Shown here: piece after piece, positions 1-37,919 of the stretch
Numbering within the stretch: the first letter of the stretch is position 1
Layout: every line of letters starts with the position of its first letter
Assembly (NCBI GenBank): GCA_943359365.1
Contig: CALRHG010000004.1
Coordinates: forward strand, 1-37,919
DNA from: Candidatus Nomurabacteria bacterium
GTDB lineage: Bacteria; Patescibacteriota; Minisyncoccia; Phycocordibacterales; UBA9973
Length of the DNA: 37,919 bases
Reading direction: 5' to 3'
Made by a program: the position numbers and the translations under genes
Notes under the pieces: model-generated
Told to the model about the DNA's origin: nothing
The model's database searches: none
What the model saw: the letters and a program-made list of their open reading frames with translations, nothing else

Positions 1-144
1 CGGTGTCCGCCGAGGCTTTGCGAGGCGGGGTGGCGGGGTATCCGAGCGTACGATTTAGTTTCAAGCTACCACAGACTCCGAGCGTGCGATTAGGAATGCT
101 CGTTAATTTTTGCTAAAATAGGTTCGAGCAAAGTTAATTAAAGA

Positions 145-234
145 GCACAAAGTATGGGATACTTTGTGCGAGACGGAGGCACAATGGTGCCGAGTCAGGG
201 TCGTGCAAGTTTTCAGCAGAAAACTATGCCTGAC
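145..234 (+). repeat. Structured dispersed element, copy 1 (three hairpins)
   Basis: GCACAAAGTAT-GGG-ATACTTTGTGC hairpin (145-169), GAC-GGA-GGCAC-AATG-GTGCC-GA-GTC hairpin (172-196), GTCGTGCA-A-AGTTTTC-AGCA-GAAAACT-A-TGCCTGAC hairpin (200-234); second copy at 18707-18794. Confidence 0.75.
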
Positions 235-260
235 CACAAAAAATATGCTAACATATATCC

Positions 261-404
261 ATGCATAGAATCAATTTAACATTAGTAAATTTTCTTATTT
301 TCACGATAATAACTTCCGCCATAGCTTACCATCTCGTGGTTAAAGGTTATGACAGTTTCGAAGGCGTGGATAAAGTCAGTGCTGACGGCTACGTAATAAA
401 ATAA
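261..404 (+). CDS. Putative 47-aa single-TM small protein directly upstream of uvrB
   Basis: Hand translation MHRINLTLVNFLIFTIITSAIAYHLVVKGYDSFEGVDKVSADGYVIK; stop TAA 402-404 abuts uvrB ATG at 405; below the ORF track size cutoff; TGC-TAACAT 6 nt before the ATG. Confidence 0.5.
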   Translation: MHRINLTLVNFLIFTIITSAIAYHLVVKGYDSFEGVDKVSADGYVIK

Positions 405-2534
405 ATGAAAAGTATTTTTAAATTACATAATCCCTTCCAGCCGGCGGGAGATCAGCCTGCGGCTATTTCTTCTTTAGTGGGGGGTCTATCCAAGGGAATG
501 AAAAAGCAGACCCTGCTCGGAGCTACCGGCACCGGCAAGACTTTCACGGTGGCTAATGTGATTGCCCAGTACAACAAGCCGACGCTCGTCATTGCACACA
601 ACAAAACTCTGGCCGCTCAGCTAGCGCAGGAATTCCGATTATTTTTTCCGGATTCCGCCGTGCACTATTTCGTTTCTTACTATGACTATTATCAGCCGGA
701 GGCTTACATGCCAGCTTCCGATACTTATATCGAGAAAGACGCTTCTATCAACAAAGAAATAGATATGTTGCGCCATGCTTCCACGCAAGCGCTTTTGACC
801 AGACCGGATGTTATCATCGTCGCTTCTGTTTCGTGCATTTACGGTTTAGGTTCTCCGGAAGAATATGAAAAAGTAAATTTGAAATTAGGACTCGGCGCGA
901 AAATGGACCGTATGAGTCTCATGAAATCTCTGATCGCCATTCATTTTGAGCGCACGAATGCGGACTTAACTCCAGGAACTTTTCGATCCATTGGTTCGCG
1001 AGTGGAATTTATGCCTGTCTCGGAAACGGTAATGTATCAGATTGAAATGGAAGGAGGGATTATATCCAAAATAATAAAAGTTGACCCTATTTCCGCGCAC
1101 ATAATCAAGGAAGAAAAAAATATTTTTATTTTCCCCGCGAAACATTTCATCACCGAAGATGTAAAAAAGAAAATAGCGCTGGTAAATATAAAACAAGAAT
1201 TAGATGTTCAGCTTAAAAAATTTAAAAAGGACAAAAAACTTCTCGAAGCCGAGCGCATCAAAAGGCGAACGAATTATGATCTTGCGATGATAAAAGAAAT
1301 TGGCTACTGCAACGGAATTGAAAATTATTCGAGACATTTGTCGGGCAAAAGCGAAGGCGAACCGCCCGAAACCCTGCTTTCATATTTTCCGAAGACGGGT
1401 TTTCTAACTATAGTTGATGAGTCCCATGTGACCTTACCGCAGCTGCAAGGTATGTATGCCGGAGATGCTTCGCGCAAAAATACCCTTGTGGAATATGGTT
1501 TTCGTCTGCCTTCTGCCCAAGACAACCGGCCGCTCAAATATGAGGAGTTTCAAAAGCGTATTGGGCAAGTGATTTATACGAGTGCGACCCCGAGCGAACA
1601 AGAGAGAACTCAAAGTGAGCAAATTGTGGAGCAAATAATTCGTCCCACGGGTCTTGTCGATCCGGAGACTATCGTAAGACCGGTGAGTGCAACCTCACCC
1701 CAGCCCTCTCCTGAAAAGGCGAGGGGGAATGCGTACCCTGGACAGATTTCTGATTTTATTACCGAGACAGAAAAAACTATTGCTAGAGGCTTTCGTGTTT
1801 TAGCCACTACGCTGACAAAAAAGATGGCAGAGGACCTGTCTGCCTATCTAAAAGAGAAAAAGATAAAATCAGAATACTTGCATAGTGATATAAAGACGAT
1901 GGAAAGAATAAAAATTCTGACACAGTTTCGAAAAGGGGAGTTTGACGTCTTGGTGGGGGTCAATCTCCTGCGTGAAGGCCTCGATTTGCCGGAAGTGGCA
2001 CTAATCGGAATTCTCGATGCGGACAAAGCAGGATTCCTACGCTCGGAAACTTCCCTCATCCAGACTATTGGCCGCGCGGCACGCAATTCCGAAGGAAAAG
2101 TTATTCTGTATGCCGACATTATGACCGATGCGATGGACCATGCGCTCAAAGAAACTGCTCGCAGGCGCGATATCCAGCTTGAATACAACAAAAAGCACGG
2201 CATTACTCCAAAAACAATCAGCAAAAAAATAAAAGATATCACCGAAGAGATGGAAAGTGAGCATGCGAAGGCAGTCAATGCGGAATTGAAACTTGATTTG
2301 GAAATATTCAGAAGGTCGTACAAAAAAGAACTGGCAAAACCGGAACGAACCAAGACTCCAGAAAAAAGTTATTTGTCTGACGAAGAAATTGAAAATCTGA
2401 TGTATGAAAAAATAGTCAAACTCAAAGAAAAAGAAATGAACAAAGCGGTGAAAGAACTCGACTTCGAAACCGCGGCGATATTGCGGGATGAAATTGGGGT
2501 GTTGAAAGAAAATTTGGAAAAGAAACAAAAATAG
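405..2534 (+). CDS. uvrB: Excinuclease ABC subunit B
   Basis: FQPAGDQPAAI, GATGTGKTFT, YYDYYQPEAY, helicase motifs and C-terminal UVR motif (ELDFETAAILRDEI). Confidence 0.97.
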   Translation: MKSIFKLHNPFQPAGDQPAAISSLVGGLSKGMKKQTLLGATGTGKTFTVANVIAQYNKPTLVIAHNKTLAAQLAQEFRLFFPDSAVHYFVSYYDYYQPEAYMPASDTYIEKDASINKEIDMLRHASTQALLTRPDVIIVASVSCIYGLGSPEEYEKVNLKLGLGAKMDRMSLMKSLIAIHFERTNADLTPGTFRSIGSRVEFMPVSETVMYQIEMEGGIISKIIKVDPISAHIIKEEKNIFIFPAKHFITEDVKKKIALVNIKQELDVQLKKFKKDKKLLEAERIKRRTNYDLAMIKEIGYCNGIENYSRHLSGKSEGEPPETLLSYFPKTGFLTIVDESHVTLPQLQGMYAGDASRKNTLVEYGFRLPSAQDNRPLKYEEFQKRIGQVIYTSATPSEQERTQSEQIVEQIIRPTGLVDPETIVRPVSATSPQPSPEKARGNAYPGQISDFITETEKTIARGFRVLATTLTKKMAEDLSAYLKEKKIKSEYLHSDIKTMERIKILTQFRKGEFDVLVGVNLLREGLDLPEVALIGILDADKAGFLRSETSLIQTIGRAARNSEGKVILYADIMTDAMDHALKETARRRDIQLEYNKKHGITPKTISKKIKDITEEMESEHAKAVNAELKLDLEIFRRSYKKELAKPERTKTPEKSYLSDEEIENLMYEKIVKLKEKEMNKAVKELDFETAAILRDEIGVLKENLEKKQK
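1690..1740 (+). repeat. Palindromic element inserted in frame within uvrB
   Basis: CCTCACCCCAGCCCTCTCCTGAAAAGGCGAGGGGG encodes TSPQPSPEKARG between conserved IVRPV and GQISDF; stem CCCTC.CCT / AGG.GAGGG. Confidence 0.7.
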
Positions 2535-2631
2535 AATTTTTTATTTTTTCTGCTATACTAACTAAAGTTTAATAATGATATACACCCCCTATGGATATGG
2601 CGGGGTGTCATTGTGTTATTAAGCAGGATTT

Positions 2632-5226
2632 ATGGCAAAAACAGACAAAAACATCGATATAATAAGGGTAAAAGGCGCTCGAACGCATAATTTAAAGAAT
2701 ATTAGCGTTGAAATGCCGCGGAATAAAATGGTGGTTATTACCGGTGTTTCAGGGTCGGGTAAAAGCTCCCTTGCTTTTGACACTATTTTTGCTGAGGGAC
2801 AGAGGCGGTATGTGGAATCTCTTTCTTCTTACGCCCGTCAATTTTTAAATCAGATGCCCAAGCCGGATGTGGACGAGATCACTGGACTTTCGCCGGCAAT
2901 TTCTATCGACCAAAAATCCAGATCGAATAATCCGCGTTCGACAGTAGCCACTATCACAGAAATTTACGATTATCTGCGTGTGATGTATGCGCGCATCGGG
3001 CATCCGCATTGCCCGCAGTGTGGAGAAGAAATCAAAAAACTTTCCAACGAAGAAATTTTAAATTTTATTTTAGAGAAAGTAAAAAATTTAGAGAAAAGCA
3101 CAAAAAATAATAAAAAAGTTATGGGAGTCGAGTGGAATGAGACGGAAATAAATATTTTCTCTCCGATTGTGCGCGGAAGAAAAGGGGAATATTATCAGTT
3201 GCTGTACGATTTGCTCGGAAAGGGTTTCACCGAGATTCGTTTAGATGGCGTGATGAAAAAACTTCGCGAGCAGATTACTCTTTCTAAAAATAAAGCTCAC
3301 AATATCGATATATTAGTCGATCATTTTGCTTTGCATGAATTCACGGATAATAAAGACGGTAGCCGAATGCGACTCGCAGAAGCTCTGGAGCGTGCTCTGA
3401 TTGAGTCTGACGGACTGGTAGCGATAAAAATAGCTGAAGAAGAATTTATAATGTCGGCAAAATTTGCCTGCAAAAATGACGGCTTTTCGTTTCCGGAAGT
3501 GGAGCCTCGTTTGTTTTCTTTCAATTCTCCGTATGGGGCATGCCCGTCTTGCAATGGCCTCGGCTCAAAATATTTCATGGGCGATGAGCCTTGCGATGCC
3601 TGCAAAGGAGCGCGTTTGCGACCTGAAGCCCTGAATGTTTTTTTAACAGACCACAACAAGAAGGTAAACATTCTGGATTTAGCTTCTCTTTCTATCGCTG
3701 ATGCGTATGAATTTTTCAAAAATTTAAAACTTTCTGAACAAGAAAAAGAAATTTCCGTGCCGGTAGTGCGCGAAATTGAAGCGCGGCTTTTGTTTATGCT
3801 CGATGTCGGGCTGGATTATTTACAGCTTTCTCGCAAAGCCAACACTCTCTCCGGCGGAGAAGCGCAGCGCATTCGCCTGGCTTCTCAGCTTGGCTCTAGA
3901 CTCGTCGGCGCATTGTATGTTCTCGACGAACCCACGATTGGTTTGCACCAGAGAGACAATGATCGCCTGATCAAAACCCTGCAAAACCTGAGGGATCTGG
4001 GTAATACTATTTTGATCGTAGAGCATGATGAAGATACTATTTATGCATCGGATTATATAGTCGATATAGGCCCCAAAGCTGGAGTACACGGCGGGGAAGT
4101 GATTGTTGCCGACTATCTGGAAGACTTATTGACTGCCAAAAAGAATACAAGCAACTCCCGCACACTTTCATATCTGCGCGGGGAAACAAAAATAGAAGTT
4201 CCTAAAAAGCGCAGAGAGGGGAAAGGGGTGCTTCGTGTCGTCGGCGGAAAAATTTTCAACATCAACAATTTGAATGTGGAAGTTCCTTTGGGCGTTATGA
4301 CTTCTATCACCGGCGTGTCCGGTTCCGGCAAGAGTTCTTTTATGTATGAAATTCTTTACAAAAATCTACAGGCTCGTTATGAGAGAAAATATCGTTCCGC
4401 ACAGGTTTTCAATTGTTCTTCATTTTCCGGCACGGAATACTTATCTCGAGCAATTTTGATTGATCAGTCTCCGATTGGCCGAACTCCGCGCTCGAATTTG
4501 GCGACATATACCGGCGCTTTTACGCATATCCGTGACCTTTTTGCCACGACTGAAGAAGCCCGTCTCCGTGGCTGGAAGGCGAACCGTTTTTCTTTCAATG
4601 TGAAAGGCGGGCGCTGCGAGGCCTGTGAAGGCAACGGCGAGATAGCCGTTGAAATGCACTTTTTGCCGACTGTTTATGTGACTTGCGATGTTTGCCTGGG
4701 TAAACGCTTTGATAAAGAGACGCTGACGGTGAAATACAAGAAAAAAAATATTTACGAAGTCTTGCACATGACGGTAGAAAACGGGCTGGTATTTTTTAAA
4801 GATATTCCGGAAGTGGCGGATAGGCTGCAGACTTTAATGGATGTGGGGCTCGGATACTTAGAGCTTGGGCAGAGTGCGACTACGCTCTCCGGCGGGGAAG
4901 CGCAGCGCGTAAAAATTTCCAGCGAACTTTATCGTCCGCATTTGGAAAAAACAATTTACCTTTTGGACGAGCCGACAGTGGGGCTGCATTATGATGATGT
5001 GCAGAAACTTTTGGAAGTTCTGAATAAGCTTGTTTCAAAAGGTAACACAGTAGTTCTTATCGAGCACAACCTGGATATTGTGAAAAGTTCTGATTATATA
5101 ATAGATATTGGACCGGAAGGGGGAGTGAATGGAGGCAATTTGGTAGCCAAAGGCACTCCGGAAGAAGTGGCTGGCAATAATAAATCTTATACAGGCAAGT
5201 ACTTGAAGAAGGTGCTAAGAAAATAA
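2632..5226 (+). CDS. uvrA: Excinuclease ABC subunit A (short form)
   Basis: Two ABC domains ([57 protein letters not shown]), zinc CxxC modules. Confidence 0.97.
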
Positions 5227-5229
5227 AAC

Positions 5230-6474
5230 ATGACAATCAAAAATTTTAAAAAATTAAGACTTCCTGATAAGGCTGGAGTCTACTTTTTTCTAAAAGGTAA
5301 GGAGATTTTATATATTGGCAAAGCAACTTCGCTCAAAGGTCGAGTGAAAAGTTATTTTGGCAAAGACTTAATCGAAACAAGGGGACCAATTCTCGTCGAT
5401 ATGATTTTCAGGGCGGACAAAATAAAATGGGAATCTGCTGATAGTGTGCTTGAAGCTTTGATTCTCGAGGCGAATCTGATTAAAAAATACCAGCCCAAAT
5501 ATAATACAAAAGAAAAATCGGATAAAAGTTTTAATTATGTCTGTATCACGAAGGAATCTTTGCCAAAGGTTATGATTGTACGCGGCAGTAATGTTAAACA
5601 CCGAGTGTTTAACAAAATATATGGGCCTTATACGAGCGGCACGCAGCTTCGCGAGGCGGTCAAAATAATTCGCCGAATTTTTCCGTTTCTGGACGATAAA
5701 AGCAAAAATTATTTGGAATTTTACAGGCAAATCAATCTGGCGCCGGATATCAATGACCGCAAACTATATCTGCAGAATATAAAAAACATAAAACTATTTT
5801 TTGAAGGCAAAAAGAAGCGAGTTTTGAAAAATCTGCAGAAAGAAATGAAGGAATACGCGAAGACTCACGAGTTTGAGAGGGCGGGCGAAGTAAAGAGGCA
5901 AATTTTCGCGCTTAAACATATAAATGATATAGCACTACTGAAAAGCGGGGGTTCTTCCATTTTCTCACCCCTGTGCCCTTCTCCTTCGGAGTGGGACCCT
6001 CGGGGATTCAAAAACGAAAGAACCCCCGCTTTTCGAATCGAGGCTTACGACATAGCTCACATGGGCGGCAAAAATATGGTTGGTGTGATGACAGTAATAG
6101 AAGATGGCGAAGCAAATAAAAATGAGTATAGGAAATTTAAAATTCGGACCCAGCAAAATACTAATGACACAGGCGCACTCGCGGAAGTTTTGGAGAGGCG
6201 ATTGGCTCATACAGAGTGGAGCTTCCCAAGCTTGATTGTGGTAGACGGAGGAATAGCGCAGATAAATTCTGCGAAGGCAGTTTTGAGAAAAATGAGTTTG
6301 AATATTCCCGTAGTTTCTGTTCTGAAGGATGAAAAGCATAAACCGAAAGCTATTATGGGTGACGAAAAATTCGGGCTAAAATATAAAAGGGAAATAATGC
6401 TTGCAAACAGCGAAGCGCACAGATTTGCCATTACCTATCACAAAAAAATGCGCAATAAAAATTTCTTGATTTAA
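5230..6474 (+). CDS. uvrC: Excinuclease ABC subunit C, C-terminally short
   Basis: GIY-YIG N-terminus (DKAGVYFFLKGKEILYIGKATSLKGRVKSYF), UVR motif, RNase H-like endonuclease (IEAYDIAHMGGKNMVGVMTV, VVDGGIAQINSA, SEAHRFAI); ends before any HhH tandem. Confidence 0.94.
   Translation: MTIKNFKKLRLPDKAGVYFFLKGKEILYIGKATSLKGRVKSYFGKDLIETRGPILVDMIFRADKIKWESADSVLEALILEANLIKKYQPKYNTKEKSDKSFNYVCITKESLPKVMIVRGSNVKHRVFNKIYGPYTSGTQLREAVKIIRRIFPFLDDKSKNYLEFYRQINLAPDINDRKLYLQNIKNIKLFFEGKKKRVLKNLQKEMKEYAKTHEFERAGEVKRQIFALKHINDIALLKSGGSSIFSPLCPSPSEWDPRGFKNERTPAFRIEAYDIAHMGGKNMVGVMTVIEDGEANKNEYRKFKIRTQQNTNDTGALAEVLERRLAHTEWSFPSLIVVDGGIAQINSAKAVLRKMSLNIPVVSVLKDEKHKPKAIMGDEKFGLKYKREIMLANSEAHRFAITYHKKMRNKNFLI
5940..6034 (+). 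repeat. 95-bp palindromic element inserted in frame within uvrC
   Basis: Perfect 17-bp inverted repeat GAAAAGCGGGGGTTCTT (5940-5956) / AAGAACCCCCGCTTTTC (6018-6034), inside the linker before the RNase H-like domain. Confidence 0.85.
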
Positions 6475-6499
6475 CCCCGAAAAGGCATACTATATAAAC

Positions 6500-8251
6500 A
6501 TGAACTCCGAAACGCGAGCCTGCCAAAATTGCAAAGAAGATTTCACCATAGAAGCTGACGATTTTAATTTTTATGCAAAACTAAAAGTTCCGCCGCCGAC
6601 ATGGTGCTCGCATTGCCGGTTTATACGCAAAATCAGTTTTATTAATGAACGCGCATTATATAAGAGAAAGTGCGATTGGTGCCAAGAGAATACCTTTTCC
6701 ACTTATCATTCGGAAAATAAATTCCCGGTTTATTGCGTGAAGTGCCATATCGGCGACTCTTGGGATGCGCGAGATTACGGGCGAGACTATGATTTTTCGA
6801 GAAACTTTTTCGAACAATTTTTGGAGCTGAAGAAAGCGGTGCCTCACCGAGCCTTGGAACAAAACGAGCGAAATAGCGGCAATTGCGAATATGCCAATTT
6901 CTGTTTTAGTTCTAAAGATGTTTATCTTGCTTTCAACACCACTTCCTCGGAAAATATTAAATACACCCGCTATGCTTTTCATCATAATAAAGACTGCATG
7001 GACTCACTTTTGTTTAAAGAATGTGAGAAGTGTTATGAATTAGTTCAATGTTGGGAAAGTTATGGTTCCAGTTTTCTAGTAGAGAGCGATCAGTGTGTGG
7101 ATTCACGTTTCCTGTTTGATTGTTCTAACTGCGTAAACTGCTTTATGTCCTCGAATTTGCGCAATAAAAGTTATGTTTTTAGAAATCGGCAGTTAGCTCG
7201 TGAAGAATACTTGCGGGAAATAGAGAAAATGAGTCTGGGAACTTGTTCTGGGCAGCAGAGATCCAAGGAGGAGTTTAAAAAATTGGTCCAGAATTCCATT
7301 CATAAATTTGCCCAAATAAAAAATTGCGTGAATGCCGTCGGAGATTTCATTGAAAATTCAAAAGATGTTTACCGATGCTTTGGTATGCTGGATGGGGAAA
7401 ATTGTAAAAATGTTTTTCTCGGCGTGGGTACTATCAAAGATTGCCAAGATGTAATTTTCGTAGGCAAGATGGAAAACTTATATGAATTTGCGCTTGGTGG
7501 ACGACAGGGAAGCAATCTCGTTCTCTCTATAAACTGCGGAGGCGGCTGTCATAATATGTTTTATTGCGATAGTTGTCGGGGGAGCTCGGATTGCTTTGGT
7601 TGCTACGGGATATTGAGCAAAAAACAGTATTGTATTTTGAATAAACAGTACACCAAAGAGGAATATGAGAAATTGGTGCCAAAAATTATTGCGCAGATGA
7701 ATAAGAATGTTTATAAAGACAAGGCGGGGCGCAGCTATCCTTTTGGAGAATTTTTCCCTACGGAACTTTCACCGTTTGCGTATAATGAAACTATTGCATA
7801 TGAGGAAGAGCCTCTATCGAAAGACGAAATTCTAAAACAGGGTTACGCTTGGCGCGAGCCGGAAATAAAAAAATATGCCTCAACTATTAAATCCAACGAC
7901 CTGCCGGATGATATAAAAGAAGTCCGAGATTCGGTATGTGATGAAGTGATTGAATGCCCTAACTTGGGCGATACCAAGACCCAATGCGCCTCAGCTTACA
8001 GAATTTTACCCGATGAATTGGCATTTTATCGGCAGATGAATCTGCCGATACCCAGATATTGCCCGAATTGCCGATATCATGAGCGCCTAGTTTGGAAAAA
8101 CCCTTTTCGTTTTTATGAACGAGAGTGCATGTGTGAGCTAAAAAATCACAATCATAAAGAAAAGTGTCAAAACAAATTTGAAACGATGTATGCGCCGACG
8201 AGACCGGAAATAATTTATTGCAAAGAATGTTATCAGAAAGAAGTTTATTAG
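6500..8251 (+). CDS. Cys-rich putative zinc-binding protein, function unknown
   Basis: Related zinc-ribbon-like units at N-terminus (CQNCKEDFTIEADDFNFYAKLKVPPPTWCSHCR) and C-terminus (CPNL...YRILPDELAFYRQMNLPIPRYCPNCR), with a repetitive Cys/aromatic middle. Confidence 0.85.
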   Translation: MNSETRACQNCKEDFTIEADDFNFYAKLKVPPPTWCSHCRFIRKISFINERALYKRKCDWCQENTFSTYHSENKFPVYCVKCHIGDSWDARDYGRDYDFSRNFFEQFLELKKAVPHRALEQNERNSGNCEYANFCFSSKDVYLAFNTTSSENIKYTRYAFHHNKDCMDSLLFKECEKCYELVQCWESYGSSFLVESDQCVDSRFLFDCSNCVNCFMSSNLRNKSYVFRNRQLAREEYLREIEKMSLGTCSGQQRSKEEFKKLVQNSIHKFAQIKNCVNAVGDFIENSKDVYRCFGMLDGENCKNVFLGVGTIKDCQDVIFVGKMENLYEFALGGRQGSNLVLSINCGGGCHNMFYCDSCRGSSDCFGCYGILSKKQYCILNKQYTKEEYEKLVPKIIAQMNKNVYKDKAGRSYPFGEFFPTELSPFAYNETIAYEEEPLSKDEILKQGYAWREPEIKKYASTIKSNDLPDDIKEVRDSVCDEVIECPNLGDTKTQCASAYRILPDELAFYRQMNLPIPRYCPNCRYHERLVWKNPFRFYERECMCELKNHNHKEKCQNKFETMYAPTRPEIIYCKECYQKEVY

Positions 8252-8303
8252 TTATCTAAAATTCTAGCATATGCGGAAATCTTAGATAAGAGAGTCAAAG
8301 AAT

Positions 8304-8789
8304 ATGAAAATAAAAGAAAATCAAAAGAATATAGTAATACTGCATGATATTCGAAGCGTTGAAAATGTCGGCGCGATGTTTCGCACTGCCGATGCGGCTG
8401 GGATAGATAAAATTTATTTGACGGGCTATACTCCCGCGCCGCTTGATCGTTTTGGGCGAAAAAGGGGAGACTTGGCAAAGTCGGCTCTCGGGGCGGAAGA
8501 GTTTGTGGCTTGGGAGCAGAAAAAAAGCGTTCTGTCTCTTTTGGCGAAGCTTAGGCAAGAAAAATATTTGATTATAGGCATAGAGCAAGACAAAAAATCC
8601 ATAGATTACAAAAAAGTGAAATTAAAACAAAAAAATGCCTTCATTGTAGGCACGGAAGTGACAGGCATACCAAAAAATATTCTCCAAAAATGCGACATCA
8701 TAGCCGAGATTCCCATGCGTGGTAAAAAAGAATCACTGAATGTTTCAGTGGCGCTGGGGGTAGCGCTATTTGGAATTTTGAAAATTTAG
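8304..8789 (+). CDS. SpoU/TrmH-family RNA methyltransferase
   Basis: LHDIRSVENVGAMFRTADAAGIDKIYLTG and IVGTEVTGIPKNIL...IPMRGKKESLNVSVALGVALF. Confidence 0.93.
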   Translation: MKIKENQKNIVILHDIRSVENVGAMFRTADAAGIDKIYLTGYTPAPLDRFGRKRGDLAKSALGAEEFVAWEQKKSVLSLLAKLRQEKYLIIGIEQDKKSIDYKKVKLKQKNAFIVGTEVTGIPKNILQKCDIIAEIPMRGKKESLNVSVALGVALFGILKI

Positions 8790-8791
8790 AT

Positions 8792-9691
8792 TTATTTCTG
8801 ACACCTAGAGCAAAATATTGTCGTCCGGCCTTGGATTATAGTTTTTTGAAGCGGCTTGCCGCAATTCACGCACATTTTGCCTGCTTTGCCGTAAACCTTG
8901 TGTTCTCTTGCGTAATTCCCGCGAGTTTCGTCTAGGAGCCTATAGGTCGCCACAGAAGAGCCGCCGACTTTGGTCGCTCGTTTTAGAATTCTAATTATTG
9001 CTTTTTGCAGTCTTTCGACTTCCACTCCGGAGATGGAAGACGGATTTCTTTCCGGTCGAATACGGGCTTCAAACAAGCTTTCATCTGCATAAATATTTCC
9101 TAGGCCAGCTACTATTTTTTGATCCATTAGTACAGCTTTTATTTTTCCTGATTTGTTTTTTAATTTTTCTTTGAAGTATCTGAGAGTAAATTCTCCGGAT
9201 AAAGGTTCGACTCCATAATTTATGAAATGATTTTCAGATTCAAATGCTTTTACGCTCGGAAAATATAAAAGATAGCCAAACATACGGGTATCGTTGTAGT
9301 AAAGCGTTCCGCGCTCCAGTTCAAAAAGCACATGAGTGTGTTTATTTGGCAATTCTTTTTCGGAAAGCTCGATGGGGTGTCCGCCGCTCACCAGCTTTGA
9401 GCTAGCGAGCGGTTTATATACAAATTGCCCCGACATTTTTAGGTGAGCCAAAATAATTTTTCCATGGCTTAGTTTGAAAACAAGATTTTTCGCGCGGCGT
9501 TCGACGGCGACAAATCTTTCTCCCTGTGCGCCTTTTATAAACTCTGCTTTTTTGACTTCAGAAGCGGTGCGAAGAGTTCCTTTGCCGGAGACAAGTTTCG
9601 GCTTGCGGACCTCTACCCGGCGAATTTTTTGACCTATGATTGCTCGGGCTAAACCCTGGCGTAAATTTTCTACTTCTGGTAGTTCAGGCAT
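8792..9691 (-). CDS. mutM: Formamidopyrimidine-DNA glycosylase
   Basis: MPELPEVENLRQGL N-terminus, GLGNIYADESLF, C-terminal zinc finger CVNCGKPLQKTIIQGRTTIFCSRCQ. Confidence 0.97.
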   Translation of the reverse strand: MPELPEVENLRQGLARAIIGQKIRRVEVRKPKLVSGKGTLRTASEVKKAEFIKGAQGERFVAVERRAKNLVFKLSHGKIILAHLKMSGQFVYKPLASSKLVSGGHPIELSEKELPNKHTHVLFELERGTLYYNDTRMFGYLLYFPSVKAFESENHFINYGVEPLSGEFTLRYFKEKLKNKSGKIKAVLMDQKIVAGLGNIYADESLFEARIRPERNPSSISGVEVERLQKAIIRILKRATKVGGSSVATYRLLDETRGNYAREHKVYGKAGKMCVNCGKPLQKTIIQGRTTIFCSRCQK

Positions 9692-9705
9692 GGTACAATA
9701 ATACT

Positions 9706-10524
9706 ATGAAAAGACTATTATCTATACTACTATTTATCTTTCTCTTTACTCCAGCGTATTCATATGCCGCGCCTATTAAAATTCTTCTCATTCCCGGCCA
9801 CGACAATGAATCCTGGGGTGCGCAATACGGAGGCCTGAAAGAGGCAGCGATGAATTTGGCGGTGAGCAGAAGGCTCTACGACATTCTGAAAAAAGATAAG
9901 AGATTCGAAGTTCACATTACCCGCGATAGCTTGGGCTACACCAAAGAATTTGTAGACTATTTTGCGAACCACGAGGCGGAAATAATTTCTTTCAAAGATA
10001 ACGCTAAAAAAGAAAGAGAGAAAGCTATAACTAATGGAATTTTCATTGAAGGAGAAAACGCTCCGCATAATGACGCGAGCGCTTCCGGGGCTATTAAATT
10101 GTACGGATTTAACAAATGGGCAAATGAGAATAATATAGATGCGATGATCCACATTCATTTCAACGACTACCCTCGGCCCAAAAGCTGGACAGCGGGAAAG
10201 CATAAGGGATTTGTAATTTATATGCCCGAAGGGCAGATGGTAAATTCAAGGGGAAGCGTGCTTTTGGCGGCTGATATTTTCACGCAACTAAGAAAAAAAT
10301 ATAGTACAAGCACTTATGAAAAAGAATTAGGCGGACTAATTCCCGATCAGAAGCTTATTGCTTTAGGTTCAAATGGAACGCTCCTGCCATCTGTCCGTTC
10401 TGTTTTGATAGAGTACGGATATATTTACAGTTTAGGAAACAGCGCCGCACGCCAGAAGAAATACGATGATATGGCGAATCGCACAGCTACGGGGATTAAG
10501 AATTATTTTTTCCCAAAACCTTAA
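9706..10524 (+). CDS. N-acetylmuramoyl-L-alanine amidase (Amidase_3-like), secreted
   Basis: Signal peptide MKRLLSILLFIFLFTPAYSYA, ILLIPGHDNESWGAQYGGLKEAAMNLAVSRRL, IHIHFNDY; start moved from the ORF-track 9640 to 9706. Confidence 0.8.
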   Translation: MKRLLSILLFIFLFTPAYSYAAPIKILLIPGHDNESWGAQYGGLKEAAMNLAVSRRLYDILKKDKRFEVHITRDSLGYTKEFVDYFANHEAEIISFKDNAKKEREKAITNGIFIEGENAPHNDASASGAIKLYGFNKWANENNIDAMIHIHFNDYPRPKSWTAGKHKGFVIYMPEGQMVNSRGSVLLAADIFTQLRKKYSTSTYEKELGGLIPDQKLIALGSNGTLLPSVRSVLIEYGYIYSLGNSAARQKKYDDMANRTATGIKNYFFPKP

Positions 10525-11074
10525 GAGCTTCCCTAATTTTTCCGTTTGTATCTAACTCTGCACCTACTTTTTTGAGTGCCTCCCGTGCCTCATTTTGCGA
10601 GTAGCCCAAAGATTTTAGTGCTTCCAGCGCATCGAGTTCTCCCTGCATGGAGCTGTCTCCGCCGGAGCCGGCTTCTTTTGCCATCTTATCCCGCAACTCT
10701 ATTACAATTTTCTCGGCGGTTTTTTTGCCGATGCCGGAAATTTTGGTCAGGTAAGATATATCGCCTGTGCCGATGGCTTTGCGCAAGGTCTCTATTGAAG
10801 CCACGCCCAAAATAGTTAGTGCGCCTTTTGGACCGATGCCGGAAATATTTATGAGCATCTCAAAAAATTCCAGTTCTGCTCGTTCTGGGAATCCGTATAG
10901 GTCTAAAGCATCTTCACGCACATGCGTATGCACCCAAAACATGGCTTCCGCCCCATTTTTTACCTTAGAAATTGTGTCGGGGGAGGCATTAATCTTGTAT
11001 CCAACTCCCGCAGTCTCGACTATTACGAACTTTTCCGTCTTGAGATTTATTTTTCCTTTTATGCTACCAATCAT
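10496..11074 (-). CDS. ruvA: Holliday junction helicase subunit RuvA
   Basis: MIGSIKGKI, GVGYKI, ISGIGPKGALTIL, ISGIGKKTAEKIVIELRDK, C-terminal domain III. Confidence 0.96.
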   Translation of the reverse strand: MIGSIKGKINLKTEKFVIVETAGVGYKINASPDTISKVKNGAEAMFWVHTHVREDALDLYGFPERAELEFFEMLINISGIGPKGALTILGVASIETLRKAIGTGDISYLTKISGIGKKTAEKIVIELRDKMAKEAGSGGDSSMQGELDALEALKSLGYSQNEAREALKKVGAELDTNGKIREALKVLGKNNS

Positions 11075-11127
11075 GAATTAATCATATCACACTTGTATTT
11101 TTTTGGGTTTTTTGCTATGTTATACCT

Positions 11128-11379
11128 ATGCCAATTACACAGTCAGCCAAAAAAGCAATTCGAGGATCTTTGCGCAAGAAGGCTTTTAATGACCGCCGAA
11201 TGCGAGTGATGAAAGAAATCATCAAGAAAATCGAGAAGATTGCCAAGACGGATAAAAAAGAAGCTCTGAAAATGATTTCCAGCGCTTTTGCTATAATAGA
11301 TAAAGCAGCCAAAGGCGGAGTCATCAAAAAGAACAACGCTGCTCGCAAGAAATCTCGCTTGTCTAGAATTACAAAGTAA
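11128..11379 (+). CDS. rpsT: 30S ribosomal protein S20
   Basis: Small basic protein MPITQSAKKAIRGSLRKKAFNDRRM...DKAAKGGVIKKNNAARKKSRLSR. Confidence 0.93.
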   Translation: MPITQSAKKAIRGSLRKKAFNDRRMRVMKEIIKKIEKIAKTDKKEALKMISSAFAIIDKAAKGGVIKKNNAARKKSRLSRITK

Positions 11380-11406
11380 TTTTCGCTAAGAATTTTATTT
11401 TTTAAT

Positions 11407-11685
11407 ATGTCACACTTATTAGAATTTTATGGAACAGAATGCCCGCATTGCGTTCGGATGCATGCTCTCGTGGAGCGCCTAGAAAAAGAAGAGGGGCTGA
11501 AAGTAGAAAGTTTGGAAATTTGGCACAACAAAGAAAACGAAAAACGCATGCTCGAAATTGATAAAGACCTGTGCGGTGGCGTACCGTTTTTCTACAATAC
11601 TAAAACTAATAAATTTATCTGCGGAGAGACCGGCTATGATATACTAAGGAAGTGGGCGAAGGGCGAGGAATTCACTCAGGAATAA
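11407..11685 (+). CDS. Thioredoxin/glutaredoxin-like protein
   Basis: FYGTECPHCVRMHALVERL with CPHC active site and cis-Pro-like GGVPFF. Confidence 0.8.
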   Translation: MSHLLEFYGTECPHCVRMHALVERLEKEEGLKVESLEIWHNKENEKRMLEIDKDLCGGVPFFYNTKTNKFICGETGYDILRKWAKGEEFTQE

Positions 11686-11736
11686 ATGTTTTGAAGGCAT
11701 CTTGAAACAAAATTTTAATAATGATATATTAAGTAC

Positions 11737-11967
11737 ATGAATACTGTGACTTTACCCAAAACTCAATATATGCGAATACTAGATACTCAAGAAAAACTTC
11801 GGGGCGATTTGGCTCATTTGCAAAAAGTAGTTTCTTTTATGACTCAGGATGAAGTAAGCCCTGAATATGGCAAAAGAATTTCTAGAATAGAAAAAGGTCT
11901 TTCTGGCGGCAAGGGCGTTAAGTTTAAAACTAAAAGCGAGATTAAAAAATTCTTCCGCTCACTTTAA
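11737..11967 (+). CDS. Putative antitoxin of a type II TA pair
   Basis: 76 aa, directly upstream (12 bp) of a RelE/ParE-like ORF. Confidence 0.55.
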   Translation: MNTVTLPKTQYMRILDTQEKLRGDLAHLQKVVSFMTQDEVSPEYGKRISRIEKGLSGGKGVKFKTKSEIKKFFRSL

Positions 11968-11979
11968 TTTCCTTCAATT

Positions 11980-12264
11980 ATGGAGAATAGTCAGAAAATG
12001 AGTTTTGTTTTCTCCCTTGAATTTAAAAAAATTCTGGAGAAGATGGCAAAGAAAGACAGACTCGGACTTAAGAAAATAGAAGATCAGGTATATAAAATAA
12101 TCTCAAATCCGCTCGTCGGCAAACCCCTGCGCAATGTTATGAAAAGTTATCGCCGAGTCCATATCGGGCATTTTGTTTTGGTTTATAAAATAGAAAACAA
12201 TGAGATAACCTTTGCTGATTATGACCATCACGACCGCATATATAAAAAGTATTCTTTTAGTTAA
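11980..12264 (+). CDS. RelE/ParE-superfamily toxin-like protein
   Basis: FSLEFKKILEKMAKKDRLGLKKIEDQVYKIISNPLVGKPLRNVMKSYRRVHIGHFVLVYKIENNEITFADYDHHDRIYKK. Confidence 0.75.
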   Translation: MENSQKMSFVFSLEFKKILEKMAKKDRLGLKKIEDQVYKIISNPLVGKPLRNVMKSYRRVHIGHFVLVYKIENNEITFADYDHHDRIYKKYSFS

Positions 12265-12277
12265 ATAAAAAATAATC

Positions 12278-12931
12278 ATGCGACTATATCTTTCTTCATA
12301 TAAATTTGGAAATTTTACGGACGAACTGGTAAAACTTGTCGGGAATAATAAAAAAGTAGCAATTATTGGAAATTCCAGAGATTGGAGCGAAGATAGAGAA
12401 CGAGCCGCTAAGGGTTTACAGGAGCAAATAAAAACTTTAGAATTGCTCGGGTTTTCGGCTGAGGAGCTTGATTTGAGAAAATATTTTAGTAAAAGAGAAG
12501 AACTTAAAAAATATTTGTTTCAATTTGGATTGGTTTGGGTTTTAGGAGGTAATACTTTTGTATTAAAACGCGCTTACGAGCAAAGTGGTTTTAATTTGAT
12601 TATTAAAGAGATGCTGGTAAAAGACGAAATAGTTTACGGAGGCTATAGCGCTGGGGTGGTTATATTATCTCCTTCCATGAAAGGTTTGGAAATCGTTGAC
12701 GACCCAAACATAGTGCCAGAGGGTTATGCTCCGGAATTTAGTTGGGACGGACTTGGATTAGTTAATTATAGTATTGCTGTGCATTACCGTTCAGATCATC
12801 CTGAATCGGCATTGGTTGAAAAAGAAGTTGAATATTTGGAGAAAAATAAAATACCTTATAAAACTTTGAAAGACGGCGAAGTTATTGTTATTAATGGTTT
12901 CGAAGAGCACTTGCTCAGTTTAAACAAATAA
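12278..12931 (+). CDS. Peptidase S51 family (dipeptidase E-like)
   Basis: GGNTFVLKRAYEQSG and nucleophile elbow YGGYSAGVVIL, AVHYRSDHPES. Confidence 0.85.
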   Translation: MRLYLSSYKFGNFTDELVKLVGNNKKVAIIGNSRDWSEDRERAAKGLQEQIKTLELLGFSAEELDLRKYFSKREELKKYLFQFGLVWVLGGNTFVLKRAYEQSGFNLIIKEMLVKDEIVYGGYSAGVVILSPSMKGLEIVDDPNIVPEGYAPEFSWDGLGLVNYSIAVHYRSDHPESALVEKEVEYLEKNKIPYKTLKDGEVIVINGFEEHLLSLNK

Positions 12932-12956
12932 AAAACCCCGCAGAGCGGGGTTTTTT
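12930..12956. terminator. Bidirectional intrinsic terminator
   Basis: AAAAAACCCCGCAGAGCGGGGTTTTTT between convergent S51 peptidase and csp genes. Confidence 0.9.
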
Positions 12957-12969
12957 ATTAGAGTGAATA

Positions 12970-13167
12970 TTACGCGCGTTGTACGTTCGTAGCATTCAAT
13001 CCTTTTGGTGACTCTTCAGTTTCAAAAGAAAGCGTGTCGCCTTCTTTCAATTCGTCAAAAGTTACGCCAACAAGAGAATTGCTGTGGAAGAATAAATCCT
13101 TCGCAAGCCCTTCTGCTGTGATGAAGCCGAAACCTTTATCAGTGAGTCTTTTTATTGTACCAGTCAT
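12970..13167 (-). CDS. Cold-shock domain protein
   Basis: MTGTIKRLTDKGFGFITAEGLAKDLFFHSNSL...LSFETEESPKGLNATNV. Confidence 0.95.
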   Translation of the reverse strand: MTGTIKRLTDKGFGFITAEGLAKDLFFHSNSLVGVTFDELKEGDTLSFETEESPKGLNATNVQRA

Positions 13168-13278
13168 TGATTTGTTTGGTTATGTTGTTAAATACAAAAG
13201 TGTGTTCTACGAAATCGACTCTTTTCTTTATCCGTTCGAGTTAAAACTCTCAGGATCTGCGACCTACTTTGTCTTTAG

Positions 13279-13308
13279 AGTATAGCATAAAGTATACTAT
13301 TTTGTCAA
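13279..13308 (-). promoter_or_regulatory. Sigma70-type promoter of the cold-shock gene
   Basis: Minus strand TTGACA (13308-13303) - 18 nt - TATACT (13284-13279); leader of about 105 nt. Confidence 0.75.
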
Positions 13309-13349
13309 GCAGATTCGCTATTTTATCCAAAATAAGCTAGTCTATACCA

Positions 13350-14846
13350 ATGCCGAAAGAAAAGGACGAAATTCCAAAGAATCAAGAGACTATAGTTCGA
13401 TTTGAAAACGTCTCCTTCGAGTGGGGCGTCAATAAACCTATTTTAGACAGCGTGAGCTTCACCGTGCGCAGGGGGATGAAGTTTACCCTGATGGGGCAGA
13501 ATGGCGCCGGCAAAAGCACTATCTTTGGTCTCATTTCCGGATCAAATGTTCCGGAGTCCGGCACGATCAATGTGGTGAAGGGGGTGAGCATCGCCACTTC
13601 GCGCCAAGTTATTCCCAAGAACGAGATGGATTTGACTGTGCGGGAATTTTTTGAGAAATGTTTCAAACAAAAAGTTTACGATATTGATCCAAAAATAGAT
13701 GATGTTTTGGAAGTCGTAAATTTAAAGGGGCACACCAAAGTTCACGATAAAAAAATAAATACCTTCTCCGGCGGACAGCAGGCACGTTTGCTTCTCGCGT
13801 CGGCTCTTATCCAAGATCCAGATTTGCTTCTTCTCGACGAGCCGACAAATAATTTGGACAAGGCCGGAATCGCGCATCTGACGAATTTTTTGATTAATTA
13901 TAAAAAAACGGTGATAGTTATTTCCCACGACGCGGAATTCTTGAACGCTTTTACGCAAGCCGTGCTTTATCTGGATGTTTACACCAAAAAAATTGAGCAA
14001 TACGTAGGTAACTATTTTAACGTGGTCAAAGACATCACCGCGCGCGTGGAAAAAGAGAACATGAAAAATGCGCAGCTGCAAAAAGAAATTCAGGCCAAGA
14101 AAGATCAGGCCAATGTTTTTGCCTACAAAGGCGGGCGTCTGCGATTGGTCGCCAAAAGAATGCGCGAGAAGGCGGAAGAGCTCGAAGAAGAAATTGTCGA
14201 AGTGCGCAAAGAAGACAGGGCTATCCGGCCGTTTATAATTCCGAGCCAGCCGGACTTGATCGGAGAAATTTTAAATATTTCTTCTTTCACTACTATGAAA
14301 AGCGGCAAGGTAGTGAAACACAAAGCGAAAATTTCTTTGAATAAAAATAATCATCTACTTTTGCAGGGGCCAAATGGTATCGGCAAAACAACTCTTTTAG
14401 AAAGATTAGCTTCCGGTCATGCCGACGGCGAAAAAGTAAGAGAGGGAATCCGCATCGGGTATTATAGACAAGATTTTTCTACGCTTAATTTTGAAGACAG
14501 TGTCTATGAATCTCTATCGAGTGCGATGCTCGCGGGCGGGGAGAGACTAGATGAAGAGCGAATGCGTTCGGTCGCCGCGGGGTTTTTGATTACCGGAGAA
14601 TTTATTCGCACAAGAATTGGTGATCTTTCTGAAGGGCAGAAGGGGCTAGTAGCATTCGCGAGACTCGTTCTCCAAAAACCGGGACTCTTGATCCTAGACG
14701 AGCCGACGAACCACATAAATTTCCGTCACTTGCCGGTCATAGCCGAAGCACTAGACAAATACGCAGGAGTAATGATCCTAGTTTCCCACGTCCCCGAATT
14801 CGTCAAACAAATTAGGATTGATGAAGTACTTGATTTGGAGAAGTAG
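13350..14846 (+). CDS. ABC-F family ATPase
   Basis: Two ABC domains: GQNGAGKSTI, FSGGQQARLLLASALIQDPDLLLLDEPTNNLD; GPNGIGKTTLL, LSEGQKGLVAFARLVLQKPGLLILDEPTNHINF. Confidence 0.93.
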   Translation: MPKEKDEIPKNQETIVRFENVSFEWGVNKPILDSVSFTVRRGMKFTLMGQNGAGKSTIFGLISGSNVPESGTINVVKGVSIATSRQVIPKNEMDLTVREFFEKCFKQKVYDIDPKIDDVLEVVNLKGHTKVHDKKINTFSGGQQARLLLASALIQDPDLLLLDEPTNNLDKAGIAHLTNFLINYKKTVIVISHDAEFLNAFTQAVLYLDVYTKKIEQYVGNYFNVVKDITARVEKENMKNAQLQKEIQAKKDQANVFAYKGGRLRLVAKRMREKAEELEEEIVEVRKEDRAIRPFIIPSQPDLIGEILNISSFTTMKSGKVVKHKAKISLNKNNHLLLQGPNGIGKTTLLERLASGHADGEKVREGIRIGYYRQDFSTLNFEDSVYESLSSAMLAGGERLDEERMRSVAAGFLITGEFIRTRIGDLSEGQKGLVAFARLVLQKPGLLILDEPTNHINFRHLPVIAEALDKYAGVMILVSHVPEFVKQIRIDEVLDLEK

Positions 14847-14873
14847 CTAGCTTTTGTGATAAAATAATCAGGT

Positions 14874-15401
14874 ATGAATAAAGTAAATAACTTAGCTTTT
14901 ATAGATGGACAAAATCTATATATGAATACAGCAAAGAAAGAAATTAACTCATGGGAAATTGATCTTGTTCGTTTTCGAATTTACTTAGAGAAAAAATATA
15001 ATGTTGAAAAAGCATATTATTTTTTAGGTTATGTGCAAGAAAAAAATCAAGAGTTGTATGAGAAAATTCAAAACGCTGGTTTTGTGCTTTTATTTCGCGA
15101 GCATAATCCGGCGATGATTGGAAAGAAGAAAGGAAATGTTGATTCAGATATTATTTTTTTGATTATGAAAAAGCTTTATAAAAAAGAGGCTTTTAATAAA
15201 GTCGTTCTTGTATCTGGGGACGGCGACTACAAACAACTAGTTGATTTTTTGATTGAAGAAAAAAGATTTGAAAAAATATTATTTCCTGACAAAAAATTTG
15301 CCTCTTCTTTATATAAAAAGCTTGGTTCTGAATATTTTGATTACCTAGAGAATAAAGATATAAGAGATAAAATTGAGCTGAAAAAGAAAAGGGCTCCTTA
15401 G
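14874..15401 (+). CDS. NYN/LabA-like PIN-fold protein
   Basis: AFIDGQNLYMN, KGNVDSDIIFLIMK, VVLVSGDGDYKQLVDFL. Confidence 0.85.
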   Translation: MNKVNNLAFIDGQNLYMNTAKKEINSWEIDLVRFRIYLEKKYNVEKAYYFLGYVQEKNQELYEKIQNAGFVLLFREHNPAMIGKKKGNVDSDIIFLIMKKLYKKEAFNKVVLVSGDGDYKQLVDFLIEEKRFEKILFPDKKFASSLYKKLGSEYFDYLENKDIRDKIELKKKRAP

Positions 15402-15470
15402 GTAGTTAACCGTTTGGATCCCTTTTCGTCTGAATACCTATATATTAGCAAATAGAGCGTAAATGTCAAT

Positions 15471-16157
15471 TTACTTTTGAAGTACTTGATTTAGAAAAGT
15501 AGAGAGTTCCTCGCCTTTTATTTCTCGCATAGAGTTTGAGCCGAGTTTACCGAGCTTGATGTTCATAATTCTTTCGCGTTTTAAGTCAGCGACTTCTTGA
15601 AAAAGATTCGAGCACATGCGGCGGATTTGATGTTTTTTGCCTTCGGTTAAAGTAACTCTGAAAGCGAAATCATTTAGAATTTGTACTTTGCAAGGTTTGG
15701 TCATGTATCCCTCGATATTTACTCCCGCTTCCATTTTTTGCTTGAAATTCGAGCGGAGCTTGTTTAAAGTTTTCACAACATATTCTTTTTCGTGGATATA
15801 TTTCGGATTAAGCAGCTGATCAGTGATGCGTCCGTCATTCGTCAAAATCATAAGTCCGTGTGAAGCTTTGTCTAATCGCCCTAGCGGGAACAGACCTGCC
15901 TGCGCAGGCAGGTCTTCTCCAGTTTCAATTCCGATCGGTTTGTTATACGCAAAATATACATATTCTTTTTCCGGAGCGCCTTTTACTTCGACTTTATCTT
16001 TCTCCAGCACTTTGCTCCCAAGCACTGCAAGCTTGCCGTTGATGAAAACTTTTTTTTCTTTTACTAATTCATCAGCGCCTCTCCGGGTGGAAATTTTTTT
16101 AAGGGCTAAATATTTATTTATCCGCATCGGATATGAGGCTGTTTCTTTATCTGCCAT
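15471..16157 (-). CDS. RsuA/RluB-family pseudouridine synthase with S4 domain
   Basis: RINKYLALKKISTRRGADELVKEKKVFING, YNKPIGIE, LGRLDKASHGLMILTNDG, EGKKHQIRRMCS. Confidence 0.93.
   Translation of the reverse strand: MADKETASYPMRINKYLALKKISTRRGADELVKEKKVFINGKLAVLGSKVLEKDKVEVKGAPEKEYVYFAYNKPIGIETGEDLPAQAGLFPLGRLDKASHGLMILTNDGRITDQLLNPKYIHEKEYVVKTLNKLRSNFKQKMEAGVNIEGYMTKPCKVQILNDFAFRVTLTEGKKHQIRRMCSNLFQEVADLKRERIMNIKLGKLGSNSMREIKGEELSTFLNQVLQK
15892..15915. repeat. 24-bp perfect palindrome within the RsuA-like gene
   Basis: AGACCTGCCTGCGCAGGCAGGTCT; encodes part of EDLPAQAGLF just before LGRLDK. Confidence 0.85.
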
Positions 16158-16180
16158 ATAAGATTACTCTAGCACACTAA

Positions 16181-17236
16181 TTAGTGGCCACCGGCTGGAT
16201 GGGTAGGTTTTGCAGAGAAACTTAAGTAGAGGTATTTGCTCATAATGAGTAGCACCAGCACAAGTATGACTAGAATTATCCATTCGAAGACATTGTTCGG
16301 AAGGAAAGAGTCGGACTCTGTTAAGGCACTGCTCGCAGCCAAGGAAGAATCTTGATCTTCATCTTCCGCAGGCTCTACTGTGCTCGTGTTGGTCACAGCG
16401 GGTTCAGGTTCAGGCTCAGGCTCAGGTTCATTTGCTTTTTCTGCAACTAAGCTAGGGGCAGGGGTAGGGGCTGCAGCATAGCCGGTAGTAAAACTTAAGG
16501 TAGTGCCGTCAACTCTGGAAGCCCCGTTTTGCATGATAGCTCGGAAATAATAAGTTGTGCTCGGGGACAGACCTGTAATCGTATTTACATGCTTGGCGGA
16601 AGACAGCGATCCGAGGGATATAGCCGGAGTCACATCGCCCAAATATGGAGTTGCGCCCCATTCGAACCAAGTAATAGTAGATGCAGGATTAGCGAAAGAA
16701 TTTATTGCTAGAGAATTAAGTTTAGCGCTTCTGGTCGATACGGACGTTGCAGGGTTTGTGGTGATAGTCGGAGTTGAAATGGTGTTTAAGGGTAGGGGGG
16801 GATTTATTGTTGCATACGAGTCATATGTAAGTGTTTCAAAATTTGTGGTAAATAAATAAATATTCCCATATGCTCTACCGTCAGAGTTTTGAGCGACTGC
16901 GCGGAAATAATAAGTTGTATGGGGATAAAGTCCAGAGACATTGGCTACAATATTGCCGCTGTTGCCTGAAGTGAAACGATATGCGCTAACAGAGCTCGAT
17001 CCGCGGAGGCTCGCGTCTGTGCCGTATTCAAACCAGACGCTAGTCGGCATATTGTCTGCATTTACAGAACCGTTAAAAGTAACACTGTTGCTGGTGATGG
17101 CTGTGGCGGTACCTGTGGTAACATATGGGCTGTATGAATATCCAGTAAATGGGGAAAGACTGAATAATACAGCGCCCAAAAGGGCGATTAGCCCTATTTT
17201 CTTTATTTTTAAAAGCCTTTTAATCATATTTGTCAT
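16181..17236 (-). CDS. Secreted/anchored surface protein with two fibronectin-like repeats
   Basis: Signal-like N-terminus, two FN3-like units with TTYYFRA, acidic Pro linker (EPEPEPEPEP), C-terminal TM helix. Confidence 0.8.
   Translation of the reverse strand: MTNMIKRLLKIKKIGLIALLGAVLFSLSPFTGYSYSPYVTTGTATAITSNSVTFNGSVNADNMPTSVWFEYGTDASLRGSSSVSAYRFTSGNSGNIVANVSGLYPHTTYYFRAVAQNSDGRAYGNIYLFTTNFETLTYDSYATINPPLPLNTISTPTITTNPATSVSTRSAKLNSLAINSFANPASTITWFEWGATPYLGDVTPAISLGSLSSAKHVNTITGLSPSTTYYFRAIMQNGASRVDGTTLSFTTGYAAAPTPAPSLVAEKANEPEPEPEPEPAVTNTSTVEPAEDEDQDSSLAASSALTESDSFLPNNVFEWIILVILVLVLLIMSKYLYLSFSAKPTHPAGGH
16401..16430 (-). repeat. Hexanucleotide tandem repeat encoding the Glu-Pro linker
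   Basis: GGTTCAGGTTCAGGCTCAGGCTCAGGTTCA, 5 units of GGYTCA. Confidence 0.85.
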
Positions 17237-17341
17237 ATAGAGTCATTATAGCACTTTATATCCTAAAAGTCAATATATACGTGCTCTCTTGGATTTTCCT
17301 GACATTGGCAGCTATATCTTGTCTCTGGTATTGGAGACGAT

Positions 17342-18577
17342 CTAATAAGACGTCGTTTGATTATTTTGCTTAATTTTGTTCAATATAAACAAGCTAATTA
17401 TCAAAAGCACCATCAAAGATATCAAGCCGCTCTGGTAGCCGCGAACTCCCTCACCCATAGTAACTAATGCAATACTCCACAAAACCGGGCCAGTCAAGGT
17501 GGCAAATCTCTCCGCTACTACGTAGTAGCTATAAGAAGATGCCATCAAGTGCGGCGGGGCAAACTCGCTTACCAGGGCTCGGCTTATTCCCCACACCGGC
17601 CCATAAAATATTCCCGCAAACAAGAAAATCGGAATCAATATTTTAAAGTTCGTAACCAAAGCCATAGCTAAAAAGATAAAACACCAGACAAAGATAACTG
17701 CTTTCAATGTTTTCAATTTTCCTTTCTTGTCGGCAATTTTGCCAAAAACTATCGCGCCGATAGCGGCGAGAATTAGGATGCTCGCAGTCAAAAGAGACTT
17801 TACCGTGTCACTCGCGTTGTGCACTACTTCCAAGTAAAGCGGAAAGTTGTTGGCAAATGTGAGCATTGCGTCACTAAACAGAAAATATGCCAGTAAAAAA
17901 AGCGCCAGAGCTTTATTGCTGAAAACTTCCTTGAATAGCAGAAACATATTCGATTTATTTTTTGCCTGAATATTATTTGAGAGCGGATTTTGATTGTCCT
18001 TATAATACAAGAGCATTGGCAACGCCAGCAATCCGAAGATAATAGTTGCCGGAAGCAGAGCCTGCGCTTTTCCCGGATCGCCGAAGAGTGTGAGTCCATT
18101 TACGAAAGGGAGCGTGATCAGAACTCCCACTACTTGCCCGATCGAGTTTGCGCTCTGCCCGATGCCGGATTTCCAGGAACGGTCTTCCGGCCTCGATAGA
18201 TCGTTTAACATCGGGGTAAAATACAAGAAACATACGAGGTAAGAGTAAGTGGATAGTGTGTATAGCATGGTAGTCAGAACTTCTGTGCCGTTTGTGAGCA
18301 TGGCGAGGAGTGCCACCACTACATGCCCCGCAAAAGTGAGCAAAGTCCAGAATCGCAGGCCGGAAAGTTTTAAATTTGTCGCCTCTATTTTCCTGCTGAC
18401 AGAGGGCGCTGTAAAAATAAAAAGAGCCGAAGCGGTGACCAGCGCCATGTTGTACCACCAAGCGGGCCTGCCTTGCTCGACTACCAGCCACTGCGAGAAA
18501 TAAAACAAAAAGGCCATCAAAACGATCGAATTTGCAAAGTCATACAGAGACCAGAGAAATAAACGTTTTGTGTTCAT
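17342..18577 (-). CDS. MFS transporter, UMF1-like
   Basis: LFLWSLYDFANSIVLMAFLFYFSQWLV N-terminus, about 12 hydrophobic segments, FGKIADKKGKLKTL. Confidence 0.82.
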   Translation of the reverse strand: MNTKRLFLWSLYDFANSIVLMAFLFYFSQWLVVEQGRPAWWYNMALVTASALFIFTAPSVSRKIEATNLKLSGLRFWTLLTFAGHVVVALLAMLTNGTEVLTTMLYTLSTYSYLVCFLYFTPMLNDLSRPEDRSWKSGIGQSANSIGQVVGVLITLPFVNGLTLFGDPGKAQALLPATIIFGLLALPMLLYYKDNQNPLSNNIQAKNKSNMFLLFKEVFSNKALALFLLAYFLFSDAMLTFANNFPLYLEVVHNASDTVKSLLTASILILAAIGAIVFGKIADKKGKLKTLKAVIFVWCFIFLAMALVTNFKILIPIFLFAGIFYGPVWGISRALVSEFAPPHLMASSYSYYVVAERFATLTGPVLWSIALVTMGEGVRGYQSGLISLMVLLIISLFILNKIKQNNQTTSY

Positions 18578-18637
18578 GGGATTAATCTTGACAACAAGCT
18601 TGGATTTTTAATTAAAAACTGTTAGTCTAAAACTATT

Positions 18638-18709
18638 GCTCTCGTAGTTCAACGGATAGAATGCTGGCCTGCGAAGCTGGCGATCCAAGTTCGATTCTTG
18701 GCGAGAGCA
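18638..18709 (+). tRNA. tRNA-Arg (anticodon read as GCG)
   Basis: Acceptor GCTCTCG/CGAGAGC, T arm CCAAG-TTCGATT-CTTGG, anticodon loop CTGCGAA on a stem with two G-U pairs; CCA not encoded. Confidence 0.85.
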
Positions 18710-18794
18710 CAAAGTATGGGATACTTTGTGCTGGGCGGAGCGCGACGGCGCGAGCCCGGGTCGGGAAAGTTTTCATCAGAAAACTATTCCTGAC
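18707..18794 (+). repeat. Structured dispersed element, copy 2, overlapping the tRNA-Arg 3' end
   Basis: Same three hairpins as 145-234; first hairpin identical, second and third with paired substitutions. Confidence 0.75.
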
Positions 18795-18801
18795 CGCAAA
18801 A

Positions 18802-19275
18802 CTAAAATCCCAACGCTTCCATTATTTTCTGGGACGCATGTTCTGCCATTTCTTCTTCTGGGACATCTTTGGACAGCATGATGTCTCGGATATCTTCCGC
18901 TGCCGCTTCCTCGATAGGTATTCCCATAATAGGCATAAACATTCTTTCAGTTTTTATAAAAAGCATAGGAGCCAGTTTGTTTTCTCCGGTAGAATCCACC
19001 TGTACCCAGAAAGATTTTATACTGTCGTAAGGAAAAGTCTGGTTTCTTATTTTCAACCCCTTAGAGTTTAGTTCATAAAAGACTGTGTCAGGTTTTTTGA
19101 CCGCAAAGAATCCCAAGAGCACTCCGGAGAGGAAGAGCAATGCCGCGAAAAAATAATTGCCGAAAATAATTGCGGCTATCACGCTGCAGACGATAATGAT
19201 GCCGAGCGCCAAAAACCAATCGGAACTTCGCTCCCGATCTTCATACTCCAAAGCTGACCATTCGAGCTTATCCAT
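18802..19275 (-). CDS. Membrane protein with two TM helices and a PH-like domain (tentative)
   Basis: WSALEYEDRERSSDWFLALGIIIVCSVIAAIIFGNYFFAALLFLSGVLLGFFAVKKPDTVFYELNSKGLKIRNQTFPYDSIKSFWV. Confidence 0.65.
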   Translation of the reverse strand: MDKLEWSALEYEDRERSSDWFLALGIIIVCSVIAAIIFGNYFFAALLFLSGVLLGFFAVKKPDTVFYELNSKGLKIRNQTFPYDSIKSFWVQVDSTGENKLAPMLFIKTERMFMPIMGIPIEEAAAEDIRDIMLSKDVPEEEMAEHASQKIMEALGF

Positions 19276-19322
19276 GCATTAATTTTACCATAGAGTAGAA
19301 GATTTTAGCAAAGTAATGTAGA

Positions 19323-20582
19323 ATGTTTGGGCGCATGAAAATCAAAGATTCGAAAAATCCTCTTACTCTCGTCATTTTTGGCGCCACAGGCAACCTGTAT
19401 TCCGACAAGCTGGCGAAAGCTCTCTATATCCTATTTGAGCGGAATAAACTGCCCGATGAATTTGCCATCATTGCTTTTGCCCGCAGAGATCTGAGCAATA
19501 AAGATTTTCGCCTATTCACCAAAGAAAGTATTATCAAGAGAGGAGAGATTGATGTTTCCAAACTAGACCAATTTTTGGAACACCTGCAATATTTTAAGGG
19601 TGATTTTGAAGAGCCTGAAGATTTCATCAGACTCAAAAATTTTATTTCTAGTTTTTTCTCCGCTCAAGTAAACGGGCGCATACTTCTGCACATAGCCACT
19701 GCTTCAAAGCTCTATGAAAAAATATTTAAAAATATGCAATCTGCTGGGATAGCGGCAATGAATGAAAAAACCGGCATTCTAATCGAAAAACCTTTCGGGA
19801 AAAGCGAATCAGATGCTAAGCACTTGCAGTCGATCATATCCGGCATTTTCAAGGAGGAAAATATATTTCACGTAGATCATTACTTAGCGAAAGAAGCTGC
19901 TCAAGGTATTCTTGATTTTGAATGGAATGAAAAAAATATCGAAAAAATCAAAGTAATTTTTCATGAGAGCAATTTGGTCGGCTCCCGCGGCGCTTCATAC
20001 GATACCTTCGGCGCTTTTGCCGATGTCGGGCAAAATCACATGCTGGAGCTTTTAGCATTTGCCATTATGGACAGACCGCGCAAATTTGATTCGGAGCATA
20101 TTCGCGTCGCTCGAGCAGAAGCTTTGAGTAGTCTATACATTGACCAGAACCTTAAAATAACCAAAGGCCAGTATGAAGGCTACACTTCCGAGACGGGGGT
20201 GGATCCACACTCCGCTACCGAAACATTTTTCAGAGTATTTCTGCGCTCAAAGAACCCCGATTTCTCAAATGTCAGCTTTGAGCTTGAGAGCGGGAAGGGG
20301 CTTGTCAATATGCATTCAAATATAACCAGCACGACAGTGGCCGCCCTAATTTATTTTAGGAGTGGAGAGAAGAAAGAATTGAAGATCCAGCCGGTGCCTG
20401 GTACTATATATGAGTCATACACTGGGGTTTATGCGAATGCTTTGGCGGGGGATCAGACTCTTTTTGCGAGCATTGAAGAAATTATTTTAGAATGGAAACT
20501 CGCAGACGAGCTCTTCCAAAAATGGAAAAATATTCCGCTTTTAATTTATCAAAAAGGCGCTATCGCAGACTCTATAAAATAA
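19323..20582 (+). CDS. zwf: Glucose-6-phosphate dehydrogenase
   Basis: TLVIFGATGNLYSDKLAKALYIL, HVDHYLAKEAAQGIL, SYTGVYANALAGDQTLFAS; ATG at 19335 also possible. Confidence 0.93.
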   Translation: MFGRMKIKDSKNPLTLVIFGATGNLYSDKLAKALYILFERNKLPDEFAIIAFARRDLSNKDFRLFTKESIIKRGEIDVSKLDQFLEHLQYFKGDFEEPEDFIRLKNFISSFFSAQVNGRILLHIATASKLYEKIFKNMQSAGIAAMNEKTGILIEKPFGKSESDAKHLQSIISGIFKEENIFHVDHYLAKEAAQGILDFEWNEKNIEKIKVIFHESNLVGSRGASYDTFGAFADVGQNHMLELLAFAIMDRPRKFDSEHIRVARAEALSSLYIDQNLKITKGQYEGYTSETGVDPHSATETFFRVFLRSKNPDFSNVSFELESGKGLVNMHSNITSTTVAALIYFRSGEKKELKIQPVPGTIYESYTGVYANALAGDQTLFASIEEIILEWKLADELFQKWKNIPLLIYQKGAIADSIK

Positions 20583-20593
20583 AAAATATAATC

Positions 20594-21538
20594 ATGAAAA
20601 AAGAATTAGGCTACATCGGACTGGGAAAAATGGGCAAAAATATGGTTTTTCGGCTTTTAACAAATAATTGGAAAATAGTTGCATATGATACAGATGAAGG
20701 AAGTGTAAAAGAAGTAGAGACACAAGGCGCCATCGGCGCATCAGGCATCAAAGAGTTAGTTTCAAAACTTTCTGCGCCCAGAACTGTGTGGCTCATGGTT
20801 CCGCATAAAATAGTTGGGGAAGTTGTAAATGAATTAGTTCCGCTTCTTGCTAAAGGCGACTTGATAATTGATGGCGGAAATTCGCCGTATCAGGAATCAA
20901 TAAAAAGATCGAAAGAACTCGCGAAACAGGGGATTGAATTTTTAGATATAGGAGTTTCCGGTGGTCCGCAGGGCGCACTCGACGGAGCTTGCATGATGGC
21001 AGGCGGTAAAAAAGAATTGTATGACAGGTTGGAGGCTGCCGGATTTTTCGCCGATACTTGCGTGCCGAAGGGGTTCGGATACATGGGGGGAGCCGGCGCG
21101 GGCCATTTTGTAAAAATGGTTCATAACGGCATCGAGTACGGCATGATGCAGTCGATTGCGGAGGGCTTCGACCTGATGAGGCACACAAAAGAATTCGGCA
21201 ATGATTTTTCTCTTGATCTAGAAAAAATAACTGAAGTTTATTCTCACGGAAGCGTCATTACTTCCAGTTTGGTTTCATGGATGCATAACGGATATAAGAA
21301 ATACGGCAAAGACCTGAATGAAATTTCCGGGCGAGCTTCTCATTTAGGCGAAGGGAAGTGGACTCTTGAAGCCGGAAAAAGAGAAAATATATCTATGCCT
21401 GCCATTCAAACCGCTTTAGGCGTCCGTGAGGCATCACAAAAAAATCCTTCATATCAGGGTAAAGTAGTTTCAACATTGCGTGGAGAATTCGGCCAGCACA
21501 TAGTCAAAAGAGGGGACGATGAGCCGGAAGTGCTATAA
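20594..21538 (+). CDS. gnd: 6-phosphogluconate dehydrogenase, short form
   Basis: MKKELGYIGLGKMGKNMVFRL, LIIDGGNSPYQES, DIGVSGGPQGALDGACMMAGG, FVKMVHNGIEYGMMQSIAEG. Confidence 0.93.
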   Translation: MKKELGYIGLGKMGKNMVFRLLTNNWKIVAYDTDEGSVKEVETQGAIGASGIKELVSKLSAPRTVWLMVPHKIVGEVVNELVPLLAKGDLIIDGGNSPYQESIKRSKELAKQGIEFLDIGVSGGPQGALDGACMMAGGKKELYDRLEAAGFFADTCVPKGFGYMGGAGAGHFVKMVHNGIEYGMMQSIAEGFDLMRHTKEFGNDFSLDLEKITEVYSHGSVITSSLVSWMHNGYKKYGKDLNEISGRASHLGEGKWTLEAGKRENISMPAIQTALGVREASQKNPSYQGKVVSTLRGEFGQHIVKRGDDEPEVL

Positions 21539-21545
21539 TAAAAAA

Positions 21546-22172
21546 ATGAAAATTATCGAAATCTCTCTGCCTCTAAATAACAATACGCCAGTTTATCCTG
21601 GGAATGTTCCTTTATCTGTTTCCATTCATAAAAAAATGCCGGAATATGCGACGACTCTCTCCGCAATATCTTTCGGCTCTCATAGCGGCACGCACATCGA
21701 TGCTCCGGCGCATGCGGTGGAAGGTGCGGCAACTTTAGACAAAATTCCTCTCGAAAATTTTATCGGGCAGTGCAGAGTTCTAGATTTTTCTAAAGAAACT
21801 GGCGAAGCCGTCAGTAAAAATTTTTTGGAATCTAAAAAAATACAATCAGGTGAGCGGGTTCTTTTAAAAACAAAAAATTCAGTAAGAGGCTTTAAAGAAT
21901 TTTACGATGATTACGTATATTTAGACGGCGATGCGGCAGATTATCTGTCGAGTCTTGCCGTGACTCTAGTTGGCATCGATTCTCTTTCCATAAAAAAGCG
22001 CGGAGGCACAGACCACCGTCCGCACACTTCTTTGCTTGCGAAAAATATTCCTATTATTGAAGGATTGGATCTCTCGAAAGTGGCAGAAGGTGAATATGAA
22101 CTTATTTGTTTGCCGCTAAACTTTACTGGGATAGACGGCGCGCCAGCGCGAGCGGTGCTGATAGAAAAATAA
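21546..22172 (+). CDS. Cyclase-family metal-dependent hydrolase (kynurenine formamidase-like)
   Basis: SHSGTHIDAPAHAVEGAATLDKIPLE matches the HxGTHxDxPxH signature; start at 21546. Confidence 0.88.
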   Translation: MKIIEISLPLNNNTPVYPGNVPLSVSIHKKMPEYATTLSAISFGSHSGTHIDAPAHAVEGAATLDKIPLENFIGQCRVLDFSKETGEAVSKNFLESKKIQSGERVLLKTKNSVRGFKEFYDDYVYLDGDAADYLSSLAVTLVGIDSLSIKKRGGTDHRPHTSLLAKNIPIIEGLDLSKVAEGEYELICLPLNFTGIDGAPARAVLIEK

Positions 22173-22179
22173 AAATTTT

Positions 22180-22713
22180 CTATACAAAATGAGCTTTTTT
22201 ATAGCGGAAGCTTGCTGCTGCGCGAACTATCAATCTAAAAATAATAAAGACAATTATTGCTGTTAGGGGGCTTATGGACAATAAAGAAACTGCCCCAACT
22301 AAAATAATTGAAAATACTGCCTCCAAAATATTGAAGTTCATCCATGTATCTACAAATAATTTATCTACCCCCGTAGGTTTGTATTCATGTCGGGAACTCC
22401 AGAGCCACAGATAATCCAGAATTTTAAAGATGATAAAAATACTCAGGAAGTATGTGATTGTCAGCTGTGTCGCGTATATATAAAGGAAAAGAATAAACAT
22501 CAGGCTCAAATCCAGGAAAACGTCGATTTCGCGCTTGGGCGGGAATTTTTTTAATGAAGGAGAATAGTCTATCCAATAATCCACAATATCGAGATACACA
22601 AAGATAAAAGCGATGTATTGCCATGGATGCACAAGGACGGGCCACCATTGGAAACCAAGACCGAGAACAATTCCAACCATTATATCGATAAATTTCAAAC
22701 TGAAATTTTTCAT
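22180..22713 (-). CDS. Integral membrane protein, unknown
   Basis: Several hydrophobic segments; perfect TATAAT 6 nt before the ATG. Confidence 0.7.
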   Translation of the reverse strand: MKNFSLKFIDIMVGIVLGLGFQWWPVLVHPWQYIAFIFVYLDIVDYWIDYSPSLKKFPPKREIDVFLDLSLMFILFLYIYATQLTITYFLSIFIIFKILDYLWLWSSRHEYKPTGVDKLFVDTWMNFNILEAVFSIILVGAVSLLSISPLTAIIVFIIFRLIVRAAASFRYKKAHFV

Positions 22714-22841
22714 GTTTGTATTATATCAGATTTTTTTGCGGACAGTCTTGTAAGTAGTTGGAAATTAGTAAATGATTCACAATTTTTTAGTTGCAGGTTT
22801 TATGGTATCATCTAGATATTATTATTTAATATAAATGAATT

Positions 22842-23204
22842 ATGACCGAGAAGTTATTTAATCCAGAAAACGAAAACATAAGGAATCCAGAATTTTTTGC
22901 TAATCAAATCAGAGTAATTTCTGAACAATTAGAAAAACTATATGGAGACATAAAAAAAGTCAGAAGTGATGGCAACATCCGCGACGGATCCTTTTTAAGG
23001 ATACTGTTTGATGCTCTTTTCAAAGGAGGTGGAGAAATTAAATTAAATGCAAGAAGCAAAGAAGAAGCCGAAGAGGCTATCGCTTCTCATGTTGCCTTGG
23101 CAGAAAAGTTCATAAATTTGGGAATAGTGTCACTATTTTCAATAGAAGAAAATGAGGGTCAATTTTTTGTGGTTGTTAAGGTAAGTATCCAGGAAAAAGC
23201 ATAG
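22842..23204 (+). CDS. Hypothetical protein
   Basis: 120-aa ORF, -10-like TATAAA 6 nt upstream of the ATG. Confidence 0.55.
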   Translation: MTEKLFNPENENIRNPEFFANQIRVISEQLEKLYGDIKKVRSDGNIRDGSFLRILFDALFKGGGEIKLNARSKEEAEEAIASHVALAEKFINLGIVSLFSIEENEGQFFVVVKVSIQEKA

Positions 23205-23290
23205 TTCAGCAAAAACTGGTGTATTCCTAGTTATTTCGCCAGAATTCAATCATGGGTTTGATGCACGCAGTTTTTCACTTCACATCTAGG

Positions 23291-23375
23291 CGGAGACGGT
23301 GAGATTCGAACTCACGGCCCCTTGCGGAGCTCTCGTTTTCAAGACGAGCGCGTTAGACCTCTCTGCCACGTCTCC
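23291..23375 (-). tRNA. tRNA-Ser (UGA)
   Basis: Acceptor GGAGACG/CGTCTCC, long variable arm, anticodon loop TTGAAAA, T loop TTCGAAT. Confidence 0.95.
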
Positions 23376-23406
23376 GCCAAAATGTCAAGTCCATTCTATT
23401 CTACTT

Positions 23407-23646
23407 TTATTTTATCGATCCCCAAGCCTTTCTAAAGTCTCCTTTTACATCTTCCCAACTTTTTTTGGCTATTCTGAAAAGGTAAAAAATTTCCAAAATT
23501 CCCACAGTATTTAATATAATCAGCGCGACGAACCATTTCTTATGGTTGTGTTTGCAGGCTGTCCAGGCAGCGTACAATTTCCACGGAATAGTCCAAAGAA
23601 CCAAGACTAATATGAGTATATTAAAAGAAAGCGGCAATTCAGACAT
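23407..23646 (-). CDS. Small two-TM protein, DUF5652-like
   Basis: LWTIPWKLYAAWTACKHNHKKWFVALIILNTVGILEIFYLFRIAKK. Confidence 0.75.
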   Translation of the reverse strand: MSELPLSFNILILVLVLWTIPWKLYAAWTACKHNHKKWFVALIILNTVGILEIFYLFRIAKKSWEDVKGDFRKAWGSIK

Positions 23647-23691
23647 TGCAAAATCATATCAGAAAAATTGTATTTATGCTAGTATGTACGC

Positions 23692-24129
23692 ATGAAATTT
23701 TTAGGCATTGATTACGGGACGAAAAGGATCGGCGTGGCGGTTAGCGACGTTAATGGAACTTTGGCGACCCCAAGAGAAATCGTTATGAACGATGCGGATG
23801 TTTTGAAAAAATTCGGGGAGATTATAGCAAAAGAAAATATTTCGGAAATAGTAATAGGGGAATCCGTAGATTTTTCCGGAAAGTTAAATGCGCTGTCGGG
23901 AAGGATAGAAGTTTTTATTTTAGAGCTTACAGAAAAATTTGGGTTGCCTATTCATAAACAAAAAGAATTTTTGACATCGGTGGAGGCGCGAAGGGGGAGC
24001 GTGGGAAAAGCAGAACAGAGCCAATCGCAGGCGCATAGCAAAGTGAAACAAATAAAAAGCGGGCGAGCAGATGCGAAAGCGGCAGCAATCATTTTGCAGA
24101 GATATTTGGACAAAATAAATAAAAAATAA
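23692..24129 (+). CDS. ruvX: Putative pre-16S rRNA nuclease RuvX/YqgF
   Basis: MKFLGIDYGTKRIGVAVSD, IVIGES, C-terminal DAKAAAIILQRYLD. Confidence 0.93.
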   Translation: MKFLGIDYGTKRIGVAVSDVNGTLATPREIVMNDADVLKKFGEIIAKENISEIVIGESVDFSGKLNALSGRIEVFILELTEKFGLPIHKQKEFLTSVEARRGSVGKAEQSQSQAHSKVKQIKSGRADAKAAAIILQRYLDKINKK

Positions 24130-24133
24130 TATT

Positions 24134-24463
24134 ATGATTTCTTTCGAAGATTTTGCAAAAGTTGATATCACGGTTGGGAAAATTATTTCTGCGGAAAAAA
24201 TTCCGGAGACGGATAAATTGCTTAAATTGTCGGTTGATTTAGGAGAGGCGAAGCCGCGTCAGATAGTTTCAGGAATTTCTTTAAGTTTTCCAGATTGCGC
24301 GGTTTTGGTAGGTAAGAAATGTATGTTTATAGTTAATTTAGAACCGCGGATGATCCGGGGGATTGAAAGCCAGGGCATGATTCTCACGGTTTCCGACCAA
24401 GAAGGCAAGCTTAATCTTCTTTTTACAGATGAGGGGATTCCTGTCGGCACTAGGGTTAAATAA
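24134..24463 (+). CDS. tRNA-binding (OB-fold) protein, MetG C-terminus/CsaA-like
   Basis: FAKVDITVGKIISAEKIPETDKLLKLSVDLGEAKPRQIVSGIS...LEPRMIRGIESQGMIL. Confidence 0.9.
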   Translation: MISFEDFAKVDITVGKIISAEKIPETDKLLKLSVDLGEAKPRQIVSGISLSFPDCAVLVGKKCMFIVNLEPRMIRGIESQGMILTVSDQEGKLNLLFTDEGIPVGTRVK

Positions 24464-24512
24464 GGGTCTTAAGATAGTAGCTAGAAAAACCAGAATATCG
24501 TACAATATTGGT

Positions 24513-25607
24513 ATGTTGAGTAATTTGTTCAATAAATTTTTCCGCAGGTTCTTTCCCGTGCCAGCTTTTCTCTCGACGCCTTCTTTCGGTTTAGATATCT
24601 CAGATGAATCATTAAAATTCGTAGAGCTTGTAAACACAAAAAATGGCCTTCGAGTGGGCCGGCACGGGGAGCGAGTCATCCCGCCGGGAATCATCGAGTC
24701 AGGCAAGATTAAAAATCAAAAAAAGATGGAAGAAATTTTGCTGGCCCTTAAAAAAGAGGAAGGGGTAAAATCAGTTCGTGTCTCTTTGCCGGAAGAGCAA
24801 GTGTATCTTTACAAACTCAGGTTGGAAAAATTAGGCTTGGAGCACATCAGGGAGAGCATAGAGCTTACCCTGGAAGAGCATATCCCCATAAAGGCGCTCG
24901 ATGCCATCTTTGATTATGAAATAATAGGCCAGGATGCAGAGAGCCTCGAGCTGCAAGTGGCAGCCATCCCCAAAAATGTGATCGAAAGCTATCTCTCCAT
25001 CTTTCAGAATGCAGAGATTAGAGTCCAGTCTTTTGAGCTTGAAGCCCAGGCGATCGCCCGAGCGGTGGTCAAAGACGGAGATATGGAAACTTATATGATT
25101 GTGGATTTTGGAGAAAAACGCACAGGCATTTTTATCGTCTCGCGCGGAGTTGTTATGTTTACTTCCACGCTAGATGTGGGCGGGGTCATGCTTACCGACA
25201 TGATTGCCAAGAATTTCAAAATAAGTTTCGCAGAAGCGGAGAAAATGAAACGAAAGTATGGGCTGGAGCGCAACACTCCGAACAAAGAGCTTTTTTCCGT
25301 GCTTTTAAACAGCGTGTCTATTTTGCGGGACGATATCGTGAAACATTTTTTATACTGGCATACCCATAAAGACGAAGAGGGCAAAAACAATCCGGCAATT
25401 AAGAAAATAATTCTCTGCGGCGGAGATTCTAATTTGATAGGTCTTTCTGAATATTTTTCCGTCAGTATGAAAAATACGGTGGAGATGGCAAATGTCTGGG
25501 TTAATATAGCCGACACGGCAAATTATATTCCGGATATAGGTTTCAAGCAGGCGCTTTCATTTTCTGCAGCTTTAGGGCTCGCTCTGCGGGATTACAACAA
25601 TAATTAA
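24513..25607 (+). CDS. pilM: Type IV pilus assembly ATPase-fold protein PilM
   Basis: FGLDISDESLKFVEL, RVSLPEEQVYLYKLRLEKL, MIVDFGEKRTGIFIVSRGVVMFTSTLDVGG, LCGGDSNLIGLSEYF; start at 24513. Confidence 0.9.
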   Translation: MLSNLFNKFFRRFFPVPAFLSTPSFGLDISDESLKFVELVNTKNGLRVGRHGERVIPPGIIESGKIKNQKKMEEILLALKKEEGVKSVRVSLPEEQVYLYKLRLEKLGLEHIRESIELTLEEHIPIKALDAIFDYEIIGQDAESLELQVAAIPKNVIESYLSIFQNAEIRVQSFELEAQAIARAVVKDGDMETYMIVDFGEKRTGIFIVSRGVVMFTSTLDVGGVMLTDMIAKNFKISFAEAEKMKRKYGLERNTPNKELFSVLLNSVSILRDDIVKHFLYWHTHKDEEGKNNPAIKKIILCGGDSNLIGLSEYFSVSMKNTVEMANVWVNIADTANYIPDIGFKQALSFSAALGLALRDYNNN

Positions 25608-25611
25608 TCGG

Positions 25612-26214
25612 ATGATCAACTTAATTCCAAAAGAAGAGAAGAAGAAAATAAATAGGGGTTTTTACTATAGGCTCTCGGTGGTTTATCTGATGGCGCTTTC
25701 TTTTCCGATCCTGATTTGTCTGGCGGTCATGATACCTTCTTATTTCCTTGTACGAATCAAAGGAGACCTGATAGAAAAAAAATTGGCAGTGCAAAAAGCA
25801 GAGCCTGTGCCTCTCCTCGACCAAGAGACGCTTCGGGTGATCACCGACTTGAACCATAAGCTCAATATCGTCAAAAATGCGGAGAATAATAAATTTGTTG
25901 TTTCCCAAAAAATTATAAATGCGATTGTTCTAAAAAAGATGCCTGATATCAAAATTACCGATATTGCTTTTAAAAATATCGAGCGAATAACGGAAGAAGA
26001 GATAGTTGTACAAGATAAAAAAATAAGCATCCAGGGTATCGCGCCTTCCCGCCCTCGTTTGCTTTTGTTCCGGCAAATACTCGAAGACGATGCTAATTTT
26101 CAGGATGTTGACTTGCCGATTTCGAATTTTATCAAAGGGTCCAACATACAATTTTATTTAAGCTTAACCCCCCGCGCAGGCGGTGAAGATGCGTCTCCTA
26201 TCCATATCCAATAA
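25612..26214 (+). CDS. PilN-like protein
   Basis: N-terminal INLIPKEEKKK plus one TM helix; follows pilM. Confidence 0.75.
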   Translation: MINLIPKEEKKKINRGFYYRLSVVYLMALSFPILICLAVMIPSYFLVRIKGDLIEKKLAVQKAEPVPLLDQETLRVITDLNHKLNIVKNAENNKFVVSQKIINAIVLKKMPDIKITDIAFKNIERITEEEIVVQDKKISIQGIAPSRPRLLLFRQILEDDANFQDVDLPISNFIKGSNIQFYLSLTPRAGGEDASPIHIQ

Positions 26215-26215
26215 T

Positions 26216-26755
26216 ATGAAAAATAATTTTCCCAAAATACCGTTTTTCTTCTCTATAATATTTTTCTTGTTTTCCTGCACCGTCTTTTTATTTTTTTACA
26301 AGGCGATAGAAAGCAACGAAAAAGAATCGCAGAAAAAAGAAGGGGAGTGGCAGGCTGAAACAAAGAGAAGGGATGAAATAAAAGCTCTTGATCGCTCAGT
26401 CAAGCTAATAGAGCTCGAGAGAGCGGAGCTGGAAACGCATTTTGCGAATAATTCCGACATTGTGCGTTTTCTGGATACTATTGAAGGTTTGGCGCCCCGC
26501 TCGGGGGCTAAAGCTGAGGTTACTTCTGTCGACCCTTCGGAAGACCATACGGAGCTCACGATTAATATGAAAGCGTCGGGTCCTTTTGACACCCTTTACA
26601 AATTTTTAACACTGCTGGAAAATTCTCCGTACGAGCTCGAGTTTGTCGAAATGGACATCCAAAGGACAGCAAGTCTGGACTCAGAGAAACCAAATAGCGC
26701 CAATGATGATTGGGAGGCTTTATTTAAAATAAAGCTTTTAAGTTTTGTAAAGTAA
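26216..26755 (+). CDS. PilO-like protein
   Basis: N-terminal TM then coiled coil; follows the pilN-like gene (stop 26214, ATG 26216). Confidence 0.65.
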   Translation: MKNNFPKIPFFFSIIFFLFSCTVFLFFYKAIESNEKESQKKEGEWQAETKRRDEIKALDRSVKLIELERAELETHFANNSDIVRFLDTIEGLAPRSGAKAEVTSVDPSEDHTELTINMKASGPFDTLYKFLTLLENSPYELEFVEMDIQRTASLDSEKPNSANDDWEALFKIKLLSFVK

Positions 26756-26766
26756 CTATAAAAATC

Positions 26767-27078
26767 ATGAAAAATTTTTTCAAAAAAGAAAAGAGTTTCA
26801 AAAAAGAACAAGATAGCTTATGGTCTCATATAAATCTATACTGGAAACTAGCCGTTTTTTTTATGTTTGTAGCCACAATATTCTCTTTCTTTTTTGGCTA
26901 CTCTCTTTTTAAAAAAATAAACAAAGAACCGGCAATTGATGCGAGCGGGGCAAGCGGTCAAGTCGAAGCGGCGAAGAAAGAGGAGATAAAAAAAGTGCTT
27001 GAGTATTTTTCAAAGCGCGAAGAAAAATCATCGGAGATAATAAATTCCCCTTCACCTATCACTGACCCGTCTATTTAA
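26767..27078 (+). CDS. Small single-TM protein at the end of the pilMNO cluster
   Basis: 103 aa, TM FFMFVATIFSFFFGYSLF. Confidence 0.6.
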   Translation: MKNFFKKEKSFKKEQDSLWSHINLYWKLAVFFMFVATIFSFFFGYSLFKKINKEPAIDASGASGQVEAAKKEEIKKVLEYFSKREEKSSEIINSPSPITDPSI

Positions 27079-27464
27079 CTAAAATTAATTACAAAACTAT
27101 ACATGCCCATGCTGCAAACGCCTTGCAATGTTTCTCCTCTATTTTTAGTGCCGATGTCAATTTCGGTTTCTCCGGTTTGGGGTAGAATTTTCTGGAATCC
27201 AACATCACGGATAACAAGCGATGCGGAGCAATCATACGCGCCGTTTGTCTTTACAATTAATTTTGTAGGAATCCCAGCTTTTGCCGTACTTGTTTGAGGT
27301 GAGTATCTGCCCGAAGCCAGAATGGTAATATACTGGACACCATCTTTTATCTCGCTATTCTGCACTGCCTCACCTGTATTGTTTGTTTTCGACCCGCCGG
27401 CAAAAATTATGCCGACGGCAACGATAAGACCGAGTGTGATAATAATTGAAACTGTTTTGTTCAT
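27075..27464 (-). CDS. Membrane-anchored cupredoxin-like protein
   Basis: N-terminal TM; cupredoxin-like C-terminal half ILASGRYSPQTSTAKAGIPTKLIVKTNGAYDCSASLVI...GETLQGVCSMGMYSFVINF. Confidence 0.75.
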   Translation of the reverse strand: MNKTVSIIITLGLIVAVGIIFAGGSKTNNTGEAVQNSEIKDGVQYITILASGRYSPQTSTAKAGIPTKLIVKTNGAYDCSASLVIRDVGFQKILPQTGETEIDIGTKNRGETLQGVCSMGMYSFVINFS

Positions 27465-27493
27465 ATAATAGTTATATTTGAATTATATCAAAT

Positions 27494-28501
27494 TTATATA
27501 TTAAATAGCGGGTTAATAATACCTAGTCCTGCCAGTCCTGCCAGAAGCGCAAATAATCCGAGACCTATAACTATGACACCGGCGGATTTGAAGAAAAGCG
27601 GCGCATGTTTGCCGTGCGCGAATGAAGCCGAGCCAAATGAAAGCAAGGCAAGCATCGGCAAAGTACCGAGAGCAAAAGCGAACATAATCAAGAAACCGGA
27701 CATGAATGAGCCGCTCGAAACAGCCGCCACTTGCATGGATTGGGTAAAGCCGCAAGGCAGGAAGAATGTTCCGAAGCCAATAATAAGAGGAGTGAAAGTT
27801 TTATGCTCTATTCTTCTGAAGAAGTTGAAAACTCCCGAGTGTAATGTAAGTTTGTTTTTCGCAAAAACCCCAACCAAATTCAAACCAAGCACCAGCATTA
27901 CAAGGGAAGCGATGAGTCCCAATATCGCTGTAAAAGTAAAGTTGATGCCTATGGCATTGCCGATTAGCCCCAGAACTCCGCCCAATACCGCGAAACTAAC
28001 CAGTCGTCCCGCATGAAAAAGAAGGAAAGTTTTAGTATCACTGACACTATCTTCAGATATTTTTGCTGAGAGTGATAAAACTAATCCTCCAACAATAGCA
28101 AGACAGCTTGAAACCGACGCGATAAGTCCAATGATAAAGCTTGTTATAGGCGTCGTCTTGCCGCCGATGCCGAGATTCAGGATGCCTGATTTTTGCAAAA
28201 CAAAAAAGAGGACCAAAAAAGCAAGGCCAATCGGTATTGCTTTCCAGATAACGTCACTATCAGTTTTTACTTCGGTTCTTCTTTCAACTGAAAGAGTGTA
28301 TCCGTTTGGTTTTATTTTACTGGTAAGAATACTAGCAATTTCTTCAGGATTTTGATTGCTTTCTGTTTCAATTTCTACTATTTCTTTCTTTAGATTTACC
28401 TGAACACTTTTTACAATATCCTGCTCGCCTAAAACATCTTCAATCAAGATTTTGCACGAAGCGCAATGAGTGCCGGAAACATGGAATGTGTATTTTTTCA
28501 T
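27494..28501 (-). CDS. HMA domain fused to a SafE/UreH-type (DsbD-like) membrane domain
   Basis: HVSGTHCASCKILIEDVL then six or more TM segments with FGTFFLPCGFTQSMQVAA. Confidence 0.85.
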   Translation of the reverse strand: MKKYTFHVSGTHCASCKILIEDVLGEQDIVKSVQVNLKKEIVEIETESNQNPEEIASILTSKIKPNGYTLSVERRTEVKTDSDVIWKAIPIGLAFLVLFFVLQKSGILNLGIGGKTTPITSFIIGLIASVSSCLAIVGGLVLSLSAKISEDSVSDTKTFLLFHAGRLVSFAVLGGVLGLIGNAIGINFTFTAILGLIASLVMLVLGLNLVGVFAKNKLTLHSGVFNFFRRIEHKTFTPLIIGFGTFFLPCGFTQSMQVAAVSSGSFMSGFLIMFAFALGTLPMLALLSFGSASFAHGKHAPLFFKSAGVIVIGLGLFALLAGLAGLGIINPLFNI

Positions 28502-28514
28502 AAATTTAATTAAT

Positions 28515-28958
28515 CTAATAATTTTTGACCTTTGTAATTTTTATTTTGGATAGCATATAAAAACTGGTAATTGGCAACAGCATCATTTGCAAGACGGGGG
28601 TCAGCCCTACTTTAATAACAGGGATTATTGGCATGCTGTACATATAATCCCAGCGATCAGTAATAAGCGCCCATTTTTCGATTCCTATGGCGATGAATGC
28701 TCCGATAATTAATAAAAATAAAATGGACTTCCAATTCAAATTCTGGAACCATAAAAAGTTTCTGAAAAATAAAGCGAGCAGAATAAAAATAAAAACAATT
28801 ATTGCCGCATCAGCCAGGGTTGCCCGTAAAAGGACAAGTTCTGTTATCTTTCCGCCCATGTAATTATCATATAGAGGCGCATGAAGATTCTCCCAAATTA
28901 AATTCAAGATAAAGCTAATCAAGAATATGTTTATAAATACTGTAATTTTTTCTTTCAT
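28515..28958 (-). CDS. Integral membrane protein in copper cluster, unknown
   Basis: Four predicted TMs, NLIWENLHAPLYDNY, between copA and the HMA-SafE gene. Confidence 0.7.
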   Translation of the reverse strand: MKEKITVFINIFLISFILNLIWENLHAPLYDNYMGGKITELVLLRATLADAAIIVFIFILLALFFRNFLWFQNLNWKSILFLLIIGAFIAIGIEKWALITDRWDYMYSMPIIPVIKVGLTPVLQMMLLPITSFYMLSKIKITKVKNY

Positions 28959-28964
28959 AAAGTT

Positions 28965-31259
28965 TTATAATTTCTTGCTCTTAATTCGCAATGAATTTCC
29001 GACCACGGACACCGAAGACATCGCCATCGCGAATCCTGCAAATACCGGAGAAAGCAGCCAGCCAAAAATTGGATAAAATGCTCCAGCCGCTAATGGAATA
29101 CCTACTATATTGTATATAAATGCCCAGAAAAGATTTTGCTTGATTCCGCGCATAGTTATTTTTGAAAGTTTAATCGCTTTCACGAGCTTGGAAATATCTC
29201 CGCCTAGAAGCGTAATCCCCGCTGACTCTATCGCGACATCGGTGCCTGTCCCCATCGCAATACCAACATCCGCCTGCGCGAGCGCTGGCGCGTCGTTGAC
29301 TCCATCGCCAGCCATTGCCACAATTTTGCCCTGCAACTGCAACTCTTTTATCTTTTCCAGTTTATCTTGCGGCAACACATGGGCAACTACCTCATCAATG
29401 CCGACAAGTGATGCCATATATTTTGCGGCTCTTTCGTCATCTCCGGTAACCATGACCACTTTAATTCCAAGTTTGTGAAGATCCTGCACTGCTTTTTTTG
29501 ATTCTGCTTTTATTTCATCCGCCACCATTACAAATCCGAGCACTTTTTCTTTCGTCGAAAGAATGACTGGCGTTTTGCCCTGTGCCGTGAACTTCTCAAT
29601 TTTTGAAGCATCAAAATTAAGGCCTAAATCTCTAACAAGTTTTACATTTCCTGCATAATACTCTGCATCTTTTACTGAACCTTTAAGACCTTTACCCTGT
29701 ATGCCTTCAAAGTTTGAAACGGACTCTATTTTTATCTTTTTTTCATTCGCATAATTTACAATAGCATGAGCAATAGGGTGCTCTGATTTCTTTTCTAGAG
29801 ATGCGAGTACGGAGATCAACTCCTCATCTTTTAAGTTTGAGAAATTTTGAATATCAACAAGGGTTGGCTTGCCGATAGTGATAGTCCCTGTTTTATCGAC
29901 AATCACTGTATCAACTTTATGCAGTTTTTCAAGAGTAGCCGCATCTTTGATTAAAATTCCCTCGCGGGCTCCTTTGCCTACGCCGACGATGATTGCCGTC
30001 GGGGTAGCAAGGCCTAAGGCGCAAGGGCAAGCGATAACCAGAATACCCACAAAAGAAACTAAGCCAAATGATAGAGCTTGTGAAAATCCGAGCGAATTAG
30101 AACCCAACAAAAGCCATATTACTAGAGTTGCAAATGCAATTACCAGAACAACCGGCACAAAAACACTGGATATTTTATCCGCTAGGGCTTGGATAGGCGC
30201 CTTACTACCTTGCGCCTCTTCTACCATTTTTATAATATGCGCAAGTAAAGTTTCTGATCCAACTTTTGTAGCTTTGAATGTGAATGATCCGCTTGTGTTA
30301 ATTGTACCTGCAACAATATTGTCTCCAACTTTTTTTTGCGCTGGCATTGGTTCACCTGTAACCATTGATTCGTCAACAAAAGAATTTCCCTCGGTAATAA
30401 TTCCATCAACAGGAATCTTCGTTCCCGGCTTTACGATAATTAAATCTCCGTGTTTTACTTCATTAACTGGAATTTCTATCTCCTTGCCATCGCGCACAAC
30501 TAACGCAGTTTTTGCCTGAAGATTTAAAAGTTTCTCGATAGCATCGCCGGTCTTTAATTTTGATCGTGCTTCAAGATATTTACCAAGTGCGATAAAAGTA
30601 ATAACAATAATCGTAACATCGTAGTATGTCGCATCAACATTTATGAAAGGCTTGAGAACATCTTCAAATGCAGTTACAGCAAAGCTGTAAAGAAATGCGG
30701 CTACTGTACCAATACCAATTAAAGTATCCATATTCGCCTTTCCGTAGCGAAGAAATCTGTAAAAGCCAAGAAGGTACGGTTTACCAACAACAAAGAGAAT
30801 GTATGTCGCCATCAAGGGCAAAAGGTGGTGGAAAAATTCTTCCAGTGTAGAACTCATTTCAGAGACAACATTGTATTGTGCTAAAATTTCCCAAGCCATC
30901 ACAAAAACGCTAATGATGGCCAAGGGGATTGCTGACATGATTTTAATTTTCATGTCCTTAATTTCAGCAAGTTTTTCTTGTTTAGATTGATTAAGCCCGA
31001 GATGTGCGCCATGTTCGGAAGCTGACATCCCCATTTCGCTTGCAGTTTGCGGAACGACAAGGGAATAGCCAAGTGGCTCTAACTTTTTATTAAAAGAATC
31101 CGTATTTGTTTTATTTTCATCAAAAGATATTTTTGCATTTTCTGTGCCGTTATTTACAGAAATATTTTCCACACCATCTATTTTTTTGATGGCCCTCTCG
31201 ATAATACTGGCGCAAGAAGCGCAGTGCATTCCTTTTATTTTGTATATTTGTGTATTCAT
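28965..31259 (-). CDS. copA: Copper-translocating P1B-type ATPase
   Basis: MHCASC metal-binding domain, [40 protein letters not shown]. Confidence 0.96.
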
Positions 31260-31273
31260 AAGTTTACAAAATT

Positions 31274-31537
31274 CTACTTGCGCTTTAGCTGATAAACTTT
31301 CAAAATTTCTTTAGTGGCTTTGTCTGTTTGACCGCTCTTGATCTGATTCACCACACAGTGTCCAAGATGACTTTCCAGAAGCACATCTTCTACATTAGAA
31401 AGTCCTTGTTTTATGGCGGAAGTTTGAGTGATGATGTCAATGCAATAGGCATTTTTTTCAACCATGTTTTGGAGACCGCGAACTTGACCCTCGAGAATTT
31501 TTAATCGCCTTATTACTTTTGTTTTATTTGCTTGCAT
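31274..31537 (-). CDS. csoR: CsoR/FrmR-family copper-sensing repressor
   Basis: [53 protein letters not shown] with C-H-C ligand pattern. Confidence 0.93.
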
Positions 31538-31543
31538 GCTCCA

Positions 31544-31572
31544 AGTATATACCCCCTAGGGGGTATTGTCAA
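31544..31572 (-). promoter_or_regulatory. csoR promoter with embedded CsoR-type operator
   Basis: Minus strand TTGACA-17 nt-TATACT; spacer and -10 edge form the perfect 18-bp palindrome ATACCCCCTAGGGGGTAT (31549-31566). Confidence 0.9.
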
Positions 31573-31608
31573 CGCAAAGCAAAGAGATTGTGGATAACTC
31601 AGTCTTTC

Positions 31609-31905
31609 TTACAAAGAGAGTTTATGTAAGATACGGCATGGTTCAACTATACGAGGATCAATAATGTTGTAATACCCATTGAGTCCATTGCGCCGCACGG
31701 TGACAAGTCTTGCATGTCGGAGAAGAGCTAAATGCTGAGAAACATTTGCCTTGCTGATGCCTAGCTCTTTTACCAAAGCTTCCACTGGCATTTCCTGCTC
31801 ACGCAACAAATTCAAAATCTCCAGACGCTTCGGGTTGGCTAAAATTTTATATGTTACGGCATTACGCTCATAAGCCGATCTTGGGAGTGGCCGTTTAATC
31901 TTCAT
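31609..31905 (-). CDS. ArsR-family winged-helix transcriptional regulator
   Basis: YKILANPKRLEILNLLREQEMPVEALVKELGISKANVSQHLALLRHARLVTVRRNGLNGYYNI. Confidence 0.92.
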   Translation of the reverse strand: MKIKRPLPRSAYERNAVTYKILANPKRLEILNLLREQEMPVEALVKELGISKANVSQHLALLRHARLVTVRRNGLNGYYNIIDPRIVEPCRILHKLSL

Positions 31906-31922
31906 ATTTTTATTTTAATAGA

Positions 31923-31942
31923 AGTTGCAGAAAATTGCAACT
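31923..31942. promoter_or_regulatory. Putative operator AGTTGC-N8-GCAACT upstream of the arsR-like gene
   Basis: 20-bp palindrome AGTTGCAGAAAATTGCAACT, same arms and spacing as 35348-35367. Confidence 0.75.
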
Positions 31943-31944
31943 AG

Positions 31945-32466
31945 TTAGAAGTCTAACCCTTTCTTTGCTTTCTCGCCCTTTTGAAAAGGGTGTTTCATGG
32001 CTCGCATTTCTGTAACTAAACCGGCGCGCTCGGTTATTTCCCGCGGTGCATCTCGGCCCGTTGTAATAATATGTTCCACTTTGTTTTTGGCATAATCCAA
32101 AAAAGATATAGCCTGCGAAAGCGGTATTAAATTTAAGCTGATAGCATTGTGCAGTTCATCTAAAATGAGAAGGTGATATTTGCCGGAAGCAATTTCCTTT
32201 CTAGCTAAAACAAGACCTTTCTCCGCAGCTTTTCGGTGTTCTTCTATGGGTAAAGTGTCTCCCAAAATTCCCACAAATCCCTTGCCGGTTTTTATAATCT
32301 TAAAATCGGGCGAAAGGCGCGCTACAGACTTATGTTCGCCGGATTCCCACGGGCCTTTAATAAATTGCACCATAATAGCTTGTTTGCCCGCGCCTAAAAG
32401 CCTGAGCGCGTTTCCTAGAGCCGCCGTTGTTTTACCTTTTCCGTTGCCTGTAAATACTAAGAGCAT
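31945..32466 (-). CDS. cobO: Cob(I)alamin/corrinoid adenosyltransferase, CobA/BtuR/CobO type
   Basis: MLLVFTGNGKGKTTAALGNALRLLGAGKQAIMVQFIKG, LLILDELHNAISL, HIITTGRDAP; start set at 32466, adjacent to the RNR stop codon. Confidence 0.92.
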   Translation of the reverse strand: MLLVFTGNGKGKTTAALGNALRLLGAGKQAIMVQFIKGPWESGEHKSVARLSPDFKIIKTGKGFVGILGDTLPIEEHRKAAEKGLVLARKEIASGKYHLLILDELHNAISLNLIPLSQAISFLDYAKNKVEHIITTGRDAPREITERAGLVTEMRAMKHPFQKGEKAKKGLDF

Positions 32467-32467
32467 A

Positions 32468-34750
32468 TTATATTTCGCAGAGTCCGCCCACACAGGCAAG
32501 CTCTCGTTTAACTTCAGTCTCGTCGTCTTTTTCGTAGGTGACAATTTTAGAGAAGTCCAAGTCGCCCAAACGTTTTTTCATTTCGTCATATTTTTCTTTC
32601 GTAATTACCTGATAAGGAGAAAGTTGATATATATGATTTGATCGTGGAAGAAACGAAAGCCCGCCTACTAAATCCCAATTTTCATAAACCCAATTTGCGA
32701 CAGAAAGCCATTCCTCATCTCCGACAGAAACTGTAACTGACGGATTATGTTCCGTAAAATGTTGCTTTACGACTTTCCAATGTTCTAATTGAGCAATTGC
32801 ATCTATATCATTTTTACAAATAGCACCATCTGGAGCTTTCACTGGAAATTCAAGTACAAATGTTGTTGCAGTTAGAAGTGTTTGTCCGACTTCAGGAAAG
32901 TAGGGAACTCCTTGATCCTTGAGCATTTTAAAAAGCCCATCAGTAGCTGAAATACGAATACGGCGTATGTAATATGGCGCATGCCGAGGATGCATGCCGC
33001 TTGCGCAATCAACGGTTTGCGAAACTGTTCCTGATGGTTTTACACAGGTAATACATGTTGATTGACTGATGCCAAAACGCTTTGCGTATTTTTTGTTGGT
33101 TTCAATCGCCACCATTTTCATTTTTTCAAGAATTTTAGGATCACGGACTAATTCACAATCCCATTGTCCGGTAATTGATACGCCGAGAAGTCTTTCGCTT
33201 TCACAATTTTTCTTCCACTCTTTGGATAAGTATGGAAAGTAGGTGAGAGTTGATTGGTATGTTCCTAATATCGTCGCGATGCGGACTTTTTTAAGCAAAG
33301 TCTCCTCGGTGTCATCCGCGCGAGCGACGATTTCGGAAAGATTGCAAAACTGTTTTGACTGTAGGACGATTTCGCCGCAAGGATTTGTTCCCCATGACGG
33401 GTATATGCCACTCTTAAACTGATCGAGTCTTCTCTTTGGTAAAGTGCCCTGAAGTCCGCCGCGGTTAAATATTCCCCGCTCGCCTGAGCCGCTTTTCATA
33501 AGCGCCATCCATTCGTCGAGGAAATCTGTGGTTGTGGGTTTTGAAAGATATACCGCGGAATTGTTTGCGAGCATACGCTGTCCTTCAGAGATGTAAAATT
33601 GTCCTTTTTTTGAATCCCGAATCATTTCATCATCTAAATCAGAAAGTGAAATCATCGCGCTTCTGCGAACGCCTCCTGCCACGACACATTCACCTATTTT
33701 GCAAATAATGTCGTGCGCGTCTAGATTGGATAAACGTCTGCCTTCCCGACGGAGAATTCGTTCGCGAGCGAAATCAAGAAGCGAATGAAGCGGAGAAGGC
33801 CCCGAGCTTTTTCCTCCCATGGTTTTCAAACGCGAGCCGGCAGGGCGAATGAGAGAATAATCAAACATGATGTCACTTCCCGCAAACCATGTTTTGAGCC
33901 CCAGGGCAAACGCATCGGCCCAGCCTTCTTTGCTGTCTGGAATAATATACGGGGGTAATTTCTTGCCTGTTTGTTTTTGAATTTGCGGAAGCGCCTGGAT
34001 GTTTTCACTTTCTACTGACCAGCCAACGCCGGTTCCGCACATAGATATGTACATAATCTCGGCAAAATCCTGAAATGTTCTTGGTGCGATAAAAGAGCAA
34101 TTATAGGCGCAGACATTGGTCCTCCTCGCGGCCTTGCCTGCAAACTGGAGAAGCCGCATCGATGGCATTGCTTCTTGTTTCAAGATCGCTTCGCGAATTT
34201 CCGCGTATTCTGCTTCAGTAAGTTTGCCATTTTGATTATCACGCATAAAATCAATATAACGATCAATAGTTTCAATCCATGTTTCGCGCCGGCCTTCTTC
34301 GGGGATCCATCTGGCATATGTTCGGTAGTAAACAAATTCAGCAAGCGGATTTCTAAAATATTTTTTCCCTTCCGAAACGAGTTTTTTAACTTTCTCGGGC
34401 ACGAAACCAACTTTTTGCCGCACTAAAGACCTTTCTTTTCGATACAGAATGTAGGATTTTGCTGTTTGGAGGAAGTTCGCGGCGATAAGTTCGTTTTCTA
34501 CTATGTCTTGTATTGTTTCAACATGGGGAACAAATTTTTTGATCTTTTTTTCCTTCCTTAGCGTAATTAGCGCGTCCAAAACTTTATTCATGACCCCTCC
34601 GGCATATATCTCGTCGCCTTCTTTTACTGATTGCATCGCTCGGAAAACGGCGCGAGTAATGCGTTTTTCGTCAAAGGGAACAATCATTCCATCGCGCTTC
34701 TGTATGTATTCTAGTGAAGAATATTTTTTCCTATTTATATTGTTTTTCAT
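32468..34750 (-). CDS. nrdJ: Adenosylcobalamin-dependent (class II) ribonucleoside triphosphate reductase
   Basis: N-terminal ATP-cone-like segment, NPCGEIVLQSKQFCNLSE, CVKPSGTVSQTVDCASGMHPRHAPYYIRRIR, C-terminal CVGGLC. Confidence 0.92.
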   Translation of the reverse strand: MKNNINRKKYSSLEYIQKRDGMIVPFDEKRITRAVFRAMQSVKEGDEIYAGGVMNKVLDALITLRKEKKIKKFVPHVETIQDIVENELIAANFLQTAKSYILYRKERSLVRQKVGFVPEKVKKLVSEGKKYFRNPLAEFVYYRTYARWIPEEGRRETWIETIDRYIDFMRDNQNGKLTEAEYAEIREAILKQEAMPSMRLLQFAGKAARRTNVCAYNCSFIAPRTFQDFAEIMYISMCGTGVGWSVESENIQALPQIQKQTGKKLPPYIIPDSKEGWADAFALGLKTWFAGSDIMFDYSLIRPAGSRLKTMGGKSSGPSPLHSLLDFARERILRREGRRLSNLDAHDIICKIGECVVAGGVRRSAMISLSDLDDEMIRDSKKGQFYISEGQRMLANNSAVYLSKPTTTDFLDEWMALMKSGSGERGIFNRGGLQGTLPKRRLDQFKSGIYPSWGTNPCGEIVLQSKQFCNLSEIVARADDTEETLLKKVRIATILGTYQSTLTYFPYLSKEWKKNCESERLLGVSITGQWDCELVRDPKILEKMKMVAIETNKKYAKRFGISQSTCITCVKPSGTVSQTVDCASGMHPRHAPYYIRRIRISATDGLFKMLKDQGVPYFPEVGQTLLTATTFVLEFPVKAPDGAICKNDIDAIAQLEHWKVVKQHFTEHNPSVTVSVGDEEWLSVANWVYENWDLVGGLSFLPRSNHIYQLSPYQVITKEKYDEMKKRLGDLDFSKIVTYEKDDETEVKRELACVGGLCEI

Positions 34751-35292
34751 ACTCGTTTTGGATTAAAAATATTTATCAATGATTCTGTTTCAAATTTTTT
34801 ATTTTCAATAACGAATCTATAAATGAGAGGAGAAAGCACAATTGCAAAACCGATATTGCCTGCAAGATGAAGCAGGGTGAATGGAATTTGCCCAGTGAGC
34901 GCTTCCATAAATGGTTGGTGAAAAAATAGCGGTCCCACAGAAAGGCCGGTAACGATATCAAAAGCGAGTGTACCCATAATGGCAAACCTTGCATAATTCA
35001 ATGAGTTGTTGCTTCTTTTTTTAAAATAGATCGATGCCCATAATCCCAAAAGTCCATAGGTGCTGGCTGTTATAAAAGTCCACATCCCAACTTTGCCCGT
35101 TAAAACATCAAAGAGAACCATGCTCAAAAATGCGAATAAAAACCCTGCTATCTTTCCATAGGCTTTTGAGAACGGCATCACTGTTGCCAGAATCGGTTCA
35201 ATGTTTGGTGGACGAAACGGAATAAGCCGGATGAGTAGGCAGGCAATGAACCCAATAATGTATTTGAACCAATTCTTTTTGTATGCTTCCAT
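34747..35292 (-). CDS. ECF-type transporter S component-like membrane protein (putative corrinoid uptake)
   Basis: Hydrophobic; IPFRPPNIEPILATVMPFSKAYGKIAGFLFAFLSMVLFDVLTGKVGMWTFITASTYGLLG; ATGA overlap with nrdJ; start set at 35292 (MEAYKKNWFKY). Confidence 0.75.
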   Translation of the reverse strand: MEAYKKNWFKYIIGFIACLLIRLIPFRPPNIEPILATVMPFSKAYGKIAGFLFAFLSMVLFDVLTGKVGMWTFITASTYGLLGLWASIYFKKRSNNSLNYARFAIMGTLAFDIVTGLSVGPLFFHQPFMEALTGQIPFTLLHLAGNIGFAIVLSPLIYRFVIENKKFETESLINIFNPKRV

Positions 35293-35332
35293 GGTAAGAT
35301 TTGTTAAGACCGCTTGGCAACACTCCAAGAGG

Positions 35333-35385
35333 GGTGTATAATAGTATAGTTGCATAGTTTCGCAACTACTAAACCATTATACACC
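35333..35385. promoter_or_regulatory. Nested palindromic control region of the B12/RNR operon
   Basis: Outer 10-bp IR GGTGTATAAT/ATTATACACC (35333-35342/35376-35385); inner TAGTTGC-N8-GCAACTA (35347-35353/35362-35368) next to a TATACT -10 on the minus strand. Confidence 0.75.
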
Positions 35386-35438
35386 AGAGTGGTCGCCTCG
35401 TGTAAAGTGGATAACTTAATTATTAAATTTTATTTAAA

Positions 35439-35900
35439 ATGACAAAAGAAGATTTAAAAAGGGAAGCGCTCAAATTTCTCGATAATCAAGTTACCGCCGC
35501 AGTTTCTACGGTATCTATGGATGGCGAACCCCAAGTGTCGACGGTGTATTATTATGCAGATGCTGATTTAAATTTTTATTTCATTACCGCCAAAGGTTCT
35601 AAAAAGTTAAAAAATATTGAGGCGAATAAAAAAGTTGCTATAGTTGTCGGATTTGGGCCCGCCCCCATTACTATTCAAGCTGGTGGAATTGCAGAAACAA
35701 ACCAAGATTTCAAAGAAGAATTTATTGATAAGATTTTTAAAAAAATAAATTTTCATACCTTAGACCAATTGCCGTTTTTAAACCTTGAAAAGGAAGGGCT
35801 TGTTATTTTCAAAGTTAAACCAACATGGCTGACTTTTTTAAATTTTGACAAAGAAGGTCATCCTGATACATACAGCCAGGATTTTAATAAATTGATATAA
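35439..35900 (+). CDS. Pyridoxamine 5'-phosphate oxidase-like (PPOX split-barrel) protein
   Basis: TAAVSTVSMDGEPQVSTVYYYADADLNFYFITAKGSKKLKNIEANKKVAIVV. Confidence 0.85.
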   Translation: MTKEDLKREALKFLDNQVTAAVSTVSMDGEPQVSTVYYYADADLNFYFITAKGSKKLKNIEANKKVAIVVGFGPAPITIQAGGIAETNQDFKEEFIDKIFKKINFHTLDQLPFLNLEKEGLVIFKVKPTWLTFLNFDKEGHPDTYSQDFNKLI

Positions 35901-35948
35901 TTAATCCCTAGATTATTATGTATAATTCATGTCGAGAATTATTAGTTA

Positions 35949-36329
35949 ATGTTTAGCAATCTTATGACAAATGAAAAGAAGCTTGAGTGGATATTAAAAA
36001 TAGGTGTTGCGGGAGAGTTCTTAGGGCACGGCGTCTTTGCTGTATTAGGTAAAGCTGATTGGATAAAGTGGACGGAGCAATTGACCGGATTTGACACAGC
36101 CACCGCTACGACATTTATGTTTATTGTGGGAGTAATAGATATTTTGTTAGCAATTCTTGTGCTTGTTAAGCCGATAAAACCTGTTTTGCTCTGGATGGCG
36201 TTTTGGGGCTTTTGGACTGCCCTTGTGAGACCATTAGTAGGTATGCCAATCTGGGATTTTATAGAAAGGTTCGCTAACTGGGCTGCGCCTTTAGCTCTCT
36301 ACTTCTTGATACCAAAGAAAAATAACTAA
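35949..36329 (+). CDS. DoxX-like membrane protein
   Basis: Four TM segments; ILKIGVAGEFLGHGVFAVLGKADW, WTALVRPLVGMPIWDFIERFANWAAPLAL. Confidence 0.65.
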   Translation: MFSNLMTNEKKLEWILKIGVAGEFLGHGVFAVLGKADWIKWTEQLTGFDTATATTFMFIVGVIDILLAILVLVKPIKPVLLWMAFWGFWTALVRPLVGMPIWDFIERFANWAAPLALYFLIPKKNN

Positions 36330-36341
36330 AGTAATAAATTT

Positions 36342-36737
36342 ATGGCAACAAATTATCACTACTACGGGGATTCGGTCAGAATTTTATTTATTATCGGGGG
36401 ATTGACGATGATTGTCTCCTATCCCTTTTTCTCTTCTTTCATCAAGATGCCAATCGCATTTTCCATCATCGGTTCCGTCGCACTAGTTGTTTTTGCGGGG
36501 CTTATGAATCCGAAACAAAAATTGATTATGATTATGAACACAGTTATTTCTGTATTAGCACTAGCGATATTCGAGTACGCCGCAATTTACACTTATCTTA
36601 ATCTATCTCCATCAATCGGAGCGCATGTGGCATTCTTTTGGGTGAATCAAGCTCTGTCGCTCCTGTTCTTCTTTGCTGCGTATCTTGCTGTTAAAACTCT
36701 TAGGGGTGCTTTTGTTGAAGAATTAAATTCATCATAA
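36342..36737 (+). CDS. Four-TM membrane protein, unknown
   Basis: 131 aa, hydrophobic; in line with its neighbours. Confidence 0.65.
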   Translation: MATNYHYYGDSVRILFIIGGLTMIVSYPFFSSFIKMPIAFSIIGSVALVVFAGLMNPKQKLIMIMNTVISVLALAIFEYAAIYTYLNLSPSIGAHVAFFWVNQALSLLFFFAAYLAVKTLRGAFVEELNSS

Positions 36738-36741
36738 ACAT

Positions 36742-37140
36742 ATGAAAGGATACATAACAAACATAGAAAAACTCTCTCTTGAAAATAAATACTTCAGGCA
36801 GGTTTTATATACCGCTCTAAATAGCCAGCTTGTCGTCATGAGTTTAAAACCAAATGAAGATATCGGAGAAGAAATCCACCAACTCGATCAATTTATTCGG
36901 TGCGAGAAGGGGCAAGGAAAAGCTATTTTGGACGGCGTTTCAAACGAAATCGACGATGGGTTTGTCGTAGTAGTGCCTGCGGGAACAAAACATAATATTG
37001 TAAATACTTCAGCAACAGAAACATTGCAATTGTATACACTTTATTCTCCGCCAAATCACAAAGACGGAACAGTCCACAAAACAAAAGCTGAAGCAGGGGC
37101 TGACGAAAAAGAGCACTTCGATGGTGTTACAACAGAATAA
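36742..37140 (+). CDS. Cupin-domain protein
   Basis: QLVVMSLKPNEDIGEEIHQLDQFIRCEKGQGKAILDG...VVVPAGTKHNIVNTS. Confidence 0.9.
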   Translation: MKGYITNIEKLSLENKYFRQVLYTALNSQLVVMSLKPNEDIGEEIHQLDQFIRCEKGQGKAILDGVSNEIDDGFVVVVPAGTKHNIVNTSATETLQLYTLYSPPNHKDGTVHKTKAEAGADEKEHFDGVTTE

Positions 37141-37185
37141 TTAATAATATAAATTTTCCCGACAAGGAATTTTGTTTGGTTGGGG

Positions 37186-37257
37186 TGCCCTCGAGAGGAA
37201 TCGAACCTCTATCAAGGCCTTAGAAGAGCCTCGTTTTATCCATTAAACTACGGGGGC
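37186..37257 (-). tRNA. tRNA-Arg (UCU)
   Basis: Acceptor GCCCCCG/CGAGGGC (one C-A mismatch), anticodon loop CTTCTAA, T arm AGAGG-TTCGATT-CCTCT. Confidence 0.92.
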
Positions 37258-37400
37258 TGTGTGTCTGTATTGTACCAAACTCGCACCTATTTCCAAAACA
37301 AAGTGAGGTAATGATGTCGCACGCTCCGCGTGCGTGGTGGCTTGAAACTAAATCGTACGCTCGGATTCTGCGCGCCTCGTCCGCTCCCTTCGGTCGCGGA

Positions 37401-37496
37401 AGCAAAAACCAAAAATTTTCCTTCCTTATTCTGATTTTCGGCGGGGGGGTGTGGGGGGAGCCGACAAAAAATGGAAAGGAAATTTTTGGTTTTGCT
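37401..37496. repeat. Large imperfect inverted repeat
   Basis: AGCAAAAACCAAAAATTTTCCTTCC (37401-37425) vs GGAAAGGAAATTTTTGGTTTTGCT (37473-37496). Confidence 0.8.
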
Positions 37497-37666
37497 TCGC
37501 CGCTTCAGACTACAAAATGAGCTAGTTCTATTTTATCACTTATCGTGACACCTTGTCGCTCATTTCTCCGTCCTTGCGGCGAGACGAGGCGCTTCCTCTC
37601 CACGTTTGGTGGTGGCTTGAAATTCTGTGGCTTCGTTTACTGGACGTGGTAACTCAAGAAAGCGGA

Positions 37667-37704
37667 GCCTCGCCATTCAATTATTTTTTAAGGAATGGCG
37701 AGGC
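37667..37704. repeat. 12-bp perfect hairpin
   Basis: GCCTCGCCATTC (37667-37678) / GAATGGCGAGGC (37693-37704). Confidence 0.85.
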
Positions 37705-37747
37705 ACAAATCTGTATGTGCTTGCCCCGCCCGCCCTGTGCGTGCACA

Positions 37748-37790
37748 AATCCCCGCCGTTTTTAGGAAACATTATAAAACGGCGGGGATT
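37748..37790. repeat. 15-bp perfect hairpin
   Basis: AATCCCCGCCGTTTT (37748-37762) / AAAACGGCGGGGATT (37776-37790). Confidence 0.85.
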
Positions 37791-37840
37791 GCTCCCGTGA
37801 AGCAGAATAAAACAATTTAATTTTTTCTATAATGAAAAAA

Positions 37841-37919
37841 TTATTGAATTGTGAAAGTAGCGAGATTACTTTTTGTATTAGCGCCCCATGGCATAGTCCA
37901 GATTTTGTAAGTTCCAGGA
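37841..37919 (-). CDS. C-terminal end of a CDS running off the window
   Basis: Minus-strand hand translation ...PGTYKIWTMPWGANTKSNLATFTIQ*, beta-strand-like ending typical of a surface protein. Confidence 0.6.
   Translation of the reverse strand, partial: PGTYKIWTMPWGANTKSNLATFTIQ

Follow-up and report, generated by a model that had tools for sequence, protein, structure and literature searches.

A candidate ArsR-family switch between ribonucleotide reductase classes in a "Candidatus Nomurabacteria" genome and its relatives

DNA synthesis cannot proceed without ribonucleotide reductase, whose supply most bacteria control through NrdR. How, then, do bacteria without NrdR manage it? None of the 120 relatives sampled from the order studied here scored above the cut-off of the NrdR model TIGR00244 in a search whose controls worked, and this large, NrdR-less order of minimal-genome bacteria must control its reductases differently. 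In the genome of interest no protein with the Zn-ribbon plus ATP-cone composition of NrdR was found, the two ATP-cone matches being NrdJ and NrdA. A sequence-only reading of the window (the whole 37,919-nucleotide stretch of DNA that was analyzed) had proposed that an ArsR-family protein, rather than NrdR, acts at its ribonucleotide reductase locus, and the lack of NrdR throughout the order sample agrees with that view. Literature searches on ArsR with nrdJ or nrdD found no description of an ArsR-controlled ribonucleotide reductase, and those on Patescibacteria with reductase and cobalamin returned nothing relevant.

The proposal started from a 20-bp palindrome, AGTTGC-N8-GCAACT, which lies at 31923..31942 (operator 1) and 35348..35367 (operator 2), exactly where it had been placed. 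The claim that the window has no third site holds for exact matches, and the whole 664-kb genome contains just these two copies; the reversed control pattern had no match in the genome, nor had the motif itself in 100 dinucleotide shuffles of the window. Two candidate explanations were rejected: a dispersed repeat by the genomic copy number of two, and a terminator hairpin by the absence of a U-run and of any hit in the terminator scan. In an alignment of relatives' sites the operator arms are conserved and the spacers variable, and of the 23 matches to RGTTGCN8GCAACY across 16 genomes with ArsR, 20 stand at the promoter of arsR, of the reductase, or of a PNPOx-arsR pair. Beyond the genus the half-site is kept in a compact form, AGTTTCGAAACT, so that operator spacing differs by clade (N8 versus compact).

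Operator 1 belongs to arsR (31609..31905, minus strand), which encodes a predicted 98-aa winged-helix repressor of the ArsR/SmtB family. The protein matches PF01022 (54.7 bits; cut-off, 22) and NF033788 (81.8 bits; cut-off, 55), and its AlphaFold2 model (pLDDT 95.9) shows the element order of the ArsR α1-α5 fold, with Foldseek matches to HlyU, NolR, Rv0081, SmtB, and CzrA (E down to 2e-7). The HTH_5 winged helix and this fold place it in the family; residues 52-64 form the recognition helix. The promoter scan confirmed the earlier reading of a predicted arsR promoter, TTGCAA-17-TAAAAT (31912..31940, minus strand), with the operator over its −35 element; the site covers both the −35 and the spacer. 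Operator 1 is kept upstream of orthologous arsR genes, and the arrangement of −35, operator, and −10 is kept across the alignment. An operator at the gene's own promoter, the signature of autorepression, is thus present and conserved in orthologues.

Operator 2, AGTTGC-ATAGTTTC-GCAACT, precedes a minus-strand operon and is kept in the operon promoters of relatives. The first gene, conserved in relatives, encodes an ECF-type transporter S component (34747..35292; PF07155, 35.2 bits against a cut-off of 26.7), whose substrate, judging from the operon context, is probably cobalamin. It is followed by nrdJ (32468..34750), encoding an adenosylcobalamin-dependent class II ribonucleotide reductase with an N-terminal ATP-cone, and by cobO/btuR (31945..32544; PF02572, 177.5 bits), encoding an ATP:corrinoid adenosyltransferase. 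NrdJ scores above the cut-offs of PF03477, PF17975, PF21995, and PF02867, consistent with a class II reductase, and reaches 285.7 bits with TIGR02505, under the strict cut-off of 340 for that model. The predicted operon promoter, TTTACA-19-TATAAT (35376..35406, minus strand), was read directly from the sequence, its 19-bp spacer exceeding the 16-18 range of the promoter-scan tool. Its TATAAT (35381-35376) is conserved in position, with TTTACA 19 bp upstream and operator 2 starting 8 bp downstream. The TATACT previously taken as the operon −10 is not the best call; the conserved TATAAT lies on the other side of operator 2, which would therefore cover the point where transcription begins. On the minus strand, operator 2 also reads as a compact dyad, AGTTGCGAAACT, with overlapping half-sites, plus a third half-site; sites beyond the genus look much like this compact form.

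A second, stronger predicted promoter on the plus strand, TTGGCA-17-TATAAT (35314..35342; 11/12 matches), points toward the operon promoter from the other end of operator 2, and its −10 is conserved in most relatives. This promoter would read a divergent gene for a PNPOx-fold flavin protein (35439..35900, plus strand; PF01243, 53.6 bits), a possible member of the regulon; at one locus, L017, the operator immediately precedes a PNPOx-arsR pair with no adjoining reductase. Farther along (35949..36329, plus strand) is a gene for a small membrane protein that had no match in the family search and whose homologue is a frequent divergent neighbor of the operon (L007, L009, and L010). Immediately upstream of the operon −35 lies a DnaA-box-like element, GTTATCCAC (35407..35415, minus strand), present in 7/7 ArsR-positive and 16/44 ArsR-negative nrdJ operon promoters of the genus; it is separate from the ArsR system.

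Does the palindrome travel with the regulator? Among same-genus genomes, the co-occurrence that the sequence-only reading had asked to be tested was found: the exact motif is present in 9/9 ArsR carriers versus 3/63 noncarriers (p = 2.6e-9). In one of these three, G001, where NrdB was not found, the operator stands before the nrdJ operon and the contig stops short of the arsR position; the other two are unrelated. Upstream DNA could be read at 44 nrdJ loci that lack ArsR, and G001 is again the only one of these to bear the operator. These comparisons support ArsR and the motif as a conserved cis/trans pair, placed at arsR and at the reductase operon. The ArsR of L006 is 90% identical to that of the window, though NrdJ there is just 58% identical, and L011 has an 89% identical ArsR with the same operator adjoining a class III nrdD operon with its radical-SAM activase. 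The operator is thus found at three types of reductase operon: two nrdJ subtypes and nrdD. In L021 and L022, where NrdB was not found, the ArsR is more divergent (70% identical) and its gene lies ahead of one for a multicopper oxidase, and the wider ArsR family is therefore not reductase specific. In L118, from another family, an ArsR-like gene lies one kilobase away from nrdA but proved to encode a different ArsR (32% identical, motif absent). Outgroup ArsR homologues adjoin genes for DsrE, a sulfide-dehydrogenase-like flavoprotein, or a metallo-beta-lactamase-fold protein.

Carriage of ArsR follows the reductase repertoire. Of the 72 genomes of the genus, 9 encode class I NrdB together with class II NrdJ; precisely these carry ArsR, as against 0/49 NrdJ-only and 0/11 NrdB-only genomes (Fisher p = 1.2e-11, uncorrected for relatedness). 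The NrdJ tree requires at least four label changes, all matching NrdB; the tree-corrected test has four independent pairs (p = 0.125), too few for significance. NrdB was also present in 24 of the 29 ArsR genomes found through homologues. Against the pattern, G007 has NrdB and NrdD, yet lacks ArsR. A general pairing of ArsR with nrdJ was rejected, as none of the 49 NrdJ-only genomes in the genus has ArsR. Like the operator pair, its co-occurrence with ArsR, and the lack of NrdR, this restriction to two-class genomes of the genus is read directly from the sequences. Since ArsR occurs there only where an oxygen-dependent reductase coexists, it looks like a switch between two reductases. No operator was found at the class I nrdA of the window's own genome.

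We consider it probable, on these genomic patterns, that ArsR is an autoregulated repressor acting as a class switch, which gates an oxygen-independent reductase kept beside an oxygen-dependent one. An ArsR homodimer would bind AGTTNC/GNAACT half-sites at two places. One spans the −35 and spacer in front of arsR; the other, before the reductase operon, lies between the face-to-face −10 elements and over the transcription start. Bound ArsR would block RNA polymerase, repressing its own gene and turning off the S-component/nrdJ/cobO operon. With oxygen-dependent class I NrdAB present, it would restrain the oxygen-independent enzyme, which is class II NrdJ here and class III NrdDG in relatives, until some signal lifts its hold. 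The earlier suggestion that ArsR represses both itself and the operon is upheld as to the conserved ArsR/operator pairing at both promoters; direct DNA binding, repression over activation, and the signal are what we infer. Our best guess for the signal, and the weakest step, is that oxygen loss or a thiol/reactive-sulfur change may be sensed through C90. This residue of helix α5 is the sole cysteine of ArsR and is invariant in 52 homologues, which may point to a thiol or redox signal. A canonical two-cysteine persulfide sensor was ruled out, the second cysteine being missing and C90 not aligning with the α5 cysteine of HlyU; the protein lacks the α2/α5 cysteine pair and scores 45.2 bits with the BigR model (cut-off, 155).

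A metal such as copper or zinc would be a natural ligand for an ArsR/SmtB protein, the more so as csoR and copA adjoin the locus here, in L008, and partly in L012, and a multicopper oxidase gene stands beside arsR in L021 and L022 and beside the operator in L017. However, as the sequence-only reading had noted, ArsR has no obvious Cys-rich metal motif. Against the α5 site of SmtB, which we take to be Asp, His, His, Glu (D-x-H...H-x2-E), only D83 is kept; α3 has no CxC and no cysteine at all, and the CmtR model gives 40.3 bits (cut-off, 150), so that full α3, α5, or CmtR-type ligand sets are lacking. Moreover, csoR has its own strong promoter without the operator, and most ArsR loci lack copper genes, which makes a metal sensor unlikely. 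Less probable still, and the least probable of the readings weighed here, is that ArsR senses corrinoid (or cobalt) to tune cobalamin uptake, adenosylation, and NrdJ together. The operon does form a B12 module of S component, adenosyltransferase, and B12-dependent reductase, but corrinoid, which had been offered as a signal, is disfavored because AdoCbl or AdoCbl-II riboswitches, near DUF4430 genes, sit in the same clusters (L006, L007, and L020). The near-identical ArsR and operator on the nrdD operon of L011, for which B12 is not needed, indicate a regulon that is not B12 specific, and the 49 NrdJ-only genomes, those with the greatest dependence on B12, do without ArsR.

ArsR might instead report dNTP shortage or replication stress, independently of oxygen, as a substitute for the NrdR that is missing from the whole sample, and the conserved DnaA-box-like element of the nrdJ operon promoter would suit such a role. 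The 98-aa protein has no nucleotide-binding domain, however; NrdJ-only genomes, the neediest of dNTP feedback, lack it, and the class I nrdA has no operator, so that we regard this role as quite improbable, if slightly less so than corrinoid sensing. About as doubtful as a metal sensor is the view of ArsR as the passenger of a horizontally moved nrdJ cassette, with PNPOx, small membrane proteins, and multicopper oxidase as main targets. Genes for these three flank the operator in several loci, and the L017 arrangement fits, but the operator's placement at two nrdJ subtypes and at nrdD operons, and the exact match of ArsR with the dual-reductase state within the genus, speak against it.

A locally encoded repressor, the operator it would bind, and the genomic rule that it occurs only where two reductase classes coexist would together form a candidate answer to the question of control without NrdR, and a clue to how reduced bacteria may handle moves between oxic and anoxic conditions. 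Streptomyces offers a parallel, where a B12 riboswitch on the class I operon sets whether a class I or a class II reductase is used; here the proposed choice is also between these classes, but it would fall to ArsR, a protein acting on the class II operon, while the cluster riboswitches are confined to other genes. FNR acts globally as an Fe-S regulator, whereas ArsR is local and cluster encoded. The proposed likeness lies in oxygen-related switching toward an alternative reductase class, as with E. coli nrdDG under FNR (PMC4009431). By sequence and fold, ArsR is closest to HlyU of the persulfide-sensing HlyU/SqrR/BigR group, and thiol chemistry is plausible. Members of that group have a cysteine pair in α2 and α5 (PMC10509353), whereas ArsR has one cysteine, elsewhere in α5. 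NrdR is a repressor devoted to ribonucleotide reductase operons and frequently controls its own gene (PMC9110341), as is proposed for ArsR. The two differ in that NrdR is a Zn-ribbon/ATP-cone nucleotide sensor for all reductase classes, whereas ArsR is a winged-helix protein that would serve one class in genomes devoid of NrdR.

The palindrome AGTTGC-N8-GCAACT lies at 31923-31942, upstream of arsR (31609-31905, − strand), and at 35348-35367, upstream of the operon encoding an ECF S component (34747-35292, −), the class II reductase NrdJ (32468-34750, −), and CobO (31945-32544, −). Direct reading confirmed both positions proposed by the sequence-only reading, and exact matches in the window numbered two, with none in shuffles, in line with its failure to notice a third site. 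The surrounding genome (664 kb in 46 contigs, one being the window) likewise holds two exact copies, not a random spread; the palindrome is therefore not a dispersed repeat. The suggested search of relatives found the motif conserved in Nomurabacteria loci L005 to L017, exact or nearly so, 5′ of both arsR and the operon head. In the site alignment, for which information content was also computed, the arms are fixed, the spacers vary, and the flanks have diverged. With RGTTGCN8GCAACY, 20 of 23 sites in 16 ArsR genomes fall at arsR or operon-head promoters. One ArsR genome has a third exact operator (L228:2092-2111; G030 contig 4, 144091-144110), within a 12-bp-arm hairpin in the gap between ribosomal protein genes. 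Outside the genus, AGTTTCGAAACT-like sequence is frequent at the arsR start region (L021, L022, L023, L028, L031), and the genus operon sites hold the related AGTTGCGAAACT and one further half-site; judging from these sequences, an AGTTNC half-site is therefore probably the ancestral unit, the N8 palindrome being one arrangement of it.

The ArsR query retrieved 79 homologous loci. Among 72 same-genus genomes, nine carry an orthologue (89% identity or more); the exact motif accompanies it in 9/9, versus 3/63 genomes without ArsR, bearing out the expected co-occurrence. One of these three, G001, has the motif at its nrdJ operon, on a contig that stops inside the gene preceding arsR in related clusters; in the other two it lies at unrelated loci. 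Except in G001, the site is absent from all same-genus ArsR-less nrdJ loci with readable upstream DNA.

The same nine genomes are exactly those combining NrdB and NrdJ, which occur in 20 and 58 of the 72, respectively (NrdJ only, 49; NrdB only, 11; neither, 3), counts in which MAG incompleteness can hide genes. The Fisher value for ArsR versus the two-reductase state (1.2e-11) overstates the independence of the genomes, because the ArsR/NrdB pairs on the NrdJ tree are too few for significance in a tree-corrected test. That tree requires ArsR to have switched between present and absent four or more times, on branches with good support, and NrdB switches with it in every case. L006 encodes an ArsR 90% identical to that of the window and an NrdJ only 58% identical, and shares contig size, site position, and NrdB score with G053. 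In L011, an 89% identical ArsR closes a gene run with nrdD (class III), a radical-SAM activase, and others, and the operator precedes nrdD. More distant homologues accompany nrdD (L025), a longer nrdJ (L023, L024), or nrdJ plus adenosyltransferase (L026, L028, L029, L031, L032), and NrdB is present in 24 of 29 ArsR genomes reached through homologues. By gene content, ArsR therefore follows an oxygen-independent reductase of either class, mostly where an oxygen-dependent one coexists. Two genomes, G001 and G007, break the two-reductase rule, and in L021 and L022 a more distant ArsR precedes a multicopper oxidase instead. In the window's own genome, contig 14 encodes class I NrdA and NrdB (the latter cut by the contig end), and the operator is absent upstream of nrdA. 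In-frame inserts of ~1.1 to 1.4 kb near nrdJ residue 455 (L028:1312-5112; G113 contig 6, 10278-11416) are possibly inteins.

The arsR site spans both the −35 and the spacer, as the overlap with the −35 had implied. The operon site is flanked by two face-to-face predicted promoters, TTTACA-19-TATAAT (−; sequence reading and alignment) and TTGGCA-17-TATAAT (+), the latter pointing at genes for a PNPOx-fold protein and for membrane proteins; a single bound ArsR dimer could shut both. The proposal that ArsR represses itself and the operon thus stands as to predicted sites at both promoters, while family and geometry suggest repression itself. Directly downstream of arsR lies a csoR-copA copper module (31274-31537 and 28965-31259) with its own strong promoter, TTGACA-17-TATACT. 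The DnaA-box-like GTTATCCAC (35407-35415 and 31590-31598, both −) occurs 18 times in the genome versus ~3 expected from window shuffles, 5′ of nrdJ operons in 7/7 ArsR-positive versus 16/44 ArsR-negative genomes of the genus, and also before csoR-copA; replication-linked control of nrdJ is possible.

Known reductase regulators include NrdR, FNR, Fur, DnaA, and others (PMC4009431). NrdR was found in none of the 120 relatives, while control genomes do score, which agrees with the suggested local control by ArsR instead; ~290-residue proteins that begin with an ATP-cone (L222:391-1245, with similar frames in genomes of other Patescibacteria) are not NrdR; the domain after the cone, read by eye, resembles an Mrr-type nuclease. 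The literature searched yielded no ArsR reductase regulator, which is weak evidence as subscription journals were mostly outside its scope. A corrinoid signal, also raised by the sequence-only reading, fared poorly: AdoCbl or AdoCbl-II riboswitches were detected 3′ of both nrdJ and the adenosyltransferase gene (before DUF4430 genes where readable) in ArsR-carrying L006, L007, and L020 and in ArsR-less L133, L142, and L145. Since these clusters already have a B12 sensor, and ArsR-linked nrdD needs no B12, ArsR is unlikely to be one. The DUF4430 proteins, some with cyclase-like repeats (L015:4112-5962, L005:3583-4419, L015:3666-4127), are plausible surface cobalamin-binding proteins; riboswitches are present in such clusters of relatives.

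The ArsR model (pLDDT 95.9) has helices at 9-22, 25-36, 41-48, and 52-64 (recognition), two strands, and a helix at 84-96. R27, K52, N54, S56, Q57, H58, G74, and C90 are invariant across 52 homologues, most in or beside the DNA-reading helix and C90 elsewhere. Sequence and homologue comparison found no canonical metal site, matching the earlier impression that Cys-rich metal motifs were lacking. In Nitrospirae and other phyla, the homologues carry a further cysteine at about residue 19, and several are encoded close to DsrE, a sulfide-dehydrogenase-like flavoprotein, or a metallo-beta-lactamase-fold protein. The best guess at the signal would be a thiol or reactive-sulfur change. The window ArsR lacks the α2/α5 cysteine pair, whereas that pair defines the persulfide sensors (PMC10509353).

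Follow-up and report, generated by a model that had tools for sequence, protein, structure and literature searches.

Control of ribonucleotide reductase (RNR) is usually credited to NrdR or FNR-type proteins. NrdR is a general RNR repressor, a nucleotide sensor of the Zn-ribbon/ATP-cone type (PMC9110341), and in Pseudomonas aeruginosa the class II RNR is controlled by Anr/Dnr (PMC4860495). It has been reported that Lactobacillus delbrueckii carries an nrdJ-cbrS-cbrT-pduO cluster and that CbrT transports cobalamin with an ECF module; CbrT without the module did not support growth (PMC5997447). BtuM of Thiobacillus denitrificans is a solitary cobalamin S-component that transports without an ECF module, and its gene adjoins an adenosyltransferase that could trap cobalamin (PMC6072759).

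In this study, we analysed a stretch of 37,919 nucleotides (the window) from a Candidatus Nomurabacteria genome of 664 kb in 46 contigs, 90.6% complete. The records related to this genome are Candidatus Nomurabacteria and other Patescibacteria, which are mostly uncultured and whose cofactor needs are poorly known. A literature search found nothing relevant on Patescibacteria with RNR and cobalamin, and no paper linking ArsR proteins to RNR choice.

Layout and content of the operon

The genes for an ECF-type S-component (34747..35292), NrdJ (32468..34750) and CobO (31945..32466) are packed head to tail, all on the minus strand. The S-component gene overlaps nrdJ by ATGA (GAGT-ATGA-AAA), and a single nucleotide separates the nrdJ stop from cobO (TAA-T-ATG), which runs from 32466 to 31945. 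An earlier note on this DNA had described the same compact layout and given the three genes these names; the coordinates agree, and so do our family searches. The S-component starts with the ATG at 35292, and aligned relatives begin MExYKKNW. A start at 35355 in a longer ORF was rejected, as it lies inside a palindrome (operator 1, below) and is not conserved.

NrdJ is an adenosylcobalamin-dependent class II RNR of the RTPR-like kind, with ATP-cone, RNR_Alpha, RNR-II insertion and barrel domains. It matched the RTPR model TIGR02505 with an E value of 6.8e-85 and a score of 286, which is below the cut-off of 340. Its C218, C458, C469, C753 and C758 align with those of the solved RTPR 1L1L and correspond to its three active-site and two C-terminal cysteines. 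CobO is a CobO/BtuR-type ATP:corrinoid adenosyltransferase that matched PF02572 (E 3.4e-52), carries the P-loop GNGKGKT and matches the solved BtuR/CobO structures 1G5R and 4HUT.

The content of the operon is in itself a known arrangement, of which this is a new member: as in the L. delbrueckii cluster, an S-component, a class II RNR and an adenosyltransferase stand together. The two differ in that CbrT needs an ECF module, whereas the family studied here lacks EcfT; here, also, CobO may take the place of PduO, and there is an attached ArsR protein with candidate operators. What appears to be new from the sequences is a presumably solitary S-component in a whole EcfT-less family and putative ArsR operators tied to oxygen-independent RNRs.

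ArsR, its candidate operators and the choice of RNR

Downstream of cobO lies arsR (31609..31905, minus strand), which, like two perfect palindromes in the window, had been overlooked in the earlier note. Its product is a 98-aa winged-helix regulator of the ArsR/SmtB type (HTH_5, E 9e-15; NF033788 over cut-off). In an alignment of 28 ArsR sequences, one Cys in the last, C-terminal helix is invariant and the classical metal-binding motif (ELCVCDL type) is absent.

Both palindromes read AGTTGC-N8-GCAACT. The first candidate operator (operator 1, 35348..35367) lies upstream of the S-component gene between divergent promoters and is flanked on both sides by inward-pointing TATAAT elements. One of these (35376..35381, minus strand), 8 nt upstream of the operator and recurring in relatives, is the candidate -10 of the S-nrdJ-cobO transcript. 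The other belongs to a promoter-like TTGGCA-17-TATAAT (35314..35342, plus strand; an 11-of-12 promoter match) that ends 5 nt before the operator. The divergently transcribed PNPOx-type flavoprotein gene (35439..35900, plus strand; PF01243, E 3.5e-14) is possibly under the same operator as S-nrdJ-cobO. In relatives this opposite position is taken by nirK, for a copper nitrite reductase (L141, L144, L155), or by a DoxX-like gene (L161, L205). The second candidate operator (operator 2, 31923..31942), between cobO and arsR, overlaps the promoter-like TTGCAA-17-TAAAAT of arsR (31940-31912).

In the source genome the motif occurs at these two places, and the degenerate form AGTTKC-N8-GMAACT gave no further place. 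The exact palindrome has 12 occurrences in 99 family genomes, and 11 of these precede S, arsR or a unit that contains arsR; its reversal, used as a control, turned up in two genomes, at one place each. Palindromes of this kind recur upstream of S in many genomes and before arsR in several. Among the other palindrome matches, those inspected in G039, G019 C4, G040 C6 and G164 C3 are away from RNR and B12 genes and were taken as chance; further matches are in G077 C18, G006 C10 and G164 C4. The palindrome and ArsR track the operon across relatives; they are absent from many nrdJ operons. From this pattern in sequence, ArsR very probably binds the palindromes.

The earlier note had suggested dependence on an external B12 supply, having seen no corrinoid synthesis gene. 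That observation holds for the whole genome (90.6% complete), in which corrinoid ring synthesis was not found and the sole tetrapyrrole-methylase homologue is RsmI. A class I RNR was found, with nrdA and nrdB on contig C14, nrdB being cut by the contig end. B12 is therefore not the sole route to dNTPs, and the claim in its strict form is weakened. Within the family, nrdJ and a class I RNR are almost mutually exclusive: among the 99 genomes, 57 have only nrdJ, 28 only class I, 9 both and 5 neither. ArsR was present in 7 of the 9 genomes with both and in 4 of the other 90 (Fisher 7e-7, kinship uncorrected). Exceptions include G024, with both RNRs and no ArsR detected, G019, with ArsR and no class I RNR, and G006 and G046, which carry ArsR and no nrdJ.

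Among 23 genomes with this ArsR, nrdJ was close by in 15 and nrdD/nrdG in two; the remaining six, some at contig ends, had neither. In one of the class III cases (L096) arsR is the last gene of an nrdD-nrdG run, and operators precede both nrdD (two mismatches) and arsR (one mismatch); in the other (L123) it follows nrdG. ArsR-bearing operons are scattered on the NrdJ tree, including one in the most distant branch (L152), whose ArsR is 90% identical to that of the source genome. The link between ArsR and nrdJ is therefore not one simple inheritance.

Our main reading, to which we give a probability of about 0.62, is that the locus is a facultative B12-dependent dNTP operon with an ArsR switch to the oxygen-independent RNR. 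Unaided by an ECF motor, the S-component would let a corrinoid through the membrane; CobO would adenosylate it, which would also trap it inside the cell; and NrdJ would reduce ribonucleotides with the adenosylcobalamin. ArsR would bind the two identical operators, in the divergent promoter region of the operon and in its own promoter, and would repress both the S-nrdJ-cobO and the arsR promoters. Its release would come when conditions do not suit the oxygen-dependent class I RNR, as at low O2, in the presence of NO or in a changed thiol redox state. Gene identities, gene order, the putative operators and the co-occurrence can be read off the sequences, and the regulatory part of the reading is drawn from sequence and nothing else. 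The choice of O2, NO or redox state as the signal is a guess, for which we would give even odds.

As ArsR/SmtB proteins are often metal sensors, ArsR might instead sense a corrinoid or cobalt and tune B12 uptake and the B12-dependent enzyme to supply. The linked operons are indeed mostly B12-related, and in G227 a transcobalamin-like gene has an operator upstream. This explanation is nevertheless unlikely. ArsR also closes the B12-free class III nrdDG operons of L096 and L123, and since a class III RNR needs no B12, a B12 signal suits the pattern less than O2, NO or thiol state would. L097, moreover, has an operator next to nirK and a PNPOx-arsR pair, in a genome without nrdJ, and the single invariant Cys and missing metal motif also speak against a metal sensor.

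The proposed ArsR switch resembles Anr/Dnr of P. aeruginosa in that an oxygen-independent RNR is brought in alongside denitrification (PMC4860495), but Anr/Dnr are activators with Anr/Dnr boxes, not ArsR-family proteins with AGTTGC-N8-GCAACT sites. NrdR likewise has palindromic boxes overlapping RNR promoters, and nrdR sits beside nrdJ-S-pduO in L218; it is unrelated to ArsR, whose product has neither a Zn-ribbon nor an ATP-cone domain, and it shows no link to the source-genome operon. With belief and doubt about balanced, we propose that this ArsR may be a dedicated, undescribed switch for oxygen-independent RNRs in Patescibacteria, acting through AGTTGC-N8-GCAACT operators on class III RNRs or on class II RNRs along with B12 uptake and activation, and sometimes on nirK, and kept mainly in genomes that also have a class I RNR. 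It makes the testable claim that Patescibacteria with two RNR classes hold a one-gene switch between them, and the operator, short and exact as it is, lends itself to reporter testing.

The S-component and its probable substrate

The AlphaFold model of the S-component (pLDDT 90) has the six-helix S-component fold, and its best Foldseek matches are all S-components, FolT, RibU and PanT at the top. The S-component assignment at 34747-35292 thus stood in the structure comparison, while neither fold nor Pfam gave the vitamin. Foldseek places FolT and RibU above BtuM (probability 0.5) and was rejected for substrate assignment, since it shows the S-fold and does not discriminate vitamins; the Pfam matches are PF07155 (E 2.3e-8, over cut-off), a riboflavin label and the best one, and PF12822 (E 1.9e-5). 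A profile of 80 relatives searched against the whole PDB matched one chain, 6fnp_A of an ECF-CbrT entry, at a marginal E of 0.019.

Genomic context is far stronger than fold or Pfam for a corrinoid substrate. Among the 99 family genomes, all 53 with the S-component also have nrdJ (53/53; Fisher 5e-16, kinship uncorrected). In 80 named loci with S, nrdJ was nearby in 59, PduO in 42 and CobO in 7, PduO and CobO never together. S also stands beside other kinds of class II RNR, of PRK06556 type in L204 and of TIGR02504 type in L218, where the order is nrdR-nrdJ-S-pduO. Some S homologues are apart from nrdJ; those family genomes carry nrdJ elsewhere. In many relatives, genes for DUF4430 (transcobalamin-type) surface proteins lie downstream of the operon, and 44 of 45 genomes with DUF4430 have S. 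The DUF4430 domain occurs in transcobalamins (PMC4350170). In one relative's DUF4430 surface protein an alpha/alpha toroid was found, with complement/A2M-type proteins and terpene cyclases as top folds. As the 50 best fold matches listed do not include transcobalamin, it is the DUF4430 domain that carries the transcobalamin reading.

As S occurs only in genomes with nrdJ, mostly has one adenosyltransferase nearby and is accompanied by DUF4430 in many relatives, corrinoid uptake is well supported, and the substrate is in all likelihood a corrinoid. The chain of import, adenosylation and use through S, CobO and NrdJ, put forward in the earlier note, is also well supported by gene content, conserved order and the non-orthologous exchange of PduO for CobO and of one class II RNR for another.

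A further explanation considered was import of riboflavin or some other vitamin by the S-component, its place beside nrdJ and the adenosyltransferase being incidental. The PF07155 match and the presence of TmRibU among the fold matches would fit this, but the riboflavin equivalog model scored 24 against a cut-off of 99, and a fragment of the B12-specific CbrT matches PF07155 too, weakly. An Rfam search of the window matched tRNAs only, with no riboswitch family, and riboswitch control was set aside. Given also that S occurs solely with nrdJ in the 99 genomes and is found with adenosyltransferases of either family and class II RNRs of several kinds, we regard riboflavin import as improbable.

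The source genome (90.6% complete) has no EcfT/CbiQ, which extends to the whole genome what had been noted for the window, an S-component without an Ecf partner. EcfT over the curated cut-off was found in 0 of the 99 family genomes; 9 of 14 control genomes passed. From the absence of EcfT across the family, the corrinoid S-component would have to work alone, like BtuM. As CbrT failed without its module, solitary function here is something we infer. BtuM is the nearest working model: it shares the S-fold, an organism without EcfT and an adenosyltransferase neighbour, and the consulted part of its report describes no nrdJ operon (PMC6072759). The two differ also in that the cobalt ligand of BtuM, Cys80 in loop 3, is not conserved, no Cys being invariant in the 80-row S alignment (the frequent C18 sits in helix 1), and the fold match is weak. 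That many Patescibacteria import B12 via an S-component without a motor is a testable claim.

Copper genes and other neighbourhoods

That ArsR belongs solely to the csoR-copA copper cluster, the palindrome before S being a coincidence, is very improbable, for although csoR-copA directly follow in the window and many relatives have copper genes next to the B12-RNR operon, csoR has an operator-like palindrome and promoter of its own, ArsR stands with nrdJ or nrdDG without adjacent copper genes in L099, L118, L154 and L167, and many genomes have such palindromes before S. The palindrome upstream of csoR-copA, ATACCCCCTAGGGGGTAT (31549-31566), is perfect, resembles a CsoR operator and lies over a TTGACA-17-TATACT promoter.

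Several further neighbourhoods were observed. A palindrome match precedes pyrD in G199 C10, a degenerate operator lies directly before pyrD in L132 (1501-1520), and a pyrD-like gene adjoins arsR in L123 (713-1942). A DUF6580 membrane protein gene lies beside genes for DUF4430/toroid proteins, nrdJ-cobO and arsR in L119 (10917-11447) and L122 (5261-5815); no S gene was seen at these two loci, and DUF6580 is a candidate alternative corrinoid S-component. The nrdJ-S locus of L206, labelled a Bacteroidetes MAG, nests within Patescibacteria on the tree, which likely reflects contamination or transfer. S homologues without a nearby nrdJ precede an aspartate carbamoyltransferase-like gene in L200, L217 and L220. 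More distant S homologues, in L068-L071, adjoin ligA (DNA ligase) and pilin-like genes in a conserved arrangement, and these genomes have nrdJ elsewhere.
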